Source: Halanaerobiaceae bacterium
Lineage (GTDB): Bacteria; Bacillota; Halanaerobiia; Halanaerobiales; Halarsenatibacteraceae
DNA: 42,333 nucleotides
NCBI GenBank assembly: GCA_003553485.1
Contig: PWEJ01000140.1
Coordinates: 1 to 42,333 of the forward strand
Reading direction: 5' to 3'
Program-made: the position numbers and the translations under genes
The notes under the pieces: generated by a model
The model's database searches: none
The model's input: the letters and a program-made list of their open reading frames with translations, nothing else
What the model was told of the DNA's origin: nothing
Part shown: positions 1-42,333 of the stretch, one piece after another
How positions within the stretch are numbered: the stretch's first letter is position 1
How the letters are laid out: every line of letters starts with the position of its first letter

Positions 1-12
1 ATTCTAGCAGTC

Positions 13-1377
13 CTAATAAGTTATTTCACCTAAAACTACCGGTCTGCTGGCCCCTGTTATTTGAGGTATATTGCCTGGTTTATTGTTTAAAGTAAGCCAG
101 GCCAGGAGGGCAAAGGCAGCTGCTTCTTTTTCCTGGGCTGAGATTTTGGGCAGCTTAAGGTCAAGGGTTGTTTTTGAGTTTAAAGGTCTGGTCTTAACCT
201 CTTCAAATTCTTCTCTAGTGTTAAGTTTCTTTTTTAAAGTACGGCTGAGCCTGGTCATCATTTCCTGGTTGAGGCTTCCTCCGCCACTGACTAAAATTTC
301 AACTTCTTTAGAATCATCAAAATAACCGGTAGTTGCTTTCAGGTTCTCAATATCTAAGAGCAAAGTCCGGGCAATAGCCTGAACGGTAAACTCAGTGAGA
401 GTAGCAATGATATCTCTAGCAGCAAAATTATTTTTCTGACAAAATTCTAAGTAAGACCTGACAAAGGACAGTCCAAAATCATCTCTACCGGTGGAACGAG
501 GCAAATCCCGGTTGAAAAAGGAGTTCTGCCAGAGAAAATCAAGGCCCGCTTCTTTTGCTCGGCCCTGAGCTGCCATCTTACCATCAATATCATAGCTTTT
601 TTCTCCATCAGTAATAATTTTCACGGCAGCATCTAGCATCATATTGCCTGGTCCCGTATCGCTACCACGGATCTCCTGATAACTACCCCGGGCAGGAAGG
701 ATAGTATAGTTGGCAATACCGCCGATATTAATTAAAATTCTATGCTGAGCTGGTGAGGAATAAAAGAGATAATCAAAAATCGGCACCAGCGGAGCTCCTT
801 CACCTCCGGCAGCTATGTCTCTCTGACGAAAATTAGTTACCGAGATAATATTAGTCTTTTCAGCCAGAAGAGCCGCCGAACCCAGCTGTAATGAAAGGGT
901 CTCACCTTTACTTTTATCCAGGTTGTTTTTATGCGCTGTGCCTTTCTCATTTTCTTGTAATCTTTTTTTTAACCCTGCTCCAGCTCTATGAAAGACTGTC
1001 TGTCCATGACAGCCTAAAAAGGCTATCTCTGAACTGGCAATATTGGCTGCTGCCAGGGTCTTATTAACCGCTGCAGCATAAGCCTCGCCCAGCCTCTTAT
1101 CCAGGGTCACAAGCTCAGCCAGACTGACTTCTGAACTGGCTGTTAGTTTTTCTAATGACTGTCTTATAGCATCTCCATAGGGGTAGCTGGCAGAATAAAT
1201 CTTATCTAAAGTCAGTTGAAAATCAAAGAATTTAGCTGCTGTTTTTGCTTCTCCAGTACTTTCCGGCTGCCAGGCTATTTCCCCTATAAAAACATCAATC
1301 CCATCTAAAGAGGTTCCTGACATGATTCCAAGCGCCAGCTCTCTGCCTTCCCCTCTAATTTCATAAGGTGTCGGCAT
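13..1377 (-). CDS. anmK: Anhydro-N-acetylmuramic acid kinase
   Basis: Phosphorylates and opens 1,6-anhydro-MurNAc with ATP to give MurNAc-6-phosphate, the substrate of the etherase MurQ encoded in the same cluster; acts in the cytoplasm. The AnmK phosphate-binding motif GIMSGTSLDGID is at residues 17-28, GCHGQTVFHR near 122-131, the RDIAAGGEGAPLVP block near 186-199, NIGGIANY near 217-224 and SDTGPGNMMLDA near 239-250. At 454 residues it is longer than the usual 360-390; part of the excess is a charged insertion at about 132-160 and part lies near the C-terminus. The start is ATG behind a purine-rich GGAGGAGGAG site. It begins 24 bases after the permease gene, so it is probably the last gene of the murQ/ABC cluster. 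The family call is very secure. Confidence 0.95.
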   Translation of the reverse strand: MPTPYEIRGEGRELALGIMSGTSLDGIDVFIGEIAWQPESTGEAKTAAKFFDFQLTLDKIYSASYPYGDAIRQSLEKLTASSEVSLAELVTLDKRLGEAYAAAVNKTLAAANIASSEIAFLGCHGQTVFHRAGAGLKKRLQENEKGTAHKNNLDKSKGETLSLQLGSAALLAEKTNIISVTNFRQRDIAAGGEGAPLVPIFDYLFYSSPAQHRILINIGGIANYTILPARGSYQEIRGSDTGPGNMMLDAAVKIITDGEKSYDIDGKMAAQGRAKEAGLDFLWQNSFFNRDLPRSTGRDDFGLSFVRSYLEFCQKNNFAARDIIATLTEFTVQAIARTLLLDIENLKATTGYFDDSKEVEILVSGGGSLNQEMMTRLSRTLKKKLNTREEFEEVKTRPLNSKTTLDLKLPKISAQEKEAAAFALLAWLTLNNKPGNIPQITGASRPVVLGEITY

Positions 1378-1401
1378 TTATTATCTCCTCCTCCAGGGCA
1401 A

Positions 1402-2238
1402 TTAACCAGAATTTTGTAGTTTAGGATCCAGCACATCGCGCAACCCGTCACCAAAAAGGTTAAAGCTGATGACTGTTAGCATGATAGCCAGGGAAGGGAA
1501 TATAACTGTCCAGGGTGCTATTTCCATATATCTCCGACTTTCATTTAGCATTGCTCCCCAGGAAGGAGCCGGCGGTTGGATCCCCAGACCTAAAAAACTT
1601 AAAGCCGCCTCTGTGAGGATAGCCCCGGCTAAAGCTAAAGAGGCCTGGACAATAATCGGTGCTAGAATATTAGGCATGATATGTCTGGTGATTAAACGCC
1701 AATCATTTAAACCAATAGCCCTTCCAGCCAGAATAAACTCATCTTCCCTCACCGATAACACCGAACCCCTGGCTATCCTGGTAAAAACCGGGATATATGT
1801 TATCCCAATAGCAATCATGGTATTGGTAAGATCTGGTCCCAGAACAGTAATAACCACTAAAGCCAGCAGGATAGCTGGAAAGGATAACAATAAGTCCATA
1901 AATCTCATGATAATAGAATCAAGTATCCCCCTGTAATATCCAGCCAGAAGACCAAGCAAAAGGCCGCTTAAAACTCCTATTCCCACTGAAATCATTCCCA
2001 CCTGCAGAGAAACTCTAGCTCCATATACTATTCTTGTGAATTGATCTCTGCCAAAGCGGTCTGTGCCAAAAATATAATCTCTACTGGGTGGAGAATTGCG
2101 ATCAATTACATTCATCTCCGTAGGACTATAGGGAGTTAAAATTGGAGCAATTATGGCAATAATTATCAGGATTAAAACTATTAAGCCTCCCACTGCTCCT
2201 ATCCAGTTTTTGCGAGCCAGACGCAATAAATTTACCAT
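1402..2238 (-). CDS. Peptide-type ABC transporter permease, DppC/OppC family
   Basis: Inner-membrane permease of an oligopeptide/dipeptide-type importer. One N-terminal membrane segment (VGGLIVLILIIIAIIAPIL) is followed by the family motif containing NSPPSRDYIFGTDRFGRDQF, several membrane helices, and the EAA loop that contacts the ATPase (motif around EAALSFLGLGIQPPAPSWG). The start is placed at the ATG whose Shine-Dalgarno is GGTGGT; a TTG four codons upstream is in frame but would overlap that site. It pairs with the adjacent DppB-type permease and the solute-binding protein. No ATPase gene is present in the window, so the ATP-binding subunits must be outside it or shared with another transporter. 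The substrate is not readable from sequence; the murQ/anmK context suggests cell-wall sugars or muropeptides. Confidence 0.9.
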   Translation of the reverse strand: MVNLLRLARKNWIGAVGGLIVLILIIIAIIAPILTPYSPTEMNVIDRNSPPSRDYIFGTDRFGRDQFTRIVYGARVSLQVGMISVGIGVLSGLLLGLLAGYYRGILDSIIMRFMDLLLSFPAILLALVVITVLGPDLTNTMIAIGITYIPVFTRIARGSVLSVREDEFILAGRAIGLNDWRLITRHIMPNILAPIIVQASLALAGAILTEAALSFLGLGIQPPAPSWGAMLNESRRYMEIAPWTVIFPSLAIMLTVISFNLFGDGLRDVLDPKLQNSG

Positions 2239-2284
2239 AGATACCACCAATCTTGTAATCTTTATTTAATCATAGTCAAATTAA

Positions 2285-3229
2285 TCAGTCATATTTAATC
2301 CGGGGGTCAATAAAGGAATAGGTTATATCTACCATAGTATTTATAATTGCAAAAGATATTGCTATTACCAAAATACAACCCATTACCACTGGATAATCTC
2401 TATTGTGAATACCTGTTAACAATAATCTGCCAATTCCAGGTAATGAGAAGACCTCTTCAATAATCACTGTTCCCCCTAATAAATAACCTATCTGCAAACC
2501 AATTAGAGTTAAAACAGGAATCAGGGCATTTTTTAGGGCATGGTTGAATAAAACTACCCTTTCTTTTAAGCCCTTAGAGCGAGCCGTTCTAATAAAGTCC
2601 TTTTTTAAAACCTCCAGCATAGAGGATCTTGTCATCCTGCTCACCGAGGCCGCTAAACTGGCCCCTAAGGATAAGACCGGTAATACCAATATTAATAAGG
2701 CTCTAGTGGGTTGGGCCCAGATATTTACAAAACCAGCTGGGGGAGTCCAGTTAAAACTTCGGGAAAAAAACAAAATTAACAGGATACCAATAGCAAAGTT
2801 AGGTAGTGAAATACCGATTAAAGAAAAGACCCTGATAAAAAAATCCAGGATATTATCCCTATTGATAGCCGATATTATCCCCAGCGGCAGGGCTATAATT
2901 ACTGAAAATAACACCCCTAAGAGCGTCAACTGGAAAGTAACGGGAAATCTGCGAGCTAATTCATAGGATACGGATCTTCTTGTTAACAGCGAATACCCTA
3001 AATCACCTCGCACTGCCTGGCTCAACCAGTTGAAATATCGGATTAAAAGCGGTTGGTCAAGACCCATCTCCTGTCTCACCTGTTCAGCCATAGCTTCAGT
3101 GCCTTCAACTCCCAGCATTATTCTGGCAGGGTCACCTGGAATAAAATTTATCGCTATGAACACCAAAAAAGTAATCCCTAAAACTAAGGGTATCAGTCCT
3201 AACAGTCTTTTAATTATATAAGTTCTAAT
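2285..3229 (-). CDS. Peptide-type ABC transporter permease, DppB/OppB family (apparent ATT start)
   Basis: Inner-membrane permease partner of the DppC-type gene that follows it. The C-terminal two thirds show the DppB pattern, with IPGDPARIMLG in the first periplasmic segment and an EAA-type loop near NALIPVLTLIGLQIG. The first NTG codon (TTG ending at 3166) would delete the N-terminal helix every DppB has. Reading back in frame gives RTYIIKRLLGLIPLVLGITF, an ideal DppB amino terminus, bounded by a TAA stop just upstream. The only codon at the right distance from the GGGGTGAT ribosome site is ATT at 3229-3227. I therefore place the start there (314 residues). ATT is a known but rare initiator (for example infC of E. 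coli). A sequencing error or point mutation of an original ATG is the alternative. Confidence 0.85.
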   Translation of the reverse strand: MRTYIIKRLLGLIPLVLGITFLVFIAINFIPGDPARIMLGVEGTEAMAEQVRQEMGLDQPLLIRYFNWLSQAVRGDLGYSLLTRRSVSYELARRFPVTFQLTLLGVLFSVIIALPLGIISAINRDNILDFFIRVFSLIGISLPNFAIGILLILFFSRSFNWTPPAGFVNIWAQPTRALLILVLPVLSLGASLAASVSRMTRSSMLEVLKKDFIRTARSKGLKERVVLFNHALKNALIPVLTLIGLQIGYLLGGTVIIEEVFSLPGIGRLLLTGIHNRDYPVVMGCILVIAISFAIINTMVDITYSFIDPRIKYD

Positions 3230-3288
3230 TTATATCACCCCACCAAAACACTATAATCAAGTAAAACAAAATTTAATCCCATATTGAA

Positions 3289-3330
3289 GAGATTGCAGCT
3301 GGAGTCTATTAAAGTTTCAGCTGCAATCTC
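3289..3330 (-). other. Perfect 13-bp inverted repeat between binding-protein and permease genes
   Basis: GAGATTGCAGCTG (3289-3301) is mirrored by CAGCTGCAATCTC (3318-3330) with a 16-base loop. It sits between the solute-binding-protein gene and the first permease gene. Neither strand shows a proper U-run after the stem, so it looks more like an mRNA-stability or partial-termination hairpin than a full terminator. Such hairpins commonly keep the binding protein in excess over its permease; that role is inference here. Confidence 0.55.
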
Positions 3331-3370
3331 CTCCATTAATCTCCTTTATCTTTTTAACTTTAGCTCAGCT

Positions 3371-4885
3371 CTATTCACTTAAGGATATTTGAGAAAATTG
3401 CCCCTCTGACTGGTAGGCAGTGGGGTCGAAGTTCTCTACACTATCCTGCACAGCATAAAATTCATAGGGGTTGTTTAAGAAAAGGTTAGGAGCATGTTCA
3501 TCAACAAGCATAAGCTGCGCTTCATGATATAAGTCAAAACGGGCTTCCTGGTCTATTTCCACTCGAGCCTGTTCAACTAAAGAATCAAAATCTTCATCGC
3601 TAAAGCCCCAGACATTGGCCGCTCCACCGGTGTGGAAGAAGAAATAAAGAGCTCTATCAGGGGTTGTCCCTCCCCCATTGAGGCCTATGAGACTTTGGTG
3701 ATCAGTATTAGACCACTTATCAATATAGGTCCCCCATTCAACTAACTGTATCTCTGCCTCCACGTTGACCTCCTGTAAAAGCTCCTGGATTATGACAGCT
3801 GTATCAACCATATAATCATAGGCACTGGAAGTAGTTATGGTGAAGGAAAGCCCATCCTCATAACCAGCTTCTGCCAGTAACTCTTTCGCCTTTTCCGGAT
3901 CATATTGATAAGAGGAAAACTCTTCTAACTCTGCTGCCCAAATCTCCTGGGAGGGAGGTACAGGACCACTAACCTCCGCTGCTCCGTCAAATACTACCTC
4001 TGCTAAAAGCTCACGGTCAATGGCATAACTCATGGCCAGACGAACTTTGGCTTCATCAAAGGGCTCTTCCATAACATTAAATCCCCAGTAGGTATAATCA
4101 AAGTCAGGATATTCAATGATATCCAAACCCGGGGTGTTATCTAAAATAGTAACAGCCTCTGAAGAAATACTCGTCAGATGGGTGTTGCCAGCTCTTAAGG
4201 CCGCAATTCTGGCCGATTCATCCTCCATAATCGAATAGCGAACCCCATCGACCACAGGCTCATCTTCTAGATAATAATCTTCGTTTCTAGTTAAGAGGGT
4301 ATAATTATCAGGCTCCCATTCTTCTAATTGGAAGGGACCAGTACCCACCATTTCATTCATTAAATCACCGTGCTCTTCCACTACCTCTTTAGGTACAATA
4401 GCCGAGTAGACATGGGCAACATTAATTAAAAAATCAGCATAGGAATCCTCTAAATTAACAATTACCGTATAATCATCTGGAGCTTCGATATTATCGACCA
4501 TTTCAAAGTTTGATTTGGCAATGGAGGCTGTCTCGGGGTCTAAAATCCTTTCATAGCTAAACTTAACATCTTCTGCCGTCATCTCCTGGCCATTATGAAA
4601 CTTGACCCCCTGGCGAAGATTAAACTGATAGGTGGTATCATCAAGGATCTCCCAGGACTCTGCCAGCTGCGGCTCAATCTCGCCTTCAGGGCTGGTAGTT
4701 AATAACCCTTCATAAACCTGCATGTAAATCTGAATGGAAGAGTGAGCAGGCACAGTATGAGGGTCAAAACCTTCAGCTTCTAAATGCTTGGCTACTTCTA
4801 AAATATTCTCAGCCTGTAAGTTTTCAGCCAGGCCAAAACTCATCACCAGAAATAAGACCAGGGAAAGAACAATAATTTTTTTCAT
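3371..4885 (-). CDS. Extracellular solute-binding protein of peptide-type ABC transporter (SBP_bac_5)
   Basis: Periplasmic or extracellular receptor delivering substrate to the two permeases encoded next. A signal peptide is visible (MKKIIVLSLVLFLVMSFGLA, residues 1-20). It is followed by the family pattern: YEGLLTTSPEGEIEPQLAESW, the LRQGVKFHNGQEMTAEDVKFSYERILDP block, and the mid-domain VRLAMSYAIDRELL motif. The length of 504 is normal. There is no lipobox cysteine; the usual Gram-positive form of this family is a lipoprotein, so a soluble periplasmic protein in an organism with an outer membrane is the natural reading. It starts with ATG eight bases after AAAGGGGAC. The gene lies 68 bases downstream of murQ. 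Substrate is unknown; muropeptide or amino-sugar uptake is inferred only from neighbours. Confidence 0.92.
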   Translation of the reverse strand: MKKIIVLSLVLFLVMSFGLAENLQAENILEVAKHLEAEGFDPHTVPAHSSIQIYMQVYEGLLTTSPEGEIEPQLAESWEILDDTTYQFNLRQGVKFHNGQEMTAEDVKFSYERILDPETASIAKSNFEMVDNIEAPDDYTVIVNLEDSYADFLINVAHVYSAIVPKEVVEEHGDLMNEMVGTGPFQLEEWEPDNYTLLTRNEDYYLEDEPVVDGVRYSIMEDESARIAALRAGNTHLTSISSEAVTILDNTPGLDIIEYPDFDYTYWGFNVMEEPFDEAKVRLAMSYAIDRELLAEVVFDGAAEVSGPVPPSQEIWAAELEEFSSYQYDPEKAKELLAEAGYEDGLSFTITTSSAYDYMVDTAVIIQELLQEVNVEAEIQLVEWGTYIDKWSNTDHQSLIGLNGGGTTPDRALYFFFHTGGAANVWGFSDEDFDSLVEQARVEIDQEARFDLYHEAQLMLVDEHAPNLFLNNPYEFYAVQDSVENFDPTAYQSEGQFSQISLSE

Positions 4886-4953
4886 TTTAAATAGTCCCCT
4901 TTAAAAAGTATTTTTTTGCCCAAACTTAAAACTACACCGGGCTGAATTTAAAT

Positions 4954-5898
4954 TCAGCCAATAATTTCTCTCAAATTATTATCCTTTTGCTGCAGCAGTT
5001 TTTGAGCTTGCTGAAAGTCACATTCCCTTTCAAACATCACCACTGCTTCTTTGAGGTTGTAATCGGCTTTTTTTAATAGCTTCTCAGCCCTTTCAGTGCT
5101 AATAGCAGAAATCTCCTGGAAAATCTTAAGGGCTCGTTCCTTTAATTTATTATTGGTGGCTTTGAGATCCACCATCAAATTAGAATAAGCCTTGCCCAGT
5201 TTGACCATCACCGTGGTGGAGATCATATTTAGAACCATTTTTTGAGCTGTTCCAGCCTTCAAGCGGGTAGAGCCTGTCAATACCTCTGGCCCCACAATCA
5301 CCTCCAGCTGATAATCCGCTATCTGGGCCAGCTTTGAATTTAAGGTGCAGACCAGAGCAGCAGTCAGCGCACCTTCTTCTCTGGCTGCTGTTAACGCTCC
5401 CAGCACATAGGGGGTCCTGCCACTGGCAGCAATGCCCACCACCACATCCTGGGGCTGCAGATTTTCTTCTTTTAATCTTGCCGCTCCACTTTCAAAATCA
5501 TCTTCTAAGCCTTCCCGGGCTTGAAAAAAAGCCTCTTCACCTCCAGCTAAAATACCGATAACTTTATTGGGTTCAATGCTAAAGGTAGGTCCGCATTCCA
5601 CCGCATCAATCACCCCTAAACGACCACTGGTACCTGCCCCCACATAAAAAAGCCTGCCTCCCTCTTCCATTTTAGCAGTTATTTCCGTAATAAGCTCTGC
5701 CAGCTCACTCTTTACTTCAGCCACTGCCTCAGCAACTTTCTTATCTTCTTGATTCATCAACTCAACGATCTCTCGGGCCGAAAGACAGTCTAAATCCTCA
5801 CTATCGGGATTGCGGTCTTCAGTAATCTCTTCCCCCCTTTCTTGATGATCATTTTTTGCTACAGTCTTTTCCTCCAGTCCTTGCTCATTTCGCTTCAT
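4954..5898 (-). CDS. murQ: N-acetylmuramic acid 6-phosphate etherase
   Basis: Cleaves the lactyl ether of MurNAc-6-phosphate to GlcNAc-6-phosphate and D-lactate, the step after AnmK in anhydro-MurNAc recycling. The SIS-domain motif GAGTSGRLG lies near residues 87-95 and the catalytic-glutamate context DAVECGPTF follows; RNPDSEDLDCLSAREIVELMN is the typical MurQ entry. About 25 acidic residues precede the conserved start, an N-terminal extension relative to the roughly 300-residue family. Two ATGs are possible: the upstream one (5904) is one base from GGAGGT, so the second ATG (5898), seven bases after GGAGG, is preferred. No MurP-type PTS gene is present in the window, so its substrate most likely comes from AnmK. 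Confidence 0.95.
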   Translation of the reverse strand: MKRNEQGLEEKTVAKNDHQERGEEITEDRNPDSEDLDCLSAREIVELMNQEDKKVAEAVAEVKSELAELITEITAKMEEGGRLFYVGAGTSGRLGVIDAVECGPTFSIEPNKVIGILAGGEEAFFQAREGLEDDFESGAARLKEENLQPQDVVVGIAASGRTPYVLGALTAAREEGALTAALVCTLNSKLAQIADYQLEVIVGPEVLTGSTRLKAGTAQKMVLNMISTTVMVKLGKAYSNLMVDLKATNNKLKERALKIFQEISAISTERAEKLLKKADYNLKEAVVMFERECDFQQAQKLLQQKDNNLREIIG

Positions 5899-6089
5899 TG
5901 CCATACCTCCAGTAGTTTAACTGACTGATGTATTTTGCTAAAATAATTTTATGTTTTATCTGTTTACGGTAAAATATTCTTATTATTATATTTCGGGATG
6001 CTTATGAAAATTCCTTCATTAAATTTAGATTTTTTGTAAAACTTTTTTAGTGTTTATCGGACAGAACAAAAAATGCCCAAAAAATCATT
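5899..6089 (-). promoter_or_regulatory. Upstream region of murQ with candidate promoter and small inverted repeat
   Basis: On the minus strand a TATAAT hexamer (5985-5990) lies about 85 bases before murQ, but no good -35 is found 16-18 bases upstream. Overlapping the expected -35 zone is an ATGAA-N6-TTCAT inverted repeat, which could be an operator for an RpiR/MurR-like regulator. No regulator gene is nearby, so this is a weak candidate only. Confidence 0.3.
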
Positions 6090-6117
6090 AAAAATAAGCT
6101 CCCCGGACATAGGGAGC
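6090..6117 (-). terminator. Intrinsic terminator after the AmiE-like gene
   Basis: GCTCCC (6098-6103) pairs with GGGAGC (6112-6117). Reading the minus strand, the stem is followed by an ATTTTTAATG U-rich run. It lies 33 bases after the serine hydrolase stop, and separates that operon from murQ. Confidence 0.7.
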
Positions 6118-6149
6118 CTATTTTCTGGCTTATTTATTTTTGTCAATCT

Positions 6150-7232
6150 TCAACTTGAAGCTAAGACTTCACTAACGATCAAATTATGGAGACGGGGTCT
6201 AAAGGCGATATGCTTTTTATTTTCTCGACCATAATTCACTCGATTACTCAAGAAAATTACCGTCAAGTCCAGCTCAGGGTCAGACCACAGGGAGGTGCCG
6301 GTAAAGCCTGTGTGGCCAAAAGATTTAGGGCCAAAATAAAAACCGGCCGAAGAATTAAAGTCTCCTCCTTTATCCCAGCCAATCCCCCGGGATCTTAACT
6401 GAGGAGGGGTGCAGTCAGCTGTAGTTTTAACAAAGGTGATTCTTTTAAGTATTTTGCTGCCTCTTAACAGCGAAGTTATCAGTTTTATTAGATCAGGCAG
6501 GCAGGAAAAGAGGCCGGCCTGGCCGCTGGCCCCTCCTAGAAAATAACAGTTTTTATCATGGACTTCCCCCTGGGGTAAATAACCTCGGTAGTCACAGTAT
6601 TCAGTGGGGGCTATCTCAGCCTGAGGTAAATTCAAGGGCTGCTCTTTAGGATTAAAACCTGTCCTCTTTAGATTAAGGGGTTTAAATATATATTCTCTAG
6701 CATAACGGTCTAATTTTAGCCCGCTGACCTTTTCTACTATAAACCCCAGGAGTAGAAAATTAGGATCGCTATAGCGCACCTCCTTTTCTATTTTGGCAAA
6801 GGGTTCTAAATTTAAAAGATAGGATTTTGCTTCCTCTTTGCTCTCTAATTCCTCCCAGAGTTCAACAATGGCCGGCAGCCCGGAAGTATGGGTTAATAGA
6901 TGCCAGAGGGTTATCCGGGAAAATTCTGGCGCAGCATCAGGGAAGTACCGTTCAACCTGGTCGGCCAGATTTATAATCCCTTCCTCCACCAACTGCATAA
7001 TAGCTGTGGTGGTAACTAATACTTTAGTCAAGGAAGCCAGGTCATAAACGGTATCCAGTTCAACCTCAGTCTCTGCTTTTTTGCTTAAATACCCAAAGGA
7101 GCTTTGCCAAAGAACCTCATCCTGTTTTTTAATTCCCAATACCGCCCCAGGAAAAACTTCTTTTTCTATAGCCTTTTTTATGAATTTACTGATTTTCCTC
7201 TTGCTCTCTCTCTTAATAACACCAGCTGTCAT
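6150..7232 (-). CDS. Beta-lactamase-family serine hydrolase, AmiE-like
   Basis: Class C beta-lactamase/esterase fold enzyme. The catalytic SxxK tetrad is SLTK at residues 67-70, the Tyr motif is YSD at 154-156, and the third-strand motif is HTG at 307-309 inside SFGHTGFTGTSLW. These are the features of the group containing B. subtilis AmiE (YbbE), an N-acetylmuramyl-L-alanine amidase encoded beside murQ. Because murQ, anmK and a peptide-type importer lie directly downstream, an amidase role in muropeptide recycling is plausible; an esterase or D-aminopeptidase is the alternative. There is no signal peptide, so it should act in the cytoplasm, unlike the secreted Bacillus enzyme. It begins only 6 bases after the macro-domain gene, implying cotranscription from the SOS-type promoter upstream of the Y-family polymerase. 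Confidence 0.82.
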   Translation of the reverse strand: MTAGVIKRESKRKISKFIKKAIEKEVFPGAVLGIKKQDEVLWQSSFGYLSKKAETEVELDTVYDLASLTKVLVTTTAIMQLVEEGIINLADQVERYFPDAAPEFSRITLWHLLTHTSGLPAIVELWEELESKEEAKSYLLNLEPFAKIEKEVRYSDPNFLLLGFIVEKVSGLKLDRYAREYIFKPLNLKRTGFNPKEQPLNLPQAEIAPTEYCDYRGYLPQGEVHDKNCYFLGGASGQAGLFSCLPDLIKLITSLLRGSKILKRITFVKTTADCTPPQLRSRGIGWDKGGDFNSSAGFYFGPKSFGHTGFTGTSLWSDPELDLTVIFLSNRVNYGRENKKHIAFRPRLHNLIVSEVLASS

Positions 7233-7238
7233 ATATAA

Positions 7239-7799
7239 TTAATTCCTTTCTGATTTTTTAGTCCTTAAATATTTTTTAGCTATTTCTTGATAGCTTTCAT
7301 AATCTGACTGGCTGAAAAGCACAAATCTTATCCGGTTCAATAGCTCTGCCTCCCGGGAAAAACTTTTTACTGCTGCTAAAGAGACCTCCGCCGCCAGCTC
7401 TAAGGGGTAACCAAAGGCGCCTGTTGAGATAGCAGGGAAACCGATGGATTTTATTTCATTCTCTTCGGCCAGCTTAAGGCTATTTTGGTAGCAAGCCCTT
7501 AATAATTTTTCCTCTGGCTTATCCTTTCCATATACCGGTCCCAGAGTGTGGATTATAAATTCATTGGGCAGATTATAACCTCCTGTTAGCACTGCTTCAC
7601 CAGGTTTTATTGGAGCTAACTTCTTTGTCTCCTGGCGCAGTTTAGGCCCGGCAGCTTTATGGATTGCTCCGGCAACTCCACCGCCTATCTTTAATTCTGC
7701 ATTGGCTGCATTGACCACGGCCTCCAGATCAGGCTGTTTTACAATATTGCCCTGTACTATTTCTAAAGCAAGTCCATTAAGCTTATAAATAATCACCAC
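7239..7799 (-). CDS. Macro-domain protein, likely ADP-ribose/O-acetyl-ADP-ribose hydrolase
   Basis: Single macro domain of the YmdB/Af1521 type, which binds ADP-ribose and removes it from proteins, DNA ends or O-acetyl-ADP-ribose. Visible motifs are VNAAN (residues 29-33), GGGVAGAI (39-46), HTLGP and the phosphate-loop STGAFGYP (125-132). The length of 186 is usual. The start is ambiguous: the codons after AGGAGG read GTG GTG ATT ATT, where both GTGs overlap or almost touch the ribosome site; I give the first GTG. Position between a Y-family polymerase (48 bases upstream) and the AmiE-like gene (6 bases downstream) suggests a DNA-damage-inducible unit. Confidence 0.9.
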   Translation of the reverse strand: MVIIYKLNGLALEIVQGNIVKQPDLEAVVNAANAELKIGGGVAGAIHKAAGPKLRQETKKLAPIKPGEAVLTGGYNLPNEFIIHTLGPVYGKDKPEEKLLRACYQNSLKLAEENEIKSIGFPAISTGAFGYPLELAAEVSLAAVKSFSREAELLNRIRFVLFSQSDYESYQEIAKKYLRTKKSERN

Positions 7800-7847
7800 C
7801 TCCTATTGTTATTTTAGCAGTCTTCAGTGAGTTTTTTAAGGCTTTTC

Positions 7848-9113
7848 TCACTCTTTATGGCCGCCAATATTGCTGTTGAGCCGGCCTCGGATGCTGCCTT
7901 GAGCCCGACTTAAACCATAATCTAACTTGCCCGCCCCAAACTTATCCCGGATTTTATCCCGGGTTTTGGCCAGCCGAATTAATCTCTCTTTATTGGAGAA
8001 AAGATTAAGCTGGATCTTTTCCTCTAAAACCAGGGAGGTCAAAGAAACACTGATCCGTCGCACAGGAGCACCAGAGTGGTGTTTTTCCTGCAAAAGTTCC
8101 CGGGCTACCTGCAAAATCTCATGCTCCAAATTAGTAGCCACCGGGAGAGTCCTTTGAGCCTGAAAGCCGCTCCTGTTGTAATGGCGGCTGTACTTTAAAG
8201 AAAGACTGATGGTCTTACCTGCCAGCCCCAAACACCGAGCCCGATAACCAATATCCTCACTTAAGTTAAAAATCACAGTCTTAATATCCTTTAAACTAAC
8301 ATAATCACGATAAAGAGTAGCCCCTCTGCCGATGCTTTTCCGCTCGTCATCATAATAACCACGGGGCAGACTTTCATCAACCCCCCAGGCCTGATAGTAG
8401 ATCTCTTCTCCAACCACTCCCAGTCTGCGGCGAAAAAAATCAGCCCCTTTCCGGGCTACATCTTCCATTGTATAAATCTGCCAGCGATTAAATTTTTCCG
8501 CTGTTCGACTGCCAATCCCCCACACTTTTTCCACTGGCAAGGGCCATAACTTCTCCGGAATATCCTCATATCGCCAGCAAGCTATGCCTTTTTCCTTTCC
8601 TTCTATATCCATAGCCACCTTAGAAAGAAACATATTAGGAGCAATACCCGTGCTACAACTCAAGCCATATTTATTATAGATATGGTTGCGCAGCTTGGAA
8701 GTCAACTGCCAGGCGCCAGCAAATTTTTGCTTGCTTCCGTTAAGGTCTAGCCAGCATTCATCCACCGAATAAACAAAGATATCCTTTCGTGGTACATAGC
8801 TGCTGAAAAGTTCAATTATCTCCAGAGACTTTTTTAAGTAGAGCGACATTCTCGGTTCCACCAGAATAATATCATCATTCTTTGGCACCTCAAAGAGACG
8901 ACTCCCGGTCTTGATATCGTACTTTCTTTTCATTAGTGGGGTGGCAGCTAAAATTACTGATCCTGCTTGCTCCTGATTACCCACCACTGCCAGAGAGACT
9001 TTAAAGGGATCTAACCCTCTCTCTACAGCTTCCACGCTGGCATAAAAGGATTTCATATCAACACAGAGCACATCTCCCTGAGGCAGCTCACTATATGGCA
9101 CTGGAGGTTCCAC
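7848..9113 (-). CDS. Y-family translesion DNA polymerase (UmuC/UvrX/YqjW-like)
   Basis: Error-prone lesion-bypass polymerase. The palm carries the catalytic aspartate in CVDMKSFYASVE (Asp19) and the second acidic pair in YSVDECWLDL (Asp118-Glu119). A helix-hairpin-helix region around EKVWGIGSRTAEKFNRW follows, then the little-finger domain. The length of 421 fits the UvrX/YqjW group of Bacillota rather than DinB (about 350). The start is GTG after a GAGGGGGGAT site. A LexA-type box and a good promoter lie immediately upstream, so SOS control is expected. It is the first gene of a probable three-gene operon with the macro-domain and AmiE-like genes. Confidence 0.92.
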   Translation of the reverse strand: MEPPVPYSELPQGDVLCVDMKSFYASVEAVERGLDPFKVSLAVVGNQEQAGSVILAATPLMKRKYDIKTGSRLFEVPKNDDIILVEPRMSLYLKKSLEIIELFSSYVPRKDIFVYSVDECWLDLNGSKQKFAGAWQLTSKLRNHIYNKYGLSCSTGIAPNMFLSKVAMDIEGKEKGIACWRYEDIPEKLWPLPVEKVWGIGSRTAEKFNRWQIYTMEDVARKGADFFRRRLGVVGEEIYYQAWGVDESLPRGYYDDERKSIGRGATLYRDYVSLKDIKTVIFNLSEDIGYRARCLGLAGKTISLSLKYSRHYNRSGFQAQRTLPVATNLEHEILQVARELLQEKHHSGAPVRRISVSLTSLVLEEKIQLNLFSNKERLIRLAKTRDKIRDKFGAGKLDYGLSRAQGSIRGRLNSNIGGHKE

Positions 9114-9144
9114 AGTTATCCCCCCTCAAAAAATAGGTGCCTTT

Positions 9145-9173
9145 ATTTTAACATATGTTCGCTCTTATGGCAA
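9145..9173 (-). promoter_or_regulatory. SOS-type promoter with LexA box for the Y-polymerase operon
   Basis: On the minus strand, TTGCCA (9173-9168), a 17-base spacer and TAAAAT (9150-9145) form a good sigma-A promoter. CGAACATATGTT (9161-9150), inside the spacer and touching the -10, matches the Gram-positive LexA consensus CGAAC-N4-GTTCG except in its last two bases. Binding there would block RNA polymerase. Confidence 0.75.
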
Positions 9174-9207
9174 ACATATATTTTTATTTCTGCTGGGGCC
9201 TCTCTCT

Positions 9208-10077
9208 TCAACAACTGAGATATACCTCAGCTACTTCTGGAGGTGTCAAAAGACTATAGTTAACCTCTTTTGTCTTTTCCTCCTTTTCTAAGGCCGCTTT
9301 AGCACCTACCAGGAGATGAAGAAGGGCAATACCACAATCCAGGTAAGGAGAAACCCCGTGGGTTCTTTCTAGTTTGGCAGAATTTAGTTTGATCTTATTT
9401 ATATTATTATCGTTATTATCCTCCATTAAGAGCTCAAAACGCCAGGGTTGTCTATTTACTGCTGAGGGAGCCTGGCGAGCTGACTTTAAAGCCCAGGAAA
9501 TCCATTCTGGAACTTCATGCAAATCTTCCTCGGTATAATCATTAAGACAGAGCTCTCTCAGAGGCTTGCGATGCTGACTGCCTACAATTTTTTTAGCCAT
9601 CTTCTCAGTAAAGGTCAAATCTTTTTTGGCTTCACCCAGAGGAGTTATAGCAGCTATCTCCTCATCCCCCTGTAATTCATGGCGGGAGAGCACTTTTTCC
9701 TTTTCAAACATCCCTCCCACCCAGCAGGTATCGATATCCTGAGCCGTTGCTTCCAGTATTAAAGTCTCCCCTAACAATCCAGCTTCTACTTCAGCTTGCA
9801 GTTCACCCTTGCTTTTATCTTTAATGATAACAGCATAACTTTCTGCCCCGGTGACCAGACCATAGGAACCCACCACCGTCCAAATTACCTCAGAGAAACC
9901 GGTGGGACTTATGATTAACCGGGCAGATTCAAGTTCCTCCTCTATAGGTCTTATGGTTTCCAAAAGAGAAGCAATCTTTTCTGGACTAAGGGCCCAGGAA
10001 AAATATTTTCGCCGGGAACTTCTCTCTTCAATCGCCTGATACCAGTCAATATAGGGTATTTCTTCAGGCAAATTCAT
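9208..10077 (-). CDS. Putative nitroreductase-family flavoprotein
   Basis: Contains the two nitroreductase signatures: RSSRRKY near the N-terminus (FMN phosphate contact) and ALKSARQAPSAVNRQPWRF in the C-terminal third. They are separated by a long middle region, as in the TM1586-type putative nitroreductases where a second half-domain is inserted. Likely an FMN-dependent oxidoreductase; the substrate cannot be told. The ATG at 10077 is chosen because it is eight bases after AGGAGG; an upstream in-frame GTG overlaps that site. It stands alone between the SOS-type operon and an unknown secreted-protein gene on the same strand, with no terminator visible between them. Confidence 0.78.
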   Translation of the reverse strand: MNLPEEIPYIDWYQAIEERSSRRKYFSWALSPEKIASLLETIRPIEEELESARLIISPTGFSEVIWTVVGSYGLVTGAESYAVIIKDKSKGELQAEVEAGLLGETLILEATAQDIDTCWVGGMFEKEKVLSRHELQGDEEIAAITPLGEAKKDLTFTEKMAKKIVGSQHRKPLRELCLNDYTEEDLHEVPEWISWALKSARQAPSAVNRQPWRFELLMEDNNDNNINKIKLNSAKLERTHGVSPYLDCGIALLHLLVGAKAALEKEEKTKEVNYSLLTPPEVAEVYLSC

Positions 10078-10158
10078 CCCTGCCACCTCCTAATGACCTT
10101 TAACTTCTACTCCTTTTAAAGACAGCCCGGGCTCCAAATAACAGTTCTCACTTTGCTA

Positions 10159-10848
10159 CTATCTAAACTCAAGGCCTTCAATGGAAAATTTAACTTCTAA
10201 ATCTTCCTCAGCGGAAGAATAGTCATAGCTAAAAAGAACCATGAAATCATCAAATTTAGCAATCTCTGTAATTCCTCTTTCCAGTTCAAATTCAGGAATT
10301 TGTTCTACTTCTATTCTAATAATATCTACTTCTTGACCGGCCAAATATTCCTGTCTGATACTGACCTCTCCTATCTCTTCAAATTCTTCTATGGCAAAAT
10401 CAGCAAAATTATAGAAGGGAAACATCACCGACATCAACACTGTATCTTTCATCACCCCAGCCATAAAGGCTGGAATCACTTCACCATCTATTTCCATCTG
10501 CTTAACATCCTCGCCTGCTAGCCAGATTTTAATAGAAGAGAAATGGTCTTCCTCGCCAGAAATTTCAAAGACAATAAGCTCTGTCTCAACTCCCTGCACC
10601 TCTTCCAGGCCGGCAAAGTTATAAGAAATGAAAGTATCCTGCATCTCCTCTCCTTCTGAAGATAAGGTAATTCGATAATCTAACTGGCTAAATTTATTGA
10701 TCAAATCAGCCAATTCTGTCGGAGCACTAAAATCTTCCAGCGAAAAATCAGCAAAATCATTTTGCCCTTGAACTGCCCTTCCCCCAACCAGCAGAAAAAA
10801 CAAAATAATAATTAAGATAAAACTCTTTTTAGAATTAATCTTCTCCAA
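10159..10848 (-). CDS. Secreted protein of unknown function
   Basis: I do not recognise this 229-residue protein. It has a clear signal peptide (hydrophobic core at residues 10-23, SFILIIILFFLLVG) ending near AVQGQ, and no lipobox cysteine. The mature part is strongly acidic and rich in beta-prone stretches; the general pattern (a structural input such as LISL-type strands, KIWLAGEDVKQMEIDG, later FDDFMVLFSYD) resembles LolA-like or DUF4412-like periplasmic proteins, but this is only an impression. The TTG start is uncertain because it nearly touches the GAGGGGAG site. The gene ends 72 bases before the nitroreductase start and may be cotranscribed with it. Confidence 0.6.
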   Translation of the reverse strand: MEKINSKKSFILIIILFFLLVGGRAVQGQNDFADFSLEDFSAPTELADLINKFSQLDYRITLSSEGEEMQDTFISYNFAGLEEVQGVETELIVFEISGEEDHFSSIKIWLAGEDVKQMEIDGEVIPAFMAGVMKDTVLMSVMFPFYNFADFAIEEFEEIGEVSIRQEYLAGQEVDIIRIEVEQIPEFELERGITEIAKFDDFMVLFSYDYSSAEEDLEVKFSIEGLEFR

Positions 10849-11105
10849 CTCCCCTCTTTTTATCCAGTTGGCTTTATATTTTGCTGTGATTTTAGATATA
10901 TATAAATATGTATTCTTATAATTCTCCCTAAACTGAAAAATACCTTCATCAAAAAAGTTTTTTTGTAATAATAAAAAGCAACGCCAAAACAGCCCCGCAG
11001 CCTGTTTTACTTTGGCTCATTTTATGGTATTATTACTTTAGCATAATATTACAATATTTATCAATGTTAACTTATGACTAATTATTCTGGAAGGAGTCTT
11101 AACTT
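10849..11105. other. Divergent intergenic region upstream of purA with inverted repeat
   Basis: AT-rich spacer between two divergent genes. GCCAAAACAG (10983-10992) is mirrored by CTGTTTTACTTTGGC (11002-11016) with a two-base bulge. A candidate purA promoter is TTTACT (11006-11011), 16 bases, TATTAT (11028-11033), overlapping the right arm of the repeat, so the repeat could be an operator. No clear PurR box or purine riboswitch is seen. The minus-strand side shows only AT-rich sequence with no convincing promoter. Confidence 0.4.
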
Positions 11106-12374
11106 ATGGGACATAAAGTTTTAACTGGCCTACAATGGGGCGATGAAGGAAAAGGAAAAATCACCGATCTTTTAGCTGAAAAAGCCGATGTAGTAGTTCG
11201 CTTCGCTGGTGGTAATAACGCTGGACATACTGTTATAGTGGAAGAGGAAAAGTTTGAACTCCATTTAATCCCTGCAGGCATATTATATCCAGAGAAATAC
11301 TGTCTTTTAGGCAATGGAATGGTGATTGATCCCTTTAGCCTAATTGAAGAGATGGAGGGGTTAGAGGAGAGAGGGCTTAAATTGGACCGCCTTTTTATCA
11401 GCTCTCAGGCTCATTTAGTTCTACCCTACCATCAGTTAATTGATAATCTAGAAGAAAATCGCAAGGAAGGCGATAAGATCGGTACTACTGGCCGAGGAAT
11501 CGGCCCCGCCTATGCAGATAAGGCCTCTCGTCGCGGTCTCAGGGTAGGCGATCTCCTAAAACCCCTTGACTTTTCCCGCAAATTAGAAAAAGCCTTAAAT
11601 TATCATAATCAAATCATTGAGAAAATCTACTCTGCTAAACCCCTTGAACATAGTGAAGTTAAAGATAAAGTCTTAGCTCTGGCGGATAAAATCAAACCCC
11701 ATATAACTAATATCCCCTATTTGTTAGCTGACCTAGATCAGCAGGGGAAAGCAATTTTTTTCGAAGGAGCCCAGGGAACTATGTTAGACCTTGATCACGG
11801 TACATATCCCTATGTAACTTCTTCAAATCCCGCTGCCGGAGGGGTGTCCAGCGGTACTGGTATGGGGCCTGCCTCTTTAGAGGATATAATCGGAGTTGCA
11901 AAGGCCTATCTCACCCGGGTCGGCAAGGGGCCTTTCCCCACTGAATTGACAGATGAAGTTGGCCACTGGCTGCAAGAAAGGGGAAATGAGTTTGGCGTAA
12001 CCACAGGTAGACCCCGTCGCTGTGGCTGGCTTGACCTGCCAGCTCTTCGCTATGCCGCTCTGATAAACAGCACCACTGAGATTGCCCTAACCAAACTCGA
12101 TGTATTAAGCGGATTAGAGGAGATTAAGGTCTGCACCGCCTATGATATTGCCGGTGAAAAAACCGCTAAATTTCCTGATAGCTGGCAATTAAAAGAAGCT
12201 CAACCTATCTATAAAACTCTACCTGGCTGGGAAGAAGACATTACAGGGATAACCTCCTTTAAAGAACTCCCTCCAATAGCTCAGGACTATGTAAATTTTA
12301 TTGAAGAGGAGATAGCCCTAGAAATAAGCCTATTGAGCACCGGGCCGGAGCGCAATCAGGTCATTAAAAGGTAG
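11106..12374 (+). CDS. purA: Adenylosuccinate synthase
   Basis: Joins IMP and aspartate with GTP to form adenylosuccinate, the first committed step to AMP. The GDP-binding P-loop variant QWGDEGKGK is at residues 10-18, with the catalytic Asp and His in NNAGHT following. Further motifs include GTTGRGIGPAYADKASRRGLR, the FEGAQGTMLDLDHGTYPYVTSSNPAAGG block and the GRPRRCGWLD aspartate-loop region. The length of 422 is normal. ATG follows AAGGAG by nine bases. It is one of only two genes in this arm that run against the direction of replication, and it ends in its own terminator. Confidence 0.97.
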   Translation: MGHKVLTGLQWGDEGKGKITDLLAEKADVVVRFAGGNNAGHTVIVEEEKFELHLIPAGILYPEKYCLLGNGMVIDPFSLIEEMEGLEERGLKLDRLFISSQAHLVLPYHQLIDNLEENRKEGDKIGTTGRGIGPAYADKASRRGLRVGDLLKPLDFSRKLEKALNYHNQIIEKIYSAKPLEHSEVKDKVLALADKIKPHITNIPYLLADLDQQGKAIFFEGAQGTMLDLDHGTYPYVTSSNPAAGGVSSGTGMGPASLEDIIGVAKAYLTRVGKGPFPTELTDEVGHWLQERGNEFGVTTGRPRRCGWLDLPALRYAALINSTTEIALTKLDVLSGLEEIKVCTAYDIAGEKTAKFPDSWQLKEAQPIYKTLPGWEEDITGITSFKELPPIAQDYVNFIEEEIALEISLLSTGPERNQVIKR

Positions 12375-12402
12375 AGACAGCAAAATAAACCCTTTTGTTT
12401 AA

Positions 12403-12460
12403 TTCCTTGCCTGCCTTTTAGCTTTTTAAAGATCATCCAGAGGCAGGGAAGGAGTTTTTT
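12403..12460 (+). terminator. Intrinsic terminator of purA
   Basis: TTCCTTGCCTGCC (12403-12415) pairs with GGCAGGGAAGGAG (12442-12454) with a mismatch, followed directly by six T (12455-12460). Confidence 0.8.
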
Positions 12461-12508
12461 GGGTATAATATTTAGATTATTTTATATATTTATTCTTTTC
12501 TTTCGCCC

Positions 12509-12537
12509 TTGACTTTCTAATTGATAATTGTTATTAT
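12509..12537 (+). promoter_or_regulatory. Promoter of the peroxiredoxin gene with PerR/Fur-like box
   Basis: TTGACT (12509-12514), a 17-base spacer and TATTAT (12532-12537) form a strong sigma-A promoter. Overlapping the -10 is TGATAATTGTTATTA (12522-12536). It matches 11 of the 14 specified positions of the PerR box (TTATAAT-N-ATTATAA), and matches the closely related Fur box about as well. Peroxide-responsive repression by PerR would suit a peroxiredoxin; this is inference. Confidence 0.6.
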
Positions 12538-12570
12538 TTAAGCAGAAAACATTTAAAGGAGGTCATTAGC

Positions 12571-13179
12571 ATGATCAAAGTTGGAGAAAAAGCCCCAAAT
12601 TTCACTACCAAAGCTTTTCATGAAGGAGATTTTAAAGACATCAGCCTGTCAGATTACGACGATCAATGGAAAATAGTCCTGTTTTATCCAGGAGATTTCA
12701 CCTTCGTCTGACCTACAGAGTTAACGGCAGTTGCCGTTAAATATGATAAGTTACAGGAACTTAATACTGAAATCCTTGCCATTAGCACAGATAGCCATTT
12801 CACTCACAAAGTATGGCAAGAACAGGAGCTTTCCCAGATGGTAGAGGGAGGGGTGCCCTATCCCCTGTTAGCAGATCCTGACGGCTCCATTGGTAAAGCC
12901 TATGCTGTTTATGATGATGATTTGAAAATGAATATTAGAGGCAGATTTTTAATAGATCCTGATGGTGTATTGCAAGCTGTGGAAATATTGAATGAGCCAG
13001 TGGGTAGAAACATGGATGAATTAGTGCGTCAGGTCGAAGCCTTCCAGCATATAAGAGAAAACGAAGAAGAAGCTACTCCTGCTGGTTGGGAACCAGGCCA
13101 AAAAACATTGAAGCCAGGTAAAGATTTAGTTGGTAAGGTATACGAAAACTGGGGAAAAGAAGAGCTGGAAATGAATTAA
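12571..13179 (+). CDS. prxU: Selenocysteine-containing AhpC-type peroxiredoxin
   Basis: Reduces peroxides through a peroxidatic residue. The reading frame starts at ATG 12571 after AAAGGAGG and is interrupted by one TGA (12709-12711) at codon 47. This is exactly where the AhpC family has its peroxidatic cysteine: PGDFTFV-U-PTE. Both flanks are intact family sequence (KAPNFTTKAF before, STDSHFTHKVW and the C-terminal TPAGWEPGQKTL after). The full product is 202 residues, the normal AhpC-type length, and a SECIS-like hairpin follows the TGA. I therefore read TGA as selenocysteine. The resolving cysteine of the family (VCPAxW) is replaced by Thr in EATPAGW, and there is no cysteine anywhere else, so the cycle must use an outside thiol. 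Sec-containing peroxiredoxins are known from anaerobes such as Eubacterium acidaminophilum. A conventional gene finder would call only 12838-13179. Confidence 0.93.
12721..12740 (+). promoter_or_regulatory. Bacterial SECIS element candidate
   Basis: TTAACGGC (12721-12728) and GCCGTTAA (12733-12740) form a perfect 8-bp stem with AGTT as loop. The loop begins 17 bases after the TGA, within the 16-37 base window accepted for bacterial SECIS, and has G in one of its first two loop positions. It lies inside the coding sequence, as bacterial SECIS elements do. Confidence 0.8.
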
Positions 13180-13244
13180 AGCTCTTTATTAAAACTCCTT
13201 TAAAATAAAGCTTTAGAGCCTGACAAAATAATAATATAGTAAAA

Positions 13245-13289
13245 ATAGGCAAAACCAGACTTTAAGCCAGGTTTTGCCTATCATTTTTT
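13245..13289. terminator. Bidirectional terminator between prxU and rplI
   Basis: ATAGGCAAAACC (13245-13256) and GGTTTTGCCTAT (13270-13281) are perfect complements. Six T follow on the plus strand (13284-13289) and five T on the minus strand, so it can end both converging transcripts. Confidence 0.85.
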
Positions 13290-13311
13290 AAATATTTTTC
13301 TAATATTAACT

Positions 13312-13770
13312 TTATTCTTCTTCGCCTTCTTTTGCCACGACTGTCAGCGACAACTGAGCGGTTATATCCTCAAAAAGCTTTAATTCAACTTTATACTCGC
13401 CTAAATCCTTAATGTTATCCTCCAACTGAATCTTTTTCCTATCTATTTCAAAACCTTTTTTCTCAACTTCTTCAGCAATATCCTGGGTTGTTACTGAACC
13501 AAATAAACGGCCTTGCTCACCTGCTTTAACAGCTATCTCAAAGCTTTCAGCTTCTAAAGCCTGGGCCTTCTTCTCAGCCTGCTTTCTGCTTTCAGCAATT
13601 CTTTTCTGTCTTTTCTTTTTCAATTGCTCAACCTGCTGCACTCTACCCTCGGTAGCTTCCACCGCCATTCCCATGGGCAACAGATAATTTCGCGCATAAC
13701 CATCGGCTACATCAACAATATCTCCCATTTCGCCTAATTTTTCAACATCTTCTTTTAAAATAACTTCCAT
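13312..13770 (-). CDS. rplI: 50S ribosomal protein L9
   Basis: Large-subunit protein binding 23S rRNA near the L1 stalk. The N-terminal domain has the L9 signature (GYARNYLLPMGMA, residues 24-36), followed by the long connecting helix rich in Lys/Gln/Arg and the C-terminal domain. 152 residues is normal. Last gene of the rpsF-ssb-rpsR-yybS-rplI cluster; in B. subtilis gdpP lies between yybS and rplI, but here it is missing from that position. Confidence 0.97.
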   Translation of the reverse strand: MEVILKEDVEKLGEMGDIVDVADGYARNYLLPMGMAVEATEGRVQQVEQLKKKRQKRIAESRKQAEKKAQALEAESFEIAVKAGEQGRLFGSVTTQDIAEEVEKKGFEIDRKKIQLEDNIKDLGEYKVELKLFEDITAQLSLTVVAKEGEEE

Positions 13771-13828
13771 TTTGCTGTACCTCCTTCAACTATTTTCCAG
13801 TTAACTCGAAATAAAAGAATGATCTTAC

Positions 13829-14755
13829 TCAGTTAAATTCAATTTTTCTTATATCAAACCACAGGTCTACCAAACCCAATATCAATATTACTGGTGGTAA
13901 TACCGGGATAACTATTAGCAAAAAAACATATATCCATTTCCAAAAATAGGACTGAGTTTTTTTAGCAATATAATATAACCCTACTCCAAAACCCTGAATA
14001 AAAACTAAAAAGAAAGCAACTGCAGCAATATTGAGCATAACTATTTGATCTCTAAATAAGATAGAGATAACAATAGCAATGGAGATTATTTTTGCTGGAA
14101 AGCGCCATTTTTCCACCGAGGGAAATATGGTCACCTGCATTTTTTTAGCCCGTAAGAACCAGTGGACTATATAATAATTTAATATCCCTGTTAAGATACC
14201 TGATATAGCTATCAAACCAGGAAGCATATTAATAATTAGCTCTATCTGCATTTCTACCAGAACAGAGAGCTCACCATTATTGAGTAAAGTTAAAACATTA
14301 TCTATTAAAGCATCTCTTATCCCTGCCGGGAAAGAATAGCCCATCCCCAGCGAGACACCAGCCATCAAAATAAAGTTAGAAGTAATAGCCGCCAGTATAG
14401 TAAATAATAAAACTTTAAAAGCAGAAAAATCCTCCAGCAAAGAGCCTGCCATAACAAAACCTACAAAGCCAAAGCCAGCAACTGTTATCATGGCTAAAGT
14501 AGGCGTAATAAATATTCCATTTATTATCGCTGCAATAACAATCAACAGGGCCGCTCTTCTCATTCCCTGCTTTAACGCTAAATAAACAATGGGTACAGGC
14601 CAGATCAAAGCCGCAGCAAAACTAAGAAAGGGAAATATAATTCCTAGAACAGAAAGCAAGACAATTACTCCTAAAGATAAGGCAAACAATTTATTATCAT
14701 TTTCCTGGTTATTATTGTTATTTTCTCTATTATTTTGCTGCTCTAATGGGAACAC
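13829..14755 (-). CDS. yybS: DUF2232 (YybS-like) multi-pass membrane protein
   Basis: Integral membrane protein of 308 residues with about eight hydrophobic segments, beginning with LFALSLGVIVLLSVLGIIF. An Asn-rich, soluble N-terminus of about 22 residues precedes it. Its place between rpsR and rplI is that of B. subtilis yybS; the biochemical function is unknown. The only NTG start in frame before the first helix is a GTG that overlaps its own GGGAGG site, so the exact start is uncertain. A stem-loop terminator precedes it, suggesting reduced expression relative to the ribosomal genes. Confidence 0.82.
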   Translation of the reverse strand: MFPLEQQNNRENNNNNQENDNKLFALSLGVIVLLSVLGIIFPFLSFAAALIWPVPIVYLALKQGMRRAALLIVIAAIINGIFITPTLAMITVAGFGFVGFVMAGSLLEDFSAFKVLLFTILAAITSNFILMAGVSLGMGYSFPAGIRDALIDNVLTLLNNGELSVLVEMQIELIINMLPGLIAISGILTGILNYYIVHWFLRAKKMQVTIFPSVEKWRFPAKIISIAIVISILFRDQIVMLNIAAVAFFLVFIQGFGVGLYYIAKKTQSYFWKWIYVFLLIVIPVLPPVILILGLVDLWFDIRKIEFN

Positions 14756-14780
14756 CTCCCAAAATCCGCTCTAAAAAGAA

Positions 14781-14809
14781 TAATTCTGGGGCGATAGATG
14801 CCGCCCCAG
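14781..14809 (-). terminator. Stem-loop between rpsR and yybS
   Basis: CTGGGGCG (14786-14793) and CGCCCCAG (14802-14809) form a perfect 8-bp stem; on the minus strand AATTATTCTTTTT follows. Probably a partial terminator ending most ribosomal-protein transcripts before yybS. Confidence 0.65.
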
Positions 14810-14830
14810 CCTTTATTACTGAATTTAGCC

Positions 14831-15043
14831 TTAATCCTTTACAAAAGGTAGCAAGGCCACAAGCCTTGCTCTTTTTATTGCTCTGGTAATGTCTCTTTGA
14901 TGTTTAGCACAGGTCCCAGTGATTCTTCTGGGAATGATCTTTCCTCTATCAGTAATATGTTTCTTTAAAGTCCTGATATCTTTATAGTTAATCTCTTTGT
15001 CATTTCCACAAAAAAAACATGATTTATTTCTACCTCTAGGCAT
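14831..15043 (-). CDS. rpsR: 30S ribosomal protein S18
   Basis: Small-subunit protein forming a heterodimer with S6. 70 residues, with [19 protein letters not shown], the S18 core, and the C-terminal [13 protein letters not shown]. The cysteines CFFC near residues 9-12 and the Cys in TGTCAKH make this the zinc-ribbon form. ATG follows a GGAGGG site. Confidence 0.97.
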
Positions 15044-15104
15044 TTTCTACCCTCCTAATAAAATTTAGCAGTTAACTTGGTGCAATCTGGTTTAAACAAT
15101 TAAT

Positions 15105-15118
15105 ATTTCCCGGGAAAT
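15105..15118. other. Noc-binding-type site (perfect)
   Basis: ATTTCCCGGGAAAT, identical to the B. subtilis Noc-binding consensus. It abuts the ssb stop codon in the ssb-rpsR spacer. A noc gene is present in the window. Confidence 0.8.
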
Positions 15119-15573
15119 TAAAAGGGCCCTTCAAAATCTTCATCATCGAAGTCCTCTGTATTATCAGTATCCGGAGAATTATTAAATTGATCGGTTGTGG
15201 GTCTGGCGCTTTCCTTTCGGGGCGCATTACCATTAGCTGCCCTTCCCTGACTGCTTTTAGGCCAGTCCAAAAATCTAACCTCTTCGGCAACTACCTCTGG
15301 GTTAATGTAAGTTCTATTTTCCTTTTCACTCTTTCTAATCTGCAATCGACCATCAACAGCAACCATCCTGCCTTTTCCTAAATGTTCTGCACAGGTTTCT
15401 GCCAGCTTGCGCCAGGTTACGATGTTAATGAAATCAACATCTCTTTCTCCATCCCTATTTGTATAATTTCTTTCTACAGCCAGGGTAAAATTGCAGACAG
15501 GTGTCCCACTACCTGTATACCTTAATTCCGGGTCTCTAACTAGCCTGCCGATCAATATAATTTTATTTAACAT
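15118..15573 (-). CDS. ssb: Single-stranded DNA-binding protein
   Basis: OB-fold protein coating single-stranded DNA in replication and repair. MLNKIILIGRLVRDPELRYT is the classical N-terminus; the OB fold ends near VRFLDWPKS (about residue 107). A polar linker and an acidic tail ending DFDDEDFEGPF follow; this tail is the docking peptide for replication partners. 151 residues. It lies between rpsF and rpsR as in most Bacillota. Confidence 0.97.
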   Translation of the reverse strand: MLNKIILIGRLVRDPELRYTGSGTPVCNFTLAVERNYTNRDGERDVDFINIVTWRKLAETCAEHLGKGRMVAVDGRLQIRKSEKENRTYINPEVVAEEVRFLDWPKSSQGRAANGNAPRKESARPTTDQFNNSPDTDNTEDFDDEDFEGPF

Positions 15574-15627
15574 TTTTTCACCATCCTGTTTAATAACTCT
15601 ACAGCAAATTTAAGTTAACAGCTAAAT

Positions 15628-15924
15628 CTAATCTTCATTTTTAACGATCAAGTAACGCATTAAATCGCCAATTAGTTTAAAGTTTCTCTCCAGCTCATCA
15701 ACAACTTCAGAATTGCCAGCAAACTCTATTACTAGATAATAACCACTACGCTCATCATTAATGGGATAGGCAAGTCTTCTTTCTCCCCACTCATCAACTT
15801 CTAAAATTTCGCCACCATTATTTTCAATAGTAGACTTAACGCGGGTAATGCTTGCCTCTCTATCCTCTTCCGACTGCTCACTGGAGAGAATAAAGGTGGT
15901 TTCATAATTAGTTAACTCTTCCAT
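15628..15924 (-). CDS. rpsF: 30S ribosomal protein S6
   Basis: Small-subunit protein partnering S18. 98 residues with the S6 pattern NYETTFILS, DEWGERRLAYPI and GYYLVIEF. It starts 7 bases or so after GGAGGTG. First gene of the operon, preceded by a strong promoter and a leader that can fold like the S6:S18-binding RNA. Confidence 0.97.
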   Translation of the reverse strand: MEELTNYETTFILSSEQSEEDREASITRVKSTIENNGGEILEVDEWGERRLAYPINDERSGYYLVIEFAGNSEVVDELERNFKLIGDLMRYLIVKNED

Positions 15925-15992
15925 CTTTTCACCTCCTCCATCTGGTCTTAACGGCCTCAGTCCAAAACTGAAGCATGGTAGAGTTTGAATTC
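15925..15992 (-). promoter_or_regulatory. rpsF leader, candidate S6:S18-binding autoregulatory RNA
   Basis: In the transcript, GCTTCAGT and ACTGAGGC form an 8-bp stem with one G-U pair. A CCG sits directly 3' of this stem, and a short outer CCAT/ATGG stem closes an asymmetric loop. A CCG in such a 3' internal loop is the hallmark of the rpsF leader bound by the S6:S18 complex. The fold is by eye; the identity is tentative. Confidence 0.45.
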
Positions 15993-16004
15993 ATACCTTT
16001 CATC

Positions 16005-16033
16005 ATTATAGCATTATTATTTCTTGATTGCAA
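16005..16033 (-). promoter_or_regulatory. Promoter of the rpsF-ssb-rpsR operon
   Basis: Minus strand: TTGCAA (16033-16028), 17-base spacer, TATAAT (16010-16005) preceded by TGC (extended -10). Confidence 0.8.
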
Positions 16034-16089
16034 TAATAAATGCCGATTTAATAGCCCTCTATTAACAGTAAATTATTTCAGGCAAAAAC

Positions 16090-17163
16090 TCAATCCGAAA
16101 AGTGGAAATAACATATATCTCCATCTTTAATTTTATAGTCCCTTCCCACAACCTCAACTTCTCCTGCTCTTTTAGCCTCTTCTAAATCAGAAAATTGCGC
16201 CCACTGGGCATAATTAATAACTTCGGCTTTAATAAAACCCTCTTCCATTTGACTATGGATCTTTCCTGCCGCCGCTGGAGCCAATGTTCCACGTGGAACA
16301 TTGGTGGCCCGAACTTCCTTTCCTCCAGCCACCGTAAAAAAAGTGATGAGATCTAACAAATCTTTGCTGGCCTTTATTAGACTATCAATGTTATCTCCTT
16401 CCCGGTCTTCTCTAAATAACGCCCTTTCTTCCGGGGATAGCTGCATTAGCTCTTCTTCAAATAAAACATCCAAAAACAGGTATTGCTCCTGGTGGTTTTC
16501 AAGATGTGCTCTAAATTCTTCTTTGCTATTCTCCTTTTGTTTATTAATATTACCGAGATATAAAAGAGGTTTTGCCGTCAGCAAAAATAATTCAGCTACC
16601 AGCCTCTCCTGTAGCTGGGATAAGTTTTGTCTTCTGATGGGTATATCATCAGCAAGCTTTTCCTCTATATTCTTTAAGGCCTCTTCCTCGGCAAAATACT
16701 TTTTGTCCCCTGTTTTCTGCATATTAATTGTTTTTTCCAATCTCTTCTCTATTGTCTGAAGATCAGCAGCAATCAACTCCCTTTCAATTATCTTTATATC
16801 TCGAAGAGGTGAAATGTCACCAGCTACATGGGCAATATTCTCATCTGCAAATAGGCGCACCACATGGGCTAGGGCATCTACTTCTCTGATATTAGCTAAA
16901 AATTGATTTCCCAAACCCTCTCCCTGACTTGCCCCCTCCACTAATCCAGCAATATCAACGAATTTGACGAAAGCCGCCCGGCATTTTTCTGGTTGATAAA
17001 ATTGACATAGTTCAGTTAATCTATCATCCTTAATCTTTATAACTCCTACATTTGATTCCACTGTGGTAAAGGGATAGTTTTTTGCTTCTACCTCTTTTTC
17101 CGTTAGGGCTGTAAATAAGGTAGACTTCCCTACATTTGGCAGTCCAATCAGACCAATCTCCAT
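16090..17163 (-). CDS. ychF: Redox/ribosome-associated P-loop ATPase YchF (OLA1 family)
   Basis: Obg-related NTPase that prefers ATP. The P-loop is GLPNVGKST (residues 7-15), the G2/G3 regions follow (YPFTTVESNVG, DIAGLVEGASQGEGLG), and the TGS-domain end has the ATNVPRGTLAPAAAGKIHSQME and GDICYFHFSD blocks. 357 residues is normal. Its ATG overlaps the stop of the DUF951 gene by one base (TAATG), so the two are translationally coupled. A 24-base palindrome containing a parS site is embedded in the TGS region. Confidence 0.96.
   Translation of the reverse strand: MEIGLIGLPNVGKSTLFTALTEKEVEAKNYPFTTVESNVGVIKIKDDRLTELCQFYQPEKCRAAFVKFVDIAGLVEGASQGEGLGNQFLANIREVDALAHVVRLFADENIAHVAGDISPLRDIKIIERELIAADLQTIEKRLEKTINMQKTGDKKYFAEEEALKNIEEKLADDIPIRRQNLSQLQERLVAELFLLTAKPLLYLGNINKQKENSKEEFRAHLENHQEQYLFLDVLFEEELMQLSPEERALFREDREGDNIDSLIKASKDLLDLITFFTVAGGKEVRATNVPRGTLAPAAAGKIHSQMEEGFIKAEVINYAQWAQFSDLEEAKRAGEVEVVGRDYKIKDGDICYFHFSD
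16281..16304. other. parS site inside ychF (24-bp perfect palindrome)
   Basis: The core TGTTCCACGTGGAACA (16285-16300) is a symmetric version of the B. subtilis parS consensus TGTTNCACGTGAAACA. Symmetry extends four bases further each side (CCAA/TTGG). ParB is encoded about 8 kb away. Confidence 0.85.
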
Positions 17164-17369
17164 TAATTATTCTCCCCTTCAGAGCAGAGCTCCGTCATAT
17201 TTTTAGTAAATTTTTTCCGCGGCAAAGTCACCAGTCTACCGCAGCCCTGACATTTGAGCTTAACATCCATGCCTAATCTAATTATCTCCCATTTATTTTC
17301 TCCGCAGGGATGGGGCTTTTTCATCTTTATAAAATCACCTTTGGCTAACTTCTCTTCAGCTCTACCCAC
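17163..17369 (-). CDS. DUF951 small zinc-ribbon-like protein
   Basis: 68 residues. The core GDFIKMKKPHPCGENKWEIIRLGMD... followed by KCQGCGRLVTLPRKKF is the DUF951 family pattern, with three cysteines (HPCG and CQGC) that may bind a metal. Function unknown; the gene sits next to ychF in B. subtilis also. GTG start nine bases after AAAGGAGG. Translationally coupled to ychF. Confidence 0.88.
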   Translation of the reverse strand: MGRAEEKLAKGDFIKMKKPHPCGENKWEIIRLGMDVKLKCQGCGRLVTLPRKKFTKNMTELCSEGENN

Positions 17370-17410
17370 TTTAACAGACCTCCTTTATTCACCAAATAGT
17401 AAAAGCATCT

Positions 17411-17974
17411 TTAGTTAATGCTTATCAAAAACCAATAGAGAAGAAGAAAAATCATCACTCCGCTAATGATGATAGGAATTAAACAGCCTGGCTCCTGTAA
17501 AAGAGATTTCTTTTTGTCAACATCAAAACTTAAAGTTCCATGCTTTCTTGCTTTCTTTAAGTAACTGACTGAATCTTTATATTTACCCTCTTCCCGTAAA
17601 ATTACAGCCATGTTATTATAGGCCGGGCCATATTCTGAATTTCTATCAATGGCCGCCTGGTAATATTCCTTGGCTTCGGCAAAATTACCTGCTAACTTCT
17701 CTAGGCTTCCATAATTGGTTAAGGCCGGGGGATATTGGCTATCTATATTTAAAGCTGTAGCCAGATTTTTTCTTGCTTCCTCAATTTCATCTCTATTTAG
17801 ATATATTACTGCTAGCTTGTTATAAGCTGGAACAAATTCACTATCCATCTCTAAAATCTTTTCCAGCATCTTTTCTGCCTTATTAAATTTCCCCTGATCT
17901 AGTTTCAGGCTGGCCTCTTCATATTTATCAGCTATGAGTTGGGAAGCTGAATTTAAGTATTCCTTCTCTAACAT
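17411..17974 (-). CDS. TPR-repeat protein with C-terminal membrane anchor
   Basis: Three to four tetratricopeptide repeats (for example FNKAEKMLEKILEMDSEFVP, NLATALNIDSQYPPALTNYG, AKEYYQAAIDRNSEYGPAY) spanning about residues 30-140. They are followed by a single hydrophobic segment (LIPIIISGVMIFLLLYWFL) near the C-terminus. It is probably a tail-anchored scaffold facing the cytoplasm; no partner is evident. The second ATG (17974) is chosen because AAGGA lies eight bases before it; the first ATG (17983) touches that site. Confidence 0.78.
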   Translation of the reverse strand: MLEKEYLNSASQLIADKYEEASLKLDQGKFNKAEKMLEKILEMDSEFVPAYNKLAVIYLNRDEIEEARKNLATALNIDSQYPPALTNYGSLEKLAGNFAEAKEYYQAAIDRNSEYGPAYNNMAVILREEGKYKDSVSYLKKARKHGTLSFDVDKKKSLLQEPGCLIPIIISGVMIFLLLYWFLISIN

Positions 17975-18057
17975 ATAAATCATCCTTGCTAATTCACTTT
18001 ATAACTATAAAAAATATAATAAATTTATCATCTTAAATTATAACACAGAAATTAAAT

Positions 18058-18093
18058 AAAAAAAAGCATCCCCAGACCTTTACCGGGGATGCT
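18058..18093 (-). terminator. Intrinsic terminator of the glycine cleavage operon
   Basis: AGCATCCCC (18065-18073) and GGGGATGCT (18085-18093) form a perfect 9-bp stem, followed on the minus strand by a run of eight T. Confidence 0.9.
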
Positions 18094-18153
18094 CAAATAA
18101 TGATGCCCAGATATTAAAGCTAAAACAAGCTTTTAAAACAATTCATTACAGCT

Positions 18154-19593
18154 TTACCAGCGCAGATCAGGGTTTCTGGCTGCCTGAGCTTCATCCAGCT
18201 TTCTCACCACAGTATTATGGGGAGCATTTTCTACTACTTCTGGAGTTTCTTCTATTTCCCGGGCAATTTTTTTCATGGTCTCAATAAATCTATCAAGTGA
18301 AGCTAAGTTCTCGGTCTCTGTGGGCTCTACCATCAGAGCCTCTTTAACTATCAATGGGAAATAGATGGTAGGAGCATACTGTTCGTAATCCAGAAGTCGC
18401 TTGGCTATATTTACAGTTGAGATACCCTCTTTTTTCTGCCGGGAGCCAGATAAGACAAACTCATGCAGGCTATCGGAAGCAAAGGGTAACTCATAGGTAT
18501 CCTTTAATTTTTCCTTCATATAATTAGCATTAAGAACCGCATTTTCTGTAATTTCCTTTAAACCTTCTGCTCCAGCCGTTCTAATATAGGAGTAGGCCCT
18601 TAACATTACTCCATAATTGCCATAAAAGGCATGGATTTTACCTAGAGAATCCGGTCTATCAAAGTCCCAGCAGTATTTCTCTTCTTCTTTCTTTAAAACC
18701 GGAGCCGGTAAGAAGGGAGCCAGTTTGCTCTTCACAGCCACTGGTCCTGAACCAGGTCCACCGCCACCATGGGGAGTGGAGAAGGTCTTATGGAGGTTAT
18801 AATGGATTACGTCAAACTCCATATCACCTGGTCTGGCATAACCTAAAACAGCATTCATGTTAGCACCATCGTAATATAGTAATCCTCCAGCATCATGGAT
18901 TATCTGCTGAATCTGACAGATATCTTTTTCAAAAATCCCCAGGGTATTGGGGTTGGTCAGCATAAGGGCTGCCACATCATCATCCACCGCTTCTTTTAAT
19001 GATTCAATGTCGACCATGCCCCGCTCATTAGACTCAATCTCTACCACATCCAGACCAGCCATGGTGGCACTGGCAGGATTGGTGCCATGGGCAGAGTCAG
19101 GGACAATAACTTTGCTGCGCTCTTCGCCCTTTTTCTCAAAATACTTCCTGATTATCATTAAACCCACGTATTCACCATGAGCTCCTGAGGCAGGCTGTAA
19201 AGAAACCTCATCCATACCACTTATTTCTGCTAAATATTCCTTTAGTTCGTATAAAAGTTCAAGGCTCCCCTGCACCTGTTCCTCGGGCTGATAGGGATGA
19301 ATATTCGCTAAGTTGGGCATTCTGGCTACATCTTCATTGATCTTAGGATTATATTTCATAGTGCAGGAACCCAGGGGATAGATGCCGGAATCGACTCCAT
19401 AATTCATATTGGAAAGACTGGTATAGTGCCTGACCACATCTACCTCACTGGCTTCAGGCAGGTCAGGCTTCTCCTGGCGAATTGTCCCCTCTGGTAGAGC
19501 TTCCTCAGGATCCTTCTCTGGCACATCAACCTCTGGCAGAGAATAACCCTTTCTTCCTGGACTGCCATATTCTTTAATTAAAGGCTTAGCCAT
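18154..19593 (-). CDS. gcvPB: Glycine dehydrogenase (decarboxylating), P-protein subunit 2
   Basis: PLP-carrying half of the two-subunit P-protein; it decarboxylates glycine and passes aminomethyl to the lipoyl arm of GcvH. The PLP lysine is in [35 protein letters not shown] and YYDGANMNA are further family motifs. 479 residues. It overlaps gcvPA by 8 bases, so the subunits are translationally coupled. Last gene of the operon, followed by a strong terminator. Confidence 0.97.
18254..18267. other. Noc-binding-like site, one mismatch, inside gcvPB
   Basis: ATTTCCCGGGCAAT differs from the Noc consensus at one base. It lies within coding sequence, so chance through codon use cannot be excluded. 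Confidence 0.4.
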
Positions 19594-20944
19594 CTAAAAC
19601 CACCTCCAGGTTGCTGACATAATCATCTAACTCCTGGCGAGTTTTCTTTTCTGTGACACAGACTAAAAGACCCTTGTTGTCAGTTAGCCGGGCCAGATTA
19701 ACTCCAGCTAAAATATCCCTTTCACACATCTGAGTTTGAACCTCTTCCGCAGTTAGATTTTCCTTTTCTATCTGCAGCCAGATTTCATTGAAGTAATTAT
19801 CGCCATTCATTACTTTAACACCTGCCAGGTTCTGCAGCTTTTCTGCTAAATAGGCTGTTTTCTGATAACATAGATTGGCTACTTCTCCTATACCTTCCTT
19901 GCCCATGGTGGCCATATAAATGGCAGCCATCAGGGCATTTAAGGCCTCATTGGTACAGATATTGGAAGTAGCTTTTTCTCTTCTAATATGCTGTTCCCTG
20001 GTCTGCATGGTCATAACATAGCCGGTATTGCCTTCAACATCCTCTGTCTTGCCGACCAGCCGTCCAGGCAACTGTCTCAATAGTCTTCTGTCATCTTTGA
20101 TGGCCATATAGCCAAGGTTGGGGCCCCCATAATTGGTAGCATTACCTAGAGGTTGGCCTTCTCCAACCACTATATCAGCTCCAAATTCACCAGGAGGAGT
20201 TAAAAGACCTAGAGCAATGGGATTAGCCACTACAATTAAAAGAGCTTTGGCTGCCCTGTCAATCTCAGCAGCTATTTTTTTCATATCTTCAATTGAACCA
20301 TAAAAGTTGGGATACTGTATTACTACAGCTGCTGTGTCATCATCAATCTCCTCTGCCAAAGAAGCATAATCAGTCACCGTACCTTCTTGCTCTATAGCTT
20401 TAAAATCGATTCCATGGGGCTCACCATAGGTTTTAGCAACCTCCCTGTAAGAGGGATGGAGAGTCTCTGGCAGTAAGACTTTTTCCTTCCGGGTATGTCT
20501 TCTGGCCATGATTACAGCTTCCCCTAAAGCTGAGGCCCCATCCAAAAGAGAGGCATTGGAGATACCCATACCTGTAAGTTCACAGATCATGCTCTGATAT
20601 TCATACATGGCCTGCAGTGTTCCCTGGCTGAGCTCAGCCTGATAGGGAGTATAGGCAGTGTAAAATTCTGACCTCACTATCATATGATCTATAATCGCCG
20701 GAATGTAATGATCATAGGAGCCGGCACCTAAATAACTGGAAAAATTGCTTAAATCTAAGTTCTGTTCTGCTTTATCGGTAACTAAGTTTTTCAATTCTAA
20801 TTCTGATAAACCCGCCGGGATATCAAAGGGGCGCTCAAACTTCACCTCTTCGGGAATAGCCTGGAAAAGGTCAGTCACTTCTTCCACACCTATTGCCTGG
20901 AGCATTTCCTCCTTTTCAGGTGGTGTGTTAGAAATATATCTCAT
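19586..20944 (-). CDS. gcvPA: Glycine dehydrogenase (decarboxylating), P-protein subunit 1
   Basis: N-terminal-type half of the split P-protein. [20 protein letters not shown] is the typical beginning; [20 protein letters not shown] and [20 protein letters not shown] are strongly conserved family blocks. 452 residues is normal. Its ATG overlaps the gcvH stop by one base (TAATG). Works with GcvPB as a heterotetramer in the cytoplasm. Confidence 0.97.
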
Positions 20945-21330
20945 TATGCTTCCTCCTTTAAAAACTCCCGATATTCCTCAGTATTCATAAGCTCCTCTAA
21001 TTCCGCTTCATCACTTAACTTAACCTTCACAATCCAGCCCTCACCGTAGGGATCTTCATTGACCAATTCTGGACTATCAAGTAAATCTTCATTGATAGCG
21101 CATATTTCACCACTTACTGGAAGGTATAAATCAGAAACCGCTTTAACCGATTCAATAACACCAAAATTGTCATGCTGAGCAAATTCCTCTTCCAGTTCAG
21201 GCAGTTCCACAAAGACAATATCTCCTAATTCTTCCTGGGCAAAATTTGTAATACCAATAGTTCCTACCCCGTCTTCTACCTTTAACCACTCATGATCTTC
21301 AGTAAAACAAAGTCCTTCAGGTACTTCCAT
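20944..21330 (-). CDS. gcvH: Glycine cleavage system H protein
   Basis: Lipoyl carrier shuttling the aminomethyl group between P, T and L proteins. The lipoylated lysine is in GVIESVKAVSDLYLP. 128 residues. It lies 20 bases after gcvT. The L protein (dihydrolipoyl dehydrogenase) and a lipoate ligase are not in the window. Confidence 0.97.
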   Translation of the reverse strand: MEVPEGLCFTEDHEWLKVEDGVGTIGITNFAQEELGDIVFVELPELEEEFAQHDNFGVIESVKAVSDLYLPVSGEICAINEDLLDSPELVNEDPYGEGWIVKVKLSDEAELEELMNTEEYREFLKEEA

Positions 21331-21350
21331 CTCAAATCCCTCCTAATTTT

Positions 21351-22436
21351 TTAGATAAATGGAATCTCCACCACTTCAGCGGCGATTATCCTGCTTCTCA
21401 CTTTAATATTAATCTTTTGGCCTGGCTGCCAGTATCCTTCTTTAAGGTATCCCAGACCAATATTCTCCTCTAGACTGGGAGAGTAACTGCCTGAGGTGAC
21501 AAAACCAATTTCCTCTTCGGCCTCATTCAAAATTGGATAATCATGACGAGCAATACCTCTGCCCTTAACAATAAAACCCACCAGCCTGCGCTTCAGGCCG
21601 GCTTCTTTGATTTCCTGCAAACTTTCTTTCCCGATAAAGTCTTCCTTGGCAAATTTTACTGTCCAGCCCAGTCCTGCTTCCAGGGGATTGGTGTCTTTAC
21701 TTATTTCATTTCCATAGAGGCAGAGACATTTTTCCAGCCTTAAGGTGTCACGGGCCCCTAGTCCAGCAGGCTTTAAACCTTCTGCTTCCCCTGCTGTCAA
21801 CAACTTCTGCCAGAGCTCTACACTTTTATCGGGCTTTAGGTATATTTCAAAACCATCTTCACCTGTATAGCCAGTTCTCGAAACTAAGGCCTCAATTGAA
21901 GCGATTTCCATCTCAGTACAGCTAAAGGCGCTCATCTTCTTTAAGTTATAGTCCGTTAACTGGGATAAAATCTTCTCAGCTCGTGGACCCTGCAGAGCCA
22001 GAAGAGCATAATTTTGAGAATGATCTTCGATGACTACCTGGCCTGAAAAGTCCTGCCCCTGCTCTGTTATCCAGTCAAAATCCTTTTTTGTATTAGCAGC
22101 ATTGACCACTAAAAAATATTTATCTTTAGCCAATTTATAGATCAGAAGATCATCAACTATTCCTCCGTCAGGATAGCACATCGGTGAATAGACTGCTTTT
22201 CCTGAAGCCAGGTCAGATATTTTATTGGTCAAAAGATAATCCAAAAACTCTCCAGCGTCTTCTCCCTTTACCAGAAACTCTCCCATATGGCTGACATCAA
22301 AGAGTCCTGCTCTTTCTCTAACGGCCTGGTGTTCAGATATTATACCAGTATATTCCACTGGCATTTCCCAACCACCAAAATCAGTCATTTTTGCTCCTAG
22401 CTCTTTATGCTGAGCATTTAAAGGCGTTACTGCCAT
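21351..22436 (-). CDS. gcvT: Glycine cleavage system T protein (aminomethyltransferase)
   Basis: Transfers the methylene of aminomethyl-GcvH to tetrahydrofolate and releases ammonia. Family blocks seen: [26 protein letters not shown], and [15 protein letters not shown], with [15 protein letters not shown] later. 361 residues. First gene of gcvT-gcvH-gcvPA-gcvPB; its leader carries a glycine riboswitch, so the operon should be turned on by glycine. Confidence 0.97.
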
Positions 22437-22499
22437 TTTCTCACCTCCTTTCCTGAGGATTTACCCTGATTAAGAGTAAAAGAGATTAAAATAGCCCCT

Positions 22500-22672
22500 C
22501 AACTATAAACAGAGGAGACCGGGCAAGCCAGCCTCCTCTGTTCAAAAGTCCAGAGTTCCGTCCCTTCAGAATTCTTAAGCCTGAGAGTTTCAGTTCTTTT
22601 GAACCTTGCCCCTTCGGCGCTCTTATAATATTTGATATTTAAGAGCTCTCTCCTGAATTTCAACCGGATTAG
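22500..22672 (-). ncRNA. Glycine riboswitch (single aptamer) upstream of gcvT
   Basis: On the minus strand the leader contains AGGAGAGAGC, then GCGCCGAAGGGGCAAG and GAAACTCTCAGGC, the three most conserved glycine-aptamer blocks, in order and spacing. Only one aptamer is present. Downstream, AACAGAGGAG (22542-22533) pairs perfectly with CTCCTCTGTT (22517-22508), but no U-run follows this stem, so the switching mechanism is unclear. This accounts for most of the 361-base gap between gcvT and the TrkA-type gene; the rest is AT-rich and presumably holds the promoter, which I cannot place with confidence. Confidence 0.93.
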
Positions 22673-22797
22673 ATATTATTTTTTAAGTTGCATTTTTAAA
22701 GTTACTATCAAATTTTGAATATTTTACTCCTCTATTATTAATATTCTCAGAAAAAGCCAAAAGTCCTTCTTAAATTGTAATTTTTTTGTTATTAAAT

Positions 22798-23454
22798 CTA
22801 ATGAGAAAATATTTTAGTTAATTCCTCCTGATAACCCCTTCGAATCAAAGCAATAATAAAATCTTCAGCCAATATTTTAGTATTGCCCCGGGGAACAATA
22901 GGAGTATCACCTCTTAAAATCGAAACTAATACTGCCTCCTGAGGCAATTCAATATCCTTTAACTTGCTGCCGATAACCTCAGCTTCATCGCTGACATTTA
23001 TTCTTATCAGTTTTAGGTCATCATGTTTGGGGGAAAAGAGCAGATCTAAGTCAGCCTTTTTAACCTCCTGCTCCACTAAAGCCGATAAAATAGCCGGACT
23101 ACTTACTGCCACATTAACCCCTAACCAGTCAAATAGCCTCTCATTACCAGGAGTATTTACAGTGGTTAAAGTTCTGGGCACATTAAATTTCCTCTCGGCT
23201 AGCTGACAGATAACCAGATTGTCCTGGTCGTCCTTAGTCACTGCCAGAAGAACATCGGCCTCTTCGATGCCTGCCTGTTCTAAAATTTCCCCGCGAGACC
23301 CGTCACCACAGACTACTTCTATATTGTGATTATCCTTAATCCGCTGACATTTAGCTTCATTTTGCTCTATTAAGACGATATCATGATTTTTTTCCATCAT
23401 ATTAGTTAGTAAGTATCTGCCAACTTTTCCGCCACCCACAATAATTATCTTCAA
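22798..23454 (-). CDS. TrkA/KtrA-type potassium-channel regulatory protein
   Basis: Cytoplasmic gating subunit for a Trk/Ktr-type K+ transporter. An N-terminal Rossmann RCK_N domain (IIVGGGKVGRYLL, residues 3-15, with the acidic IEQNE ending strand 2) binds nucleotide. A C-terminal RCK_C domain runs from about residue 135 to 218. 218 residues fits single-RCK KtrA. No membrane subunit is adjacent. The gene follows parB on the same strand with 106 bases between, and a parS site lies in that gap. Confidence 0.9.
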   Translation of the reverse strand: MKIIIVGGGKVGRYLLTNMMEKNHDIVLIEQNEAKCQRIKDNHNIEVVCGDGSRGEILEQAGIEEADVLLAVTKDDQDNLVICQLAERKFNVPRTLTTVNTPGNERLFDWLGVNVAVSSPAILSALVEQEVKKADLDLLFSPKHDDLKLIRINVSDEAEVIGSKLKDIELPQEAVLVSILRGDTPIVPRGNTKILAEDFIIALIRRGYQEELTKIFSH

Positions 23455-23486
23455 TTATAGCCCTCCAGGTTTATTTTATCTAAAAA

Positions 23487-23502
23487 TGTTCCACGTGAAA
23501 CA
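23487..23502. other. parS site
   Basis: TGTTCCACGTGAAACA is an exact match to the B. subtilis parS consensus. It lies between parB and the TrkA-type gene, next to the gene for its binding protein. Confidence 0.92.
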
Positions 23503-23560
23503 TTGAAAAGTCCAGGCAAAGTTTCCTGGCACTTTAAAACAAAAATTTTAAAAACAAATC

Positions 23561-24676
23561 TTACTTTAACTTAGCAAGTAAAGCCTTTAAATCCTGAGGC
23601 TTCTGGCAGCTAAAAACTACCTTTGTCTCTTCTTCTGTTTTATTGATAGTCACAGGAAGGCCGGTTATCTCCTCAATTTCTTGACAGTAAACCTGCCATT
23701 TATTAATCTCCTCCAGCTCAGCAATATCATCCTCTAGCTCCTCTAGATTGTCAGGATCTCTCTCTGGCTCACCTAATAATTTTTGCAGGCCAGCCAAAAT
23801 ATCATCTTCCTCGGCCTCAACCGCAAGTTCTTCAGTCGCTTCAGAGCTTAGGACATCCTTCTCTGCTTTAGCTTTATCATCCTGTTCCTGAGTGGAAACA
23901 GCAGAGCTAATCTCTCTCTCTTCCTCTTCAGAGTCCTGTTCCTCTGTCATAACCGGAGAGGATTTTTCTCTTTCTTCTTCCGTTTCTTTAAGGCCAGCAA
24001 TATATCTTTCAGTTTCTCGTACTGACATTTCCCGGGAAATAACTTCTTCAGCTATTTCCAGCTGCTCTGACTTTTCCTCTAAACCTGCTAATGCCCTGGC
24101 CTGCCCGGCATAAAGCTGGCCGGCAGCAATCTTTTCCTGCAATTCTTCCGGAAGTTTTAATAATCTCAGACTATTGCTGATAGTCGAGCGGCTTTTACCA
24201 ATTCTTTCCGCCAGTTCCTGTTGAGTTAATTTCATTTCTGCTAATAGATTTTTATAGGCCTTGGCTTCCTCCAGGGGGTTAAGATCATCACGGTGGATAT
24301 TTTCAATGAGAGCTATTTCAATCATCTCTTCTCGCTTAAGATCCTTAACCAAAGCCGGAACGGTATCCTGTTCGGCTATTTGGGAAGCTCTCCAGCGCCT
24401 TTCCCCGGCTACAATATAATAGCCTGTTTCTTCTTTAGGAGCAATGATTAGAGGTTGTAGGACTCCCTTTTCCGCAATGGAAGCAGCTAATTCCTTTAAG
24501 CTCTCTTCATTGAAATCTTCTCGCGGTTGATAGGGGTTAGGCTCTATCTCTTCAAGGGCAATATTTTCAATCCCTTCGGCCTCAGTGACGGCTTCTCCCT
24601 CATCAGTTTTGATTTCTGGCTCGTTATCAAAAAAAGCATCTAATCCTTTTCCTAATCTCTTTTTCCTATTGCTCAT
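23561..24676 (-). CDS. parB: Chromosome partitioning CTPase ParB (Spo0J)
   Basis: Binds parS, loads as a CTP-dependent sliding clamp and recruits SMC. The start MSNRKKRLGKGLDAFF is the usual ParA-stimulating N-terminus. The CTP motifs GERRWRAS (91-98) and ENIHRDDLNP follow, then the HTH GKSRSTISNSLRLLKLP (160-176). Arg163 and Gly191 are the residues expected of a parS-binding ParB rather than Noc. At 371 residues it is longer than the usual 280-300 because of an acidic Glu/Ser/Thr-rich linker at about 231-325 before the dimerisation domain. It overlaps parA by 11 bases. A perfect Noc-type site lies inside the gene. Confidence 0.95.
   Translation of the reverse strand: MSNRKKRLGKGLDAFFDNEPEIKTDEGEAVTEAEGIENIALEEIEPNPYQPREDFNEESLKELAASIAEKGVLQPLIIAPKEETGYYIVAGERRWRASQIAEQDTVPALVKDLKREEMIEIALIENIHRDDLNPLEEAKAYKNLLAEMKLTQQELAERIGKSRSTISNSLRLLKLPEELQEKIAAGQLYAGQARALAGLEEKSEQLEIAEEVISREMSVRETERYIAGLKETEEEREKSSPVMTEEQDSEEEEREISSAVSTQEQDDKAKAEKDVLSSEATEELAVEAEEDDILAGLQKLLGEPERDPDNLEELEDDIAELEEINKWQVYCQEIEEITGLPVTINKTEEETKVVFSCQKPQDLKALLAKLK
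24027..24040. other. Noc-binding-type site (perfect) inside parB
   Basis: ATTTCCCGGGAAAT, exact match to the Noc consensus, lying in codons for Ile-Ser-Arg-Glu-Met of ParB. Confidence 0.7.
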
Positions 24677-25430
24677 TTTTCAACACCTCTCGAGCAAGAT
24701 TTTTGTAGGCCTTCGCCCCGGAAGAACGAGGATCATACTCTGTGATGGGCTCTCCAAAACTCGGGGCTTCACTCAATCTAACATTTCTTGGAATGATGGT
24801 TTTAAAAATCCGCTGGGCAAAATATTTTTTTACTTCCTCGGCCACCTGCTCCGACAGGTTAGTCCGCCCATCATACATGGTTAACAAAACTCCAGCTAAG
24901 CTTAAATCCGGATTGACATTATCTTTAACTCTTTCAATGGTATCCAAAAGCTGTCCCAATCCCTCCAGGGCATAATACTCGCATTGGATTGGCACCAAAA
25001 CCTCCTCAGCAGCACATAGGGCATTAAGGGTTAATATTCCCAGAGAGGGAGGACAGTCAATCAATATATAATCAAAGTTATCCTGTTGAGCTACAAGGGC
25101 CTGAGATAATTTTTTCTCCCGGGAAATTTCAGAGACTAATTCTATCTCAGCTCCTGCTAGATCAATATTAGCTGGTATTATTTTTAATCTAGCTACTCCA
25201 CTGGGAATCAGCACCTCAGAAAAGGAGGCATTGCCCAGCAATAAATCATAAACACTGTATTGGAGCTCAGCTTTTTCAATTCCCAGGCCACTGGTGGCAT
25301 TGCCCTGGGGATCAATATCTACAATTAAAATATTTTTATCATATTGAGCTAAGGCAGCCCCTAAATTTATTGCCGTGGTGCTCTTGCCAACTCCTCCTTT
25401 TTGATTTACTATGGCTATTTTATTAGTCAT
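24666..25430 (-). CDS. parA: Chromosome partitioning ATPase ParA (Soj)
   Basis: Deviant Walker ATPase that works with ParB in origin segregation and regulates DnaA. The Walker A is QKGGVGKST (residues 10-18), followed by IVDIDPQGNATSG and IDCPPSLGILTLNAL. 254 residues is normal. Its start overlaps the noc stop by 8 bases and its end overlaps parB, so noc-parA-parB is one coupled unit. Confidence 0.97.
   Translation of the reverse strand: MTNKIAIVNQKGGVGKSTTAINLGAALAQYDKNILIVDIDPQGNATSGLGIEKAELQYSVYDLLLGNASFSEVLIPSGVARLKIIPANIDLAGAEIELVSEISREKKLSQALVAQQDNFDYILIDCPPSLGILTLNALCAAEEVLVPIQCEYYALEGLGQLLDTIERVKDNVNPDLSLAGVLLTMYDGRTNLSEQVAEEVKKYFAQRIFKTIIPRNVRLSEAPSFGEPITEYDPRSSGAKAYKNLAREVLKNEQ
25114..25127. 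other. Noc-binding-like site, two mismatches, inside parA
   Basis: TTCTCCCGGGAAAT matches the Noc consensus at 12 of 14 bases; embedded in coding sequence. Confidence 0.3.
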
Positions 25431-26289
25431 TCTTAGGTTCCTCCTTGTGGGGAGACTGCTTTTTGCTAAATCTAATTACGTATTCTATCTCTTCATCACT
25501 TTCATTTTTGTCCACTGCTAAATCAGCCCCAGACTTTTTTATCTTATCAAGGGTTTGCTCCAAAGAGTTTATGTATAATCTTACGTCATTACAGGCCGCC
25601 TTTAATTGGCCTGAGCCTTTTCTCTTCTTTTTTTCTGGAGCAGCAAGGATATCATTGACTAATTTATCAGTCTCTCTCACTGTCAGTTCTTTCTCGACTA
25701 TAATGTCTATGGCTCTTTCTCTATCATCCTGTTTTTTTAATTTTAACAGAGCCCTGGCCTGACGTTCAGATAAATCGTTGGCTGCAATTTTTTCTCTAAT
25801 CTTAAGGGGGAGCTGTAAAAGCCTGACTTTATTGGCTATAGTGGATTGAGACTTGCCGACAGCTTCTGCTAACTCCGATTGAGTCAGAGAAAACTTCTCT
25901 AATAGAACTTGATAAGCAGTTGCTTCTTCAAAAAAAGATAAGTCCTTGCGCTGTAAATTTTCAATTAAAGCAACCTCAGCCATTTCCTGGTCGGAAAATT
26001 CTCTGACTACCGCTGGCACCTTGTCTTTTTCTAAAATCTTAGCAGCCCTTAACCTCCTCTCGCCGGCAATTAATTGGTAGTTATTATCATCGATGGGGCG
26101 AATAGTTAGAGGTTGAATAACTCCATGTTTAGCTATAGAATCAGCCAATTCCTCTAACTCCTCCTGAGCAAAGCTAGACCTGGGCTGATAAGGATTAGGG
26201 GAAATTTTATCAATTGCTATTAATTTCAGAGAATTTTTCTGTTCCCTGTCTTTCTCTTCATCGTTAAAAAAAAATGGTATTTTCACCAA
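25423..26289 (-). CDS. noc: Nucleoid occlusion protein Noc (ParB paralogue)
   Basis: ParB-family CTPase that binds its own sites and the membrane to block division over the nucleoid. The CTP motif GERRLRAA is at 77-84 and ENLQRKDLS follows. The HTH reads GKSQSTIANKVRLLQLP (145-161), nearly identical to B. subtilis Noc. Gln148, Lys154 and Arg176 correspond to the Noc specificity residues Q173, K179 and R201 (ParB has R, T, G); the fourth (K184) is Gln here. The short start MVKIPFFFNDEEK resembles the membrane-binding amphipathic N-terminus of Noc. The gene is in the Noc position, between rsmG and parA, and perfect Noc sites occur in the window. Confidence 0.9.
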   Translation of the reverse strand: MVKIPFFFNDEEKDREQKNSLKLIAIDKISPNPYQPRSSFAQEELEELADSIAKHGVIQPLTIRPIDDNNYQLIAGERRLRAAKILEKDKVPAVVREFSDQEMAEVALIENLQRKDLSFFEEATAYQVLLEKFSLTQSELAEAVGKSQSTIANKVRLLQLPLKIREKIAANDLSERQARALLKLKKQDDRERAIDIIVEKELTVRETDKLVNDILAAPEKKKRKGSGQLKAACNDVRLYINSLEQTLDKIKKSGADLAVDKNESDEEIEYVIRFSKKQSPHKEEPKND

Positions 26290-26341
26290 AAATACCTCCT
26301 AGACTTAAAGGTTAACACTTATTTATTTCGGCAGAAACTTA

Positions 26342-27175
26342 CTAACTCCTGCCTGTTAGGGGACGTTTTTTGGGAATTCCCACTCTGCGGGGATATTTTT
26401 CTGGAGTAGATCCTCTCTTGACGAAGCTTAATAAATAACGTTCTCCCTTTAATTCAGGTATTTTTAGGGTGAACACCTGCTCTAATTCTGCCTCTAAAGT
26501 ATCACAGGCAGCCCTGGCAGCCGGTAACTCCTCCTGGTAGGCAGGCCCTTTAAAAAAGAGAGCTCTTCCCTTAACCTGCAACAAAGGGAGGGCATACTCC
26601 AATAAAACATTTAATGGAGCTACTGCTCTGGCCAGGCTATAATCAAATTTTGCCCGCCAATCCTTATTTTGACCTAATACCTCTGCCCTCTCTCTTAAGG
26701 GAAAGGTAGAACTGAGCTTTAGGGTCTCAACTGCTTTATTAAGAAAAATTACTCTCTTTTTTCTAGAATCCAGGAGATAAAAGCGGCTCTCAGGCAAAAA
26801 AAGGCTCCATAATAAACCTGGCAGACCAGCTCCGGTGCCGATATCAATGGCAATTTTATCAGTTAAATCCTGTAATTGAGCAGTATAAATAAGGGGGGCC
26901 AAAGAATCCAGAATATGCCTGGTCACAATCTCTTTCTTTGTAGCCGGGCCTATCAAATTATGCTTTTGATTCTCGCCATCTAAAAGAAAAATATATTTTT
27001 GAATTTGCTCGACTATTTCCGGCTCTTTTAGTCGAGCCTTTAGTTTTTTTGCTGCTCTTTTTTGCTGTTCTGTCTGCTGAGAAAAATCTCTTAGCTCCTG
27101 CTGCCAGAGTTCAGCAAATTTATTCAGCCTGGCAGTGAGATAATGCTGGAAGGATTGATCCTTTTGTTCAGTCAT
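26342..27175 (-). CDS. rsmG: 16S rRNA m7G527 methyltransferase
   Basis: Methylates N7 of G527 in 16S rRNA using SAM. The motif I region is IDIGTGAGLPGLLW, followed by LLDSRKKRVIFL. KHNLIGPATKKEIVTRHILDSLAP is the typical RsmG N-terminal block. 277 residues, longer than the usual 215-240, through an N-terminal extension of about 35 charged residues and a basic C-terminal tail. Its ATG overlaps the mnmG end by 8 bases. Confidence 0.95.
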   Translation of the reverse strand: MTEQKDQSFQHYLTARLNKFAELWQQELRDFSQQTEQQKRAAKKLKARLKEPEIVEQIQKYIFLLDGENQKHNLIGPATKKEIVTRHILDSLAPLIYTAQLQDLTDKIAIDIGTGAGLPGLLWSLFLPESRFYLLDSRKKRVIFLNKAVETLKLSSTFPLRERAEVLGQNKDWRAKFDYSLARAVAPLNVLLEYALPLLQVKGRALFFKGPAYQEELPAARAACDTLEAELEQVFTLKIPELKGERYLLSFVKRGSTPEKYPRRVGIPKKRPLTGRS

Positions 27176-29075
27176 CCTGGCCCTCCTTAGATCTTCTCTT
27201 TTTCTCTAGATAGATTAATAAGACCTGAATATCAGCTGGAGAGACTCCTGGTATTCGCGAAGCCTGTCCCACAGAATGAGGTTGAATTTTGCTTAACTTC
27301 TCCCTGGCTTCCTGGCGCAAATTATCCATATTTTGATAGTCTAAATATTTAGGCAGGGTTTTATTCTCCATATTTTTAAATTTTTTAACCTGCTGTAATT
27401 GCCGATCTATATAGCCTTTATATTTAGTAGCTATTTCCAATTGTCGAGCTACCTCACCAGAGCAATCCGGTAATTCGGCGCTAAAGGCGGCCAGGTCCTG
27501 GTAGGAAATTTCTGGCCTGCGCAATAGTTCTTCTAAAGTTGCCGGCTGGTTTAAACTTCCGCTATCATACTGCTGCAATTGCTGCCGCACTTCTTTGGTG
27601 GGAGTAACCCTATTATTCTGCAAAAACTTTTTGGCCTCTTCCAACTCCTGCCTCTTATTCTGAAAATGATTCCAGCGCTTATCCTTTACTAAGCCCACTT
27701 CCCGACCCTTCGGGGTGAGGCGAAGATCAGCATTATCCTGACGCAATAACAGCCGATATTCTGCCCTGGAGGTCATCATCCGATAGGGCTCCTTGGGCTC
27801 TTTGGTCACCAGTTCATCAATTAAAACCCCAATATAAGCTTCCGAACGCTTTAAAATTAAAGGCTCTTTATCTTTTAAAGTCAAGGCAGCATTTATGCCG
27901 GCAAGCAATCCCTGGCCAGCTGCTTCTTCATAACCGGAAGTGCCATTGATTTGGCCAGCTGTATAAAGGCCAGCTACCTGTTTTGTCTCTAAGGTAGAAT
28001 CAAACTGGCCACTGGCAACACAATCATACTCAATTGCATAACCTGGCCTCATAATTTCAGCCTCTTCCATCCCGGTCAAAGTTCTCAATATTTTAATCTG
28101 GATATCAAGGGGCAGACTGGTAGAAAATCCAGAGAGGTAATATTCCCTGGTGTTTTTTCCCTCTGGTTCTAAAAAGAACTGATGGCGTTCTTTTTCTGGA
28201 AACCTTTTTACTTTATCTTCAATGGAAGGGCAATAACGAGGCCCCACTCCTTCAATTTCACCGCTGAAAAGAGGAGTGCGATCTTCATTTTCCTTTATTA
28301 TCTGATGAGTTTTAGGATTGGAGTAGGTCAGCCAGCAACTATCCTGCTCTTCTTCCAGAGGCGAAGAAAGAAAGGAAAAAGAAAGCCCGCTCTCTCCCTG
28401 CTGTTCTTTTAAAGCTGAAAAATCAATGGAGTTACCATTAATACGTGGTGGAGTGCCGGTCTTAAAGCGCAAAAGTTCAAAACCCAATCTTTTTAGAGAT
28501 TTAGAAAGCTCATTGGCCGGGTATTGTTGATTGGGTCCAGAATTATAAGTTGCCTCTCCAATTATGACCTGGGCCTTTAAAAATGTTCCGGTGGTCAAAA
28601 TAACTTTTTGGCCTCTAAAAAATAAACCAGTTTTAGTTATTACTCCCTTTACCCGCCCCTCTTCCACTACAAGCTCTTCCACTACATCCTGTTTTAAATC
28701 CAGATTGGCCTGCTCTTCTAAAGTCTGCTTCATCTTTTCATGATATCTTTCTTTATCTGCCTGGGCTCTAAGCCCATGTACTGCAGGCCCCTTGCTGGTG
28801 TTGAGCATGCGAATCTGAGTCATGGTAGCATCAATATTTAAGGCCATCTCTCCTCCCAGGGCATCGATCTCCCTCACTATATGCGATTTACCAGGTCCTC
28901 CCAGGGAGGGGTTGCAGGGCATAAAGGCCACATGATCAAGATTGACAGTTAAGGTCAAGGTCTGACAGCCCATTCTGGCTGCTGCCAGAGATGCTTCACA
29001 ACCTGCATGGCCTGCTCCTACCACAATAATATCATACTTTTTAGGATATTCATCTTTATAATTATATCTGCTCAT
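27168..29075 (-). CDS. mnmG: tRNA uridine-34 5-carboxymethylaminomethyl-modification enzyme MnmG (GidA)
   Basis: FAD-dependent partner of MnmE in modifying the wobble uridine of tRNAs. The FAD-binding motif IVVGAGHAGCEASLAAARMG is near residues 17-36; further blocks are MPCNPSLGGPGKSHIVREIDALGG and the EYDCVASGQFDSTLETK region. 635 residues is normal. ATG follows GAGGAG. It lies 43 bases downstream of mnmE with a Noc-type site between them. Confidence 0.97.
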   Translation of the reverse strand: MSRYNYKDEYPKKYDIIVVGAGHAGCEASLAAARMGCQTLTLTVNLDHVAFMPCNPSLGGPGKSHIVREIDALGGEMALNIDATMTQIRMLNTSKGPAVHGLRAQADKERYHEKMKQTLEEQANLDLKQDVVEELVVEEGRVKGVITKTGLFFRGQKVILTTGTFLKAQVIIGEATYNSGPNQQYPANELSKSLKRLGFELLRFKTGTPPRINGNSIDFSALKEQQGESGLSFSFLSSPLEEEQDSCWLTYSNPKTHQIIKENEDRTPLFSGEIEGVGPRYCPSIEDKVKRFPEKERHQFFLEPEGKNTREYYLSGFSTSLPLDIQIKILRTLTGMEEAEIMRPGYAIEYDCVASGQFDSTLETKQVAGLYTAGQINGTSGYEEAAGQGLLAGINAALTLKDKEPLILKRSEAYIGVLIDELVTKEPKEPYRMMTSRAEYRLLLRQDNADLRLTPKGREVGLVKDKRWNHFQNKRQELEEAKKFLQNNRVTPTKEVRQQLQQYDSGSLNQPATLEELLRRPEISYQDLAAFSAELPDCSGEVARQLEIATKYKGYIDRQLQQVKKFKNMENKTLPKYLDYQNMDNLRQEAREKLSKIQPHSVGQASRIPGVSPADIQVLLIYLEKKRRSKEGQDD

Positions 29076-29094
29076 AATTACACTCCTCGAAAAT

Positions 29095-29108
29095 ATTTCC
29101 CGGGAAAT
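29095..29108. other. Noc-binding-type site (perfect) between mnmE and mnmG
   Basis: ATTTCCCGGGAAAT, exact match to the Noc consensus, in non-coding sequence. Confidence 0.82.
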
Positions 29109-29118
29109 TTTTAATCAG

Positions 29119-30519
29119 CTATTTGCCAATACAAAATTCAGCAAAAATTTTATCTATTATATCCTCTGTCACTGTTTCTCCTGTTATTTCTCCTAAAGCT
29201 ATCAAAGCTTCCCTCAGGTCAATAGCAAATAAATCAGTAGAAATTCCTGCCTGCCAGGCTGAAATAGCCCTCTCCAGACTTTCCTGGCTATTTTGTAAAG
29301 CCTTAAGATGTCGCATTCTGGTTATTAAATATTCATAATCAGCTGCTGTTTTGCCATCCATAATTAAAGAGTAGATTTTTTCCTTTAGCTGCTTTAAACC
29401 CCTTTCTTCTTTAACAGATATAAATACCAGCTGATCTTCAGAAAATTGTCTTTTTATATCTTCAGCAGCTAAATCTACAGACAAATCAGTTTTGTTTATC
29501 AATATTATCAGGGGTTTATCCTTAACAAGATTATAAATCTCTTTATCTTCCTCGGTAATGCCCTGGCTAACATCGAGCATAAATAAGACCAGATCAGCCG
29601 TCTTCAAAGAGTCCTGACTTTTTTTAACACCAATTTTCTCCACTTGATCATCTGTCTTTCTTATGCCTGCAGTATCAATAATCCGCAGGGGTAACCCCGA
29701 GATAGTGATTAATTCTGATATAACATCCCGGGTAGTTCCTGGAACCTGTGTTACTATAGCTCGCTCTTCATCTAAAAAATAATTTAATAGACTGGATTTA
29801 CCTACATTGGGTTTGCCCACAATTACAGTATCTATTCCCTCTTGATAAAACCGGCCTGTTTTGCTGCTGGCAATAAGTTCCTCTAATTCTTCCTTGATTG
29901 ACATTAATTTATGCTCTAACTCGCTGAAGGTAAAATCAGGGATCTCATCCTCAGGAAAGTCAATACTTGCTTCTACTGCCGTTGAAATATCCAATAACTG
30001 TTGGCGAATCTTATTAATGTGTTCTGATAATCTTCCCTGTAATTGTTGTAGAGCTATCTCTCTACTTTTGCTAGATTTGGAGTTGATAAGATCAATAATA
30101 CCTTCGGCTTGAATTAAATCAATTCTGCCATTTAAAAAAGCCCTCCTGGTAAACTCTCCAGGTTCAGCCATCCTGGCCCCGGCAGCTAAAGCTGCCTGTA
30201 AAACGCCCTTTAGGGGCAACATCCCTCCATGACAATCAAATTCCACGGTATTTTCTCGAGTAAAGCTTTTAGGAGCTCGCATCACCAGGGCCAGTACTTC
30301 ATCTATTTTTTTACCCTTTAGGTTTTGAATAAAACCATAATTGATAGTATGACTGACAACCTCAGTTAAATTAATCTCTTTAGGCGAGACAAAAATTTTG
30401 TCAGCTATCTCTAGCGCCTCTGCTCCACTTAATCTAACTTTACCAATCCCTGAAGTGCCTGGAGGGGTAGCTATAGCTGCTATTACGTCATTATCTGATT
30501 TTAATTGTTCTAAAGCCAC
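29119..30519 (-). CDS. mnmE: tRNA modification GTPase MnmE
   Basis: K+-dependent GTPase that partners MnmG. The N-terminal folate-binding domain begins DVIAAIATPPGTSGIGKVRLSG. The G domain carries the P-loop GKPNVGKSS, the switch TTRD, DTAG, and NKTD. The C-terminal FCIGK supplies the conserved cysteine. 466 residues is normal. GTG start after GAGGTGAT. The jag-group terminator lies upstream, so a separate promoter is expected in the 64 bases or so before the gene. Confidence 0.97.
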   Translation of the reverse strand: MALEQLKSDNDVIAAIATPPGTSGIGKVRLSGAEALEIADKIFVSPKEINLTEVVSHTINYGFIQNLKGKKIDEVLALVMRAPKSFTRENTVEFDCHGGMLPLKGVLQAALAAGARMAEPGEFTRRAFLNGRIDLIQAEGIIDLINSKSSKSREIALQQLQGRLSEHINKIRQQLLDISTAVEASIDFPEDEIPDFTFSELEHKLMSIKEELEELIASSKTGRFYQEGIDTVIVGKPNVGKSSLLNYFLDEERAIVTQVPGTTRDVISELITISGLPLRIIDTAGIRKTDDQVEKIGVKKSQDSLKTADLVLFMLDVSQGITEEDKEIYNLVKDKPLIILINKTDLSVDLAAEDIKRQFSEDQLVFISVKEERGLKQLKEKIYSLIMDGKTAADYEYLITRMRHLKALQNSQESLERAISAWQAGISTDLFAIDLREALIALGEITGETVTEDIIDKIFAEFCIGK

Positions 30520-30583
30520 TTTAAATCACCTCAAACTTTTGACTGATTGAACTGAAGACAGTTGGCAATTTGTTGGAACTAGT

Positions 30584-30613
30584 AAAAAACCCAGCAGGCC
30601 ATCTCCTGCTGGG
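30584..30613 (-). terminator. Intrinsic terminator after jag
   Basis: CCCAGCAGG (30590-30598) and CCTGCTGGG (30605-30613) form a perfect 9-bp stem; six T follow on the minus strand. Confidence 0.88.
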
Positions 30614-30652
30614 GGTATATCTTCCTGTATTTCTAAAATTATTGCTCAGTCT

Positions 30653-31342
30653 TTATTCCTGAGTAGTACTTTTTTTACTCTCTGCTGGAGAAGCAGCTTC
30701 ATCATCTTGCAGCTCTGTTGTCTCAATCATGACCTTGCGGAAGGGTTCTTCCCCTTCACTGTAAGATTTAACTCTGCTATCTTCCTTGATCTCTAAATGT
30801 ATTATTCTTCTTTCATGAGGAGGCATCGGATCCAGCATTACTTTCCGCCCGGTCTCTATAGCTCTTTTTTTCATCTTAGCAGCTAATCTTTTTAAAGTTT
30901 CTTCCCGTCGCTCTCGATAACCCTCAGCATCTATGATGATTCTGTAATAATCATCGGTTTCTCTATTGACTGCTAATGAGGTTAAATATTGTAAAGCATC
31001 CAAGGTCTCTCCTCGGTGACCAATTATCAAACCTAATTCTTCAGCCGAAGTTATATTATAAGCAAGTTGTTGTTCTTTTGTCTTGTCTTGATCAATGGCC
31101 ACTTCAGCCTCTAAATTACTTACTTTTAATACTTCTTCTATAAAATTCTTCCCTATTTCTTTAGGTTTAATAACTTTGCTAACCTCAACTACTGCATTAC
31201 TTCCCCCAATCATGCCAAAAAGGCCGCTACTGCCTTCCTCAATAATTTCAATTTCAGCTTCTTCTCGAGTTATATCTAAAGAGGACAACGCCTTTTCGAT
31301 AGCTTCTTCAACTGTCTTACCTTCCTGCCTGCAACTCTCCAT
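30653..31342 (-). CDS. jag: Jag/KhpB RNA-binding protein
   Basis: RNA-binding protein of the KhpA/KhpB system, linked to cell elongation and membrane-protein biogenesis. The Jag_N domain occupies residues 1-55 (GSSGLFGMIGG), the KH domain about 80-155 (LGLIIGHRGETLDALQYL with the GHRG loop), and the R3H domain ends the protein (MPPHERRIIHLEIKED). 229 residues. ATG eight bases after AAGGAGG; three bases after yidC. Confidence 0.95.
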   Translation of the reverse strand: MESCRQEGKTVEEAIEKALSSLDITREEAEIEIIEEGSSGLFGMIGGSNAVVEVSKVIKPKEIGKNFIEEVLKVSNLEAEVAIDQDKTKEQQLAYNITSAEELGLIIGHRGETLDALQYLTSLAVNRETDDYYRIIIDAEGYRERREETLKRLAAKMKKRAIETGRKVMLDPMPPHERRIIHLEIKEDSRVKSYSEGEEPFRKVMIETTELQDDEAASPAESKKSTTQE

Positions 31343-31345
31343 ATT

Positions 31346-31999
31346 TTATGCCTCCTTAACAGCAGTTTCCGGTTCCTCGTCCTGTCTATGAATAAAGAAA
31401 TGCTGGGTAACGATAATTATGGTAGAGGTAAGCCAGTAAATCATAATTCCCGCTGGTAGTGAAAAACCTATAAAGACAACCATTACTGGCATAATCCACA
31501 TCATCATACTTCCTTTGCCTCCACCTGACATCCCTGAAGTAAACTTGGTCTGTAATACCATCACTACACCATTTAGCAAAACTAAAGCAATATCAGGTTC
31601 TGCTAAAGAACCCTCCGTAATTCTGCCTATCCAGAGGAAGACTTCATCGCCAAAGGCATCACTCATAGCTAAAATTGTTCTATATAAAGGGATTATTATA
31701 AACATTTGCAATATCATCGGCAGACAACCGGCTATGGGGTTAACATTGTGTTCCTGGTATAACTCCATCATAGCTTCCTGCTGCTTTTCTTTGTTATCCT
31801 CATATTGATTCTTTATTTTTTCCATTTCAGGTTGCAGTTCCTTCATGGCCTTCATCGATTTCGTCTGTTTTAAAGTCAGGGGTAATAACATCATTTTTAT
31901 AATAACTGTGAAAATAACAATTGCCAATCCATAGCTACCAACTATACCATTTAGAAATTCGATTGAAACTTCTATTAAATTAATAAACCAGTCAAACAT
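31346..31999 (-). CDS. yidC: Membrane protein insertase YidC (short form)
   Basis: Inserts proteins into the inner membrane, with or without SecYEG. 217 residues with the five-helix core: first helix region GLAIVIFTVIIKMMLLPLTL, the coiled cytoplasmic hairpin rich in Lys/Glu, and NPIAGCLPMILQMFIIIPLY. No lipobox signal peptide and no large periplasmic domain, so it is the minimal Oxa1-like form. Coupled with yidD (13 bases upstream) and jag. Confidence 0.95.
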   Translation of the reverse strand: MFDWFINLIEVSIEFLNGIVGSYGLAIVIFTVIIKMMLLPLTLKQTKSMKAMKELQPEMEKIKNQYEDNKEKQQEAMMELYQEHNVNPIAGCLPMILQMFIIIPLYRTILAMSDAFGDEVFLWIGRITEGSLAEPDIALVLLNGVVMVLQTKFTSGMSGGGKGSMMMWIMPVMVVFIGFSLPAGIMIYWLTSTIIIVTQHFFIHRQDEEPETAVKEA

Positions 32000-32012
32000 T
32001 AATTAATTCCTC

Positions 32013-32225
32013 CTATTCCAAAGGATCAAAACCTCCTGGATGCAGGGGATGGCAGCGAATAATTCTCCTAAAGCCATACCAAACACCTTTGATAGGTCCA
32101 TATTTTTGTATTGCTTCTTTAGTATAAGTTGAACAGGTGGGATAATAACGACAGGATTTAGGTAGGTAAGGAGATATCACCCTTTGATAAAAAGTTATTA
32201 AAAGTAATAAAAATTTTTTTAACAT
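32013..32225 (-). CDS. yidD: Membrane protein insertion efficiency factor YidD
   Basis: 70 residues with the diagnostic [24 protein letters not shown] and [10 protein letters not shown] motifs and three conserved cysteines or cysteine positions. Small peripheral membrane protein aiding YidC. The 134-base gap before it (32226-32359) is AT-rich and contains a small GAGCTT/AAGCTC hairpin (32271-32289); no clear promoter. Confidence 0.95.
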
Positions 32226-32359
32226 TATTGCACCACCTAAAACAACTCAAAATCAGTTAAGTTTTTAAAGGAGCTTGTAAAGAAAGCTCTAAGATCAATC
32301 ACTTTAATATCTGCAATATATAATTATATAATATTATAGGATACAAGTCCAATGCTAAA

Positions 32360-32686
32360 CTAAAAAAAATCGGCTTCTCTAAACAATTCAGTCAATTTTT
32401 TTTTCATCCTGGCAAAATCTAAATCCCTCAAATAAGGGCGAGCAATTATAACAATATCGAAACCCTGCTTTAAGCAGGGATCTAACCATCTTCTAATAAT
32501 CTCTTTTAATTGTCGCTTAATCTTATTTCTTACCACCGCCTTACCAACTTTTTTGCTAACAGAAAATCCATATCTATTGATTTGTCTGTTATTCTCAAGC
32601 CAATAAATAACTAAATAGGAGTTGACTTTTGTTGCTCCTTGAGAATATACTCTTTGAAACTGATTATTTTTTTTCAATGTCTCCAC
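32360..32686 (-). CDS. rnpA: Ribonuclease P protein component
   Basis: Protein subunit of RNase P, which matures tRNA 5' ends. TLKKNNQFQRVYSQG is the typical N-terminus and the RNR motif region reads KVGKAVVRNKIKRQLKEIIR. 108 residues. GTG start nine bases after AGGAGGG. It is transcribed from its own promoter inside oriC; rpmH, which normally precedes it, is absent. Confidence 0.96.
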   Translation of the reverse strand: METLKKNNQFQRVYSQGATKVNSYLVIYWLENNRQINRYGFSVSKKVGKAVVRNKIKRQLKEIIRRWLDPCLKQGFDIVIIARPYLRDLDFARMKKKLTELFREADFF

Positions 32687-32729
32687 TTATCTAAGCCCTC
32701 CTACCTTACAAATAAACCATACAATATAA

Positions 32730-32758
32730 ATTATATGTTATTTAAAAAAAGTAGTCAA
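32730..32758 (-). promoter_or_regulatory. Promoter of rnpA
   Basis: Minus strand TTGACT (32758-32753), 17-base spacer, TATAAT (32735-32730). A strong sigma-A promoter 44 bases before the rnpA start, leaving no room for rpmH. Confidence 0.82.
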
Positions 32759-32759
32759 G

Positions 32760-33130
32760 GAATTTGCAGTTATCCACAGGATAATTTCTGTTGATAAACT
32801 GTAAATAATCTGTTATTATATTATTAATTCCCTGTGGATAATTTTTATCAACGATTATCCGCAGGAAATTTTATGTGAATAAAAACTTATCCACAAAAAA
32901 GCCTAATTTGACAAAAAAACAGTTTTATCCACAGAATCAACAGCTATTTATCCACATAATGTTAATAAGTCTGTAGATAGGGTCCTGTTCTGTGGATAAG
33001 TCAGCAATAAATTAACACCCCTGTGGATAGTAATTTTATAATTAGAGCTATTTTATAACATAACACCAATTATTTAAACTTCCACTGCTGTTAAAAGGTT
33101 GTGTAAAACTCTTCATTTTATCCACAATTT
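32760..33130. other. Replication origin oriC, upstream DnaA-box cluster
   Basis: Between rnpA and dnaA lie seven exact TTATCCACA boxes: plus at 32770, 32887, 32925, 32948 and 33118; minus at 32833 and 32991. There is also TTATTCACA on minus at 32874, and one-mismatch boxes at 32789 (minus), 32855 (plus) and 33022 (minus). The divergent rnpA and dnaA genes and the co-orientation of flanking genes mark it as the chromosome origin. A dnaA promoter is likely at its right end (TTAACA 33012-33017, 19-base spacer, TATAAT 33037-33042), with a DnaA box between the elements, which would allow autoregulation. This fills the 473-base gap; no gene is present in it. Confidence 0.93.
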
Positions 33131-33159
33131 GTGGAAAGCTCATTCCAGGAGGTATGTTA

Positions 33160-34533
33160 ATGTTCAACACAAAAGAATTAGATAAGATCTGGGAAAAAAC
33201 CTTAAATATAATTAAGGAACAATTAAGCAATCCCAGTTTTAAAACCTGGTTCTCTGATACTAAGCCGATAGAATTAACATCGCAGGGTATTTTAAAGTTA
33301 AAAGTACCCAATGATTTTATCAAAGACTGGATAGAATCTCGTTATATAGAGTTAATTTCTAAGATTATTTTAGACTTGACTGATACCGAGGTCGAATTAG
33401 AACTCTACACTCCAGAGGAACTAAAAAAGGAAGAGGAAGATAATAAGGAAAAAGAAGAAGATAAAAGCACAAACGATATTAAACCCGTTAATAACGATAA
33501 AGTTAAGGGGAGTTTAAATCCTAAATACACCTTTGAAACCTTTGTGGTGGGTAGCAGCAATCGTTTTGCCCATGCCGCCTCTCTAGCTGTAGCAGAAGCA
33601 CCGGCTAAAGCTTATAACCCCCTATTTCTTTATGGTGACGTGGGGTTAGGAAAGACTCATCTAATGCAGGCTATTGCTCATTTTATTTTAGAACATAATC
33701 CTGATCATAAAGTGGTCTATGTCTCTTCAGAAACCTTTACCAATGAATTAATCAATGCCATTAAAGATGATAAAACCGTTAAATTCCGCAATAAGTATCG
33801 CAATATCGATATTTTATTAGTCGATGATATCCAATTTTTAGAAGGTAAAGAAAGAACCCAGGAAGAATTTTTTCATACCTTTAATGCTCTCCATGAAGCT
33901 AATCGACAGTTAATCATCTCCAGTGACAGACCTCCTAAAAAAATTCCCACTTTAGAAGAAAGGCTCCGTTCCCGTTTTGAATGGGGTCTAATTACTGATA
34001 TTCAAAAACCTGATTTAGAAACAAGGATAGCAATTTTACGCAAAAAAGCAGATATAGAAAATTTAAAAATTCCAAATGAAGTTATCATAGATATAGCTAA
34101 CAAGATTCAATCTAATATTAGAGAATTAGAAGGAGCTTTAATAAAGGTTATTGCCTATGCTGAGTTGGTAGACCGAGATATTGACTTAGAATTAGCTCAA
34201 GAAGCGCTAAAGGATTTAATCGATGCTGAGGAGACCTCTAGCAAAGAAGTTAATATCCAAAATATAAAAAAGATAGTTGCCGAACATTACAATCTTAATT
34301 TAACCAAAATAGATTCCAAAAAAAGAACCCAGAATATAGTCTTACCGAGACAGATAGCCATGTATTTATCACGAGAGATGACTGATTCTTCTTTACCTGT
34401 CATCGGAGAAGCCTTTGGAGGCAGAGACCACACCACCGTAATGCATGCTCATAATAAAATAACTGAGAAGATTGAAGAAAATCAAGAGTTCCGTAAAACC
34501 ATTAGTAAATTACAAAAGGAAATTTCAGGATGA
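33160..34533 (+). CDS. dnaA: Chromosomal replication initiator protein DnaA
   Basis: AAA+ initiator that binds DnaA boxes and opens oriC. Domain I is residues 1-85 ([14 protein letters not shown]). A charged linker (Glu/Lys/Asp-rich) forms domain II. The AAA+ domain begins [17 protein letters not shown], with Walker [10 protein letters not shown] and Walker B LLVDDIQF. Domain IV carries the box-recognising [15 protein letters not shown] at 33160 is preferred (seven bases after AGGAGG) over the ATG six bases upstream, which touches the site. 457 residues. Confidence 0.98.
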
Positions 34534-34775
34534 TTTTTTATAATCTGCGGATAACCCTGTTAATATCTTTTTAACAAGTTGTGGATACTTTTGTGGATAA
34601 TTCTGGGCTTCTTAAAAATTCTTTATATGTGGATATCTTTTAATAACTCCTCACATCTTTTCAACAGCTATTATCCCTTTGATATCAACTATCAAGTTAC
34701 TTTTATACATTTCAACAGCTATTACTACTAATACTACTATATTAAGATATAATAGATAATTATGGAGGTGACAAA
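34534..34775. other. Replication origin, dnaA-dnaN part with unwinding-type elements
   Basis: Contains an exact minus-strand DnaA box (34592-34600) and one-mismatch boxes at 34546, 34580 and 34628 (all minus). TCAACAGCTATT occurs at 34661 and 34712 (and once in the upstream cluster at 32937). The second copy runs into ATTACTACTAATACTACTAT (34721-34740); its complement read 3' to 5' is a series of GAT/AAT triplets, the DnaA-trio pattern. The sequence becomes very AT-rich after that, with a TATAAT at 34748. This matches the place of the unwinding element in B. subtilis. Confidence 0.7.
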
Positions 34776-35954
34776 ATGAAATTTATCATAGAGCAAAAAG
34801 TTTTCCACAAAGCTCTACAAAAAGTCAACCGGGCTGTCTCCACTAAAGGCACCCTGCCTATTTTGTCAGGAATCCTGCTTCAGGCAAGTTCAGATAATAG
34901 TCTAAAATTGACAGCCACCGATTTGGAGATCGGAATCAGCCACAATTTATCAGCTAATGTCATTAAAGAGGGTGAAATGGTATTACCAGCCAAGGAACTC
35001 AGTAACATAATCAGAGAACTACCAGCTGAACCCATTGAAGTGGAAATAAATGAAGAAAATTTTTCAGCAAAAATAGAAACCTCTAATTCTAACTTTTCTC
35101 TTAAATGTTTAGATCCTGAAGAATTCCCCTCTTTACCTGAAGTTGACGAGATGATATCTATGAATTTAGCTGCTGCTGAATTAAAAGAAATGATTGACTG
35201 CGTAAAATTTGCCTGTTCTAAAAAAGAGTCTCGACCTGGTTTAACAGGCTCCCTATTAACCATCAATCCCGACAAATTAATAATGGTTTCCACCAATACC
35301 TATCGCATGGCTTATAAAGAAAAGCCCAATCAAACTGCAATAACTGAGGAATATCGAGCAATTTTACCTGCTAAAACTCTGCAGGAATTAAGTAGATTGC
35401 TGCCAGAGGTTATAGAAAAAGATGGTAATTCTGAAGAAGAGGAAGAGACAGAAAGTAATGATTCCCAGCCGGAATTAGAAAAGGGTAAGGTTAAGATCAA
35501 AATGGATGCCAGTCACTGCTATTTTATTTTAAATGATATTTTACTTACTTCTCGTTTAATAGAAGGTAAATTTCCCAATTATAATCAGGTTATGCCGGCA
35601 GAATTCAATAGTGAAGTGATTGTTGACCGCAAAGGATTACAACAGGCCGTTAAAAGAGTTTCTTTAATGGCTGATGTAATAAAATTGGATTTTGTCTCTG
35701 ATGCAGATGAATTAATATTACAATCAGCAGATTCAGAAATTGGTCATGCTAAAGAGAAATTGGCTATCTCCATGGAAGGTGAGAGTCAGAATATAAATGT
35801 TGACGCCTCCTATATACAGGATGTATTGAAGGTGTTAACAGAGGATGAAGTTAAATTGAAATTAATAGGTCCCTTAAATCCCATGGCTGTGGAAAAGATT
35901 GAGACTGAGGATTATACTTATTTGATTATGCCGATTAGACCTGGCAGCAATTAA
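34776..35954 (+). CDS. dnaN: DNA polymerase III beta subunit (sliding clamp)
   Basis: Ring-shaped processivity clamp. The start MKFIIEQKVFHKALQKV, the PILSGILL block and the C-terminal YLIMPIRP are typical. 392 residues, slightly longer than the usual 365-378, because of an acidic insertion at about residues 212-236 (many Glu, Asp, Ser) after the TLQELSRLLPEV helix. This lies near the second/third domain boundary and should be a surface loop. ATG follows GGAGGTG. Confidence 0.97.
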   Translation: MKFIIEQKVFHKALQKVNRAVSTKGTLPILSGILLQASSDNSLKLTATDLEIGISHNLSANVIKEGEMVLPAKELSNIIRELPAEPIEVEINEENFSAKIETSNSNFSLKCLDPEEFPSLPEVDEMISMNLAAAELKEMIDCVKFACSKKESRPGLTGSLLTINPDKLIMVSTNTYRMAYKEKPNQTAITEEYRAILPAKTLQELSRLLPEVIEKDGNSEEEEETESNDSQPELEKGKVKIKMDASHCYFILNDILLTSRLIEGKFPNYNQVMPAEFNSEVIVDRKGLQQAVKRVSLMADVIKLDFVSDADELILQSADSEIGHAKEKLAISMEGESQNINVDASYIQDVLKVLTEDEVKLKLIGPLNPMAVEKIETEDYTYLIMPIRPGSN

Positions 35955-35977
35955 TTTAATTTTCTGGAGTGATATCA

Positions 35978-36211
35978 GTGACAATAAAAAAAATTCCTAT
36001 AAAAACTGAATCTATTCAACTTGATCAATTTTTAAAATGGTCTAATCTGGTTTCTTCCGGTGGCCAGGCCAAAAATCTGATTCAAGAAGGAAAAGTATCG
36101 GTTAATGGAGAAGTAGAATATAATAGAGGTAGAAAAATTTATTCCGGTGATCTAATAACTATGGCCCAGGATGATTTAAAATACCAGGTTAATCAGGTTA
36201 GTGGGGATTAA
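35978..36211 (+). CDS. yaaA: S4-domain RNA-binding protein YaaA
   Basis: Small S4-like RNA-binding protein found between dnaN and recF in Bacillota; linked to ribosome assembly in B. subtilis. LDQFLKWSNLVSSGGQAKNLI and GKVSVNGEVEYNRGRKIYSGD form the S4 fold. GTG at 35978 is preferred (eight bases after GGAG); a GTG three codons upstream overlaps the site. 77 residues. Confidence 0.92.
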   Translation: MTIKKIPIKTESIQLDQFLKWSNLVSSGGQAKNLIQEGKVSVNGEVEYNRGRKIYSGDLITMAQDDLKYQVNQVSGD

Positions 36212-36213
36212 AT

Positions 36214-37377
36214 TTGTTAGTGGAGAGACTATATCTAAAAAATTTTCGTAATTTAGCAGCGGTTTTGCTGGATTTAAACCCTGATTTAAATATAATATTA
36301 GGGGCTAATGGTCAGGGAAAAACAAATATTTTAGAAGCTTTGTATTATCTCAGCACCGGTAAATCTCATCGCAGCAATAGAGACCGGGATTTAATAAATC
36401 AAAAAACTGAAGAGGATAAATTTGCTATTCAGGCCCGAATTAAAAAGAAAGATAAAATCAAGGAAAAGTTAGCTGTCTCTGTCTCTTCTCAAGAGAAAGT
36501 TTATAAAATAAATGATGAAAAGAAAGAAAAACTGGCTGATTTTCAGGGAAGGTTAAATGCAGTTATATTTTCCCCTGAAGATTTAAAATTGGTCAAGGGA
36601 AGTCCCAGTGAGCGGAGGGATTTTATTGATACCGAGGTATCCCAGGTTAGCCCCAATTATTTTCGCCAGCTGCAAAGCTATAAAAAAATTCTCCGGCAGC
36701 GCAATAATATCCTTAAAGATATCAGAGCTAAAAAGCGCAAAAAAGACGAATTACTAGCTGTATTTACCGATAAATTAGCGAAAGTTGGCAGCAGAATAAT
36801 AGCTAAGAGGCTGGAGGTAATAGAAAAACTTAAAATTTTGGCTCGCTTACAGCAGCGCCGCTTAACTGCCAATCAAGAAAACTTACAACTAAAATATGAT
36901 ATCAGTTTTAGCGAAAAAAGGGCTGATAAAATAACAGAGAGCAGCTCTGATTTTTCAGAAGCAGAAATAAAAATGATTGAAGAAATTTTTCAGGAGGAGC
37001 TAATGAGCAACTTTCAGCAGGAAAGAGAGCGAGGTTATACTGTCTCCGGGCCCCATAGGGATGATTTAATTCTTAAATTAAATGATTTTTCAGTGCGAAA
37101 ATATGGTTCTCAGGGGCAACAGCGTACAGTTGCTTTAGCTTTAAAAATTTCTGAATTGGAATTTATGAAATCGGAAAAGGGAGAATATCCCATATTGTTA
37201 TTAGATGATGTATTCTCAGAATTAGATAGCAGGCGGCGAGAAGCAATAATTAAACTAATAGGCAATAGGATTCAAACCTTTATTACCACTACAGATAAAA
37301 GTTTGGTGGCTGATATTGCTCCCCAGGAAAGTTCTTACTTTAAAGTAGTATCAGGGCAGGTAAGTAAAGGATGGTGA
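36214..37377 (+). CDS. recF: DNA replication and repair protein RecF
   Basis: SMC-like ATPase that, with RecO and RecR, loads RecA at gaps. LYLKNFRN at the N-terminus, Walker A GANGQGKTN (about residues 30-38), signature VSGPHRDDL, and Walker B/D-loop LLLDDVFSELD. A Lys/Arg-rich coiled region lies in the middle. TTG start seven bases after GGGGA. 387 residues; two bases after yaaA. Confidence 0.96.
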   Translation: MLVERLYLKNFRNLAAVLLDLNPDLNIILGANGQGKTNILEALYYLSTGKSHRSNRDRDLINQKTEEDKFAIQARIKKKDKIKEKLAVSVSSQEKVYKINDEKKEKLADFQGRLNAVIFSPEDLKLVKGSPSERRDFIDTEVSQVSPNYFRQLQSYKKILRQRNNILKDIRAKKRKKDELLAVFTDKLAKVGSRIIAKRLEVIEKLKILARLQQRRLTANQENLQLKYDISFSEKRADKITESSSDFSEAEIKMIEEIFQEELMSNFQQERERGYTVSGPHRDDLILKLNDFSVRKYGSQGQQRTVALALKISELEFMKSEKGEYPILLLDDVFSELDSRRREAIIKLIGNRIQTFITTTDKSLVADIAPQESSYFKVVSGQVSKGW

Positions 37378-37381
37378 AATA

Positions 37382-37648
37382 ATGTTCTTACATATTGGGG
37401 ATGGATATATGATACCTCAAGAAGAAATAGTCCTCATTGGAGATTTAGATAAAGTGACAGATTCGGAAATTTCGCGAGAATTTTTCAATATATCTTCTGA
37501 AGAAGGCTTTATCGTTGATAAATCTGGCAGTGATAATAAGATAAGGTCATTTATCTTAACGGGAGAAACTATTTATTATTCTATGATTAATTCTAAGACC
37601 TTAAAAGACCGTTTGAGAAGGGCTATTAATAAAAAAAATGTCCTTTAA
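37382..37648 (+). CDS. remB: DUF370 extracellular matrix regulator RemB (YaaB)
   Basis: Small protein of 88 residues with the conserved start MFLHIGDGYMIPQEEIVLIGDLD and the SFILTGETIYYS block. In B. subtilis RemB lies between recF and gyrB and is related to the DNA-binding RemA, which controls matrix and osmoprotection genes. The exact function here is inferred only from family and position. Confidence 0.9.
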   Translation: MFLHIGDGYMIPQEEIVLIGDLDKVTDSEISREFFNISSEEGFIVDKSGSDNKIRSFILTGETIYYSMINSKTLKDRLRRAINKKNVL

Positions 37649-37654
37649 AGTTGA

Positions 37655-39598
<1,944 letters not shown>

Positions 39599-39614
39599 GT
39601 AAGGTGGGTTGCAA

Positions 39615-42098
39615 ATGGTAGAGGCAGAAAAAATTAAAAAAGTAGCTATAGATGATGAAATGAAAGATGCTTACCTTGATTATGCTATGAGCGTTATAGT
39701 AGGTCGTGCTCTTCCTGATGTAAGAGATGGTTTAAAACCAGTCCATAAAAGAATACTCTATGCTTTAAATGATCTTGGCATTACCTCTAGTTCTTCCCAT
39801 AAAAAATCAGCTCGTATTGTCGGAGAAGTGCTGGGTAAATATCACCCCCATGGCGATACAGCTGTTTATGATACCTTAGTCCGTATGGCTCAGGATTTTA
39901 GTTACCGCTATCCCCTTGTGGATGGCCATGGTAATTTTGGTTCCATTGATGGTGACTCAGCTGCTGCCATGCGTTATACTGAGGCCAGGATGGCAAAAAT
40001 AGCCGATGAAATGCTCCGGGATATCGATAAAGATACCGTCGATTTTCGGCCCAACTTTGATGATACTCTAGAGGAACCAGAAGTATTGCCAGCTAGAGTT
40101 CCCAATCTGCTGGTTAATGGCAGTTCAGGTATAGCAGTGGGAATGGCCACCAGCATCCCTCCTCATAACCTAGGAGAAGTTGTTGATGCTTTGATTAAAA
40201 TGATTGAGGAGACAAATGTCGGTGTCGATGACCTTATTGAATGTATCTCGGGTCCCGATTTTCCCACCGGTGGCTTTATAATGAATCGAGATGAGGTTAT
40301 AAAAGCTTATCATACCGGTAGAGGTAAGATCAGATTAAGAGCTAGAAGCAGGATTGAAGAGGATGAAGATAACAACAATAAAACCCCGACAATTATTGTA
40401 GAAGAACTGCCCTACAAAGTAAATAAAGCTAAGTTAATTGAAAAGATAGCTGATCTTGTCAAAGATGAAAAAATAGCTGGGATCAGAGATTTAAGAGATG
40501 AATCGGACCGGGAAGGGATGCGGATTGTAATTGAATGCAAAAGAGGGGTTAATCCCGATATTCTCCTCAATAAGCTTTATAAGAACACCCAGCTTTTAAT
40601 AACTTATAGTGTAATCATGCTGGCCCTGGTGGATGGAGAGCCTAGAGTTCTTTCTTTAAAGGAGATATTACATCACTATCTTGAGCATCAAAAAAATGTT
40701 ATCCGTCGTCGGACTGCTTATGATCTCCAAAAAGCGGAAGCTAGAGCTCACATTCTGGCTGGTTATAGAATTGCCTTAGATGCCATTGATGATGTGGTGG
40801 AGATTATTAAAAAATCACCTGATAGTGATACAGCCAGTAAAAAGCTAATTAGTAGCTACGGGCTTTCTGAAAAACAGGCCAATGCTATTTTAAGTATGCA
40901 GTTAAAGAGGCTAACTGCTTTAGAAAGAGATAAGATAGATGAAGAATATAGAGAACTACAGGATAAAATTGCTTACCTTCGCAGCATATTAGCAAGTAAA
41001 GAGAAATTGATGGAGGTTATTAAAGAGGAACTAATTGAGATTAAAGAAAAGTTTGCTGACGAAAGACGTACCACTATTTTAAATCAGGAAATTAGTTTAG
41101 AGATGGAAGATTTAATCGAAGAGGAAAATATTGTGGTGGCCTTTACCCGCCATGGCTATATAAAAAGAATGTCTTTAGATCTCTATCGCAGCCAGCATCG
41201 TGGTGGTAAAGGAATTATTGGCATGAGTACAAGAGAGAATGATTTTGTAGAAAATATTTTGGCCAGCACCACCCATCAGACCTTTCTCTTCTTCACTAAT
41301 CAGGGGCAAGTATACCGCTTAAAGGGTTATCAAATTCCCGAAGCTGGCCGCCAGGCCAGAGGTACGGCAATTGTTAATCTTTTAAAGCTGGAAGAGGATG
41401 AGCGGATTACCACTGTAATACCTGTAGAGGATTTCGAAAATGGTGACAATCTCATTATGGTCACTAAAGAGGGTTTGATAAAAAAGACCAGCCTTAAAGA
41501 GTATAATACCAATTATACTGGTTTAAGGGGGATTAAACTACGGGAAGAGGATGAACTAGTGGCCGTTCGCTTATTTAAAAATAAGGAAGAAAAATCAGCA
41601 GGAGATAAGGGAGAAAAAGGTAATATTATAATAGTGACTAGAGAAGGTCAGGCCATTAGATTTAACTCCCGAGAAGTTAGAGCCACCTCGCGCAATTCTA
41701 TGGGGGTAAAGGCCATTGATCTGGCTGAGAACGATGAGGTCATCGGCATGGGCCTAACTACGGCAGGAGAAGATCTCTTTGTTATTACAGAGAAGGGCTA
41801 TGGTAAGAGAACTAGTTTATCTGAATACCGGACTCAATCCCGGGGAGGAAAGGGCCTTATCACCGCAAAAATTACCGAAAAAAATGGTTATTTAACCTCC
41901 ATGAAAATAGTTAAATCAGATTCCCTACAGGAGCTCTTTGTTATTACTAGAGAGGGTATTATGATTAGATTAGAAGTTGATGAGATCTCCTGTTTTGGCA
42001 GGAATACCCAGGGAGTAAAAATCATCTCTTTAAATCAAGGAGATGAGGTTGTTTCATTAGCATCGGTGATTATGGAAGAAGAGGAAGAAAAAATCTAA
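39615..42098 (+). CDS. gyrA: DNA gyrase subunit A
   Basis: Breakage-reunion subunit of gyrase. The catalytic tyrosine is Tyr121 in [11 protein letters not shown]; the GyrA box QHRGGKG is at residues 527-533, confirming gyrase rather than topoisomerase IV. The residue equivalent to E. coli Ser83 in the quinolone pocket is Thr82 (HGDTAVYD), a common natural variant. A run of beta-pinwheel repeats and a Glu-rich end complete the protein. ATG at 39615 is chosen, seven bases after AAGGTGG; TTG at 39609 is in frame but closer. 827 residues. Confidence 0.98.
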
Positions 42099-42106
42099 AT
42101 TAATCC

Positions 42107-42135
42107 TTGACAGATATTAAGATAGATGATAGTAT
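42107..42135 (+). promoter_or_regulatory. rRNA operon promoter
   Basis: TTGACA (42107-42112), 17-base spacer, TAGTAT (42130-42135) preceded by TGA (extended -10 TGN). It starts nine bases after the gyrA stop; the start point is expected near 42142. Confidence 0.85.
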
Positions 42136-42142
42136 ATTTAAT

Positions 42143-42228
42143 GTCGCTGCTAAACGGCCCCACCTCAGGCAGCGGCATGTTTTTGCTCTATTTTGAGGTG
42201 GAAGTTTAAATCAGAGAACTTTGAAAAG
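42143..42228 (+). promoter_or_regulatory. rRNA leader with overlapping stems and boxA-like site
   Basis: GTCGCTGC (42143-42150) pairs with GCAGCGGC (42169-42176), and five T follow at 42180. CCACCTCA (42160-42167), in the loop of that stem, pairs perfectly with TGAGGTGG (42194-42201). The two stems cross, giving either a pseudoknot or alternative folds. A boxA-like AACTTTGAAAAGTG lies just after (about 42217-42230) and TGCTCTAT at 42184. These would serve terminator/antiterminator functions in rRNA transcription. Confidence 0.55.
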
Positions 42229-42292
42229 TGGATAGTATGAAGAGAGAAAAGCAGGCGGAATATAATTTAAGCGTTAGCGAGAGATTTTGAGA

Positions 42293-42333
42293 TATTGAAG
42301 GAGAGTTTGATCCTGGCTCAGGACGAACGCTGG
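42293..42333 (+). rRNA. rrs: 16S ribosomal RNA, 5' end (partial)
   Basis: GAGAGTTTGATCCTGGCTCA and the following GGACGAACGCTGG are the invariant 5' end of bacterial 16S rRNA. The exact mature end is approximate; the gene runs off the window. Confidence 0.97.

Follow-up and report, generated by a model that had tools for sequence, protein, structure and literature searches.

We found that the window, by which we mean the whole 42,333-nucleotide stretch of DNA analysed here, carries a lineage-specific second copy of the peroxiredoxin gene prxU from an uncultured Halanaerobiaceae-level bacterium. With a probability of about 85% we read it as a genuine selenoprotein gene that is decoded with the help of SelB and whose product would act as an externally reduced peroxidase with a single selenocysteine (Sec). 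The protein, here called PrxU-2, is a real and well-supported selenoprotein of the PrxU family with a modest new twist, as the family itself was already known and the new element is a second copy that has lost Cys37, a residue its relatives retain. Computation established the Sec decoding signals, the family, the fold, the selection and the absence of every candidate partner Cys. The features of the locus are given below in window positions.

12509..12537, plus strand: putative promoter, TTGACT, 17-nt spacer, TATTAT (read from the sequence)
12521..12536, plus strand: putative Fur-family operator TTGATAATTGTTATTA, lying over the promoter (0 mismatches)
12555..12562, plus strand: Shine-Dalgarno sequence AAAGGAGG, 8 nt ahead of ATG 12571 (read from the sequence)
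12571..13179, plus strand: full coding sequence of the second prxU copy (PrxU-2), 202 residues with Sec at 47 (translation with TGA as U)
12679..12681, plus strand: codon 37, CTG (Leu), the place of the lost Cys37 (panel alignment)
12709..12711, plus strand: TGA for Sec 47, the peroxidatic position of PGDFTFVU (P-x3-T-x2-U; panel alignment and Sec machinery of the genome)
12721..12740, plus strand: bSECIS-like hairpin with a perfect 8-bp stem, TTAACGGC-AGTT-GCCGTTAA (fold, recoding control and covariation)
13075..13077, plus strand: codon 169 (Thr), the site of the resolving Cys in Cys-type AhpC (alignment to AhpC)

The reading frame from ATG 12571 to the TAA at 13177-13179 is open except for one TGA at 12709-12711 (codon 47), and when TGA is translated as U there is no Cys codon across the 202 residues; both observations agree with the original prediction, which had described an otherwise intact frame and a Cys-free product. 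It had also foreseen that automated annotation would truncate the gene, and mechanical ORF calling did return only 12838-13179 (113 aa). Ordinary gene callers thereby halve PrxU-2, and reading through the TGA gains a well-supported selenoprotein; elsewhere, one Sec peroxiredoxin has been annotated as two ORFs (PMC5109826).

The TGA was placed in its family context with a panel of 77 Sec-PrxU and 11 Cys-AhpC sequences, gathered within the class, across the phylum and in the genome collection. The peroxidatic codon was TGA in all 77 PrxU rows, which come from several phyla, and Cys in all 11 AhpC rows. The Sec machinery, the presence of which was the test proposed with the original prediction, was found complete on contig C66 of the same genome: tRNA-Sec (70.7 bits, anticodon TCA), selA (590 bits), a full-length selB (360 bits) and selD (382 bits). 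TGA is the ordinary stop of 10 of the 37 window genes and is therefore not a general sense codon, which ruled out a general recoding of TGA. Two genes of the genome other than prxU also hold an in-frame TGA. One is selD itself (L022, G000:C66:970-1896), at its own catalytic position (SGUAAK), and the other is a PrxQ/Bcp-like gene (L004, G000:C59:4596-5042, contig C59), a probable further selenoprotein with TPGUT; the latter is like PrxU-2 in having Sec at the peroxidatic site, but belongs to another, shorter subfamily and gives just 46 bits to the PrxU model.

The predicted 8-bp hairpin with an AGTT loop was confirmed at 12721-12740, with its stem starting nine bases past the TGA and its loop 18 nt past the last TGA base. 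The fold has a free energy of -12.9 kcal/mol (z -3.6), none of 200 shuffles was as stable, and just 0.7% of the synonymous recodings of the same peptide folded as well. This was further supported by 26 distinct related sequences, picked for ungapped similarity in the hairpin stretch, where 86.5% of the stem cells were paired, 30 stem cells differed in both partners, against a shuffle mean of 11.2, and a covariation score of 0.38 was obtained that none of 500 shuffles reached; sliding the pairing partner by 1-3 columns lowered the score to 0.05-0.15. The apical loop is RGTY throughout these relatives, and no such stem was present in the Cys-type AhpC genes of this class. The canonical prxU of the same genome (L001) has a weaker hairpin, for which 38% of the synonymous recodings fold as well. 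A further group of PrxU genes (L108, L111, L113-L118) has CATA or TATA where others have RGTY; the modelled stem does not fit them, and their SECIS may have another architecture.

Comparison with same-genus orthologues gave pN 0.09-0.13 and pS 0.80-0.97 on the 5' side of the TGA, and pN about 0.12 and pS 0.76-0.86 on the 3' side. As the coding constraint is equal on either side, the two halves have been maintained as one protein, with an added constraint on the RNA, since the codons of the hairpin stretch show fewer synonymous changes (pS just 0.12-0.36). A pseudogene was ruled out by conservation together with purifying selection. If the TGA were a true stop, caused by a nonsense mutation or an assembly error, what remained would be a pseudogene or just the 113-residue C-terminal ORF from 12838, the only one that mechanical calling yields. 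We find this scarcely credible, because every PrxU from several phyla has TGA at the same codon, purifying selection does not differ between its two sides, the hairpin covaries and the genome is fully equipped for Sec insertion; in addition, ATG 12571 is preceded by a good Shine-Dalgarno sequence and the shorter ORF would begin within the fold, past the catalytic site. Taken together, the machinery, the covarying hairpin, the TGA in all relatives and the two-sided purifying selection back the originally predicted Sec at the peroxidatic site of PrxU-2, which on these sequence data we regard as strongly supported.

The read-through protein scored 308.4 bits against the equivalog model NCBIfam NF040737 (peroxi_PrxU, cut-off 270), aligning to model positions 35-232 of 233, and 206.7 bits against the AhpC equivalog TIGR03137, which is below the cut-off of 272. 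Its Pfam domains are AhpC-TSA and 1-cysPrx_C, and its AlphaFold model (pLDDT 91.5) found AhpC and 2-Cys peroxiredoxins as the best solved folds. PrxU-2 shares with PrxU (NF040737) the Sec at the peroxidatic site (TxxU), the AhpC fold, the hairpin past the UGA and the absence of the resolving Cys, but differs in having neither Cys37 nor an N-terminal GCxxP extension; as the curated cut-off was reached without it, we do not count Cys37 as a defining residue of PrxU. With AhpC and the typical 2-Cys peroxiredoxins (TIGR03137; PDB 1we0, 4mab) it shares the fold and aligns over the full length (identity to the AhpC of its class about 40%), whereas AhpC has Cys47, a resolving Cys in VCPAxW, Val at position 37 and no hairpin.

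Sec peroxiredoxins are established (PMC13188914, PMC1088965); the first description, cited in PMC13188914, was from Eubacterium acidaminophilum (Sohling et al. 2001, doi 10.1515/BC.2001.123). The Clostridium sticklandii Sec peroxiredoxin has Sec at 84 of 240 residues (PMC3091704), and PrxU goes up under stress (PMC7409299). Our search, which covered mainly freely accessible literature, found no paper that deals with Cys37, with the GCxxP extension or with a second copy free of Cys.

In PrxU-2 the alignment to AhpC showed ATPAGW where Cys-type AhpC has VCPAxW, as originally noted. From this a conversion of a 2-Cys into a 1-Sec enzyme had been proposed. The resolving Cys is indeed absent here (Thr169), but at position 169 it is missing in 75 of the 77 Sec-PrxU from several phyla and kept in only two, so its absence is a long-standing feature of the family that did not arise with PrxU-2. 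Judged from the panel alignment, the change that is specific to the PrxU-2 clade is instead the loss of Cys37, which stands ten residues before the Sec, is kept in 67 of the 77 Sec-PrxU and corresponds to Val in 10 of the 11 Cys-type AhpC; this loss may mean little. In 29 of 79 panel rows (L056, L059-L061, L073-L096 and others) the PrxU core is preceded by an N-terminal extension of about 35 residues with a conserved GC[QEVKI]xP, which PrxU-2 also lacks. These rows come from Bacillota, Chloroflexota, Thermodesulfobacteriota and Myxococcota, and the Cys of the motif is a possible partner for Sec. Most PrxU thus lack the classical resolving Cys but carry other candidate partners, Cys37 and in many the GCxxP motif, and PrxU-2 has neither.

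Apart from the Sec site, six of the 77 Sec-PrxU are Cys-free, five in the PrxU-2 clade and one, L110 (G359:C1:1667894-1668499), that is independent and from another family of the phylum, which makes two changes on the tree; in genome G359, L110 is the sole PrxU detected at E below 1e-60. Within the PrxU-2 clade, Cys165 is present in the second copies of G033 and G034. Cys makes up 0.63% of the residues in the window's proteins and 9 of the 37 genes are Cys-free, and with a chance of about 0.28 of having none, the plain absence of Cys is weak evidence; its informative part is the loss of the conserved Cys37.

In the tree, PrxU-2 falls into a clade (support 100/99) made up of seven second copies, one in each of seven genomes of the same family, mostly draft assemblies. 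This clade is joined loosely (82/50) to the canonical PrxU of Halanaerobiia. A canonical copy is also present in six of these genomes and was not found in the seventh, G036, which is a draft with 76% completeness. Clade-specific replacements in PrxU-2 are located at positions 37, 74, 112, 141, 142 and 171. The canonical and second copies are in tandem in G033, adjoining rplI, and of the two only the second has stayed beside rplI in the window's genus; the simplest reading would be a tandem duplication with later relocation of the canonical copy. A phage origin was rejected, as viral contigs held no related gene and all matches to phage records were below 60% identity.

The putative promoter of PrxU-2 is overlaid by a box that resembles Fur-family boxes. 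A TTGATAAYTGTTATYA palindrome is located 5' of all seven PrxU-2 genes (0-2 mismatches; besides the window at L027, L029, L033, L063, L065 and L067) and 5' of canonical prxU in G033 and G034 (0-1 mismatches); out of 300 shuffles, the number that matched equally well was 0-1 in each case. It was not there 5' of the canonical copies in the window's genus. A genome-wide regulon was rejected, since the box showed no enrichment (31 sites vs 28 for the reversed control), and what counts is therefore only its conserved position ahead of prxU. The flanks of the other sites, when read, held no evident oxidative-stress genes, and scans of the window with Fur and PerR consensus sequences came only slightly above chance. 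The genome encodes three FUR-family proteins. The box may function as an operator, and a connection with peroxide or iron is no more than a lead. Elsewhere in the window, a glycine riboswitch (RF00504, 55.8 bits) lies at 22559-22663 on the minus strand, just 5' of glycine cleavage genes.

The catalytic roles of Thr44 and Arg123 are established peroxiredoxin chemistry, and these residues and the catalytic Pro40 are all kept in PrxU-2, for which we infer peroxidase activity. In the pathway we propose, SelB with Sec-tRNA would decode UGA 47, aided by the hairpin just downstream, and Sec47, assisted by Thr44 and Arg123, would attack the peroxide and be converted to selenenic acid. As PrxU-2 is Cys-free, no internal selenyl-sulfide could form and an external thiol would have to reduce Sec47. 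Thioredoxin is probably this reductant and the likeliest donor, because thioredoxins are encoded in the genome, as are two thioredoxin reductases that score above cut-off. The result would be a 1-Sec cycle similar to the cycles of glutathione peroxidase and of 1-Cys peroxiredoxins. One orthologue (L065; G035, complement(1959-2558)) carries Pro instead of the catalytic Thr at position 44 (DFPFVU), which may be an assembly error, a polymorphism or a loss of activity.

AhpC-type proteins form decamers, and the match of the PrxU-2 fold to AhpC, together with the canonical copy found in six of the seven genomes, would allow mixed decamers in which a Cys of the partner subunit, the canonical PrxU with its Cys37, resolves the selenenic acid, so that PrxU-2 would not be Cys-independent in the cell. 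This we consider unlikely, as the canonical copy of the window's genus is without the operator-like box, which suggests separate expression, and the single PrxU detected in G359 (L110, E below 1e-60) is likewise Cys-free. Still less probable, in our view, is a second copy that has left turnover catalysis and serves as a peroxide sensor, a chaperone or a selenium store, for which a partner thiol would no longer be needed; the clade-specific replacements and the exchange of Thr44 for Pro in L065 would fit such a role, and the intact Pro40, Thr44 and Arg123 and the strong purifying selection on PrxU-2 speak against it.

With PrxU-2 read as an externally reduced 1-Sec peroxidase, a wider suggestion, which we make tentatively and at somewhat less than even odds, is that Halanaerobiaceae-level bacteria maintain, beside the ordinary PrxU, a specialised Sec peroxiredoxin that is entirely Cys-free and under its own regulation. 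Since Cys-free forms arose at least twice, in the PrxU-2 clade and in L110, the family may be able to run on a lone Sec, with no internal thiol. A comparison of both copies of one genome would be a direct test of the roles of Cys37 and the GCxxP Cys, and of whether a single selenol is sufficient. If true, PrxU-2 would be a natural model of peroxide reduction by one selenol alone on an AhpC scaffold.
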